Part shown: positions 1 to 35,602 of the stretch, piece after piece
Numbering within the stretch: position 1 is the stretch's first letter
Layout of the letters: the number at the start of each line of letters is the position of its first letter
From: a virus
Strand: one strand, 5' to 3'
IMG/VR virus record: IMGVR_UViG_3300044621_000189
Span: 1-35,602 of that record
Length of the DNA: 35,602 bases
Notes under the pieces: model-generated
Databases searched by the model: none
Told to the model about the DNA's origin: nothing
What the model saw: the letters and a program-made list of their open reading frames with translations, nothing else
Translations under genes and position numbers: made by a program

Positions 1-803
1 GAATAAGGCAACGCATAGAAGGTCTAAATATTTCTGACCTTGGATGGGGGACTGCCTCCGCACAAGCGGTCACCGTTTCTTTTTTGGTTCGTTCAAGCCT
101 CACAGGAACCTTTGGTGGATCGCTGCAAAACTCCGCAGGGAATCGCTCTTACCCATTCTCGTACACCATTTCATCCGCAAACACATGGGAACAAAAAACC
201 CTAAATATTGCTGGTGACACGTCTGGGACATGGCTCACGACCAATGGCGTCGGAATTGAACTTCTGTTCTCTTTAGGTGCGGGTGCAACATATTCTGGAA
301 CCGCAGGTGCTTGGGTAGGCGCAAATTACAACTCCGCCACCGGCGCAACGTCGGTTGTCGGCACCAACGGCGCCACCTTCTACATCACCGGCGTCCAGCT
401 TGAAGCTGGCTCTGTCGCCTCGCCGTTTGAGCGCCGCGACTACGGGCGCGAGTTGATGATGTGTCAGCGGTATTACTACAAGATTGGAGCGGGCATAACC
501 AACAGCATGCTGGGTGTTGGTTGGAATGCAAGCACTACCCAATCATTAGCGCTTACGACGTTCCCAGTAACCATGAGAGCAGCGCCCTCTGCACTAGAAC
601 AAACCGGAACTGCCGGGGACTATTCTATTTATCATGGCGCGGGTAGTGGGACGGCCTGTAGTTCAGTGCCTTCTTTCAGCATTGCAAATACAACCAACGC
701 AAGAACGTTGCTGACTGTTGCAAGTGGCTTAACCGCAAACGGCGGCTCGATGGCGCGGGCGGAAACCACTAACGGATATTTTGCATGGAGCGCCGAACTA
801 TGA
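1..803 (+). CDS. Tail fibre protein, C-terminal part (5' truncated by window edge)
   Basis: The reading frame is open from base 3 to the TGA at 801-803 with no start before the window edge, so this is the C-terminal part of a larger protein. It is rich in Gly, Ser, Thr and Asn. It carries segments typical of a beta-sandwich carbohydrate-binding module found in phage fibres: a QRIEGLN-like stretch, a FYITGVQLE segment and then a DYGRE...CQRYY segment near the middle. The gene cut off at the right edge (from 35402) begins with the usual N-terminus of this same family, so the two pieces are probably one gene. The family is expected in host-receptor binding at the virion surface. The next gene overlaps the stop by ATGA. 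The family is clear; the exact receptor is unknown. Confidence 0.8.
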   Translation, partial: IRQRIEGLNISDLGWGTASAQAVTVSFLVRSSLTGTFGGSLQNSAGNRSYPFSYTISSANTWEQKTLNIAGDTSGTWLTTNGVGIELLFSLGAGATYSGTAGAWVGANYNSATGATSVVGTNGATFYITGVQLEAGSVASPFERRDYGRELMMCQRYYYKIGAGITNSMLGVGWNASTTQSLALTTFPVTMRAAPSALEQTGTAGDYSIYHGAGSGTACSSVPSFSIANTTNARTLLTVASGLTANGGSMARAETTNGYFAWSAEL

Positions 804-952
804 CGTTCAAAATCCTAACCGTTCAAGATGGACAAACCATCTACGCCCGGATCGACGACGACGGCAAGTGCCGCTTGACCTGCACGGATCAATATCCGGA
901 GTTCCAGAAGTGGCTGGAAGAAGGCAACCAACCCCTGCCTGCCGAGGAGTAA
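800..952 (+). CDS. Small hypothetical protein (50 aa)
   Basis: A 50-residue ORF starts with an ATG that overlaps the fibre stop (ATGA) and ends at TAA 950-952, only 3 bases before the holin-like gene. The product starts MTFKILTVQDG and is acidic towards its end (LEEGNQPLPAEE). It has no membrane segment or known motif. The tight translational coupling to genes on both sides is the main support for it being real. Small proteins at this position after a fibre gene may help fibre assembly, but that is speculation. Confidence 0.6.
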   Translation: MTFKILTVQDGQTIYARIDDDGKCRLTCTDQYPEFQKWLEEGNQPLPAEE

Positions 953-955
953 GCC

Positions 956-1150
956 ATGAGCGTCGAAGTCGTCAAAGTAGCAACCACCGCACAGTACGGC
1001 GGCAGCGCCAGCGCCGTTTACTTCGGCCTGACTGCCAATGAGATTGCGGCGTTTGGCGGCTTGATCATCGCTGTCATCGGTCTGATCGTGAACATCTGGT
1101 ACAAACACCAGCACCTAAAGATTGCGAAAAAGGAAAAGGATGATGCTTGA
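956..1150 (+). CDS. Putative holin (single TM, 64 aa)
   Basis: The 64-residue product has a polar N-terminus, one strong hydrophobic segment at about residues 31-49, and a short highly charged tail (HQHLKIAKKEKDDA). This matches the small phage holins that place the segment before a YKHQHLKI-like tail, which accumulate in the inner membrane and open it to the endolysin. The gene lies well away from the endolysin (14533) in the window, with a second holin candidate beside that enzyme, so this one could be a second holin or an antiholin. The next tiny membrane gene overlaps its 3' end by 8 bases. The assignment rests on size, topology and tail pattern. Confidence 0.65.
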   Translation: MSVEVVKVATTAQYGGSASAVYFGLTANEIAAFGGLIIAVIGLIVNIWYKHQHLKIAKKEKDDA

Positions 1151-1235
1151 CTTCATACTTGGCTTTGCCGTCGCTGCTTTGCTGGTCGGATCGCTGATCG
1201 GGCTGATCAAGCTCGGCATCTGGGTGCTTATGTGA
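1143..1235 (+). CDS. Tiny membrane peptide (30 aa)
   Basis: The ORF runs from ATG 1143 to TGA 1233-1235 and encodes MLDFILGFAVAALLVGSLIG followed by ten further, mostly hydrophobic residues. Nearly the whole peptide is one membrane helix. It overlaps the holin-like gene upstream and the GTG-started gene downstream (GTGA), which supports translation in one operon. It could be a lysis accessory peptide, but no family is recognised. It is shorter than most ORF callers accept. Confidence 0.5.
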   Translation: MLDFILGFAVAALLVGSLIGLIKLGIWVLM

Positions 1236-1696
1236 TAGATCCGATCACCGCATTCGCTACCGCCCAGGCTGCTGTCGCAGGCATCCAAAAGGCAATCAAA
1301 CTCGGCAAAGACATCCAGGGTCTTGTCGGTGAGTTTGGTCGCTTTTTTGATGCCAAAGACGCTGTCCAGAAGGCCGCTAACGATGCCGGTAAGAAGGGCC
1401 AGTCAGATACCGGCAAGGCGATGGAAATCGTCATGCAGGCCAATCAGTTGCGTGAGATGGAAGAGCAGCTCAAGCACCAACTGGTGTATGGGGGGTACCC
1501 CGAACTCTGGGAGCAGATGCTCATCGAGCGAGCCAAGATTCGCCAAGCCAGGGAAAAAGCGGAACGCGAATCCAAAATTGCAAGGAAGAAGCTGGTCGCC
1601 CAGCGCCTTTTGGCCGCTCAAATTATCGGCGGCGCCATCGCTGTCATCATCATTGGCGTCATCATCATCTTTATCCTCCGACAGGCAATGGCATGA
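1232..1696 (+). CDS. Coiled-coil protein with C-terminal membrane anchor (154 aa)
   Basis: Translation starts at GTG 1232, overlapping the preceding stop as GTGA. Residues 1-60 are Ala/Lys-rich and probably helical. Residues 65-125 are strongly charged and heptad-like (EQLKHQL, REKAERESKIARKK). Residues 128-150 are a very hydrophobic Ile-rich helix (AVIIIGVIIIF) close to the C-terminus. This is the topology of a tail-anchored protein with its bulk in the cytoplasm. It sits between holin-like genes and the capsid block, so a lysis or morphogenesis role is possible. It lacks the N-terminal anchor expected for an i-spanin. The function is unknown. Confidence 0.7.
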   Translation: MIDPITAFATAQAAVAGIQKAIKLGKDIQGLVGEFGRFFDAKDAVQKAANDAGKKGQSDTGKAMEIVMQANQLREMEEQLKHQLVYGGYPELWEQMLIERAKIRQAREKAERESKIARKKLVAQRLLAAQIIGGAIAVIIIGVIIIFILRQAMA

Positions 1697-1935
1697 CCCC
1701 TGAACTTCAGAAATATTACGAAGAACGATTTAGCATGTTCTCCCAGCAGGGCTGGATAGACCTGATAGAAGATGTTGACAAGATGCTGGAATCGCTAAAC
1801 AATATTTCTACGATTGAGGACGGCAACGCCTTACAATTTCGCAAGGGCGAATTGTCAATCTTGCTATGGCTGAGAAATCTCAAGCAGATCAGCGAACGAG
1901 CATACGAGGAACTAAGTGCCGAAACGAATCTATGA
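1693..1935 (+). CDS. Conserved phage hypothetical protein (80 aa)
   Basis: The 80-residue, acidic and mostly helical protein overlaps its neighbours (ATGA at 1693 and a 20-base overlap with the next gene). Sequences of this type (MTPELQKYYEERF..., then GELSILLWLRNLKQ and ending YEEL) recur in marine and freshwater podovirus structural operons, just ahead of a zinc-ribbon protein and the scaffold and capsid genes. No catalytic motif or membrane segment is visible. Position suggests a morphogenesis or packaging accessory role, which is inference only. Confidence 0.7.
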   Translation: MTPELQKYYEERFSMFSQQGWIDLIEDVDKMLESLNNISTIEDGNALQFRKGELSILLWLRNLKQISERAYEELSAETNL

Positions 1936-2146
1936 ATTCGCCTGCAAATGCGGGCAACGGATTGAGCGTCTGACCGATTATGAGTCGTTCAACGTTCAGT
2001 GCGCGTGTGGTGGAAACGCAACACGCATTATGAGCGCTCCTACTTTCAAACTCGAAGGTTGGTCTGGGCAATTTCCGTCCGAACACGGGCGGTTTGAGCG
2101 CAAACACATCGAAAAGTTGAATGCAGAGCGCAAAGCCAACTCATAA
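1916..2146 (+). CDS. FmdB-like zinc-ribbon protein (76 aa)
   Basis: The gene uses a GTG start at 1916 inside the preceding gene. The product begins MPKRIYEFACKCGQRIERL, and a second cysteine pair follows at CACGGNATRI, giving the CxC...CxCG zinc-ribbon layout of the FmdB family of putative regulators. The C-terminal half is polar and basic. Such single-ribbon proteins often precede the scaffold and capsid genes in uncultured podoviruses. The likely role is nucleic-acid or protein binding through zinc; the target is unknown. Confidence 0.7.
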   Translation: MPKRIYEFACKCGQRIERLTDYESFNVQCACGGNATRIMSAPTFKLEGWSGQFPSEHGRFERKHIEKLNAERKANS

Positions 2147-2148
2147 GC

Positions 2149-2934
2149 ATGAGCGCCGAGTTGAATCTCCTACAACCAGATTGGCAGGAACCATTTATGT
2201 TGATTGACGAAGAACCGAACACGCCCAGCGAACTCGAAGTTGAAGAGACTAAGACGCCAGAGCTTCCTGAGAAATACAGGACAAAAAGCCTGGAAGAAGT
2301 CATTCGCATGCACCAAGAGGCTGAAAAGCTGATTGGCAAACAAGCCCAAGAAGTTGGGGAAGTGCGAAAACTCGCCGATGAGCTGCTCAAGCAAAGTCTA
2401 AGTTCTAAGCAACAACCCAGTCAGATTGAGGACGAGCCGGAAGTAGATTTCTTTGAGAATCCGCAGAAGGCAGTTCAAAAGACCGTTGATAAACATCCCG
2501 ATGTGCTAGCGGCACGACAAGCTGCTGCCGACTTTAGACGGATGCAGACTCAGCAAAAGCTCTCGCAAGAGCACCCGGACTACGCTCAGTTGGTTCAAGA
2601 CCCTGAGTTTGCAGCCTGGGTGAAAAGCTCACCTATCCGGGTGGGCCTTTACGCCAGAGCCGATAGCGAGTTTGACTTTGATTCGGCCAATGAACTGCTG
2701 TCAACCTACAAGCAGATCCGTGGCGTTAAGAGCAAGCAGACTGAAGATGCCGGTGAGGTAGTCAGGAAGCAAAATCTTAAGACCGCGCAAGTTGATGTCG
2801 GTGGCTCTGGCGAAAGCTCAAGGCGCGTCTATCGCCGTGCTGACCTGATCCGGCTAAGGATGACCGATCCGGCCCGCTACGAATCGCTTAGTGATGAGAT
2901 CATCAAAGCGTACGCAGAAGGCCGGGTCAAGTAG
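2149..2934 (+). CDS. Putative capsid scaffolding protein (261 aa)
   Basis: The gene lies directly upstream of the major capsid gene, where podovirus scaffolds are encoded. The product is highly charged and rich in Glu, Lys and Gln, with an acidic N-terminus (IDEEPNTPSELEVEETKTPE), a long predicted helical stretch at about residues 45-150 and a basic C-terminal region (RRVYRRADLIRLRM). Acidic helices ending in a basic coat-binding tail are typical of scaffolding proteins, which sit inside the procapsid and leave or are degraded before DNA filling. No protease motif is evident. The assignment is by position and composition rather than a specific signature. Confidence 0.75.
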   Translation: MSAELNLLQPDWQEPFMLIDEEPNTPSELEVEETKTPELPEKYRTKSLEEVIRMHQEAEKLIGKQAQEVGEVRKLADELLKQSLSSKQQPSQIEDEPEVDFFENPQKAVQKTVDKHPDVLAARQAAADFRRMQTQQKLSQEHPDYAQLVQDPEFAAWVKSSPIRVGLYARADSEFDFDSANELLSTYKQIRGVKSKQTEDAGEVVRKQNLKTAQVDVGGSGESSRRVYRRADLIRLRMTDPARYESLSDEIIKAYAEGRVK

Positions 2935-2964
2935 ACCACCTTTCTTTTTTTGGAGATTTGAACT

Positions 2965-3939
2965 ATGGCAAACACCGCCTTTTCCCCCACTAATAGCGTC
3001 ACCACTACTTCCGCAGCGAACTTCATTCCTGAGATTTGGAGTGATGAAATTGTTGCCGCCTTTAAGAAGAACCTTGTTCTGGCCAACGTGGTCAAGCGCA
3101 TGAACTTCAAAGGCAAGAAGGGCGACACCATCAACATCCCCAGCCCCGCCCGTGGCAACGCCTCGGCTAAGGTTGCGACCGATGCTGTGACCCTGATCGC
3201 TGAGAGCGACACTCTGATCCCGGTTCTGATCAACCGTCATTTCGAGTACAGCCGCCTGATCGAAGACATCGTCGAAGTCCAAGCTCTGACCTCGCTGCGT
3301 TCTTTCTACACGGAAGACGCCGGTTACGCTCTGGCTCGTCGTATCGACACCGATCTGGTTCAACTGGGCCGCGCTTTCAACGGCGCTACCGTTGGCACCA
3401 ACGACTACGCTACCAGCAACACCAGCACCAAGGCTTTCGTCGGTTCTGATGGCACCACCGCCTACAACAGCACCACCTCGAACGCTGCCGCGCTGACCGA
3501 TGCCGCGATCCGTCGCACCATCCAGCGTCTGGACGACAACGACATCCCGATGGATGGCCGTTTCTTCCTGATCCCCCCGTCGAGCCGCAACACCCTGATG
3601 GGTCTGGCCCGTTACACCGAGCAAGCCTTCGTCGGCAACGGCGATGCGATCCGCAACGGTGAAATCGGTCAGCTCTACGGTATGGCCGTGTTCGCTTCTT
3701 CCAACGCCGACACCGGCGCTGGCAATAGCACCACTGACCGTATCTGCTTGATGGGCCACCGCGATGCGATGGTGCTGGTTGAGCAACTGGGCATCCGCTC
3801 GCAGACTCAGTACAAGCAGGAATACCTCGGTACCCTGTTCACCGCTGACACGCTGTACGGTGTTAAGGCTCTGCGTACCAACGCCACCAGCACCGCTGCT
3901 GACGCTTCCGCCGCCTTCGCCCTGGCCGTTCCGGCCTAA
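2965..3939 (+). CDS. Major capsid protein (HK97-fold type, 324 aa)
   Basis: The 324-residue product has the usual size and order of podovirus coat proteins. The N-terminal arm (MANTAFSPTNSVTTTSAAN) is followed by FIPEIWSDEIVAAF and VVKRMNFKGKKGDTINIP, a segment typical of T7- and P22-like HK97-fold coats. An ITDs-like central part (RTIQRLDDNDIPMDGRFFLI) and a C-terminal QYKQEYLGTLFTADTLYGV complete it. It forms the icosahedral shell after scaffold-guided assembly. A GGAG ribosome-binding site lies about 9 bases before the ATG. The gene has strong C-ending codon bias (ACC, GCT, CGT), consistent with high expression, and is closed by a strong terminator. Confidence 0.92.
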   Translation: MANTAFSPTNSVTTTSAANFIPEIWSDEIVAAFKKNLVLANVVKRMNFKGKKGDTINIPSPARGNASAKVATDAVTLIAESDTLIPVLINRHFEYSRLIEDIVEVQALTSLRSFYTEDAGYALARRIDTDLVQLGRAFNGATVGTNDYATSNTSTKAFVGSDGTTAYNSTTSNAAALTDAAIRRTIQRLDDNDIPMDGRFFLIPPSSRNTLMGLARYTEQAFVGNGDAIRNGEIGQLYGMAVFASSNADTGAGNSTTDRICLMGHRDAMVLVEQLGIRSQTQYKQEYLGTLFTADTLYGVKALRTNATSTAADASAAFALAVPA

Positions 3940-3945
3940 TGACTA

Positions 3946-3979
3946 GCCCCCTGGCCACAAGCTGGGGGGCGTCTTTTTT
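3946..3979 (+). terminator. Rho-independent terminator after major capsid gene
   Basis: A 9-bp stem (GCCCCCTGG with CTGGGGGGC, including two wobble pairs) encloses a 7-base loop. It is followed after three bases by six T residues. It begins seven bases after the capsid stop and would trim the most abundant late transcript. Confidence 0.88.
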
Positions 3980-3991
3980 AAGGAGATTGAT

Positions 3992-4318
3992 ATGGCTGCT
4001 GCTACCGCTGTTACTTCCCGTCGCGGGAATGATCAGTTCCGGGGTCTGTTTACGGACACTTGGGACGTTACTTGCACTCTGGACACGGCTGAAATTGCCG
4101 ACCAAGCAACCGGCACTGATACCGTTACTGTCCCCGGCGTTGCCCTGGGCGATATGGTGCTCGGCATGTCTGCTGGCGTCAGCGAAGGCGGTCTAGTCCG
4201 TCGTGCTTATGTCTCGGCTGCAAACACGGTCACCATCGCCAGTACCAACACGACTGGTGCCGCTGTCAATTTGGCATCCACCACCGTGCAACTGGTAATC
4301 GCACGCGCTGTGATCTAA
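3992..4318 (+). CDS. Putative structural or decoration protein (108 aa)
   Basis: A strong ribosome-binding site (AAGGAGA, 3980-3986) precedes the ATG. The product is small, Thr/Ala/Val-rich and probably all beta, with repeated TVTV, TVTI and TTVQLVIARAVI strands and no cysteine. The gene stands alone between two terminators directly behind the capsid gene, the usual place for a capsid cement or decoration protein or a minor head protein. No family is recognised with confidence. The separate terminators suggest its dose is set independently of the capsid and tail genes. Confidence 0.65.
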   Translation: MAAATAVTSRRGNDQFRGLFTDTWDVTCTLDTAEIADQATGTDTVTVPGVALGDMVLGMSAGVSEGGLVRRAYVSAANTVTIASTNTTGAAVNLASTTVQLVIARAVI

Positions 4319-4321
4319 ACC

Positions 4322-4348
4322 ACAGGGGGCCTAGCGCCCCCTGTTTTT
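4322..4348 (+). terminator. Rho-independent terminator
   Basis: A perfect 9-bp stem (ACAGGGGGC with GCCCCCTGT) encloses a 5-base loop. It leads directly into five T residues whose first base is the last stem base. It starts 3 bases after the preceding stop. Confidence 0.9.
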
Positions 4349-4359
4349 CTAGGATTGAT

Positions 4360-4569
4360 ATGGCAACCTTTCGCTGCCTCCAGAGTGGTAATACGGTGAC
4401 GTTCACTCTTCAGCACGACATTGATTCCATGCGGGGTCACTCCGGTTACGTTCGTGTAGACGAAGACGAACCCCAAAAAGAGTTTGACCCAAATGCCCAG
4501 CGCGTAGACACTCCGTTTACTGCTCCTCAACCTATTGCTCGGCCTCGCGGACGGCCTCGTAAAGTATGA
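4360..4569 (+). CDS. Small protein with C-terminal AT-hook-like motif (69 aa)
   Basis: The N-terminal 35 residues look like a small beta module (TFRCLQSGNTVTFTLQHDID). An acidic linker follows, and the protein ends with RPRGRPRKV at residues 61-69. That tail matches the AT-hook core, a GRP tripeptide flanked by Pro and basic residues, which binds the minor groove of AT-rich DNA. The gene overlaps the next one by ATGA and is followed by several very basic tiny proteins. An association with packaged DNA or the head is plausible but not shown. Confidence 0.65.
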   Translation: MATFRCLQSGNTVTFTLQHDIDSMRGHSGYVRVDEDEPQKEFDPNAQRVDTPFTAPQPIARPRGRPRKV

Positions 4570-4961
4570 AACTCTTTAACGTCTGCCCCGTAGCCACCCA
4601 GGATGTGGCCATAAACCTGAAGAATCGCAACCACGCATTTGCGAAATTTGGTTATGGCCCGCCTAATCCTGACGAGAAAAATCACGCCTTCTGGATGAAG
4701 AAGGCCAAGATGTACAACGCACCCACAGAATCCATCATGGGTATGCTATGCGGCAACTGCGCCGCGTTTATTCAGACGCCAAAAATGATGCAGTGCATCA
4801 TTGGCGGGTTGGAAAAAGATGAGAATGAGGGCGAGTTGTCCTACGATGAACAGTTCGTGAAAGCCGCCGATCTTGGCTACTGCGACCTGTTCCAATTCAC
4901 TTGTGCAGCGGCCCGCACTTGTGATGCTTGGAAGTCTGGCGGGCCTATTACTAAGGATTGA
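4566..4961 (+). CDS. Cysteine-rich putative metal or Fe-S binding protein (131 aa)
   Basis: Seven cysteines occur at residues 7, 62, 65, 77, 106, 113 and 119. They include a CGNC pair and a second cluster (GYCDLFQFTCAAARTC). The spacing suggests one metal site, possibly an iron-sulfur cluster. The N-terminus includes NRNHAFAKFGYGP and NPDEKNHAFW. Similar cysteine-rich proteins occur between capsid and tail genes in uncultured podoviruses, and their role is not established. No membrane segment or signal peptide is visible. It is translationally coupled to the AT-hook protein upstream. Confidence 0.65.
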   Translation: MKLFNVCPVATQDVAINLKNRNHAFAKFGYGPPNPDEKNHAFWMKKAKMYNAPTESIMGMLCGNCAAFIQTPKMMQCIIGGLEKDENEGELSYDEQFVKAADLGYCDLFQFTCAAARTCDAWKSGGPITKD

Positions 4962-4963
4962 TC

Positions 4964-5098
4964 ATGTACGGAAAAGCACCCAAAATGTCTAAGCCCAAAG
5001 CTCCGACTAAGAAGCCTGCCGGTATGCCGATGGCACCCAAGTTGCCCGTTCGCGGTCAGCGCACGATGACCAACAAGATGACTCGGGGAAAGAAATAA
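4964..5098 (+). CDS. Very basic tiny protein (44 aa)
   Basis: The ORF starts 2 bases after the preceding stop, and its own stop shares a base with the next ATG (TAATG). The 44-residue peptide contains ten Lys and three Arg but no Asp or Glu. It is rich in Pro and Met (KPKAPTKKPAGMPMAPKLP) and ends TRGKK. Such a peptide is likely unstructured and could bind DNA or acidic proteins during head assembly. No family is recognised. It is too short for most automatic callers. Confidence 0.6.
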   Translation: MYGKAPKMSKPKAPTKKPAGMPMAPKLPVRGQRTMTNKMTRGKK

Positions 5099-5415
5099 TG
5101 TCTACCTTTCAACTCGATCCAAACAACGTGGCGATGGGTGTACCGAGCTTTGGTACCACGCAGATTTTTACCGTCACCAACTCCAGCGTTCAATCAACCG
5201 CATTTGGCGCAAACACCACCATGATTCGCTTGGCTTGTTCGTCGGGCCATTGCCATATTGCGATTGGTGCAAACCCAACTGCAAACCTTACGACATCGGC
5301 CATGATCCCCAATAATTTTTCTGAGATTGTTCGGGTCACCCCAGGCCACAAGATCGCGGTTATCAAGGACGCTGCGGTTACTACGGCAACACTTTCTGTG
5401 ACGGAATTGGTATGA
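5098..5415 (+). CDS. Putative structural protein, beta-rich (105 aa)
   Basis: The product is Thr/Ala/Val-rich with alternating hydrophobic strands (TQIFTVTNSSVQSTAFG, MIRLACSSGHCHIAIGANP, HKIAVIKDAAVTTATLSVTE), suggesting a small beta-sandwich. Proteins with this layout (MIRL.CS.GHCHI.IG.NP) recur next to capsid genes in environmental phages and are probably minor virion components. Two cysteines flank SSGH. It is coupled to genes on both sides by overlapping start and stop codons. Confidence 0.65.
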   Translation: MSTFQLDPNNVAMGVPSFGTTQIFTVTNSSVQSTAFGANTTMIRLACSSGHCHIAIGANPTANLTTSAMIPNNFSEIVRVTPGHKIAVIKDAAVTTATLSVTELV

Positions 5416-5567
5416 AAAAGACCAAAGCCGAAAAGAAGATCAGCAAGGTCATGCGCGAGTACAAGTCGGGCACCCTGCACTCTGGCCGGGGTGGCCCGGT
5501 CGTCAAGTCTCAAAAGCAAGCGGTGGCGATTGCCCTGTCGCAAGCTGGAAACGCAAAGAAAAAATGA
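5412..5567 (+). CDS. DUF6496-like basic protein (51 aa)
   Basis: The sequence starts MKKTKAEKKISKVMREYKSG, continues TLHSGRGGPVVKS and QKQAVAIALSQAG, and ends KKK. This is the pattern of the DUF6496 family of very small basic proteins found in phages and bacteria. It has 12 Lys and 2 Arg in 51 residues. It overlaps its neighbours by ATGA on both sides. The function is unknown. Its basic ends and central helix would suit nucleic-acid binding. Confidence 0.7.
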   Translation: MKKTKAEKKISKVMREYKSGTLHSGRGGPVVKSQKQAVAIALSQAGNAKKK

Positions 5568-5713
5568 AACCCGGTCTGTACGCCAATATCAACGCCAAGC
5601 GCAAGCGCATCGAAGCCGGTTCCGGCGAGAAGATGCGTAAGCCCGGCACCAAGGGTGCGCCCACCAACGCGGCCTTCAAGCAGTCTGCCAAGACGGCTAA
5701 AAAGAAGCCATGA
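5564..5713 (+). CDS. Conserved phage basic protein (49 aa)
   Basis: The peptide starts MKPGLYANINAKRKRIEAGS and continues through GEKMRKPGTKGAPTNAAFKQ to a Lys-rich end. This MKPGLYANI...RI.AGSGEKMRKPGTKGAPT pattern is widespread in phage structural operons. It carries 14 basic and 2 acidic residues. It overlaps both neighbours by ATGA. The function is unknown. It may be a head-associated basic peptide like its neighbours. Confidence 0.7.
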   Translation: MKPGLYANINAKRKRIEAGSGEKMRKPGTKGAPTNAAFKQSAKTAKKKP

Positions 5714-6003
5714 AGACGCCCGCCTGGACGCGCAAAGAAGGAAAATCCCCCTCTGGCGGCTTGAACGCCAAGGGGCGATCATCCTATAATGCGGCTACCG
5801 GCGGCAATTTGAAAGCCCCGGTGAAGTCGGGCGACAACCCTCGTAGGGCCTCCTTCTTAGCGCGGATGGGCAACATGCCTGGGCCGGAGTACAAGGATGG
5901 CGAGCCAACTCGACTTCTCTTGTCCTTGCAGGCTTGGGGCGCGTCGTCCAAAGCGGACGCCAAAGCGAAGGCTAAGGCGATCTCGGCAAGGAACAAGAAA
6001 TGA
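5710..6003 (+). CDS. DUF6321-like protein (97 aa)
   Basis: The sequence carries PAWTRKEGKSPSGGLNAKG, then LKAPVKSGDNPRRASFLARM, MPGPEY and a final KADAKAKAKAISARNKK. This is the DUF6321 pattern, common in phages of aquatic bacteria and usually beside DUF6496-type peptides. It is basic and probably has little fixed structure outside a short helix. It is the last of the run of small basic proteins before the tail adaptor, with an ATGA overlap to that gene. The role is unknown. Confidence 0.72.
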   Translation: MKTPAWTRKEGKSPSGGLNAKGRSSYNAATGGNLKAPVKSGDNPRRASFLARMGNMPGPEYKDGEPTRLLLSLQAWGASSKADAKAKAKAISARNKK

Positions 6004-6647
6004 CGTACCTTGAGATGATCAACGATGTGCTCACGCGCTTGCGTGAGACGCCCGTCTCCACCAGCGGCGAGACGACGTACTCGGCGTTGATCGGCAAGTT
6101 TGTAAACGACGCCAAGCGCCAAGTTGAGGACGCTTACACTTGGAATTCACTTGAGCAAGTGATCCAAGTTAACACGGTTGCGAACACCTACGTCTACTCG
6201 CTCACTGGCGCTGGCCAGAAGTTTCGTCTGGAAGACGCGATCAACGTCACCTCCAACGTGACGCTGCGTAACATCTCCTACGAGTGGATGAACCGTCGCC
6301 AGAACTTTGCAACGCCCGTCTACGGCATCCCGTCCGAGTTCATCTTCGACGGCGTTGACGGCAACGGCGACGCCAAGGTGACTCTGTACTCGCGCCCGGA
6401 CGGCGTCTACAACTTGCAGTTCACGCTGAACATTCCGCAAGCACCTCTGACTTCTGACAGCACTTCGGTCTTGGCCCCGGACGTTTTGATTGTCCAGAAC
6501 GCCTACGCCCGTGCATTGGCCGAGCGCGGCGAGGACGGGGGGCTGACCTCTTCGGAAGCCTATCAGTTGTACCGCCTGATGCTGTCCGACTACATCGCTT
6601 TGGAAGCCTCGCGCTTTCCTGACTACGACGCATTCCAAGCCGTATGA
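6000..6647 (+). CDS. Head-tail adaptor / tail tubular protein A-like (215 aa)
   Basis: The protein starts MTYLEMINDVLTRLRETPVS and includes a FVNDAKRQVEDAYTWNSL segment. Both are characteristic of the podovirus adaptor ring proteins (T7 gp11 and P22 gp4 type), which have a helical bundle built from such segments plus a beta domain. The middle includes PVYGIPSEFIFDG and a YSRPDGVYNLQF strand. The C-terminal helices carry ALAERGEDGG. It should form the ring that joins the portal to the nozzle. The following nozzle gene overlaps by ATGA, matching the usual gene order. Confidence 0.85.
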   Translation: MTYLEMINDVLTRLRETPVSTSGETTYSALIGKFVNDAKRQVEDAYTWNSLEQVIQVNTVANTYVYSLTGAGQKFRLEDAINVTSNVTLRNISYEWMNRRQNFATPVYGIPSEFIFDGVDGNGDAKVTLYSRPDGVYNLQFTLNIPQAPLTSDSTSVLAPDVLIVQNAYARALAERGEDGGLTSSEAYQLYRLMLSDYIALEASRFPDYDAFQAV

Positions 6648-8203
6648 GCGAAGCAATCTCCACCTACAGCATCTCAGCGCCGGGTTTCTACGGCCTGAAC
6701 ACTCAAGACTCGCCTCTTGATTTGAATGCTGGCTTTGCCTTGGTGGCCAATAACTGCATCATTGATCAGTATGGCCGCATTGGCTCGCGCAAAGGGTGGA
6801 CTCGCGTTAACTCCAGCTCCGGTAACCTGGGCGCTAACGACATCGGCGTGATTCACGAGCTGGTGCAGACGGATGGCACGACGACCGTTCTGTTTGCCGG
6901 AAATAACAAGCTGTTCAAGCTCGATGGTTCTAACGCTGTCTCCGAGCTGACCTATGGGGGCGGGGGCACTGCTCCGACGATCACGGCCAGTAACTGGTCG
7001 TGCGCTTCGCTCAACGGCATCACCTACTTCTTCCAAGAAAACCACAGCCCGCTGATCTATGACCCTGCGGTGAGCACCACGACGTATCGCCGCGTGAGCG
7101 AGAAGACGGGCTACGCTGGCACGGTGCCTTCTGGCAATATCGTCATCTCGGCTTACGGCCGTCTGTGGGTGGCTGACACGGCGTCGGACAATACGACCGT
7201 ATCGTTCTCGGACATTCTGGCGGGCCACATCTGGACTGGCGGTACCTCTGGCACGCTGGACATTAACCGCGTCTGGCCCAGCGGCGCTGACAACATTGCT
7301 GGGCTTGCAGCGCACAACAACTTCCTAATCATCTTCGGATCGCGCCAGATTCTGGTGTACTCGGGCGCAACTGCTCCCGCCTCGATTACGCTGCACGATA
7401 CGGTGGGCGGCATCGGCTGCATCGCCCGCGATTCGATCCAGAACACGGGCAAGGATGTGCTGTTCCTGTCCAACTCTGGCGTGCGCTCGTTTGCGCGTAC
7501 GATTGTGGAGAAGTCAGCCCCGCTGGGTGACTTGTCCAAAAACGTGCGAAGCGACCTGATGAACATCATCAGCGGCGAGACGCTGGCCAACGTCAAGTCG
7601 GTCTATTCTGAGAAGGAAGCCTTCTACCTGCTGACGCTGCCATCGGTCAAAGAGGTGTATTGCTTTGACACCCGCGTCCAGTTGCAAGACCAGTCGTTTC
7701 GCGTCACGACCTGGGACTCGATTGAGCCGACCGCGCTGTTCTCTCGCAAGAATGGCGATGTGCTGGTTGGAAAGAACGGCTACGTCGGCAAGTACTTCGG
7801 CTATCAAGATTACACATCTGCTTATCGGATGCAGTACTTCACGAACCACGCCGACTTGGGCAACCAGAACGTCACTTCGATTCTGAAGCGCCTGAAGGTC
7901 ATCGTGATCGGTGGCTCAAACCAGTTCGTCACGGCCAAGTGGGCGTTTGACTTCTCGACCAACTATCTCTCGTCTAACATGTCGATTCCGACTCAAGGCG
8001 AGTCGGAATATGGCATTGCTGAATACGGCGCTAACGGTGTTCCGGTGGCACAGTACGCGGATGGTGTTGCGCTGCAACAGCTTCAGACGCCAGCCAGCGG
8101 CAGCGGTAAGGTCGTGCAAACCGGCTACGAATCCAACATCAACGGATCTCCCATGTCGATCCAGAAGATCGAGATCCAGGCTAAAGAGGGCAAAGTATCA
8201 TGA
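6644..8203 (+). CDS. Tail nozzle / stabilisation protein (tail tubular protein B-like, 519 aa)
   Basis: The 519-residue product follows the adaptor gene directly, as the nozzle does in T7 and P22 relatives. The N-terminal region (GFYGLNTQDSPLDLNAGFAL, then NNCIIDQYGRIGSRKGWTRV) is the hallmark start of phage stabilisation or nozzle proteins. Repeated beta-propeller-like blades follow, with GNNKLFKLDG, SYGRLWVADT-like and FGSRQILVYSG segments. It would form the distal part of the short tail and plug or stabilise the head until DNA release. It is about the length of P22 gp10 and shorter than T7 gp12. Confidence 0.83.
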   Translation: MSEAISTYSISAPGFYGLNTQDSPLDLNAGFALVANNCIIDQYGRIGSRKGWTRVNSSSGNLGANDIGVIHELVQTDGTTTVLFAGNNKLFKLDGSNAVSELTYGGGGTAPTITASNWSCASLNGITYFFQENHSPLIYDPAVSTTTYRRVSEKTGYAGTVPSGNIVISAYGRLWVADTASDNTTVSFSDILAGHIWTGGTSGTLDINRVWPSGADNIAGLAAHNNFLIIFGSRQILVYSGATAPASITLHDTVGGIGCIARDSIQNTGKDVLFLSNSGVRSFARTIVEKSAPLGDLSKNVRSDLMNIISGETLANVKSVYSEKEAFYLLTLPSVKEVYCFDTRVQLQDQSFRVTTWDSIEPTALFSRKNGDVLVGKNGYVGKYFGYQDYTSAYRMQYFTNHADLGNQNVTSILKRLKVIVIGGSNQFVTAKWAFDFSTNYLSSNMSIPTQGESEYGIAEYGANGVPVAQYADGVALQQLQTPASGSGKVVQTGYESNINGSPMSIQKIEIQAKEGKVS

Positions 8204-8901
8204 GTAACTACACCCAGAGCACGAACTTTGCGACCAAGGACAACCTGTCCTCTGGAGATCCGCTCAAGATCGTTAAGGGCACGGAGATCAACACCGAGTT
8301 CGCAAACATCGCTATCGCTGTAGCTACAAAGGCCGATCTGGCATCGCCGACGTTCACGGGCACGCCTGCTCTGCCTACTGGCACGACAGGCGTCACGCAA
8401 TCGTTTGGCAATAGCACAACGGCCCTAGCCACTACGGCGTTTGTGCAGGCTGCACTTGGCGCGCTCTATCCTGTCGGTTCCGTCTACATCAACGCCACCA
8501 ACAGTACCAATCCTGGTACGTTGCTTGGCTTTGGCACTTGGTCTGCGTTCGGTGCTGGCCGCGTGCCTGTTGGCTTTGATTCGGGCAATGCACTGTTCGA
8601 CACTGCCGAAGAGACTGGTGGTAGCGCAGATGCTATTGTGGTCAGCCACACGCACACTGCAACGTCTACTTCTACGGTCACGGACTCAGGTCACATTCAT
8701 ACGACTTTGGGGTTTGGACAAGGTACCTCGTCAACCTTTGCGAACGGTGGAGGCAACGCTACAGCTAACGTTAGCACCGCATCTGCTACGACTGGTATCA
8801 CGGTCGCTACGAGCACAACGAACAGCACGACTGGCTCCTCTGGCACCAACGCCAACTACCAGCCGTACATCACTGTATATATGTGGAAGCGGACGGCGTG
8901 A
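8200..8901 (+). CDS. Tail collar-type fibre protein (233 aa)
   Basis: The N-terminal 85 residues include a virion-binding type segment (KIVKGTEINTEFANIAIAV) and a repeat-like STALATTAFVQAAL motif common in fibres. From about residue 90, YPVGSVYINATNSTNPGTLL and FGAGRVPVGFD form the conserved core of short tail or collar fibres. Two His-x-His pairs (SHTHT and GHIHT) in the C-terminal half match the metal-binding threads of T4 gp12 and gp10-like proteins. It ends NYQPYITVYMWKRTA, the typical closing strand. It is probably a trimeric receptor-binding or collar fibre. Confidence 0.82.
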   Translation: MSNYTQSTNFATKDNLSSGDPLKIVKGTEINTEFANIAIAVATKADLASPTFTGTPALPTGTTGVTQSFGNSTTALATTAFVQAALGALYPVGSVYINATNSTNPGTLLGFGTWSAFGAGRVPVGFDSGNALFDTAEETGGSADAIVVSHTHTATSTSTVTDSGHIHTTLGFGQGTSSTFANGGGNATANVSTASATTGITVATSTTNSTTGSSGTNANYQPYITVYMWKRTA

Positions 8902-9176
8902 AAACGCCGGTGGTTTTTAGCGATGACTACACCCTGTATCTTGAAGACTACAACGGTTTTTGGTTCATCCACTGCGACTGCCGACGCTGGACGAATGAGG
9001 TAAGAAAGCGGATGTCAGAAGATCTTGTAAAAATTCAGACGGGTGACTTGTACGCCATCCACGAGATCGAAGACAGGAAACACGAGAAGTTTTTGAAGTT
9101 GTTCGGGTTTAAATTTTTGGAAGATTTTGTCGGTGCTGACGGTAAGGCCCGACAGACATATGTCAGGAGAGCATGA
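8898..9176 (+). CDS. Conserved phage hypothetical protein, possibly GNAT-like (92 aa)
   Basis: I chose the GTG at 8898 because it overlaps the fibre stop as GTGA, like most junctions here; an in-frame ATG at 8883 would add five residues. The product has DYTLYLEDYNGFWFIHCD, a charged helix with a Trp-Thr start, and DLYAIHEIEDRKHEKFLKLFGF. The last stretch resembles the end of an acetyltransferase-like fold seen in small phage proteins that precede internal virion genes. No acetyl-CoA loop can be confirmed by eye. It probably acts in virion assembly. Confidence 0.6.
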   Translation: MKTPVVFSDDYTLYLEDYNGFWFIHCDCRRWTNEVRKRMSEDLVKIQTGDLYAIHEIEDRKHEKFLKLFGFKFLEDFVGADGKARQTYVRRA

Positions 9177-10195
9177 TGGGCGTTGAAGCAGCAATCATTG
9201 GGGGAGGCCTTCTCGGAGGCATGATGCAAGGCAGTTCTGCCCGTCGTGCGGCGCAGATTCAAGCGGACGCGCAGCGGGAAGCCGCTCAGACCGCCGCTGA
9301 AGAAGCGCGTTTTCGCCCTGTAGGCATCACGACGCGTTTTGGCCAGTCAGCCTTTGAATACGGCCCTGAAGGCCGCGTCACTGGCGCTGGCTATCAACTC
9401 GCCCCCGAGTTCCAGGCGTATCAGAACCGTCTGCTGGGCCTGGCTGGCCAGGGTCTGACCCAGGCTGAGATGGCTCCGCAGCAGTTCGCACCGCTGACTG
9501 GCGCAGGCACGCGTCTCTTTGGCCTTGGCGAGCAGTATCTGGCCGAGACGCCCGAGCAGGTTGCGGCCAAGTACATGGCAAGCCAGCAGAACCTGTTGGC
9601 CCCCAGCCGTGAGCGTCAATTTGCCCAACTGCAAAACCAGTTGTTCCAGACGGGCCGTGGCGGTCTGTCGGTTGGCGCAACCGGCATGCGCCCTGGTGGC
9701 GGTGCAGGTCTGGGCGCAACTACCCCCGAGCTGGAGGCGTATTACAACGCCATCGCACAGCAAGACGCTGCTCTGGCCGCTCAGGCCCAGCAAGCAGGCC
9801 AACAGCAATTGGCGTTTGGCACGGGCCTGTTTGGCACCGGCGCTCAGATGTTCGACCTTTACGGTCGTGGCCAAGTCGGTGCTCTGGCTCCGTACCAAGC
9901 GTTCTTGGGCGGCGCGACGGGCTTGGAGTCTCTGGGCCAGCAACCGCTGGAGCTGGGATCGGCTCTGGGCGGTCGGATCGCCAACCCGACGGGTGCGAAT
10001 GCGCTGTATGGCGGTGGCATGGCGGCGGCGCAGTCGATGTACGGCGCTAACGCCTACAACCCGTTTGCTACTGCATTGACATCGTTTGCGGCTAATCCAG
10101 CGGCAGCGAGAGGATTGCGGGGAATGTTCGGCAACACCTACAACTACTCTCCGTTTGGAGGTGGTAGCGGCACGTTTGGCGAGGGAGAATACTGA
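9173..10195 (+). CDS. Putative internal virion / DNA ejection protein A (340 aa)
   Basis: The N-terminus is a Gly-rich hydrophobic segment (GVEAAIIGGGLLGGMMQGSS) followed by a helix (ARRAAQIQADAQREAAQTAA). This is the usual start of short-tailed-phage ejection proteins that insert into the host envelope. The rest is Ala/Gln/Gly-rich and low in complexity, with many LAAQAQQAGQQQLAFGTG-type stretches. It is the first of three such genes after the tail genes, matching the T7 gp14-15-16 and P22 gp7-20-16 arrangement. The specific orthologue cannot be named from sequence alone. Confidence 0.72.
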   Translation: MMGVEAAIIGGGLLGGMMQGSSARRAAQIQADAQREAAQTAAEEARFRPVGITTRFGQSAFEYGPEGRVTGAGYQLAPEFQAYQNRLLGLAGQGLTQAEMAPQQFAPLTGAGTRLFGLGEQYLAETPEQVAAKYMASQQNLLAPSRERQFAQLQNQLFQTGRGGLSVGATGMRPGGGAGLGATTPELEAYYNAIAQQDAALAAQAQQAGQQQLAFGTGLFGTGAQMFDLYGRGQVGALAPYQAFLGGATGLESLGQQPLELGSALGGRIANPTGANALYGGGMAAAQSMYGANAYNPFATALTSFAANPAAARGLRGMFGNTYNYSPFGGGSGTFGEGEY

Positions 10196-11547
10196 TGGCA
10201 ACCGATATCGTCCAATCCCTGTTTGGCGTGACGCCAGAGATGTACCAGCAGCGTCAAGCTGCTGCGGCTGACGAGCGTGCGCTGGCTCTGGCGCAACTCA
10301 ACCCCATGCAGCGCGCTGAGTTCAACATTGGTCGTGGTGCGTATGGACTTGCTGGTGCGTTGGGTGGGCCTGATCCGCAGTTGCAAATGATCAGCGCCCG
10401 TAACGCGCTGGCTAGACAGATTGACTTTAACGACCCAATGTCCATCCAAGCAGGTGTGCAGTCGCTCACCCAGGCTGGCGATACGATGGGCGCGATGATG
10501 CTGGCCGATACGGCTCGCAAAGCGCTTTTGGGAAGTCAGCAAATCCGCAAAGCCACCGCAGAAGCGGGCAGGCTAGAGCTTGCAGCAAATCAGGAAGCTA
10601 AGTTGCGCGAAGAACTGGGCAACTTGGGCGAGAACCCAACACAAGAGCAAATTCTTGGTGTTGTTGCTAAATTTGGCCCGCCTGAAAAAGTGCTTGCTGC
10701 ACTGCAAACTTCTGCCGACAAGGCGGCGTCTCGAACAGCCGCAGAAGAGAGGGCCCGTCTTGATCGACAAGCCGCAGAAGAAAAGGCCCGTCTTGATCGA
10801 GAGGCTCGATTGGAAGCAGCTCGACTTGCAGCCGAAGCAAGACTTGAAGCAGAACGCGCTCGCGGTGCAACAGCTCGTGAACTCGCTCAAATGCGAGCTG
10901 AATCAGCACGCGAGCGCACCGAACTTCTTGCCCAATTCAAGCGCGAGGCAGAAGATCGTAAGGCAGAAGAGCGCCGCAATAAGCCGTTGCCTCCTTCCTT
11001 GGCAAAGGAAGAAGAAGCAGATTACACGGCAGCAAGAGCTGCCAGTGATCTTGCTACCGATGCTTATAGCTACTTAAACCGCATCAAGCAAGGCGAGATC
11101 CAATTTGGTCTAAAAGAGAAAGCCAGCATCCGCGCTCGTCAATTGATCGGTTCAAGCGCACCAGATGTTGTCGCTCGTGAAGCCTACGATAAGTTTGTTA
11201 CCAACCTTGTCAATGAGAGTTTGCGTCTGAACAAAGGAACGCAGACCGAAGGCGACGCAATCCGAGAAGCTAAGGCTCTTCAGAGTTCTGAGTCTAAGGA
11301 GGCTGCTGCTGCATCAATGAAACGCCTAGTGGAGATCAACACTCGTCGGGCGCAAAATGCGGCAGATGAGGTGCTTCGTCGTAGGAAAAATGCCGGGTTC
11401 TCAGAACCTGCAACTCTTGTCCAAGTACCTACATTTGACGTTCAAATCATCAATAATGCGGAATACAGCAGTTTCCTGAAGAATCCTAAATTTCCGTCTG
11501 GAACAGTTTTTGTTGACCCCGATGGCGTAAGAAGGGTGAAACCATAA
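10195..11547 (+). CDS. Putative internal virion / ejection protein B, long coiled coil (450 aa)
   Basis: The gene follows its neighbour with a one-base TGATG overlap. Residues 1-110 are Ala/Gln/Met-rich. Residues 120-275 form a very long, highly charged helix with 11-residue repeats (AAEERARLDRQ, AAEEKARLDRE, ARLEAARLAAE). The C-terminal third is globular (YTAARAASDLATDAYSYLNR, then VVAREAYDKFV). This suits a rod-like internal protein of the ejection apparatus. No enzymatic motif such as a transglycosylase active site is evident. It ends KFPSGTVFVDPDGVRRVKP, a small beta-hairpin-like tail. Confidence 0.68.
   Translation: MATDIVQSLFGVTPEMYQQRQAAAADERALALAQLNPMQRAEFNIGRGAYGLAGALGGPDPQLQMISARNALARQIDFNDPMSIQAGVQSLTQAGDTMGAMMLADTARKALLGSQQIRKATAEAGRLELAANQEAKLREELGNLGENPTQEQILGVVAKFGPPEKVLAALQTSADKAASRTAAEERARLDRQAAEEKARLDREARLEAARLAAEARLEAERARGATARELAQMRAESARERTELLAQFKREAEDRKAEERRNKPLPPSLAKEEEADYTAARAASDLATDAYSYLNRIKQGEIQFGLKEKASIRARQLIGSSAPDVVAREAYDKFVTNLVNESLRLNKGTQTEGDAIREAKALQSSESKEAAAASMKRLVEINTRRAQNAADEVLRRRKNAGFSEPATLVQVPTFDVQIINNAEYSSFLKNPKFPSGTVFVDPDGVRRVKP
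10738..10803 (+). repeat. Tandem 33-bp repeat (hendecad coding repeat)
   Basis: Two adjacent 33-bp units (10738-10770 and 10771-10803) differ at only four positions and share GGCCCGTCTTGATCGA exactly. Each encodes one 11-residue unit of the coiled coil. Two degenerate units follow. This is a recent duplication inside the ejection-protein gene. Confidence 0.85.
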
Positions 11548-13424
11548 TGGCTGACTACAAAAATGCTCCTTTGGCTGACCAACCGGCAGCAGGCCCCTCT
11601 GCCACTGAGCGGGCTTTGGGTGTTGATCTGCGCACGCCTTACTCTGGCCCCGCAGAAGCTGCTCGGGCGGTTGGCCAAGGTCTAACCTTTGGATTCCTTG
11701 ATGAGCTAGAAGCCGCATTCCGCACCGGCGCAATTAGCGGCCCTGAGTACGAGCGCCAGCGCAATCTGTTGCGAGCACAGCAGAAACAGTTTGGCGAAGA
11801 CATGCCAATCACCCAAGGGGCTTTGGAGCTTGGTGGGAGTGTGCTTGTCCCGTTTGGCGCGGCCAGACAAGTTGGTCGTTTGGCTCCGCAGACACAAGCT
11901 GCAATCCTGGGCGAGACTGCCCTAGGCCAAGCTGGTCGAGGGCTTGCTGTTGGCACCGGAACTGGCGCGCTCTCAGGAGCTGGTGCCGCAGAAAAAGATG
12001 TTGCGACAGCAGCAATCACAAGCGGTGCTTTCGGTGGATTGCTTGGCAGTACTGCTCCAATCATTATCAACAAGGCCGGCACGACGATTAAGAACGTGCT
12101 CAATTCCGCTGGCATTGGAGATCAAGAGACCGCCGCCTCCAAGATGCTGGCGAGCTATCTCAAGAAAGACAATCTGTCCCCGACGGAAGCCCAGCAAGCC
12201 CTAGATGAACTGCGTCGAATTGGCGTTCCCAACCCTGTCATTGCAGACCTGGGCAAAAGCCTGAACGATCTGGCATATAGCGCCTATGTTGTTCAGTCGA
12301 AGGCCAAGGGAGGAACCGAATCGTTCCTGACCAGCCGGATGATCGATCAGCCCAATGACATCGTGCGCGGCTTGGTTGAGAAAGCAGGTCTGGCCAAGAA
12401 CGTCAACGGTTTTGAATACTTGGAAGCTCTGACAGCCAAACAGAAAAGCCTGGCTGACGAGGCGTATCCCAAAGCCTACAGCTTGGCGATTGATGCCGTT
12501 CCGTTTAGGAAATACGTTGATCGCCCTGTTTTTGTAAAGGCTTACGACGAGGCGGTAAAACGCGCTGGCGTCTATGGAGAGACGCTCCCGCCACTGAGCG
12601 AGATCCGCAACGCACAATCAGTTCCTACTGACATTCTGCACAAGATCAAGATTGGCCTTGATCGCGTTGTTGACGCTGAAACCGACACTGTGACCGGCAA
12701 AATGTCTGGTTATGGGCGCGATGTTGTGCGCGTCAAGGATGAGTTCAACGATTTGATCAAGTCATTGAATCCTGAATACAAGCGAGCAAACGCAGAGTTT
12801 GCCGACGAAGAGCGCATTAGAAAAGCGTTCAAGATGGGCCAGGACTATCAAAAACTTGACGTCGCAGAAGCCTCGGCGAAGATCAAGAAACTCAACCCTG
12901 ACGAAAAAGAAGCGTTCCGTCTTGGTGTGATGGCTGATGTGAACAACCGCCTCGGAGACTTCAAGGGTGGAGATTTCACCCGGCAGATCTTCAAGTCGGA
13001 AAACCAGAAACTGCTGCTGCGTAATGCGTTCCCTAATCAAGACTCATATAACGAGTTTTCTCAATATGTGAAGGCCTTGGGTCAGCAAACAGCTACGGAA
13101 CGCCGTGTTCTTAGGAACTCTCGCACAGATGAAAACCGAGCCGTTAGGGAAGAGGCGAGCATGCTGGGCACGATTGGTCAAGCAGCCGCCACCGGCGATC
13201 CTCTTAGCATGCTCCGTGCTGGTGGCACGGCTCTGCTGGCTAGGGCTAAAGGCATTAGTGGCGAGACGTCAGAGGCCTTGCAAAAGCGCTTGTTCACCAC
13301 TGACACCATTGAGCAGACGGCGATCTTGCAAGAGCTGAACCGTCGGGCAAGAAAAGCACAGGGTGCCGGTTTGCTGGGTGGAGCTGCGGTTCTTGGCACC
13401 AGCACTGGTCTTCTTGGTAATTAA
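11547..13424 (+). CDS. Putative internal virion / DNA ejection protein C (625 aa)
   Basis: This is the largest of the three internal virion candidates, translationally coupled to the previous gene (TAATG). The N-terminal 60 residues are Ala/Pro-rich, followed by ARAVGQGLTFGFLDELEAA. Segments near residues 95-180 are Gly/Ala-rich and amphipathic or hydrophobic (GLAVGTGTGALSGAGAAEK, TSGAFGGLLGSTAPIIINKA), as in pore-forming ejection proteins. A long helical middle follows, and the C-terminus is again Gly-rich (GAGLLGGAAVLGTSTGLLGN). No lytic transglycosylase or protease motif stands out. The role in moving DNA across the cell envelope is inferred from position and composition. Confidence 0.7.
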   Translation: MADYKNAPLADQPAAGPSATERALGVDLRTPYSGPAEAARAVGQGLTFGFLDELEAAFRTGAISGPEYERQRNLLRAQQKQFGEDMPITQGALELGGSVLVPFGAARQVGRLAPQTQAAILGETALGQAGRGLAVGTGTGALSGAGAAEKDVATAAITSGAFGGLLGSTAPIIINKAGTTIKNVLNSAGIGDQETAASKMLASYLKKDNLSPTEAQQALDELRRIGVPNPVIADLGKSLNDLAYSAYVVQSKAKGGTESFLTSRMIDQPNDIVRGLVEKAGLAKNVNGFEYLEALTAKQKSLADEAYPKAYSLAIDAVPFRKYVDRPVFVKAYDEAVKRAGVYGETLPPLSEIRNAQSVPTDILHKIKIGLDRVVDAETDTVTGKMSGYGRDVVRVKDEFNDLIKSLNPEYKRANAEFADEERIRKAFKMGQDYQKLDVAEASAKIKKLNPDEKEAFRLGVMADVNNRLGDFKGGDFTRQIFKSENQKLLLRNAFPNQDSYNEFSQYVKALGQQTATERRVLRNSRTDENRAVREEASMLGTIGQAAATGDPLSMLRAGGTALLARAKGISGETSEALQKRLFTTDTIEQTAILQELNRRARKAQGAGLLGGAAVLGTSTGLLGN

Positions 13425-13430
13425 TTGACC

Positions 13431-14048
13431 GTGAGCGACGAGAAGATCAACCACAACAGCCTGATCGAGAAGGTTCTCGGATACGTCGATTCCCCGTTCA
13501 AGCTGTTTGCCATCCTATTGATGGCGATCTTTGCGTTCACTGGTTACTTCATTTGGCAAAATCAGGCGTTTCTGCTTGGGGCGTATAAGGAGCAGAAGAA
13601 GTTACCCGCCATCGCAGAGGATAGGGTCGAGGATGTCGCGGCGCACCTGTTTAAGAACACCGATGCCGCAGTGGTGGCGATCTTCAAGGTCAACCCCATG
13701 TTTGGCACCCGTGTCCTGCATCGGGCGTACACCAAACAGGGCAGGGAGAAGGAGCACGAAGGCCTGGATGTCGGACTGTTCACCTCCAACGTCGCCAACA
13801 ACAGGGACGTTGTGGCGCTGATGGCGGGTGAGATTCCGTGCGGCCATTACAAGACGGCGCAGTCCGAGATCGGGCTTTGGTACATGGAAAAGGGAATGAC
13901 CTACGGGTGCCGGGTTGGCGTGCCGCCAGAGCCGGGCAAGCTGGTCGGCCAGATCACCGTGGGATGGAAAGAAGAACCGCCGGACGTAGACCAGTACCGC
14001 GTCCTTTTGCAGATTGCAGCAACCATGCTTTCTAGGAGCAAACAGTAA
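13431..14048 (+). CDS. Membrane-anchored hypothetical protein (205 aa)
   Basis: GTG 13431 (MSDEKINHNSLIEKVLGYVD) is preferred over the in-frame TTG six bases upstream. Residues 22-42 form one hydrophobic segment (FAILLMAIFAFTGYFIW). A soluble domain of about 150 residues follows, with DAAVVAIFKVNPMFGTRVL, two central cysteines (PCGHYK and YGCRVGVP) and GQITVGWKEEPPDVDQYRVL. The soluble part loosely recalls a GAF-type sensor fold, but I cannot confirm that. The gene lies between the ejection proteins and the holin and endolysin, so it may belong to lysis or entry. Stop and start of the next gene overlap (TAATG). Confidence 0.65.
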   Translation: MSDEKINHNSLIEKVLGYVDSPFKLFAILLMAIFAFTGYFIWQNQAFLLGAYKEQKKLPAIAEDRVEDVAAHLFKNTDAAVVAIFKVNPMFGTRVLHRAYTKQGREKEHEGLDVGLFTSNVANNRDVVALMAGEIPCGHYKTAQSEIGLWYMEKGMTYGCRVGVPPEPGKLVGQITVGWKEEPPDVDQYRVLLQIAATMLSRSKQ

Positions 14049-14536
14049 TGGAATGGCTAAAACAGATCGCACCGACAATCGCTACAGCGCTCGGTGGCCC
14101 GCTGGCCGGTATGGCCGTCTCTGCTATCTCTAAGGCTATTGGCGTCGACGAGAGCAAGGTCGGCGACCTCATCTCTAACAACAAACTAACGGCAGATCAA
14201 ATCGCTCAAGTCAAACTTGCCGAGATTGAGCTGCAAAAGCAGGCGCAGGATCTTGGGCTTAACTTTGAGGAGCTCGCCGTAGACGACCGCAAAAGCGCTC
14301 GAGAGATGCAGGTGGCGACCCGATCCTGGGTTCCGCCTCTGCTGGCGGCGTCGGTAACGCTAGGCTTCTTCGCCATCCTTGGGGGCATGATGTTTGGCAA
14401 GATGTCGGTGGCCGATAACACCGCGCTGACGATGATGCTCGGCTCGCTTGGCACCGCTTGGACTGGCATCATTGCGTATTATTTTGGTTCTAGCGCAGGC
14501 TCTCAAGCCAAAACTGAAATGTTAGGAAAGAAATGA
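14048..14536 (+). CDS. Holin, GTA-type 3TM family (162 aa)
   Basis: Three hydrophobic segments are visible: about residues 8-30 (Ala/Gly-rich, TIATALGGPLAGMAVSAIS), 95-117 (WVPPLLAASVTLGFFAILGG) and 124-148 (ALTMMLGSLGTAWTGIIAYY). A charged helix lies between the first and second. This fits the family of three-transmembrane holins first described from gene transfer agents. It overlaps the endolysin gene by ATGA. It would form the inner-membrane hole that lets the endolysin reach the cell wall. Confidence 0.78.
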   Translation: MEWLKQIAPTIATALGGPLAGMAVSAISKAIGVDESKVGDLISNNKLTADQIAQVKLAEIELQKQAQDLGLNFEELAVDDRKSAREMQVATRSWVPPLLAASVTLGFFAILGGMMFGKMSVADNTALTMMLGSLGTAWTGIIAYYFGSSAGSQAKTEMLGKK

Positions 14537-15042
14537 AAGAGAACTTCGACCAAGCTCTGGAAGCTATCCTTCACCACGAGGGCGGCTTCGTCAACCACCC
14601 CAAAGACCCTGGTGGAATGACCAACCTGGGCGTCACCAAGCGCGTCTGGGAAGAGTGGGTCGGCCACGAGGTGGACGAGAAGGCCATGCGAGCGCTGACG
14701 CCTGAGACCGTCGGGCCGATGTATAAGGCCAAATACTGGGACAAGATAAAAGGCGACGAGTTGCCCACTGGTGTAGATTACGCCGTCTTTGACGCCGCCA
14801 TCAACAGCGGCCCAGGCCGCGCCGCCAAGTGGCTCCAGACGACCGTGGGCGCTGTGCCCGATGGGGCGATTGGCGCTGGCACGCTCGCCAAAGTGGCCGC
14901 AATGGACGCCGAGGAAATAGTCGAAAAGTACCAAGCCACGCGGCTGGCGTTCATGCAATCCCTGCCGACCTGGGATACGTTCGGCAAGGGCTGGGGTCGC
15001 CGTGTCACTGAAGTGAAAGATGCGGCGTTAAAAATGGTGTGA
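14533..15042 (+). CDS. Endolysin, glycoside hydrolase family 108 muramidase (169 aa)
   Basis: Residues 5-80 match GH108 lysozymes: the catalytic Glu16 lies in HHEGGFVNHPKDPGGMTNLG, followed by a GVTKRVWEEW helix. Residues 85-165 match the family's C-terminal peptidoglycan-binding domain (FDAAINSGPGRAAKWLQTTV, then DGAIGAGTLAKV). There is no signal peptide, so export depends on the holin encoded just upstream. The enzyme cleaves the N-acetylmuramic acid to N-acetylglucosamine bond in peptidoglycan. The length is normal for the family and all core motifs are present. Confidence 0.92.
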   Translation: MKENFDQALEAILHHEGGFVNHPKDPGGMTNLGVTKRVWEEWVGHEVDEKAMRALTPETVGPMYKAKYWDKIKGDELPTGVDYAVFDAAINSGPGRAAKWLQTTVGAVPDGAIGAGTLAKVAAMDAEEIVEKYQATRLAFMQSLPTWDTFGKGWGRRVTEVKDAALKMV

Positions 15043-15043
15043 T

Positions 15044-15424
15044 ATGCCAAACAAACCCAACGCGCAGCAATCCAAGGAATTTGACGGGTTTATCCAGCAC
15101 TGGCAGCGCGTCTTGAATCTCCAAGACTGGCGCATCGAGCGCGGCATCAAATCCGCTCGTGGTGCGATGGCCAGCGTTGAGTGCGACAGCCCTGCCCGCT
15201 TGGCCATTTACCGATTAGGTGATTTTGGAGCAGAGGCCATCACCGAATCCTCGCTGTCGCACACCGCGTTGCACGAGGTGCTACACATCTTCTTGTTTGA
15301 GCTGATCCAGGCCGCGCAAGACCCCAAGGCCACGCCAGAGCAGCTCGACAGCGCCGAGCACCGCGTGATCAATGTGCTGGAGCGCGTTTTGGGAGGCTTA
15401 GATGGCAGTAGTGATAACCGATGA
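15044..15424 (+). CDS. Putative zinc metallopeptidase-like protein (126 aa)
   Basis: A HExxH motif (LHEVLHIFLFEL, His77-Glu78 and His81) lies in a predicted helix, and Glu105-His106 (DSAEHRVINVLER) could give the third zinc ligand. The first part has QHWQRVLNLQDWRIE and a SPARLAIYRL strand, as in other phage proteins with a minimal gluzincin fold. It follows the endolysin by one base, so it may be a cell-wall peptidase, a virion-processing protease or a host-protein protease. The motif is clear; the substrate is unknown. Confidence 0.7.
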   Translation: MPNKPNAQQSKEFDGFIQHWQRVLNLQDWRIERGIKSARGAMASVECDSPARLAIYRLGDFGAEAITESSLSHTALHEVLHIFLFELIQAAQDPKATPEQLDSAEHRVINVLERVLGGLDGSSDNR

Positions 15425-16376
15425 CGAGTTCATCGAGCTTTGGAATACGCACAGAAGTGCGGCAAAGATCGCAAAACTCACCGGCATCAACGAGCGCAAA
15501 GTCCATTCGCGCCGTCGAACAATTGAGCAGAAATATAACATCGTACTTGTTGCTAACGATAAGCGTGTTAATGCGTTCGGAAAAGAAGCAGAAAACCACG
15601 CAGCACGCTATCACCTAGGTATCGAAAATGGTACGGTGATTGTCTTCTCGGATGCGCACTTCTGGCCCGGCCTTCGCTCCACTGCCTTTAAAGGGCTTCT
15701 GTGGGCGATTAAAGAGCTGAAGCCCAAGGCCGTGATCAATAACGGAGATGCCTTTGACGGCGCAGCGATCAGCCGCCACCCGCGAATCGGATGGGACAGC
15801 AAGCCCAGCGTGGTGCAGGAGCTGCGAGCCTGCGAGATGTACCTGGGCGAGATCGACGACGAGGCCAAGCGGGCGTATAGCAAAGTTAAACTTGTCTGGA
15901 CGCTAGGCAACCATGATGCGCGCTTTGAGAACCGGCTAGCCAACACCGTGCCCGAGTTCATGGCGGTGGGAGGGTTTACCCTTAAAGACCATTTCCCGGC
16001 ATGGATTCCGTGCTGGAGCTGCTGGCCGACCGAGGATGTTGTCGTTAAACACCGCATGAAGGGCGGCGTTCACGCCACGCACAACAACACCGTCAACGCT
16101 GGTAAGACCATCGTGACGGGTCACCTGCATTCGCTCAAAGTGACGCCATTCTCCGACTACAACGGCGAACGTTATGGCGTGGATACAGGAACGCTGGCCG
16201 ACACTAGCGGCCCGCAGTTTGTGGATTACCTCGAGGACAATCCGACGAACTGGCGTTCCGGATTTGCCGTGCTCACATTCCATAATTCCCGGCTTCTTTG
16301 GCCGGAACTGGTACACGCTATAGCACCAGGTGCTATACAGTTCCGTGGCCAGGTCATTGATGTGAGCAAGTTGTGA
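15402..16376 (+). CDS. Calcineurin-like metallophosphoesterase with N-terminal HTH-like domain (324 aa)
   Basis: All core motifs of the metallophosphoesterase family are present in order: SDAH (Asp84, His86), NNGD (Asp116), LGNHD (Asn170-His171), VHATH (around His224-227) and GHLH (His241, His243). They build a two-metal phosphodiester-cleaving site. Residues 5-45 look like a helix-turn-helix (SAAKIAKLTGINERKVHSRR), as in phage phosphoesterases that may contact DNA. It starts 23 bases before the preceding stop with a GGGAGG site five bases upstream of ATG. It may act as a nuclease or a nucleotide phosphodiesterase; the sequence cannot decide. Confidence 0.85.
   Translation: MAVVITDDEFIELWNTHRSAAKIAKLTGINERKVHSRRRTIEQKYNIVLVANDKRVNAFGKEAENHAARYHLGIENGTVIVFSDAHFWPGLRSTAFKGLLWAIKELKPKAVINNGDAFDGAAISRHPRIGWDSKPSVVQELRACEMYLGEIDDEAKRAYSKVKLVWTLGNHDARFENRLANTVPEFMAVGGFTLKDHFPAWIPCWSCWPTEDVVVKHRMKGGVHATHNNTVNAGKTIVTGHLHSLKVTPFSDYNGERYGVDTGTLADTSGPQFVDYLEDNPTNWRSGFAVLTFHNSRLLWPELVHAIAPGAIQFRGQVIDVSKL
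16319..16337. repeat. Perfect 19-bp palindrome
   Basis: TATAGCACC and GGTGCTATA flank a single A, giving 9 perfect symmetric base pairs near the 3' end of the phosphoesterase gene. It could be a protein-binding dyad. The one-base centre makes an RNA hairpin less likely unless central pairs open. No T-tract follows. Confidence 0.7.
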
Positions 16377-16516
16377 GTCCGTGGCTCATCATCCTCACAG
16401 GTGTGATCTACGGCTACATAGCTGTAGAGCAGGCGCTTAAAGGCAACCCAAGCATGACGATCGTCTATGCGGGCTACGCCTTCTCTAATGTGGGGTTGTA
16501 TCTGATGGCCCGTTGA
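16373..16516 (+). CDS. Small two-helix membrane protein (47 aa)
   Basis: The gene starts with GTG overlapping the previous stop (GTGA) and encodes MSPWLIILTGVIYGYIAVEQ, then a short polar loop and YAGYAFSNVGLYLMAR. Two membrane helices are likely. The same pattern (PWLI.LTG.IY.Y.A.EQ...YAGYAFSNVGLYLMA) recurs in environmental podoviruses, which supports it being real. Its last 32 bases overlap the tail of the convergent leftward operon (to 16485). The function is unknown. Confidence 0.65.
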   Translation: MSPWLIILTGVIYGYIAVEQALKGNPSMTIVYAGYAFSNVGLYLMAR

Positions 16517-16676
16517 TCCGCTTCATGTGCTCAAGGGATTGATACACCAGCCGAACCTCAGCCATCGCCACCAAGGCGAACTCCTTAGCGTCGTCCAGTC
16601 GGCCTTCGATGGCAGCGTTGTGAAGGTTTTTGAGGGCAGTCTCTGCCATCATGCAGGGGTAGGAATAGTCGATCAT
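16485..16676 (-). CDS. Hypothetical protein (63 aa), last gene of leftward operon
   Basis: The product is a small, probably all-helical protein (MIDYSYPCMMAETALKNLHN, then RLDDAKEFALVAMAEVRLVY). Proteins of this pattern appear at the ends of early operons in related phages. It is coupled to the preceding gene by an ATGA overlap and runs 32 bases into the opposing membrane-protein gene. No intergenic terminator separates the two convergent transcription units. The function is unknown. Confidence 0.6.
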   Translation of the reverse strand: MIDYSYPCMMAETALKNLHNAAIEGRLDDAKEFALVAMAEVRLVYQSLEHMKRINGPSDTTPH

Positions 16677-16876
16677 GCGCGGGAGTAGTAGTGGAAGACT
16701 CGCACCTTGGTGCTGACGCCAGGGATGTGGCCGATGTCACGGCCTTCTTTGCGGGCGTTCTCGACGACCTCAGTCTGGCGCATGGATAGTAGCGCACCGT
16801 TCTCCTGGGCGAAAATCGACGGGCGAGGATCCTCACGCCAGTGGAAGGGGCTTCCGGGCGGGCATTTGCATTTCAT
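16673..16876 (-). CDS. Hypothetical protein (67 aa)
   Basis: The 67-residue basic protein starts MKCKCPPGSPFHWREDPRPS and ends GVSTKVRVFHYYSRA. The early Cys-Lys-Cys pair and the high Arg/Pro content are its main features. It overlaps both neighbours by ATGA-type junctions inside the leftward operon. I recognise no family. Codon use and coupling support it being translated. Confidence 0.55.
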   Translation of the reverse strand: MKCKCPPGSPFHWREDPRPSIFAQENGALLSMRQTEVVENARKEGRDIGHIPGVSTKVRVFHYYSRA

Positions 16877-17109
16877 TTGTTTCTCCGGCTCTCGGGTCGA
16901 GGGCAGTTAGGTGGTGGGACTACGACGCACCAGACGGCGGTGGTGATGTTGCCGCGTTTGATCCAGCGGTCAATGTAGGCGTCGGGGAACTTGTTGAGCA
17001 TCCGGTGGATGTGCGAGGTATCGGTCTGCACCGCTTGCGCAATCTGGGCGACTGTTAGGCCATCGCTGGCGCGCAGAAGCTCACGAACTAGTTGGATTCT
17101 TACGCCCAT
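16873..17109 (-). CDS. Small winged-helix-type DNA-binding protein (78 aa)
   Basis: Residues 5-50 (LVRELLRASDGLTVAQIAQA followed by a recognition-helix-like SHIHRMLNKFPDAYIDRW) fit a winged helix-turn-helix of the sort used by small phage regulators. The C-terminal 30 residues include a WIKRGNITTAVWCVV wing-like hairpin and a Pro/Arg-rich tail. It lies far downstream in the early leftward operon, so it could be a delayed regulator of other promoters. Its target site is unknown. Confidence 0.65.
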   Translation of the reverse strand: MGVRIQLVRELLRASDGLTVAQIAQAVQTDTSHIHRMLNKFPDAYIDRWIKRGNITTAVWCVVVPPPNCPRPESRRNK

Positions 17110-17243
17110 AGCAAAAAAGCGATAACTACCATTACTGGGATGCCCCAGAACGTGACGTTCTTGCGCAGCTCAGAATCCAGCGCCAGCGGGATCATCGCCA
17201 GCATGGAGACGAAGAGGATCAGGAGGGCGAAGACTAGGATCAT
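17100..17243 (-). CDS. Small two-helix membrane protein (47 aa)
   Basis: The ORF runs leftward from ATG 17243 to TAA 17100 and encodes MILVFALLILFVSMLAMIPL, a charged turn (DSELRKNV) and a second hydrophobic helix (GIPVMVVIAFLLWA). It overlaps its upstream neighbour by ATGA and the next gene by 10 bases. No family is recognised. It is one of two membrane peptides in this part of the early operon. Confidence 0.6.
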   Translation of the reverse strand: MILVFALLILFVSMLAMIPLALDSELRKNVTFWGIPVMVVIAFLLWA

Positions 17244-17464
17244 TGCTGCCCCCTTGCGCGGATGGCATTGGCAACACCGCTCGGGCAGGTGTCACAACGC
17301 GGCTCGTATGACTCTGCCACCTTCGCACACGCCTCGCGCTCGGCTGCAAGAAGTAGACGCAACTCTTGCAAGCCCTCCTCCTGCTTCTGAAGTTTTTCGT
17401 AGGCTTCCTTGGCAAACTTCACCAAGTTCTCATGCTCCCACGACTCAAAGTACGGGCCAGTCAT
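17240..17464 (-). CDS. Conserved phage hypothetical protein with C-terminal Cys pair (74 aa)
   Basis: A helical, heptad-like first part (NLVKFAKEAYEKLQKQEEGL, then LLLAAEREACAKVAESYE) leads into CDTCPSGVANAIRARGQQ. The AEREACAK...YEP.CDTCPSGVA.AIRARG ending is common to many phage early proteins. Its role is not established; the CxxC may bind a metal. It is coupled to both neighbours by ATGA overlaps. Confidence 0.7.
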   Translation of the reverse strand: MTGPYFESWEHENLVKFAKEAYEKLQKQEEGLQELRLLLAAEREACAKVAESYEPRCDTCPSGVANAIRARGQQ

Positions 17465-17697
17465 TTGACCAGATCCTCTTTCAACTCCTTGATTTGCTCG
17501 CGCAGCTTGTTCATTTCACCAGTCCAGTAGGAGCGAGCTGTGCGCTCGCCAGCTACCCAGCCAGCCATAGCGCCCTGCGTTGCCGCCTTGCGAACTAAGC
17601 GCACAACATCATCGGTGGAGAGCATCCCGATGGAGTTCTGCGGAGGCGCCATCTCCGCGACGATCTTGTCAATCTCGGTGTTTAGTTTGTCGTGCAT
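17461..17697 (-). CDS. Hypothetical helical protein (78 aa)
   Basis: I place the start at ATG 17697 (MHDKLNTEIDKIVAEMAPPQ), whose first base pairs with the stop of the preceding gene (TAATG), rather than at the longer frame that would run through that gene. The middle (DDVVRLVRKAATQGAMAGWV) and end (MNKLREQIKELKEDLVK) are helical, the end being a short coiled coil. No known family is recognised. Overlaps with both neighbours support it. Confidence 0.6.
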   Translation of the reverse strand: MHDKLNTEIDKIVAEMAPPQNSIGMLSTDDVVRLVRKAATQGAMAGWVAGERTARSYWTGEMNKLREQIKELKEDLVK

Positions 17698-17870
17698 TAC
17701 AGCCACCCCGCAAGAATTGCGATCAGCAGACCGAACAAGATGATGCCGCACAGTCCGGTGATGACCTTATCGGCCACCGAGAACTCGGGCGGGCGCTCGT
17801 AGATGCCGCCTCGGGCGTAGGGGCCGAAGGCCTCCTCAAGAGTGCGGGCGTAGCGTTTGGTGGTTTGCAT
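17697..17870 (-). CDS. Small single-TM membrane protein (57 aa)
   Basis: The ORF starts at ATG 17870 after a GGAG site and encodes MQTTKRYARTLEEAFGPYAR, a polar linker (GGIYERPPEFSVADK) and one C-terminal membrane helix (ITGLCGIILFGLLIAILAGW). The MQTTKRY.RT..EAFGPY opening is seen in other phage early membrane proteins. The cytoplasmic N-terminal region with a C-terminal helix is a tail-anchor topology. The role is unknown; host-membrane takeover or superinfection exclusion is possible. Confidence 0.65.
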   Translation of the reverse strand: MQTTKRYARTLEEAFGPYARGGIYERPPEFSVADKVITGLCGIILFGLLIAILAGWL

Positions 17871-17887
17871 TGTTGTCTCCAGGTGAA

Positions 17888-17901
17888 GGCCCCGAGGGGC
17901 C
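17888..17901 (-). other. GC-rich intercistronic hairpin
   Basis: GGCCCC and GGGGCC flank two bases in the 38-base gap between two leftward genes. In the leftward transcript the last C-G pair may open to leave a four-base loop. No U-tract follows, so it is more likely an mRNA-stability or processing element than a full terminator. Confidence 0.4.
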
Positions 17902-17908
17902 GGGGTTG

Positions 17909-18196
17909 TTAGGCGGCGACAGTCGGGACGATTTCGACGCGGTAGTCGATGTCGATCAGAGCCTGGGCTTGGCGGGCCTTGACATCGGCCAGCTCGGCCT
18001 TGCTGGGGAAGCGGGTCTCAGGCCATGCGAGCGTAGGCACATAGGCTTGAACCTTGTCGGCCGAGGCAGAAAAGCCTGTTTTGAAACCGCGTCGGCCGTT
18101 GCCGATCCACGAGGCCATCCAGGCCACGCCGTACTCGCGGTCGGTTTTGCGGGTGATGGTAGTGCCGTCGGCGAAGGTGGCGGTGTGCTTGGTCAT
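17909..18196 (-). CDS. Hypothetical early protein (95 aa)
   Basis: Start ATG 18196 is preferred because AGGAG lies eight bases upstream; a longer frame to 18280 has no such site. The product begins MTKHTATFADGTTITRKTDR, with EYGVAWMASW, GRRGFKTGFSASADKVQAYV and a closing helix plus strand (IDIDYRVEIVPTVAA). It looks like a small compact alpha/beta protein without cysteines. It is preceded by an 80-base gap that may hold its own promoter. The family is not recognised. Confidence 0.65.
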   Translation of the reverse strand: MTKHTATFADGTTITRKTDREYGVAWMASWIGNGRRGFKTGFSASADKVQAYVPTLAWPETRFPSKAELADVKARQAQALIDIDYRVEIVPTVAA

Positions 18197-18276
18197 GTCG
18201 TTTGCTCCTGTTGCGTTGTCGATGGATGTATCTTCCCACAATTTCACACAATCGCAAGTAGGGACAAACCCTAATT

Positions 18277-18426
18277 TCACTTCTTGTCTTTTTCTTGCAA
18301 CAGCCCTTGCTTGATGTAGTGCAGGATCTGAGCTGCCAGCGTCCTAGTGCTGGCCAATGCCTGCTGTCGAATCTGGGCTTCCACCTCCGCCGGGAGGCGC
18401 ACCGTCATGTAGCGATCTTTTGTCAT
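18277..18426 (-). CDS. Ribbon-helix-helix (Arc-type) DNA-binding protein (49 aa)
   Basis: MTKDRYMTVRLPAEVEAQIR forms the beta-ribbon and first helix, and TRTLAAQILHYIKQGL the second helix of an Arc/MetJ-type fold. Such proteins bind DNA as dimers of dimers and usually repress promoters. The ATG at 18426 follows an AAGGA site. The first 83 bases overlap the 3' end of the VRR-NUC gene in another frame, which is unusually deep for this genome. Possible targets are the dyads near 26500 or 26934, but nothing links them directly. Confidence 0.75.
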   Translation of the reverse strand: MTKDRYMTVRLPAEVEAQIRQQALASTRTLAAQILHYIKQGLLQEKDKK

Positions 18427-18766
18427 GTTGTTCCTTGAAAGCGAGGATCTTTGTCTTGGCGTCCTCAGCACCTTTGCCCACTATACACCAGTATTTCACA
18501 CCTTCTAGGTACGCGATCCAATCCTTCTGTTCGGCGCTCAGTGAGCCGCCCTTGACCCGCTTCATCTCAATCCACAAGCGCCACTCTGGGATGCACAGAT
18601 CGGGCACCCCGCTACTCACCCCTTCAGCTTTGAGTTTCGCGGCCGTAGAGAGGCTCCTGACGCCTCCATTGGGGATTGCAAAGATCCTCACGCCCTTGAA
18701 GGTCTGGCGAAACCAGCGCACCAGCTCGCGCTGCTCAAAATGTTCGCTCGGTACGGCATCAGTCAA
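18344..18766 (-). CDS. VRR-NUC domain nuclease (140 aa)
   Basis: The fold of the VRR-NUC branch of PD-(D/E)xK nucleases is clear. After a FEQRELVRWFRQTFKGVRIF helix-strand and PNGG come GVPDLCIPEWRLWIEMKR (Asp56, Glu67-x-Lys69) and a helix with SLSAEQKDWIAYL. I start it at TTG 18766 because AGGAGG lies seven bases upstream and TTGA overlaps the previous stop. The GTG-started longer form lacks such a site. Phage VRR-NUC proteins are thought to act on branched DNA, for example in recombination. The C-terminus is a Gly/Pro-rich tail. Confidence 0.82.
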   Translation of the reverse strand: MTDAVPSEHFEQRELVRWFRQTFKGVRIFAIPNGGVRSLSTAAKLKAEGVSSGVPDLCIPEWRLWIEMKRVKGGSLSAEQKDWIAYLEGVKYWCIVGKGAEDAKTKILAFKEQHDKRSLHDGAPPGGGGSPDSTAGIGQH

Positions 18767-18954
18767 AACGAAACCTCCTGCTGCCACTTGTCACACTCTC
18801 CCACGGAGGCGGCGAACTCCGGCGGGGGCTGCATCCAGAACTCAATGCACAGGCCATCTGTCCCGTAGTGCTCGCAGGTGTGGCAGCACCTGGGCGGGCC
18901 AGCCTTGATCCATTCCTTGTACATCGTTACAACCTCAGGTTCCGCATGTCTCAT
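18763..18954 (-). CDS. Cysteine-rich small protein, putative zinc binding (63 aa)
   Basis: The ATG at 18954 follows AAGGAGA by seven bases and lies 20 bases inside the helicase gene. Cysteines occur at CCHTCEHYGTDGLCIEF and at ECDKWQQ, a four-ligand pattern suited to zinc. Small proteins of this type are common in phage replication operons next to VRR-NUC genes and may be accessory DNA-binding factors. The function is not established. Confidence 0.68.
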   Translation of the reverse strand: MRHAEPEVVTMYKEWIKAGPPRCCHTCEHYGTDGLCIEFWMQPPPEFAASVGECDKWQQEVSF

Positions 18955-20551
18955 CCCATGTTCTCCTTACGACTTTGAAAAATTTACCGTCCATCCGGTA
19001 CTCGATTGCGTTCGGATGTTTCGACTTCCCCATCTGGATGACGATGTAATCGAGCGCCTCCGTATCTTTTAGGATACGAATCTCAGACAGATCAGCTCCG
19101 CTCTTCTCAGCAATCGCCATCAGCTTTTGCAGCGCCATCTGCCCAGCGTATCCATCGTTTAGCACGGGGAAATACTCCGTGATCGGCTTATCGGACAGGC
19201 TCCCGTAGTAGGTGCAAGCGAGCATCAGGTTGCCGCTGGCCTTGCTGATGTGCCTGCGCCAGCTCCAGCCCGTCACCTCAAAGTCTTTGCCCTCCATCCC
19301 CATGATGTCGTCGTTGCGGAGCTTGAGTTTCTTTTCCTCTGGCGGAGGGAAAGGATGGCCGCAGGCGGGACACTCCTTGGCCGAGATATGCACCAGCTCG
19401 TCGCAGTTGTCGCAGACCTTGACAGGGGCTTCGCCATCTCCATCACCTCCCTTCTTCGGGGGCTGCACGGCGACAATCGGCCCGTGCATCTCGACCACGC
19501 CAGCGAAGTCAAGCACCAAGCAGTGATCGGTGTGGCTCTTGACGCGCATCCCACGGCCTGCCATCTGGACATAGAGGCTCGCGCTCATGGTTGGGCGCAG
19601 CATGGCGATCAGGTCAATATCGGGGTAATCGAAGCCCGTTGTCAGTACGTTGGCGTTCGTTAGCGCACGCAACTTGCCAGCCTTGAAGTCATCGAGCATG
19701 CGCTTGCGCTCGGCCTTTGGCGTCTCTCCGGTGACGCACTGCGCGGCCACTCCATGCTGGCGCAGGACTTCGGCAACGTGCTCGGCGTGCTGCACACCAG
19801 TACAGAACACCAGCCAAGCCTTGCGATCTCCAGCTAATGCAATCACCTCCTGCACCACGCGCTGGTTGTTGTCGTCCGTGTCCACGGCTGCTTGCAGTTC
19901 GCTCTCAATGAACTCGCCCCCGCGCTTCTTGACCCCGGACGTATCGAGCTTGGCGCTGGTGACCTTGGAGCGCAGTGTGGACAGGTATCTCTTGAACACC
20001 AGTTCTTCGATGCTCACCGGCTCCAGCAGCGCATCAAAGAGAGCGGGCTTGTCGGTGATCAGGCCATGCCCCAGCCGATACGGTGTGGCGGTAAGCCCCA
20101 CAACGCGCAGCGCCGGGTTGATTGCCTTGAGGTCGGCCAAGAGCTTGCGATAGCCTCCCGCCTCCTTGTGATTGACAAGGTGGCACTCGTCAATGATCAC
20201 CAGGTCAAGGTGGCCCAGCATCTCGGCCTTCGTTCGCACGGACTGGATGCCAGCAAACGTAATCGGCTCGCCAATGTCTCGCTTGCCAATGCCAGCGCTA
20301 TAGATGCCCATCGGTGCGGCAGGCCAATGCAGACGCATCTTCTCTGCGTTCTGCTCAATCAGCTCCTTGACATGAGTGAGCATCAGAACTCTAGTTTCGG
20401 GCCAGTTTTGTAAGGCATCCTTACATAGCGCCGCCACGATGTGGCTCTTGCCTGACCCGGTGGGTAGCACCAGACACGGGTTGCCAGCGTTGCCCGCAGA
20501 AAACCAAGCATAGAGCTGGTCTATGGTGCGCTGTTGGTAGTCACGGAGCAT
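18935..20551 (-). CDS. DEAD/DEAH-type superfamily 2 helicase with zinc ribbon (538 aa)
   Basis: The start is ATG 20551, coupled to the upstream nuclease stop (TGATG). The helicase motifs are present: Walker A LPTGSGKS (residues 29-36), DECH (121-124), LTATP (153-157), the second RecA domain with LVFCTGVQHAEHV, and motif VI QMAGRGMR (329-336). A four-cysteine zinc ribbon follows (Cys380, 383, 394, 397; CDNC...CPACGHPF), then a C-terminal domain of about 140 residues. It resembles the RadD/YejH-like helicases phages carry with exonucleases. It probably unwinds or remodels DNA during replication or recombination. Confidence 0.88.
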   Translation of the reverse strand: MLRDYQQRTIDQLYAWFSAGNAGNPCLVLPTGSGKSHIVAALCKDALQNWPETRVLMLTHVKELIEQNAEKMRLHWPAAPMGIYSAGIGKRDIGEPITFAGIQSVRTKAEMLGHLDLVIIDECHLVNHKEAGGYRKLLADLKAINPALRVVGLTATPYRLGHGLITDKPALFDALLEPVSIEELVFKRYLSTLRSKVTSAKLDTSGVKKRGGEFIESELQAAVDTDDNNQRVVQEVIALAGDRKAWLVFCTGVQHAEHVAEVLRQHGVAAQCVTGETPKAERKRMLDDFKAGKLRALTNANVLTTGFDYPDIDLIAMLRPTMSASLYVQMAGRGMRVKSHTDHCLVLDFAGVVEMHGPIVAVQPPKKGGDGDGEAPVKVCDNCDELVHISAKECPACGHPFPPPEEKKLKLRNDDIMGMEGKDFEVTGWSWRRHISKASGNLMLACTYYGSLSDKPITEYFPVLNDGYAGQMALQKLMAIAEKSGADLSEIRILKDTEALDYIVIQMGKSKHPNAIEYRMDGKFFKVVRRTWDETCGT

Positions 20552-21573
20552 CAGCCAACAATCCTTCCATTGAACTCCTCGCGCAGCTTGGCAATCTGAT
20601 GCCCAGGATTCGCGCACTCGCTCGGATTGGCGAGGATCTCCTTGCTGCCAAACACGGCATAGGATGGTTGGCCATTGGCCACCTCCTCGCCGTCGATCAT
20701 GTAGATCGCAGTCCATTGATCAGGCCCATCCTTGCGCTGCCACGGCACAAGATCAGGATGCAGCACATGGCTCTCGCAGCCAGTGCGCTGGGCGTCTAGC
20801 GGGATCGAATCATCCCAGCGGGCGCAATGCCAAGTGCTGTCAGACTTGGGCGTAGCATGCGCGCAGGTGCGGCAGTTGGCGTGCTCCGTGGTCTTGCTCT
20901 CGTGGCAGAACTTGTGTGCATCGCAGAACTTGCACTGATACCAGCTCGGGTCTTCGCTGATCGGTGGTGGCATGCGCTCGGACAATGCAATGTAATGCCC
21001 ACGGCGCACATACTTTTCCGCGATTTCCTTGTCATATTTGACGCGTTCTGTATAGATTTGGTCGTTATCTTTACAGATGGCGAAGTAGAGCGCCCGCTCG
21101 ATACCCGTGCCGTGCATGTAGACCTGCATCTGAACGAAGTGCTCGGGCTTGGATTTCTCCACGCCGTTCTTGACCATGTCGTCAAATGACTTCTTGCTGT
21201 GGGTCTTGAACTCGGCCACATGCTGGGCCTTGGGGGCTTCTGGCACGCCCTTCTCAATGATCCCGTCCAGTGAGCCAGAGACATGACTGCCAAAATCCAC
21301 CCGGTGCTGGGTGGAAACCTTGCGAACGTCTATGCCAATGGCCCGCAGATCAGCAATGATATTCGTCTCCTCTTGGTGGCCACGGCGAAACAGGCGCAGG
21401 ATTCGGCCTGGGAACTTGGGCTGTACAGCCCACCGGAACGACAGCCAAAGCCAGCGGTCACACACATGGCCCAGAGTGCTAACGCCAAGGTGCGGCCTGG
21501 GGGCTTCAGCTTTTTGCTCGTGGTGCTTGTCAATCAGCGCCTGGATGCTATGATCCGACTCGGGTATTTGCAT
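20551..21573 (-). CDS. PD-(D/E)XK exonuclease with iron-sulfur signature (340 aa)
   Basis: The nuclease core shows GSLDGIIE (Asp103) and HVAEFKTH (Glu121-x-Lys123), then FVQMQVYMHGTGIERALYF, the RecB-like layout. Cys38 (HVCDRWLW) together with Cys214, Cys217 and Cys223 gives the C...CxxCx5C arrangement that holds a 4Fe-4S cluster in Cas4, AddB and Dna2 nucleases. A second set (Cys234, 237, 250, 266) could bind zinc. An AAGGAG site lies six bases before the ATG. It likely resects double-stranded ends for the annealing proteins encoded upstream. Confidence 0.85.
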   Translation of the reverse strand: MQIPESDHSIQALIDKHHEQKAEAPRPHLGVSTLGHVCDRWLWLSFRWAVQPKFPGRILRLFRRGHQEETNIIADLRAIGIDVRKVSTQHRVDFGSHVSGSLDGIIEKGVPEAPKAQHVAEFKTHSKKSFDDMVKNGVEKSKPEHFVQMQVYMHGTGIERALYFAICKDNDQIYTERVKYDKEIAEKYVRRGHYIALSERMPPPISEDPSWYQCKFCDAHKFCHESKTTEHANCRTCAHATPKSDSTWHCARWDDSIPLDAQRTGCESHVLHPDLVPWQRKDGPDQWTAIYMIDGEEVANGQPSYAVFGSKEILANPSECANPGHQIAKLREEFNGRIVG

Positions 21574-21601
21574 TGCCCACTCCTTGTTTAGTTGTTTGAT
21601 T

Positions 21602-21633
21602 GCCCCCGGCGTAAAAACCGGGGGCTATTTTTT
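21602..21633 (+). terminator. Terminator hairpin with rightward polarity
   Basis: An 8-bp stem (GCCCCCGG with CCGGGGGC) with an eight-base loop is followed on the + strand by TATTTTTTT. It lies between two leftward genes. In the leftward direction it lacks a downstream U-tract, so as a classical terminator it would act on antisense rightward transcription. Confidence 0.7.
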
Positions 21634-22121
21634 TACTTCTTAGCCCAAGGCGGTGCAGCGCTCTTCGCTGCGGCAGGGGCAGGCGCAGCGGCCACCGTTG
21701 CCACCGGTGCGGGGCTACCGGACATGGACTTGTAGCCCTTGACCTCGTTGCCCGCACCATACTGGGCGTCTTCCTTGATGGAGAGCTTGATACCGAGCTG
21801 GCCACCGATGAGCTGGTCGGTGTCGGTCACCTTGCCCAGACCAATCGCCCGCATGATCTCACCCAGGTCAGCGCGGCCAATCTCTTCGGCCTTCGGATTC
21901 GGGTTCTTGATGTTCAGATTACCGAACACCACGCGCCCCTGATGCGACGGGCCGGTGATGTCGTAGCGCAGCTTGATGTACTGGCCGGTGCCAGCCTTGG
22001 TGTCCTTCAGCTCGGCTTGGCTAATGGTGGCGGTGTACCAGCCAGCGGGCAGAGGTTCGAAAGCGCCGGTGTTGCCCTTGGGCAGTTCGTTGGCGTCAAA
22101 AGATTCGGGTAGGAAAGCCAT
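21633..22121 (-). CDS. DUF669-family single-stranded DNA-binding protein (162 aa)
   Basis: Residues 1-135 fit the DUF669 pattern: FEPLPAGWYTATISQAELKD, GQYIKLRYDITG, GRVVFGNLNIKNPNP and a GRADLGEIMRAIGL helix, an OB-fold-like core. An Ala/Pro-rich linker leads to PPWAKK, in place of the acidic tip usual in SSBs. The AAGGAG site overlaps the preceding gene's TAA stop. These proteins coat single-stranded DNA and are found beside Sak4-type recombinases, as here. The loss of an acidic tail may mean it does not recruit host SSB partners in the standard way. Confidence 0.82.
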   Translation of the reverse strand: MAFLPESFDANELPKGNTGAFEPLPAGWYTATISQAELKDTKAGTGQYIKLRYDITGPSHQGRVVFGNLNIKNPNPKAEEIGRADLGEIMRAIGLGKVTDTDQLIGGQLGIKLSIKEDAQYGAGNEVKGYKSMSGSPAPVATVAAAPAPAAAKSAAPPWAKK

Positions 22122-22123
22122 GA

Positions 22124-22510
22124 TTACTCCTTAACAGTGATTTTGAAAGACGGACGGCCCGGTTTGACCGTGATTGCACCAGCCAAAGGCCGAGTGATTG
22201 CTTCGTCGGCCTGCTTCCAGGCTGACATGTTGATTTCAGGCTTCCACCTGAACAGATTGGGAAGGTGATCCGACAGACCCATCTCTGCGGCCAGCTCTTG
22301 CAGCTTGGTGGAGTCCACCTTGCGGTCGATGCGGCCTTGGATCTTGACCACGAAGCCCGTAGGCTCGGCTGTCTCGGTGGACTCAAACGCCTCGGGCAAG
22401 CCAAGCATCTTGACGATCTGGTCTTCGATCTTGCGGCGCTCGGTGACGGCCTCTTCTTCAGAGGTCTTCCAGCGTAGCCAGTCGTTGCTTAGTTCTTTGA
22501 GGTCAGTCAT
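22124..22510 (-). CDS. Conserved phage replication-cluster protein (DUF7173-like, 128 aa)
   Basis: Start ATG 22510 overlaps the Sak4-like gene's stop (ATGA). The product has an N-terminal helical hairpin (WLRWKTSEEEAVTERRKIED), a middle beta portion with GFVVKIQGRIDRKVD, then LQELAAEMGLSDHLPNLFRW and a KPEINMSAW...ITRPLAGAITVKPGRPSF ending. This pattern is common between Sak4-like and DUF669 genes in phages. I believe it corresponds to DUF7173, but that name is from memory. The role is probably accessory to recombination. Confidence 0.72.
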   Translation of the reverse strand: MTDLKELSNDWLRWKTSEEEAVTERRKIEDQIVKMLGLPEAFESTETAEPTGFVVKIQGRIDRKVDSTKLQELAAEMGLSDHLPNLFRWKPEINMSAWKQADEAITRPLAGAITVKPGRPSFKITVKE

Positions 22511-23184
22511 GCTCTGTCCCCAATTTTCTGAATGATCGCACCCAGATCCGGCGCTTCCCAAGCGGAGAGCTTTCCCGAGCGATCTTTGGCCAGCCACAGT
22601 CCGTCGCTGTCGCACATGATGGCCCGTTGGGTCACGCCCTCGGCATCGCGCTCTACGCGCAAGGCCAGCACCTCGTCGAAGAAGTACGGCAGGCCTTGGG
22701 TCAGACTCTTGCCGGGCATTCCGGGGTTGTAGAGCATCTTGCCCATCTCGTCTTGCGACTTCTCCAACTTGGCGCTCATGTAAACGTGCTTGCCGGGAAG
22801 GTCGCGGAAAGCGCGGATCAGCTCTTGCATCGTGGTGTTCATCTCACCATACGCTGCGCGGCCGTCCTTGTTCTTCTTCATCTCGTGGTTGAGGACGACT
22901 TCCGCCACCTCCGAGATGCTGTCCAGCGCCACGGACTTGAACTGCCCAGCCTCGGCGCTGTCCTTGCACCAAGTGAAAGCCTCACGCAGATCGTCCATCG
23001 AAGCGATCTCGATGTAGGGCAAGTCTGCGTCCTGAATGGACAGCAGGCCACCCTCAGCCGAGAGCACGATGGGATTGGGCAGCGTTTTGATGAGGCTGGT
23101 CTTACCGGCACCGGCTTGCCCGTAAACGAGCAGCTTGACGCCGTTGGCAGATAGACTGCCAGTAGTCTTCAGATTGATTGCCAT
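22507..23184 (-). CDS. Sak4-like RecA-type ATPase / single-strand annealing protein (225 aa)
   Basis: The start at ATG 23184 follows AGGAG by six bases; the frame open further upstream crosses the promoter and is ignored. Walker A is GQAGAGKT (residues 22-29), Walker B is VALDS (86-90), and AKLEKSQDE plus PGMPGKSLTQGLPYFFDEV follow, as in the phage nucleotide-binding AAA_24/Sak4 family. Sak4 proteins are short RecA-core recombinases that anneal or exchange strands with a partner SSB, here probably the DUF669 protein. It is the first gene of the leftward operon. Confidence 0.85.
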   Translation of the reverse strand: MAINLKTTGSLSANGVKLLVYGQAGAGKTSLIKTLPNPIVLSAEGGLLSIQDADLPYIEIASMDDLREAFTWCKDSAEAGQFKSVALDSISEVAEVVLNHEMKKNKDGRAAYGEMNTTMQELIRAFRDLPGKHVYMSAKLEKSQDEMGKMLYNPGMPGKSLTQGLPYFFDEVLALRVERDAEGVTQRAIMCDSDGLWLAKDRSGKLSAWEAPDLGAIIQKIGDRA

Positions 23185-23233
23185 GCGGCACTCCTGTTTT
23201 TGCACCTCCTTCTGGAAATCAGTTCGAGGTGTG

Positions 23234-23263
23234 TTGCAAATGTAGCGGGTTTCAATGTACGAT
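23234..23263 (+). promoter_or_regulatory. Candidate rightward sigma70-type promoter for Cro-like gene
   Basis: TTGCAA (23234-23239) and TACGAT (23258-23263) are separated by 18 bases, matching 4 of 6 consensus bases each. Transcription would start near 23270, about 30 bases before the Cro-like ATG. It overlaps the leftward promoter almost completely. Confidence 0.4.
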
Positions 23264-23268
23264 GTCAA
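23239..23268 (-). promoter_or_regulatory. Candidate leftward sigma70-type promoter for replication operon
   Basis: On the minus strand a perfect -35 TTGACA (23263-23268) is followed by an 18-base spacer and TACATT (23239-23244). It lies about 55 bases upstream of the Sak4-like ATG. It is the best match to a host promoter I noticed in the window. Confidence 0.6.
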
Positions 23269-23300
23269 CACCGCATGAAAAAAAATCCAGAAGGACAAAA

Positions 23301-23480
23301 ATGAAGACCCAAGAGGCGGTCGCCTACTACGGCGGCACGAAGAAATTAGCGGATGCACTAGGAGTGTGGCCCCAGGTAATCTACGCTTGGGGAGAGCGGC
23401 CCCCGATGTCTCGCCAGTATGAGCTGGAGGTAAAGACCGAGGGCGAACTCAAGGCAGATCGGGAGTCGGTGAATGGCTGA
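23301..23480 (+). CDS. Cro/YdaS-like helix-turn-helix regulator (59 aa)
   Basis: The start at ATG 23301 follows AGAAGGA. Residues 1-35 (MKTQEAVAYYGGTKKLADAL, then GVWPQVIYAWGERPPMSRQY) form the helix-turn-helix typical of YdaS/Cro antirepressors, with the Trp-Gly-Glu-x-x-Pro turn after the recognition helix. It is divergent from the early leftward operon, as cro is in lambdoid phages. No partner CI repressor is seen. It probably autoregulates the shared promoter region. It overlaps the next gene by 8 bases. Confidence 0.82.
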   Translation: MKTQEAVAYYGGTKKLADALGVWPQVIYAWGERPPMSRQYELEVKTEGELKADRESVNG

Positions 23481-24315
23481 CCCCTTCAAGATCGACAGCC
23501 CAACCTGCATCAGCTTCAGCGGTGGACGCACCAGCGCTTACATGCTGTGGCGGGTGTTGCAGGCCAATGGCGGGTTGCCACAGGAGGCGGTTGTTTGCTT
23601 TGCCAACACTGGCAAGGAAGACGAGGCCACGCTGCAATTCGTGCATGACTGTGGCAAGCGGTGGGGCGTGCCTATCAATTGGTTGGAATACCAGCAAGAC
23701 GAGCCGCGCTATCGTGTGGTCAACTTTCAGAGCGCCAGTCGAGACGGCGAGCCGTTTGAGGCAATCATCAAAAAGCGCAACTTCCTGCCAAATCCTGTTG
23801 CTAGGTTCTGCACCGTGGAACTGAAGATCCAGCCCGAGCTTAAATTTCTAAAGTCGCTTGGCTGGGATGAATGGGACAACTTTGTTGGAATCCGAGCGGA
23901 TGAGCCTCGGCGCGTAGCGAAGATCCGTGCTAATCCAAGCGGCGGAAAGTCTGGCCCCGAGCGGTTGATGCCTCTCGCAGAAGCTGGCATAACCAAAGAT
24001 GAAGTTGGCGCTTTCTGGCGTGAGTCGGATTTCGACTTAGGTCTTCCAAACCATAACGGCGTGACCTATCACGGTAACTGCGATCTGTGCTTTTTGAAAG
24101 GCGCGTCGCAGATTCTGAGTTTGATCGCAGAGAAGCCAGAACGTGCAATCTGGTGGGCGGCACAGGAGAACAGCATTTCAAACAGCCACATCAAGAACGG
24201 CGGTTTGTTCCGCAGTGATCGCCCCAGCTACGCCGAGATGGCAAAGTATGCCGCCCAGCAGACTGATATGTTTGACAAGAACGAAGAAGCCATTGCGTGT
24301 TTCTGTGGAGATTAA
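23473..24315 (+). CDS. PAPS-reductase-like PP-loop protein (280 aa)
   Basis: The ATP-pyrophosphatase loop SFSGGRTSAYML (SGG at 16-18) opens the protein, followed by VVCFANTGKEDEATL, RFCTVELKIQP (Cys113) and GIRADEPRR (139-147). A later cysteine set (Cys203-x-x-Cys206, Cys276, Cys278) could bind a metal or Fe-S cluster. This is the layout of phosphoadenosine phosphosulfate reductase-like proteins common in phages. In related PP-loop enzymes the nucleotide is adenylated for sulfur or amide transfer, so roles in sulfur assimilation or nucleic-acid modification are possible. It lies between the Cro-like and primase genes. Confidence 0.82.
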   Translation: MADPFKIDSPTCISFSGGRTSAYMLWRVLQANGGLPQEAVVCFANTGKEDEATLQFVHDCGKRWGVPINWLEYQQDEPRYRVVNFQSASRDGEPFEAIIKKRNFLPNPVARFCTVELKIQPELKFLKSLGWDEWDNFVGIRADEPRRVAKIRANPSGGKSGPERLMPLAEAGITKDEVGAFWRESDFDLGLPNHNGVTYHGNCDLCFLKGASQILSLIAEKPERAIWWAAQENSISNSHIKNGGLFRSDRPSYAEMAKYAAQQTDMFDKNEEAIACFCGD

Positions 24316-24318
24316 AAA

Positions 24319-26331
24319 TTGGCTGACCTCTCCAACATCTTAGGTGGCCCGTGGTCACCCTCGCCACAGCGACAGATCGCTCCCCCTGACGTTCAGCTCA
24401 TTGACGCCATTCGCGCAGCGGGCCTTGAGCCGCCTGATGAGGTGCATTTGGACGGCAAGATTCACCGGTTCAAATCCGGCAGCAAAGGCTCGCCAGGACA
24501 TGGCGATAAACCGGGCTGGTATCTGGTCTTTGGCGACGGCATCCCCGCTGGGCGCTTTGGCTGCTGGCGATCGGGCATTGAGGTGACTTGGCGCGCCGAG
24601 GTCGGGCGAAAGCTCACGCACACTGAGGAGATGGCCAATGCAAAGCGTCTTGCTGAGGCCAAAGCCCTGCGTGATGCGGCCCTTGAGCGCCAGCACCAAG
24701 TGGCAAGCGAGACGGTCGAGCAGATCTGGGCCAACGCAAACCCCGCAAGTCCTGAGCACCCGTACCTTGTGGCCAAGGGAATTGGCGTGCATGGCGCACG
24801 CATTACCGGCGACGGACGCCTTGTCGTGCCTCTGTACGATGCCGACGGGACGCTATCGAGCCTCCAGTACATCGATCACCAAGGCGGCAAGCTCTATCAC
24901 CCTGGTGGTCAGACGGGCGGCAAGTTCTGGCAGCTCGGCTCAACGGACGAGCCTGGCACGATCTACGTCGCAGAGGGCTTTGCCACCGCTGCAACGATCC
25001 ATGAAACGATTGATCGCCCCGTGATCATTGCCTACTCGGCCTCCAATCTCGTGACGGTCACCGGCAAGTTGCGGGAGATTTATGGTGCAGCGCAGGATCT
25101 GGTGATCGTGGCTGACAATGACAAGTCGGGCGTTGGCCAGCGCTACGCCGAGCAGGCCTGCGCCAAGTTTGGAGCGCGCATGGTTATGCCTCCAGAACCT
25201 GGCGATGCTAATGATTATGCCCAAGCCGGAAACGATTTGGCGAGCCTTCTCGCACCCGCTGCCGATGATTGGCTAGTCCCCGCAGACGACTTCTCTGCTC
25301 AGCCAAGTCCCATCTCGTGGCTGGTCAAGCGCTGGATCCAAGACCACGCTCTTGTCATGGTTCACGGGCCGTCGGGCGGTGGAAAGACGTTCGTCGTGCT
25401 CGATTGGTGTCTGCGTATCGCCAGCTCTAGCGCCGACTGGTGCGGCAACAAAGTGCGCCACGGCAGCGTGGTCTATCTGGCCGGTGAAGGTCACCACGGT
25501 CTGCGCGGACGTATTGCCGCCTGGAAGCACCAGCACAAGCCCGGCCCGATCAACATGTGGCTGTCCAAGCACGGCTGCGATCTAAATACGCCCGCTGGAT
25601 ACCTCAAAGTGGTCGAGCACATCCGTATGCTGCCCAGCCCGCCGAAGGTGATCGTGGTCGATACCCTGCACCGATTCCTAGCGGGCGACGAGAACAGCGC
25701 CCAAGACGCCAAGACCATGCTGGACGCCTGCGGCAATCTCATGCAGGAGTTTGGCTGCTCGGTAATCCTGGTGCATCACACCGGCGTATCCGAGGAGGCC
25801 CAGCACCGTGCTCGAGGATCATCAGCTTGGCGCGGTGCATTAGATATTGAGATAAGTGTGATTCCCGCCGGGCCAAATAGCCCCATGCAATTGGTGCAGA
25901 GAAAGTCCAAGGATGCGGAGCTTGCAAAGCCGGTATTCTTGGATTTGCAGCAGGTAACTATTCCGGGATGGTATGACGAAGATAATCAGGCGGTAACTAG
26001 CGCCGTAATTATTGAGTCGCAAGCCCCAGCAGCACCGACTAAGAAGGACTCCAAGATAGATGGGTTTAGGAAGGTGTGGGAGAACGCTTGGTGGGCCAGC
26101 GGTGCGGAGGATCTGGGCGGTGCGCCGTACCTCACCAGATCAGCACTCAAGGACAAACTGGCGGCTGACGGCAACGCCGAGCGCACCATCAGGAACATGG
26201 TCAACCCGTCGTACAACGACAAAATGATCGGTGCGATGCTCCAGGCTGGGATGATTGAGGCCACCGAGCATGGGTGGATCATGGTCGATGAGGCCAACGC
26301 CAGTGCGCTGATGTTACGCAAAAATGTTTAA
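24319..26331 (+). CDS. TOPRIM primase - RecA-fold helicase fusion (670 aa)
   Basis: TTG 24319 is taken as start: GGAG lies eight bases upstream and the next in-frame Met is at residue 105. The N-terminal 130 residues lack a zinc finger. The TOPRIM domain shows VAEGFATA (Glu219) and ADNDKSG (266-272). The helicase part has Walker A HGPSGGGKT (349-357), Walker B VIVVDTL (444-450) and VHHTG (485-489), as in RepA-like AAA_25 helicases. A C-terminal winged-helix-like region follows at about 560-660. It should prime and unwind DNA at the phage fork. No phage DNA polymerase accompanies it. Confidence 0.88.
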   Translation: MADLSNILGGPWSPSPQRQIAPPDVQLIDAIRAAGLEPPDEVHLDGKIHRFKSGSKGSPGHGDKPGWYLVFGDGIPAGRFGCWRSGIEVTWRAEVGRKLTHTEEMANAKRLAEAKALRDAALERQHQVASETVEQIWANANPASPEHPYLVAKGIGVHGARITGDGRLVVPLYDADGTLSSLQYIDHQGGKLYHPGGQTGGKFWQLGSTDEPGTIYVAEGFATAATIHETIDRPVIIAYSASNLVTVTGKLREIYGAAQDLVIVADNDKSGVGQRYAEQACAKFGARMVMPPEPGDANDYAQAGNDLASLLAPAADDWLVPADDFSAQPSPISWLVKRWIQDHALVMVHGPSGGGKTFVVLDWCLRIASSSADWCGNKVRHGSVVYLAGEGHHGLRGRIAAWKHQHKPGPINMWLSKHGCDLNTPAGYLKVVEHIRMLPSPPKVIVVDTLHRFLAGDENSAQDAKTMLDACGNLMQEFGCSVILVHHTGVSEEAQHRARGSSAWRGALDIEISVIPAGPNSPMQLVQRKSKDAELAKPVFLDLQQVTIPGWYDEDNQAVTSAVIIESQAPAAPTKKDSKIDGFRKVWENAWWASGAEDLGGAPYLTRSALKDKLAADGNAERTIRNMVNPSYNDKMIGAMLQAGMIEATEHGWIMVDEANASALMLRKNV

Positions 26332-26354
26332 TGTGCGGTTTGTGAGAATGTGGG

Positions 26355-26473
26355 AAAAGTTGACCCTGGATGACCCTAGGGTCATGACCCTGGTCAGGGT
26401 CAAAGTTGCTCAAAAAAGCAGCAAAGTTGACCCTCCCTGACCCCCAACCCTTAGGGTTGGGGTCATAGGGTCA
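26355..26473. repeat. TGACCCT heptamer array (candidate iterons or operators)
   Basis: TGACCCT occurs on the + strand at 26361, 26371, 26385 and 26428, with a TGACCCC variant at 26438. It occurs on the minus strand at 26378, 26396 and 26467, with a GGGGTCA variant at 26459. Two halves repeat AAAGTTGACCCT followed by a second heptamer exactly 10 bases on (26356 and 26423). This lies in the 229-base noncoding gap after the primase-helicase. It could bind a replication initiator or repressor. Confidence 0.8.
26438..26465. repeat. Large inverted repeat within the array
   Basis: CCCCAACCC (26442-26450) and GGGTTGGGG (26454-26462) flank TTA. The symmetry extends outward to TGACCCC and GGGGTCA with one extra C on the left arm. 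It can form a strong cruciform or hairpin. No T-tract follows on either strand, so a simple terminator is unlikely. Confidence 0.75.
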
Positions 26474-26498
26474 TGCTGCGTCTGGGGTCTTTGGGGTT

Positions 26499-26516
26499 TG
26501 TTAGTGGATGCTAACA
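26499..26516. promoter_or_regulatory. Dyad TGTTAG-N6-CTAACA, operator candidate
   Basis: A perfect 6-bp inverted repeat with a 6-base spacer lies 45 bases before the next start codon (26561). It shares GTTAGTG with the longer dyad at 26934. It is the right size and place for a repressor dimer site. Confidence 0.5.
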
Positions 26517-26560
26517 GACGATTTTGGGTGGTGATACGAATTTACTAATGGAGGTTGGGG

Positions 26561-26791
26561 ATGGGAAGGCCAGCGGACTCGAGGACAACGTACTTCCAGC
26601 GCAAGCTTGGCGAGGCTGAGAGGCGCATCTTGCAGGCTGCTGGCGAGGGCGACATGAGCAAAGGCTTCAAGGAAGTGCTTGATGCCTACGGACACTTCTA
26701 TAACCTCGGATTGCGGCCTTGGATGCGTTTGGAGAGGGCAACCCTCACCATCCCCTATGACGAGGACAAAAACGCCTCTGAGAGGCTTTAA
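26561..26791 (+). CDS. Conserved small phage protein (76 aa)
   Basis: A GGAGG site six bases upstream selects ATG 26561. The product (MGRPADSRTTYFQRKLGEAE, then AAGEGDMSKGFKEVLDAYGH and NLGLRPWMRLE) is basic at its N-terminus and probably helical. Such proteins recur between replication and packaging genes in phages, and the GRP...R...KL opening with a helix-rich body could bind DNA. It stands between two structured noncoding regions, so it may act on one of them. No established family name is known to me. Confidence 0.65.
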   Translation: MGRPADSRTTYFQRKLGEAERRILQAAGEGDMSKGFKEVLDAYGHFYNLGLRPWMRLERATLTIPYDEDKNASERL

Positions 26792-26933
26792 GAGGCCTTG
26801 CTGCGGCACTGGTGAATAGAGGATGGCTATGGGCGATGAGAACTTGATTGTTAGAGTTAATCATGAGGTGGAGCAGGTACCCCTGGAAAGCACCCTCCGC
26901 CCCTCTCTTTCCCAATTTCTCTCCCCAAAATGC

Positions 26934-26953
26934 GTTAGTGAGCGTTCACTAAC
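26934..26953. promoter_or_regulatory. 20-bp operator-like dyad (TetR-family style)
   Basis: GTTAGTGA (26934-26941) and TCACTAAC (26946-26953) form a perfect 8-bp inverted repeat around GCGT. The look (TTAGTGA...TCACTAA around a CG core) resembles operators of TetR/AcrR-family repressors. The window encodes no TetR protein, so a host regulator or one of the small phage regulators could be the binder. It ends five bases before the first DnaA box. Confidence 0.55.
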
Positions 26954-26957
26954 TAAG

Positions 26958-27201
26958 TTATCCACAGCTTATCCACAGATCCGACCCCGAGTTGTCCACA
27001 ATTGCCCTGTGGACAGCCAGATTTGTAATACTTTTCCGGCCCGAAACTGTGATTTCATTTGACATAATGGCTGTTGTATTTCTCTCGGTCTGTAAGCGTC
27101 GCGTAAGTATTCAATGAAATCAACAACTTACGCATCTTGTGCACAAGTTATCCACAGTAGCACTTCCTTCTGTGGACAGCCTGTGGATAACCTGTGGATA
27201 A
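26958..27201. other. Candidate replication origin: DnaA-box cluster
   Basis: Perfect TTATCCACA boxes occur on the + strand at 26958, 26969 and 27148, and on the minus strand at 27182-27190 and 27193-27201. Near matches are TTGTCCACA (26992), TTGTGCACA (27137) and minus-strand CTGTCCACA (27008-27016 and 27171-27179). Several pairs are spaced 11 bases apart. Between the two box groups lies an AT-richer stretch with inverted repeats GATTTCATT/AATGAAATC (27051/27113) and GCGTAAGT/ACTTACGC (27101/27126). This is the layout of a DnaA-dependent origin with an unwinding element. It lies in a 507-base gene-free gap (26792-27298). Confidence 0.8.
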
Positions 27202-27207
27202 CTTGAT

Positions 27208-27260
27208 AGGGGGGGGAGGGGTCGCCTCGGCCGCGAGTAATTGTGGGTGCCTCCCCCCCT
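27208..27260. repeat. G-tract/C-tract hairpin beside origin
   Basis: A run of eight G plus AGGGG (27209-27221) faces CCTCCCCCCCT (27250-27260), able to pair as an 11-bp stem with one bulge. An inner CTCG/CGAG stem lies in the loop. It begins seven bases after the last DnaA box and ends 38 bases before the small terminase start. It could stall forks, mark a packaging site or act on transcription. Confidence 0.55.
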
Positions 27261-27298
27261 CTGAAAAAGCAAAATCGACCTTTTTACATGGAGCTAAT

Positions 27299-27661
27299 GT
27301 GATTCCGAAAAAAAAGCCAATGACGATCCAGCAGTACGCAGTTAACCCCCCGTCTATCTTGCCCAAGACGGATAACCAGCGTATCAAGGAACTCAAAGAG
27401 ATAATGATCCGCTCTGGCGGCAAGGATGTGGCCGAGAAAGTAATCCAGATTGCCCTGAACGATAACCACCCCGGTCAGATGGCGGCACTGAAAATGTGCA
27501 TGGATAGATCGCTGCCGGTCAGTATGTTTGAAAAAGAAAAGGGGATGAGGTCTGCGGTCAACATTACGATCTCAGGAATTGGCGCTCCTAACGATCCGCC
27601 CATAGTGATTGACACAGCAGAAGACGCAAGCTACACTATGAAGAATAGTGAACAGGAATAG
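27299..27661 (+). CDS. Putative terminase small subunit (120 aa)
   Basis: GTG 27299, with GGAG five bases upstream, is preferred; a longer frame from 27194 would run through a DnaA box and the G/C hairpin. The product begins MIPKKKPMTIQQYAVNPPSI and has NQRIKELKEIMIRSGGKDVA, KVIQIALNDNHPGQMAALKM and SAVNITISGIGAP segments. That order is seen in proteins encoded directly before TerL in related podoviruses. A basic N-terminus with helices and a beta tail suits a DNA-recognising small terminase ring. The assignment rests mainly on position. Confidence 0.68.
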   Translation: MIPKKKPMTIQQYAVNPPSILPKTDNQRIKELKEIMIRSGGKDVAEKVIQIALNDNHPGQMAALKMCMDRSLPVSMFEKEKGMRSAVNITISGIGAPNDPPIVIDTAEDASYTMKNSEQE

Positions 27662-27663
27662 AG

Positions 27664-28179
27664 ATGCGCCAACCACTTACTGTTGAGAAGTTAAAAGAGC
27701 ATGTGCAATACGACCGCGAGACGGGCGTCTTTACCAGGGTAAAAACGCACCCAAAACGAAAATACGTCGCAGGCTCTGTCACTGGCGTTGCTCGGCCTGA
27801 TGGATATTTGCAGGTGATGATTGATGGCAAGTTGTACCTAGCGCATAGGCTGGCGTGGCTGTATGAGCATGGAAATTTGCCTAGCGGATATATCGACCAC
27901 ATCAATGGCGTCAAGTCCGACAATCGAATTTGCAATCTCCGCGATGTCTCACAGACAGTCAACCTTCAGAACATTCGCCAGGCGCGACCTAACCGCAAGT
28001 CTTCAAAATTTCTTGGCGTCAGCTACGCTAACAAGGGTCAAAATCCAGAGAAGCCCTATCGTGCTCGTATAGTTGTTGACGGGAAAGAGCTTCATCTCGG
28101 GACTTTTGCTGACGAATACGAGGCCCACATTGCGTACTTGGCGGCTAAACGTGTCTACCATGAGGGGTGCATGCTGTGA
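27664..28179 (+). CDS. HNH homing endonuclease with AP2 DNA-binding domain (171 aa)
   Basis: Residues 60-105 carry the HNH_3 pattern: HRLAWLYEHG, then YIDHINGVKSDNRICNLRDV with the catalytic Asp78-His79 and Asn87 region. Residues 113-166 form an AP2-type DNA-binding domain (SKFLGVSYANK, PYRARIVVDGKELHLGTF, DEYEAHIAYLAAKR). This is the standard build of free-standing phage homing endonucleases. It sits between the terminase genes and looks AT-richer than its neighbours by eye, consistent with insertion as a mobile gene. Its stop overlaps TerL by GTGA. Confidence 0.88.
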   Translation: MRQPLTVEKLKEHVQYDRETGVFTRVKTHPKRKYVAGSVTGVARPDGYLQVMIDGKLYLAHRLAWLYEHGNLPSGYIDHINGVKSDNRICNLRDVSQTVNLQNIRQARPNRKSSKFLGVSYANKGQNPEKPYRARIVVDGKELHLGTFADEYEAHIAYLAAKRVYHEGCML

Positions 28180-29435
28180 GTGATTTAAATTTCTCCCTCC
28201 TGCCCTGGCAGCAAGAAGTCTTTAAGGACACAGCCCGATTCAAGGTCATTGCGGCTGGCCGTCGGTGTGGCAAGTCGCGCTTGTGCGCCGTGACCCTGAT
28301 CATTGAAGCCCTGAAGTGCCCGCAAGGCTCGGCGGTTCTTTACGTTAGTCCCACTATGGGACAGTCCCGCCAGATTGTGTGGGACTTGTTGCTAGAGCTG
28401 GGCCGAGATGTGATCCAGTCCAGCCATGTGAACAATCTGGACATCACCATGATCAATGGTGCCAAGATTTACGTTCGCGGAGCTGACCGGCCTGATACGC
28501 TGCGAGGTGTTTCTCTCACCTACGCAGTGCTCGACGAGGTGGCGGACATTAAGCCGGAAGCCTGGGAACAAGTTATTCGCGCCAGCTTGTCTGACCGCAA
28601 GGGCCGCGCCCTATTTCTGGGGACACCAAAGGGTAGAAATTGGTTCTACGATTTGTTCAAATTGGGTCAGTCGCAAGAGGATAGTGAGTGGAAGAGCTGG
28701 CATTTCACGACTAGGGACAATCCGCTTATTGATCCTTCCGAAATCGAGAGCGCAAAGAAGACGCTATCGAGTTTCGCGTTCAAAACCGAGTACTTGGCGA
28801 GCTTCGACAACGCGGGATCAAACATCTTTCGGGAAGAATGGCTAAAGTACGGAGAAGAACCGAACAGCGGCAGCTACTTCATCGCGGTGGACTTGGCGGG
28901 TTTTGAGGAAGTGGCCAAGCAAGCGGCCAACGCCAAGAAGAGATTGGACGAATCGGCTATTGCGATCGTCAAGGTGACGGAGGATGGCAAGTGGTTCGTC
29001 AAGGAAATCGAGCACGGGCGCTGGGATGTGCGGGAGACGGCCGCTAAGATCCTGATGAAGATCCGGGACTACCGCCCGCTGTCCGTCGGGATTGAGCGCG
29101 GATCGCTAAAAAACGCGGTTTTGCCGTATTTGAGCGATCTGATGCGAAAAAATAACGTCTACGCGCATATCATTGACCTGACGCACGGGAACCGAAAGAA
29201 GGCGGATCGCATCATTTGGGCCTTGCAGGGCCGCTTTGAGCATGGCAGAATCGTGCTAAATCAGGACGAAGACTGGTCCGATTTCATCGACCAAACGCTC
29301 ATGTTCCCGGCACAGGGTGTTCACGATGATTTGCCCGATGCTTTATCATATATAGACCAGCTTGCGGTCACATCTTACTTCGAACAGGACGAACAAGATG
29401 ACTGGCAACCGCTGGATGTAATTTCAGGGGTGTGA
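28176..29435 (+). CDS. Terminase large subunit (419 aa)
   Basis: GTG 28176, overlapping the previous stop as GTGA, gives MSDLNFSLLPWQQEVFKDTA. The ATPase shows Walker A AAGRRCGKS (26-34), Walker B YAVLDE (116-121) and the coupling motif LGTP (148-151). The RNase H-like nuclease shows FIAVDLAG (Asp239), GIERG (Glu307) and HDDLPDAL (Asp385), the three acidic metal ligands. It pumps DNA into the procapsid and cuts the concatemer. The length is slightly short for a TerL, but every motif is present. The small subunit candidate and an HNH gene precede it. Confidence 0.93.
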   Translation: MSDLNFSLLPWQQEVFKDTARFKVIAAGRRCGKSRLCAVTLIIEALKCPQGSAVLYVSPTMGQSRQIVWDLLLELGRDVIQSSHVNNLDITMINGAKIYVRGADRPDTLRGVSLTYAVLDEVADIKPEAWEQVIRASLSDRKGRALFLGTPKGRNWFYDLFKLGQSQEDSEWKSWHFTTRDNPLIDPSEIESAKKTLSSFAFKTEYLASFDNAGSNIFREEWLKYGEEPNSGSYFIAVDLAGFEEVAKQAANAKKRLDESAIAIVKVTEDGKWFVKEIEHGRWDVRETAAKILMKIRDYRPLSVGIERGSLKNAVLPYLSDLMRKNNVYAHIIDLTHGNRKKADRIIWALQGRFEHGRIVLNQDEDWSDFIDQTLMFPAQGVHDDLPDALSYIDQLAVTSYFEQDEQDDWQPLDVISGV

Positions 29436-29437
29436 CT

Positions 29438-31468
29438 ATGGAACCTAACGAATTCTACGAACCTACCGAGGGTGACAAGGAGCTTCTAGCATTCGTTACG
29501 GATCACTGCGACCGCTGGCGCGACTGGCGCGACACCAACTTCCTGCCTTCGTACCTGGAGTATGAGCGCATCTTCCGTGGCCAGTGGGCGGCGGAGGACA
29601 AGATGCGCGAATCTGAGCGCTCCAAGCTGGTGACTCCTGCCACGCAGCAGGCCGTTGAGACTCGGCACGCGGAGATCATGGAAGCGATCTTCGGCCAGGG
29701 CGAGTTTTTCGACATTGAGGACGATCTCAAGGACATCGACGGCAACCCGTTGGATGTTGAGATGCTCAAAGCCCAGTTGATGGAGGATTTCAAGCAGGAC
29801 AAGATCCGCAAATCCATCGACCAGATCGAATTGATGGCCGAAATCTACGGCACGGGCATTGGCGAGATCGTTGTCAAGACTGAAAAGACGTTTGTCCCCG
29901 CTACGCAGGCGATTCCTGGCCAGATGGGCCAAGCGGCCATCGGTGTGATTGAAAAGCCCCGCGTTGCGGTGAAGATTGTGCCGGTCAACCCCAAGAATTT
30001 CTTGTTTGACCCCAACGGCACGAGCGTTGATGACTGCATGGGTGTGGCAATCGAGAAGTATGTCTCGATTCACAAGGTGGTTGAGGGCATGGAGCGCGGG
30101 ATCTACCGCAAGGTGAACATCCAGCCCGCTGGGGAAGACACCGATCTGGAGCCGACGCAGGAGATCAGCCAGTACGAGAGCGATAAGGTTCGTCTCTTGA
30201 CGTACTACGGCCTGGTGCCGCGTGAGTACTTGAAGGCTGCGGAAGAAAACGAAGTCGAAGACCTGTTCCCCGATGATTCGGTGGCCGATGAGTACAGCGA
30301 TCTGGTGGAAGCGATCGTGGTGATCGCCAACGAAGGCTATCTGCTCAAGGCCGAAGAGAACCCGTACATGATGAAGGATCGCCCTGTGCTGTCCTATCAA
30401 GATGATACGGTGCCCAACCGTTTGCTGGGGCGCGGTACGGTCGAGAAGGCCTACAACATGCAAAAGGCCATTGATGCCGAGGTGCGTAGCCACCTTGACT
30501 CGCTGGCGCTGACCACCGCCCCCATGATGGCGATGGATGCCACGCGTCTGCCTCGTGGTGCGAAGTTTGAGGTCAAGCCGGGTAAGGCGATCCTCACGAA
30601 CGGCAATCCCAACGAGATTCTGTTCCCGTTCAAGTTCGGCAACACCGATGGTGCGAACCTCGCCACGGCCAAGGACTTCGAGCGCATGCTGCTGCAATCG
30701 ACGGGCACGCTCGATAGCCAAGGCATGGTCAGTCAAGTCTCCCGCGATGCGGGTGGCCTGTCGATGGCAGTGGCCACGATCATCAAGAAGTACAAGCGAA
30801 CGCTGGTCAACTTCCAGGAAGACTTCCTGATTCCGTTCATCCAAAAGGCGGCGTTTCGCTACATGCAGTTTGACCCCGAGCGCTATCCGTCGGTGGATAT
30901 GAAGTTTATCCCGACGGCAACCCTTGGCATCATCGCTCGCGAGTACGAGCAGCAACAGTTCATTGGCTTGCTGCAGACGCTCGGCCCGAACACTCCGGTG
31001 CTGCCGCTGCTCCTGAAGGGCATCTTGACCAACAGCAGCCTCACCAACCGCTACGAACTCATCGGTGCTCTGGAGCAGATGGCTCAGCCCAATCCCGAGG
31101 CGCAGCAGATGGAGATGGCCAAGCAGCAGCTCGCACTGCAAGCGGCTCAGGCTCAGATCGCGGTGCAGACGACGCAAGCCGAGCAGAACCGGGCAGAGGC
31201 TGCGAAGCTGATGACCGAGGCGCAACTGATGCCGCAGGAAGTGCAGGCCAAGGTGATCGCATCGACGACGAAGAACCTGCCTGCTGGCGCTGAGTCGCAG
31301 GAGTTCGACAAGCGCGTGAAGATCGCAGAGCTGATGCTCAAGGAAGCGGACATTAAAAATAAGTCCAAGATCGTTGAGCTTCAGATGGCCGAGAAGCAAA
31401 ACAAGGTCAGCGGTATGGAGCAGGACTTCTTGGACGAGCTGACCAAGGAGCTGGGCAATGGACGTTGA
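29438..31468 (+). CDS. Portal protein, P22-like (676 aa)
   Basis: ATG 29438 is chosen over the overlapping GTG six bases upstream because AGGGG lies seven bases before it. The N-terminus includes WRDWRDTNFLPSYLEYERIF and TPATQQAVETRHAEIMEAIF, followed by PVNPKNFLFDPNG and SYQDDTVPNRLLGRGTVEKA, segments typical of long podovirus portals. The last 130 residues are a Gln/Ala-rich coiled coil (QQMEMAKQQLALQAAQAQIA), like the P22 portal barrel. It forms the dodecameric DNA gateway and docks TerL and the tail adaptor. The fibre gene overlaps its end by 11 bases. Confidence 0.9.
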   Translation: MEPNEFYEPTEGDKELLAFVTDHCDRWRDWRDTNFLPSYLEYERIFRGQWAAEDKMRESERSKLVTPATQQAVETRHAEIMEAIFGQGEFFDIEDDLKDIDGNPLDVEMLKAQLMEDFKQDKIRKSIDQIELMAEIYGTGIGEIVVKTEKTFVPATQAIPGQMGQAAIGVIEKPRVAVKIVPVNPKNFLFDPNGTSVDDCMGVAIEKYVSIHKVVEGMERGIYRKVNIQPAGEDTDLEPTQEISQYESDKVRLLTYYGLVPREYLKAAEENEVEDLFPDDSVADEYSDLVEAIVVIANEGYLLKAEENPYMMKDRPVLSYQDDTVPNRLLGRGTVEKAYNMQKAIDAEVRSHLDSLALTTAPMMAMDATRLPRGAKFEVKPGKAILTNGNPNEILFPFKFGNTDGANLATAKDFERMLLQSTGTLDSQGMVSQVSRDAGGLSMAVATIIKKYKRTLVNFQEDFLIPFIQKAAFRYMQFDPERYPSVDMKFIPTATLGIIAREYEQQQFIGLLQTLGPNTPVLPLLLKGILTNSSLTNRYELIGALEQMAQPNPEAQQMEMAKQQLALQAAQAQIAVQTTQAEQNRAEAAKLMTEAQLMPQEVQAKVIASTTKNLPAGAESQEFDKRVKIAELMLKEADIKNKSKIVELQMAEKQNKVSGMEQDFLDELTKELGNGR

Positions 31469-33401
31469 AAGCCTCGCTAAACAGCTAATCCTCCAAGGCA
31501 TGTCCGAGGAACAGCAAAAGGCTGTTCTGGACTCCATTCGCGGCACGATGGCCAAGAGCCGCGAGCTGCAAAAGCAAAAGGTTGGCGAGCAGGCTCGTCT
31601 GGTGATCGAGGCGCTCAAGAAGATTGAGTCAGACATTCGTTCAAAATATGACGAAGTCGGCAACAAGATCGAACAGCGCGTTGCCTCCATCAAGGACGGC
31701 AAAGATGGGCGAGACGGCACCAATGGGCGCGACGGCCGTGCGGGTCGCGATGGATCTACTGGCCCAATGGGGCCCAAGGGTGCTGACGGTCGCAACGGGG
31801 TGGACGGTCAAGACGGTGTAGATGGTGTCTCTGTCACCGACGCGCACATTGACTTTGATGGCTCGCTGATCATCAGCTTGTCCTCGGGCCGTACGATCAA
31901 CGTGGGCGAAGTGGTCGCCCCTGATCTGGCCGAGAAGATCAAGGTCATCACGAATGGCGGCGGCACGAGCCAGTCGGTGCTCGATACCCTGGCCTCGCTT
32001 CAGACCCAGATCAACAACATCTACCCCAGCCAGACTGGCAATGCGGGTAAATTCCTCACGACTAACGGAACGGCTGTTTCTTGGGCGTCGGTGGCGGGTG
32101 GCCTTTCATACCAGGGTACTTGGAACGCATCGACCAACACCCCGACGCTGGCCTCTGGCGTTGGCACGAATGGCTACTACTACATCGTAGCCACGGCGGG
32201 TTCGACCAACCTAGACGGTATCACCGACTGGCAGATTGGCGACTGGCTGATGTTCAACGGCACGGTCTGGCAGAAAATTGACCAGTCGAACCTCGTGACT
32301 TCGGTCAACGGTCAGACGGGCGCTGTGTCGCTGACGACGACGAACATCAGCGAAGGCACTAACCAGTATTACCTTGATTCCCGTGCTCGCTCGGCGGTAA
32401 GTGCTGGGACGGGCATCAGCTACAGCAGCGCGACAGGCGTCATCACCAACAGCGCCCCAGATCAAACGGTGGCGCTGACTGCTGGTACAGGTATCAGCAC
32501 CTCTGGAACGTATCCCAACTTCACCATCACCAACAGTGCGCCAGATCAAACCGTATCGCTCACGGGCGCGGGTACTACGAGCATTAGTGGGACGTATCCG
32601 AGCTTTACGGTTACGTCGAATGACCAGTACACCGGCACCGTTACTTCAGTAGGCGGCACAGGCACCGTCAACGGCATTAGCCTGTCAGGCACGGTGACTT
32701 CCAGCGGAAGCCTGACACTGGGTGGCACACTTTCGGGTGTTGACCTCACAACCCAGGTGACCGGCACGCTGCCGATTGCCAATGGTGGTTCAGGCCAAAC
32801 CACCGCTCAAACGGCCATGAATGCCTTTGCGGGCGCGGTGACTTCTGGCTCGTACCTGCGCGGTAACGGCACTAACGTTGTTATGGCCTCGATTCAGGCT
32901 GGCGATGTACCGACGCTAAACCAGAACACCACGGGCACCGCTAGCAACGTAACGGGCACCGTCGCCATTGCCAACGGCGGTACAGGCCAGACGACGGCCA
33001 ACACGGCCTTCAACGCCCTGGCCCCGAGCCAGTCTTCGCAGTCGGGCAAGTACCTGACCACGGACGGAACGAATACTTCCTGGGCGACGGTCAATGCGGG
33101 GGCATCGCTGTCCAACGACACGGCGACCAGCACGAACCTGTACCCGCTCTTTGCGGCTGCAACTTCGGGCACTCCGACGACGCTGTACACGAGCAATGCT
33201 CAATACCTCTTCAAACCCAGCACGGGCGAGTTGAGTGTGAAGGCTCCGCGTGCGAGCAACGGCATTGTGGTGAACAGCCAGACGATTAGCGCTGATTACA
33301 CGATTGCCTCGGGCGATAATGGCGGCTCGTTCGGCCCCGTGTCGGTGGCTTCCGGCATCACGGTGACGGTTTCTTCTGGATCTACTTGGACGGTGGTATG
33401 A
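31458..33401 (+). CDS. Tail fibre with collagen-like repeat (647 aa)
   Basis: Residues 1-75 are helical and charged (SIRGTMAKSRELQKQKVGEQ). Residues 81-125 are fifteen Gly-x-y triplets (GKDGRDGTNGRDGRAGRDGS and onwards), a collagen-like trimer stalk. The remaining 500 residues are Thr/Ser/Gly-rich beta repeats. They include two copies of a 28-residue unit starting ITNSAPDQTV (DNA spaced 84 bp) and two IANGG(S/T)GQTTA motifs common to phage fibres. The start overlaps the portal gene. It is probably a trimeric fibre whose helical N-terminus attaches to the virion. Confidence 0.85.
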   Translation: MDVESLAKQLILQGMSEEQQKAVLDSIRGTMAKSRELQKQKVGEQARLVIEALKKIESDIRSKYDEVGNKIEQRVASIKDGKDGRDGTNGRDGRAGRDGSTGPMGPKGADGRNGVDGQDGVDGVSVTDAHIDFDGSLIISLSSGRTINVGEVVAPDLAEKIKVITNGGGTSQSVLDTLASLQTQINNIYPSQTGNAGKFLTTNGTAVSWASVAGGLSYQGTWNASTNTPTLASGVGTNGYYYIVATAGSTNLDGITDWQIGDWLMFNGTVWQKIDQSNLVTSVNGQTGAVSLTTTNISEGTNQYYLDSRARSAVSAGTGISYSSATGVITNSAPDQTVALTAGTGISTSGTYPNFTITNSAPDQTVSLTGAGTTSISGTYPSFTVTSNDQYTGTVTSVGGTGTVNGISLSGTVTSSGSLTLGGTLSGVDLTTQVTGTLPIANGGSGQTTAQTAMNAFAGAVTSGSYLRGNGTNVVMASIQAGDVPTLNQNTTGTASNVTGTVAIANGGTGQTTANTAFNALAPSQSSQSGKYLTTDGTNTSWATVNAGASLSNDTATSTNLYPLFAAATSGTPTTLYTSNAQYLFKPSTGELSVKAPRASNGIVVNSQTISADYTIASGDNGGSFGPVSVASGITVTVSSGSTWTVV

Positions 33402-34315
33402 CCCTCGTACTCAACGGCACTACTGGCGTCTCTGCGGTCGATGGCTCCGCGAGCACGCCTGCCATTCAAGGCAACGACTCCAACACCGGGATGTTCTTCC
33501 CCGCTGCTGACACCATCGCGTTTGCTGAAGGTGGTACGGAGGTCATGCGGATTGATAGTTCGGGGAACGTGGGCATCGGGCAAAGCACCACACCCTCGGT
33601 GTTCACTAACTACAAAAGCCTCTATCTAAACGGCTCTTCTGGCTCTGCAATACAGATGCAGTACGGCGGAAGTTTGGCATCAAACATTGTTGCCGACTCC
33701 AACGCAATGTATTTGCAGAATATTACCGCGCTTGTGTTTGGGACTGGGGGCACTGGAACTGGCACCGAACGCGCCCGCATCGACTCCAGCGGGAACCTGC
33801 TGGTGGGGACGACGAACGCCACGGGTGACGGCACCGGCATTGAGCTTAGGCCCAACACCGAAAACGGCGGTTTCTTCACTGTCAAGAAATCTTCGTCGTC
33901 TGTGTCTGGCGACAAATTCGTCATGTTTACCCGCAACGGCTCAGTCATTGGCTCGATCTCGCAAAACGGAACGACTGGCGTTACCTATTCAACTTCTTCC
34001 GACTACCGCCTAAAAGAAAACGTTGCGCCCATGACGGGGGCGCTTGCAAAGGTCGCATCGCTCAAACCTGTTACCTACAAGTGGAAGGCAGACGGCTCTG
34101 ACGGGCAGGGTTTCATAGCGCACGAACTGCAGGCTGTCGTGCCTGACTGCGTTGTTGGTGAAAAAGACGCGGTCGATGCAGAAGGCAACCCCATCTATCA
34201 AGGCATCGACACCAGCTTCTTGGTCGCCACGTTGACTGCAGCTTTGCAAGAGCTGAAGGCCGAACTCGACGCAGCCAAGACCCGCATCGCCGCGCTTGAA
34301 GGAGCCGCATCGTGA
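33398..34315 (+). CDS. Tail fibre with C-terminal peptidase S74 chaperone (305 aa)
   Basis: ATG 33398 overlaps the preceding stop (ATGA). The N-terminal part (MTLVLNGTTGVSAVDGSAST, GMFFPAADTIAFAEGG and two DSSGN-type motifs) is typical of beta-helical fibres. From about residue 200, SSDYRLKENVAPM, VTYKWKADG and GFIAHELQAVVPD define the S74 intramolecular chaperone, which trims itself off after trimer folding. Its Ser-Asp (Ser201-Asp202) is where cleavage is expected in this family. It ends in a coiled coil (LQELKAELDAAKTRIAALEG). It is probably a receptor-binding spike or fibre. Confidence 0.88.
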   Translation: MTLVLNGTTGVSAVDGSASTPAIQGNDSNTGMFFPAADTIAFAEGGTEVMRIDSSGNVGIGQSTTPSVFTNYKSLYLNGSSGSAIQMQYGGSLASNIVADSNAMYLQNITALVFGTGGTGTGTERARIDSSGNLLVGTTNATGDGTGIELRPNTENGGFFTVKKSSSSVSGDKFVMFTRNGSVIGSISQNGTTGVTYSTSSDYRLKENVAPMTGALAKVASLKPVTYKWKADGSDGQGFIAHELQAVVPDCVVGEKDAVDAEGNPIYQGIDTSFLVATLTAALQELKAELDAAKTRIAALEGAAS

Positions 34316-35010
34316 GTCTCGTAAAAGTACAAGGCAACGCCAGCGGCACGGGCATCTTCACGGTGGCCGCACCGAACAGCAATACGGATCGGACGCTGAC
34401 GCTGCCGGACAGCACGGGCACCATCGCCACGGCTGAATCCACTCTGTCGCAGTTCAATGTTTCTGGCTCTGCGCCGGTCTATGCCTGCCGCGCTTGGGTG
34501 AACTTTAACGGCACGGCAAGTAGCAACCTGACGGGAACATACTCGCAAAGTGGCACAACCATAACCATTACGATTACCAATCACGGGTTAATTGCGGGGA
34601 ACGGCGTCTATATAACATTCCAATCTGGCGCAGCAACCGCAGAGGCATTTACCGTTGTATCTGTAACCAATGCCAACGTGTTTGTCGTAACTTCGGCAAC
34701 ATCAAGGACTACAAGTGGAAACTGCACAGCCAACTTCAATACGATTCGGGCGAGTGGCAATGTGTCGAGCATCACGGATAATGGGACGGGTAACTACACA
34801 GTGAACTTTACGACTGCGCTGCCAGATGCAAATTACGGCGTCTCGTTCGGCAGTGGGTTTAACTATGGGGCTGTTTCACCTGCCACTATATTTGCTAATC
34901 CAGCGGGAACCAACGGGGCCAAGTCAACCGCGTCTTTGTCCTTAATAGCTTACAACAGTAGTTTTAGCATTTTTGACCCAGCAGAGGTTTACCTCGCCAT
35001 CTTCCGCTGA
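34312..35010 (+). CDS. Tail fibre/spike protein, beta-rich (232 aa)
   Basis: GTG 34312 overlaps the S74 gene stop as GTGA. The start (MSLVKVQGNASGTGIFTVAA) with LTLPDSTGTIATAE is the common N-terminal module of short fibres. The body is Thr/Ser/Asn-rich with strands such as GTTITITITNHGLIAGNGVY and NFTTALPDANYGVSFGSGF, the latter usual near fibre tips. It ends DPAEVYLAIFR. Two cysteines only. It is the third of four fibre genes in the cassette and may form a mixed fibre or an alternative tip. Confidence 0.78.
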   Translation: MSLVKVQGNASGTGIFTVAAPNSNTDRTLTLPDSTGTIATAESTLSQFNVSGSAPVYACRAWVNFNGTASSNLTGTYSQSGTTITITITNHGLIAGNGVYITFQSGAATAEAFTVVSVTNANVFVVTSATSRTTSGNCTANFNTIRASGNVSSITDNGTGNYTVNFTTALPDANYGVSFGSGFNYGAVSPATIFANPAGTNGAKSTASLSLIAYNSSFSIFDPAEVYLAIFR

Positions 35011-35019
35011 AAGAACCCA

Positions 35020-35196
35020 ATGACCAAACGAATAATCTACAAGACCCCCGACGGCGGCGTGGCTGTCATCATCCCAGCCACCACAATCGAAGCCTGCATG
35101 AAGGACATTCCAGAGGGCGCTGAGTACGCCATCGTGGATGTCTCCGAGATTCCGTCTGACAGAACATTCCGTGGAGCCTGGACATGGGCATCGTAA
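35020..35196 (+). CDS. Small phage protein of the fibre cassette (58 aa)
   Basis: The product is MTKRIIYKTPDGGVAVIIPA followed by TTIEACMKDIPEGAEYAIVD and ending RTFRGAWTWAS. This small alpha/beta protein (YK..DGGVAVI.PA...DVPEG..Y.I.D...P.DRTFR.AW) recurs directly behind tail-fibre genes in many phages, where it is thought to help fibre assembly. It overlaps the next gene by 13 bases. No enzymatic motif is present. Confidence 0.72.
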   Translation: MTKRIIYKTPDGGVAVIIPATTIEACMKDIPEGAEYAIVDVSEIPSDRTFRGAWTWAS

Positions 35197-35414
35197 TCGA
35201 CATCGACAAAGCCAAGGCCATCGGCCACGACATGCGCCGTGCTGCTCGGGCCGAGGAGTTCAAGCCCTACGATCTGAAGGCTACCATTCCGTCTGAAGCG
35301 GTTGCGGCTGAAGCTGCTCGTCAGGCTATCCGTGAGAAGTATGCTGCGATTCAGTCTGAGATTGATGCTGCGGCTACCACGGATGAGATTAAGGTTGCGC
35401 TATGTCTAACTTAA
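35184..35414 (+). CDS. Putative tail-fibre assembly-type helical protein (76 aa)
   Basis: The sequence begins MGIVIDIDKAKAIGHDMRRA and is helical and Ala-rich throughout (EAVAAEAARQAIREKYAAIQ, then SEIDAAATTDEIKVAL). The VIDI.KAK.I..D..R opening is common in small proteins encoded after phage fibres, often with a charged helical hairpin. It overlaps both neighbours (13 bases). It may be a fibre chaperone. Confidence 0.68.
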   Translation: MGIVIDIDKAKAIGHDMRRAARAEEFKPYDLKATIPSEAVAAEAARQAIREKYAAIQSEIDAAATTDEIKVALCLT

Positions 35415-35602
35415 AAGTCACCACCATTAACGACAAAGACGGCGGCAGCAATGCCGTCCTGTACGGCGTGGCCGCACCCACGGGGTCGATGGGGTTCAGA
35501 AATCGGATTTTGAACGGGGACTGTCGCATTGACCAGCGCAATGCTGGGGCGAGTGTGACGCCTACTAGTTCGGCTTATACGCTGGATCGGTGGGGTGTGC
35601 TG
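35402..35602 (+). CDS. Tail fibre, N-terminal part (3' truncated by window edge)
   Basis: From ATG 35402 the frame is open through the last base (67 complete codons). It starts MSNLKVTTINDKDGGSNAVL and then GFRNRILNGDCRIDQRNAGA and YTLDRWGVL. The FRNRILNGD.RIDQRNAG stretch is the known N-terminus of fibre proteins whose C-terminus matches the fragment at position 1 (QRIEGLN, FYITGVQLE). The two edges thus appear to be the same gene with roughly 45 to 50 codons missing between them. It is likely a receptor-binding fibre with a jelly-roll-like module. Confidence 0.82.
   Translation, partial: MSNLKVTTINDKDGGSNAVLYGVAAPTGSMGFRNRILNGDCRIDQRNAGASVTPTSSAYTLDRWGVL

Follow-up and report, generated by a model that had tools for sequence, protein, structure and literature searches.

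A DnaA-box cluster as part of a proposed composite, iteron-type replication origin in an aquatic phage

Introduction

What does a cluster of host-type DnaA boxes do in a phage that encodes its own primase-helicase? The question arises from virus record IMGVR_UViG_3300044621_000189, 35,602 bp of DNA from an aquatic phage, which was analysed as a whole and is called the window here. Both record ends (positions 1 and 35602) lie within one apparent tail-fibre gene, so the window probably represents an almost complete genome that is circularly permuted. A sequence-only reading had placed a host-type origin at 26958-27201, where the phage would load host DnaA and the host replisome. For the origin of this phage family, no description was found in the open full-text literature, a coverage that largely leaves out subscription journals.

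DnaA boxes around an unstable stretch

Five perfect DnaA boxes (TTATCCACA) and four near matches were found in 26958-27201. The near matches comprise one single-mismatch box and three weaker sites, one of them palindromic. The left group consists of two perfect boxes at 26958-26966 and 26969-26977 (both + strand, conservation 0.926 and 0.991), the single-mismatch box TTGTCCACA at 26992-27000 (+, 0.991) and the weak box CTGTCCACA at 27008-27016 (-, 0.824). The right group begins with the weak, self-complementary box TTGTGCACAA at 27137-27146 (0.825) and a perfect box at 27148-27156 (+, 0.972), followed by a second weak CTGTCCACA at 27171-27179 (-, 0.889) and perfect boxes at 27182-27190 and 27193-27201 (both -, 0.935 and 0.981). 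Orientation is mainly + on the left and mainly - on the right. Four pairs are spaced by 11 bp (26958/26969, 27137/27148, 27171/27182 and 27182/27193), and the outer two box pairs form a 24-nt inverted repeat with 96% complementarity. The number of boxes, their opposed grouping and their spacing thus agree with the sequence-only reading. The cluster exceeds chance, as an oriC-like array should: 300 first-order Markov genomes had on average 0.16 perfect boxes each, and never two within 244 bp.

Conservation was calculated from an alignment of relatives with a primase-helicase identity of 79-100%. Box columns had a conservation of 0.925, compared with 0.826 for the remaining region, a value that no circular shift of the box mask equalled. 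Conservation is low (0.61) in the stretch 5' of the first box. Immediately 5' of this box, an operator-like palindrome, GTTAGTGAGCGTTCACTAAC (26934-26953, inverted repeat I13), was observed. At the same spot, two relatives (L099 and L100) have an unrelated palindrome and others none, as if it were a lineage-specific operator.

Between the two groups lies an AT-richer middle (27017-27136), a candidate melting region. It has 40% GC, versus 56% genome-wide, and carries the nested inverted repeats TGATTTCATT/AATGAAATCA and GCGTAAGT/ACTTACGC, both features as previously noticed. In predicted thermodynamic stability, the 80-bp segment at 27051 ranks second from the bottom within the genome. The motifs TAATACTTTT, TTTGACATAATG and TTGTATTTCT are conserved, TTTGACATAATG being almost invariant (0.993), and relatives keep parts of the unstable middle. 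The sequence-only reading had missed two elements, the iteron array at 26357-26490 described below and an IHF consensus site, AATCAACAACTTA, at 27118-27130 (+ strand). The latter is an exact match to WATCAANNNNTTR, with a conservation of 0.974 over 12 sequences. As consensus matches, the IHF site and the DnaA boxes on both sides of it have a datA-type arrangement.

Cumulative GC skew has its minimum at 8.9 kb and its maximum at 32.0 kb, with no turning point at 27.1 kb, where a minimum had been expected. Phage GC skew often tracks gene content, and we therefore give this outcome little weight. The box pair AAGTTATCCACAGNTTATCCACAG names no host, since its matches lie in 71 stretches of highly diverse bacteria. 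A search of genome_contigs found no relative of the primase-helicase.

Repeats directly behind the primase-helicase gene

The primase-helicase is encoded at 24319-26331 on the + strand. It combines a Toprim primase (about residues 215-303, with EGFATA), a helicase of the RSF1010 RepA type (about residues 320-570) and a C-terminal winged helix (residues 572-670, encoded at 26032-26328, + strand). The protein matches the Pfam families Toprim_3 and AAA_25 and the PHROG families DNA primase and primase/helicase. Residues 324-504 gave a profile match to RSF1010 RepA (1g8y, E 4.4e-10), consistent with a RepA-type core. Genes for a DNA polymerase, an integrase or DnaA were not found among the window ORFs scanned, a set without some small ORFs, in a record that stops inside a tail gene. 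The earlier remark that a primase-helicase is present and no polymerase visible therefore stands for these ORFs.

The C-terminal domain was modelled with AlphaFold2 (mean pLDDT 93.8). We used this domain model only, the full-length model being poor (mean pLDDT 65). The predicted fold has winged-helix topology, and its helix H50-57, the putative recognition helix, corresponds to residues 621-628. A Foldseek search of the domain against the PDB gave no match reaching an E of 0.001. Similarity to winged helices of solved structure was middling, with Z at most 7.2, reflecting a common arrangement. The P4 alpha domain was absent among the fold matches listed, an absence that carries no weight. In BFVD, the sole strong fold match was part of a Prim_Pol protein from an uncultured phage (TM 0.86, 37% identity).

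Directly 3' of the stop codon of this gene, repeat scans revealed an iteron array (26357-26490, + strand), the proposed core origin. Repeats next to the gene of their initiator would be expected of an iteron-type replicon. The array holds nine GGGTCA/TGACCC copies in both orientations and has the top 6-mer repeat count in the window. Within it lies a perfect 10-bp hairpin, CCCCAACCCT-T-AGGGTTGGGG (26442-26462, inverted repeat I7). The folding of the array DNA has a z of -6.0, and none of 200 shuffles was equally stable.

A repeat array with a strong predicted hairpin directly 3' of the primase-helicase gene is common to nearly all relatives. An array stands behind the gene at 67 of the 68 distinct loci, four isolated phages among them, and the other lineages have an equivalent hairpin. 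Even where primase-helicases are just 28-33% identical, array and hairpin likewise stand behind the gene. The 68th locus (L137) has an insertion of about 950 bp behind the gene, on the far side of which the iterons and their flanking DnaA boxes are found together. The insertion, also seen in L258, carries an acyltransferase-like gene (PlsC-type, as judged by eye). Repeat counts were above every control window in 40 of 63 loci, a figure unfairly low for the AGGGGG class because two-letter 6-mers were excluded.

Co-segregation of the winged helix with the repeat sequence

The repeat unit varies by lineage (GGGTCA, AGGGGG, AGGGGC, GGTAAC or GGAACG). Among the isolates, it is GGGACA in Salicola phage CGphi29, GGTACA in Idiomarinaceae phage 1N2-2 and GGTTCA in Alteromonas phages XX1924 and PB15. 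The array sequence co-segregates with the predicted C-terminal winged helix, above all with the region of its putative recognition helix. Where two proteins agree in 95% or more of residues 1-570, their mean identity over residues 571-670 was 98% with a shared iteron and 55% with differing ones. Proteins from different repeat classes reach 98-99% identity outside the winged helix, versus about 50% within it.

No more than 8 of the 670 columns set the GGGTCA class apart from the other three main classes; the recognition-helix region, residues 619-629 (encoded at 26173-26205), contains five of them. The class-specific residues 619, 620, 625, 627 and 629 are N, A, R, M and N in the GGGTCA class, and R, K, E, D and S in the AGGGGG class. 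They are I/L/V, S/T, K, Y and K in the GGTAAC class, and V, S, K, Y and K in the GGAACG class. K625, Y627 and K629 recur in the distant phages whose repeats are GGTACA and GGTTCA, and D627 and S629 of the AGGGGG class are found as well in CGphi29 (GGGACA).

Winged-helix DNA and iterons adjoin, so that recombination of one block might make them co-segregate without functional coupling. The similar helix residues of distant phages with GGT-type iterons weaken this objection and leave part of it standing. The family offers a natural set of putative initiator-origin pairs: changes in a single predicted DNA-binding domain go with eight types of repeat, at times between proteins that are otherwise nearly identical, which makes origin recognition by initiators directly testable.

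DnaA boxes in related phages

A terminase search identified a large group of viral contigs that share the packaging neighbourhood of the window and differ in their replication genes. Among these packaging-gene relatives, at least two perfect boxes between replication and packaging genes were found in 7 of 7 loci with the primase-helicase and in 0 of 27 without it. Fisher's test gives p = 2e-7 with kinship ignored, the seven loci being phylogenetically non-independent because they include close relatives (L002 and L003). A partial exception is formed by L013, L014 and L016, which have other replication genes and weaker boxes at the same place.

DnaA boxes accompany the predicted replication module in two settings: around the iterons or, in the case of the window, about 470 bp downstream with an IHF consensus and an unstable stretch. 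In the GGAACG and GGTAAC classes the boxes closely flank the iterons (+6, +18, +197). Most members of the AGGGGG class have one box to the right of the iterons, at +143. Part of the GGGTCA class has boxes around the iterons as well as 5' of the packaging genes, and the window lineage has them in the latter place only. There, an ORF separates iterons and cluster, and the cluster lies directly 5' of the packaging genes. In near-complete contigs, perfect boxes occur almost exclusively at the proposed origin.

Related phages that keep the same replication genes and lack the boxes, which the sequence-only reading had named as speaking against its origin, do exist. The records of G005 (behind L112, 39.4 kb, GGGTCA repeats), CGphi29 and 1N2-2 contained no perfect box, a result less certain for G005, which may be a fragment, than for the isolates. 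PB15 and XX1924 have isolated perfect boxes and no cluster. Judged from these genomes, the boxes are a frequent companion of the iteron array and apparently a dispensable one, because several relatives keep primase and iterons without clustered boxes.

Tandem box pairs also occur outside this family. The idea that they are a rarity in viruses was rejected, since the 11-bp tandem pair had at least 120 matches in viral contigs (loci L169-L288), compared with 6 for a scrambled control. A relative of the primase-helicase was present in 10 of the 120 matches listed, indicating that the pairs are spread more widely than the family. Phages may have such pairs more often than descriptions so far suggest.

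Possible roles of the cluster

On balance, we favour a composite, plasmid-like phage origin of the iteron type, to which the cluster contributes the host-factor half. Its initiator would be the primase-helicase, with DnaA and IHF as accessory factors. The primase-helicase would bind the iterons through its winged helix and assemble on the array as a helicase ring of the RepA type. DnaA and IHF at 26958-27201 would bend the DNA and assist its opening, or the cluster would act as a further, secondary site of opening. Unwinding and priming would fall to the phage protein, and elongation to host DNA polymerase III; a host polymerase is probably used, because no polymerase gene turned up in the window ORFs scanned. 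Given the relatives without clustered boxes, DnaA should stimulate replication without being indispensable.

A stand-alone origin of the oriC type, in which host DnaA melts 27017-27136 and loads host helicase and polymerase while the iterons are secondary, would be in keeping with the two groups of opposed orientation, nine boxes in all, that enclose an IHF consensus and a very unstable stretch, all of them conserved. We nevertheless consider it quite unlikely. The phage has its own primase-helicase, and the winged helix of this protein co-segregates with the array that adjoins its gene. Almost every relative has iterons, which cannot be said of the DnaA boxes; clusters of these are missing in relatives that share both protein and iterons, and the GC skew does not turn at the cluster. 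What stands of the proposed host-type origin is a conserved cluster of host type, tied to this replication gene, with an unstable middle and an IHF consensus. What finds no support is the cluster alone as the origin and the loading of the host replisome there by DnaA.

Binding of DnaA at the cluster might also serve other ends than phage replication. As a sink, multicopy phage DNA would titrate DnaA or promote its ATP hydrolysis and so stop re-initiation of the host chromosome. The model for this explanation is datA, which needs DnaA boxes to either side of an IHF site (PMC5835720) and which the IHF site of the window, lying between DnaA boxes, resembles. It has no need of the conserved AT-rich core, leaves the boxes flanking phage iterons in other lineages unexplained, and fits poorly with the single box of some lineages, so that it too appears doubtful. 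Somewhat less improbable, though still unlikely, is a DnaA-responsive switch of the packaging genes, with DnaA bound around TTTGACATAATG controlling late transcription. The cluster lies just 5' of the putative small terminase gene, TTTGACATAATG hardly varies, and L013, L014 and L016 keep weaker boxes at this place in spite of their other replication genes. However, a promoter scan of 26300-27320 found no sigma-70-type promoter, boxes are missing from most packaging-gene relatives (two or more perfect ones in 0 of the 27 without primase-helicase), and the boxes around iterons would be left unexplained.

A further-reaching version of the composite origin is conceivable and, in our estimate, rather improbable. 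It would describe a lineage common among viral contigs with a one-protein initiator, an origin specificity swapped as winged helix plus iterons, and relocatable DnaA boxes. In the window, the DnaA/IHF cluster would then be a second, host-driven origin, and the phage would have origins of two types with about 0.5 kb between them. For the composite origin in general, the varying presence and position of DnaA boxes beside one module raise the question of when a phage with its own helicase and primase profits from host DnaA.

Comparison with known origins

Phage P4 replicates independently of DnaA, and its alpha protein has an SF3-type helicase. The window differs in both respects, with a helicase like that of RSF1010 RepA and DnaA boxes accompanying many members of the family. 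According to the account of P4 alpha in PMC4234260 (citing Yeo et al. 2002), Toprim primase, helicase and a C-terminal winged helix that binds origin repeats form one polypeptide. The window protein likewise unites a Toprim primase, a helicase and a C-terminal winged helix in one chain. It would be P4-alpha-like in its working and not a family member, because its helicase matches AAA_25 and RSF1010 RepA, not SF3.

The IncQ plasmid RSF1010 (RepA, RepB', RepC) has a dedicated primase, and iterons with short hairpins (PMC4234260). With the window it shares the RepA-type hexameric helicase, a dedicated primase, and iterons plus hairpins. Its three proteins are separate, whereas primase, helicase and putative iteron binder are fused in the window. 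Plasmid pRN1 and Bordetella phage BIP-1 also combine primase, helicase and winged helix, with a proposed origin just 3' of the gene (PMC4234260), but they have a Prim-pol, an SF3 helicase and a stem-loop without iterons.

In the iteron plasmids P1, RK2, pSC101 and R6K, DnaA boxes and an AT-rich stretch accompany iterons that serve the replicon's own initiator, and IHF is often involved; P1 has two DnaA arrays (PMC4980987). The window shows these elements too, with a putative initiator and an IHF consensus. The plasmid initiator helps to load host DnaB, whereas that of the window would itself supply both primase and helicase. E. coli oriC and datA share TTATCCACA boxes and an IHF site with the window, and oriC also an unstable stretch. 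The window cluster differs in belonging to a phage module with its own iterons, in a genome where the ORF scan found no dnaA gene. The parts each have a precedent; new, as far as the open literature shows, is the combination of a putative fused initiator, with an apparently exchangeable pair of winged helix and iterons, and an optional DnaA module.

Genes and repeats near the proposed origin

A P22 Cro-like repressor gene (23178-23480) and a PAPS-reductase-family gene (23473-24315) lie just 5' of the primase-helicase gene. Between iterons and DnaA cluster, a small conserved ORF of 78 aa (26555-26791, + strand) belongs to the packaging neighbourhood. It had no family match in Pfam or PHROG, and tblastn matched it in many TerL loci, with or without primase-helicase.

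An inverted repeat of a G-run and a C-run (27208-27262; inverted repeats I7, I11 and I18) precedes the packaging genes. The G-run occurs 5' of these genes in packaging-gene relatives both with and without primase-helicase, and the repeat is therefore assigned to the packaging neighbourhood, not to the replication module. Its likely function is that of a signal for packaging (pac/cos) or transcription. Next comes the putative gene for the small terminase (TerS), with a GTG start, at 27299-27661; it has no family match. Between the small and large terminase genes lies an HNH endonuclease gene (27664-28179), which is present in only a few relatives (L001, L012 and L037) and looks like a homing insertion.
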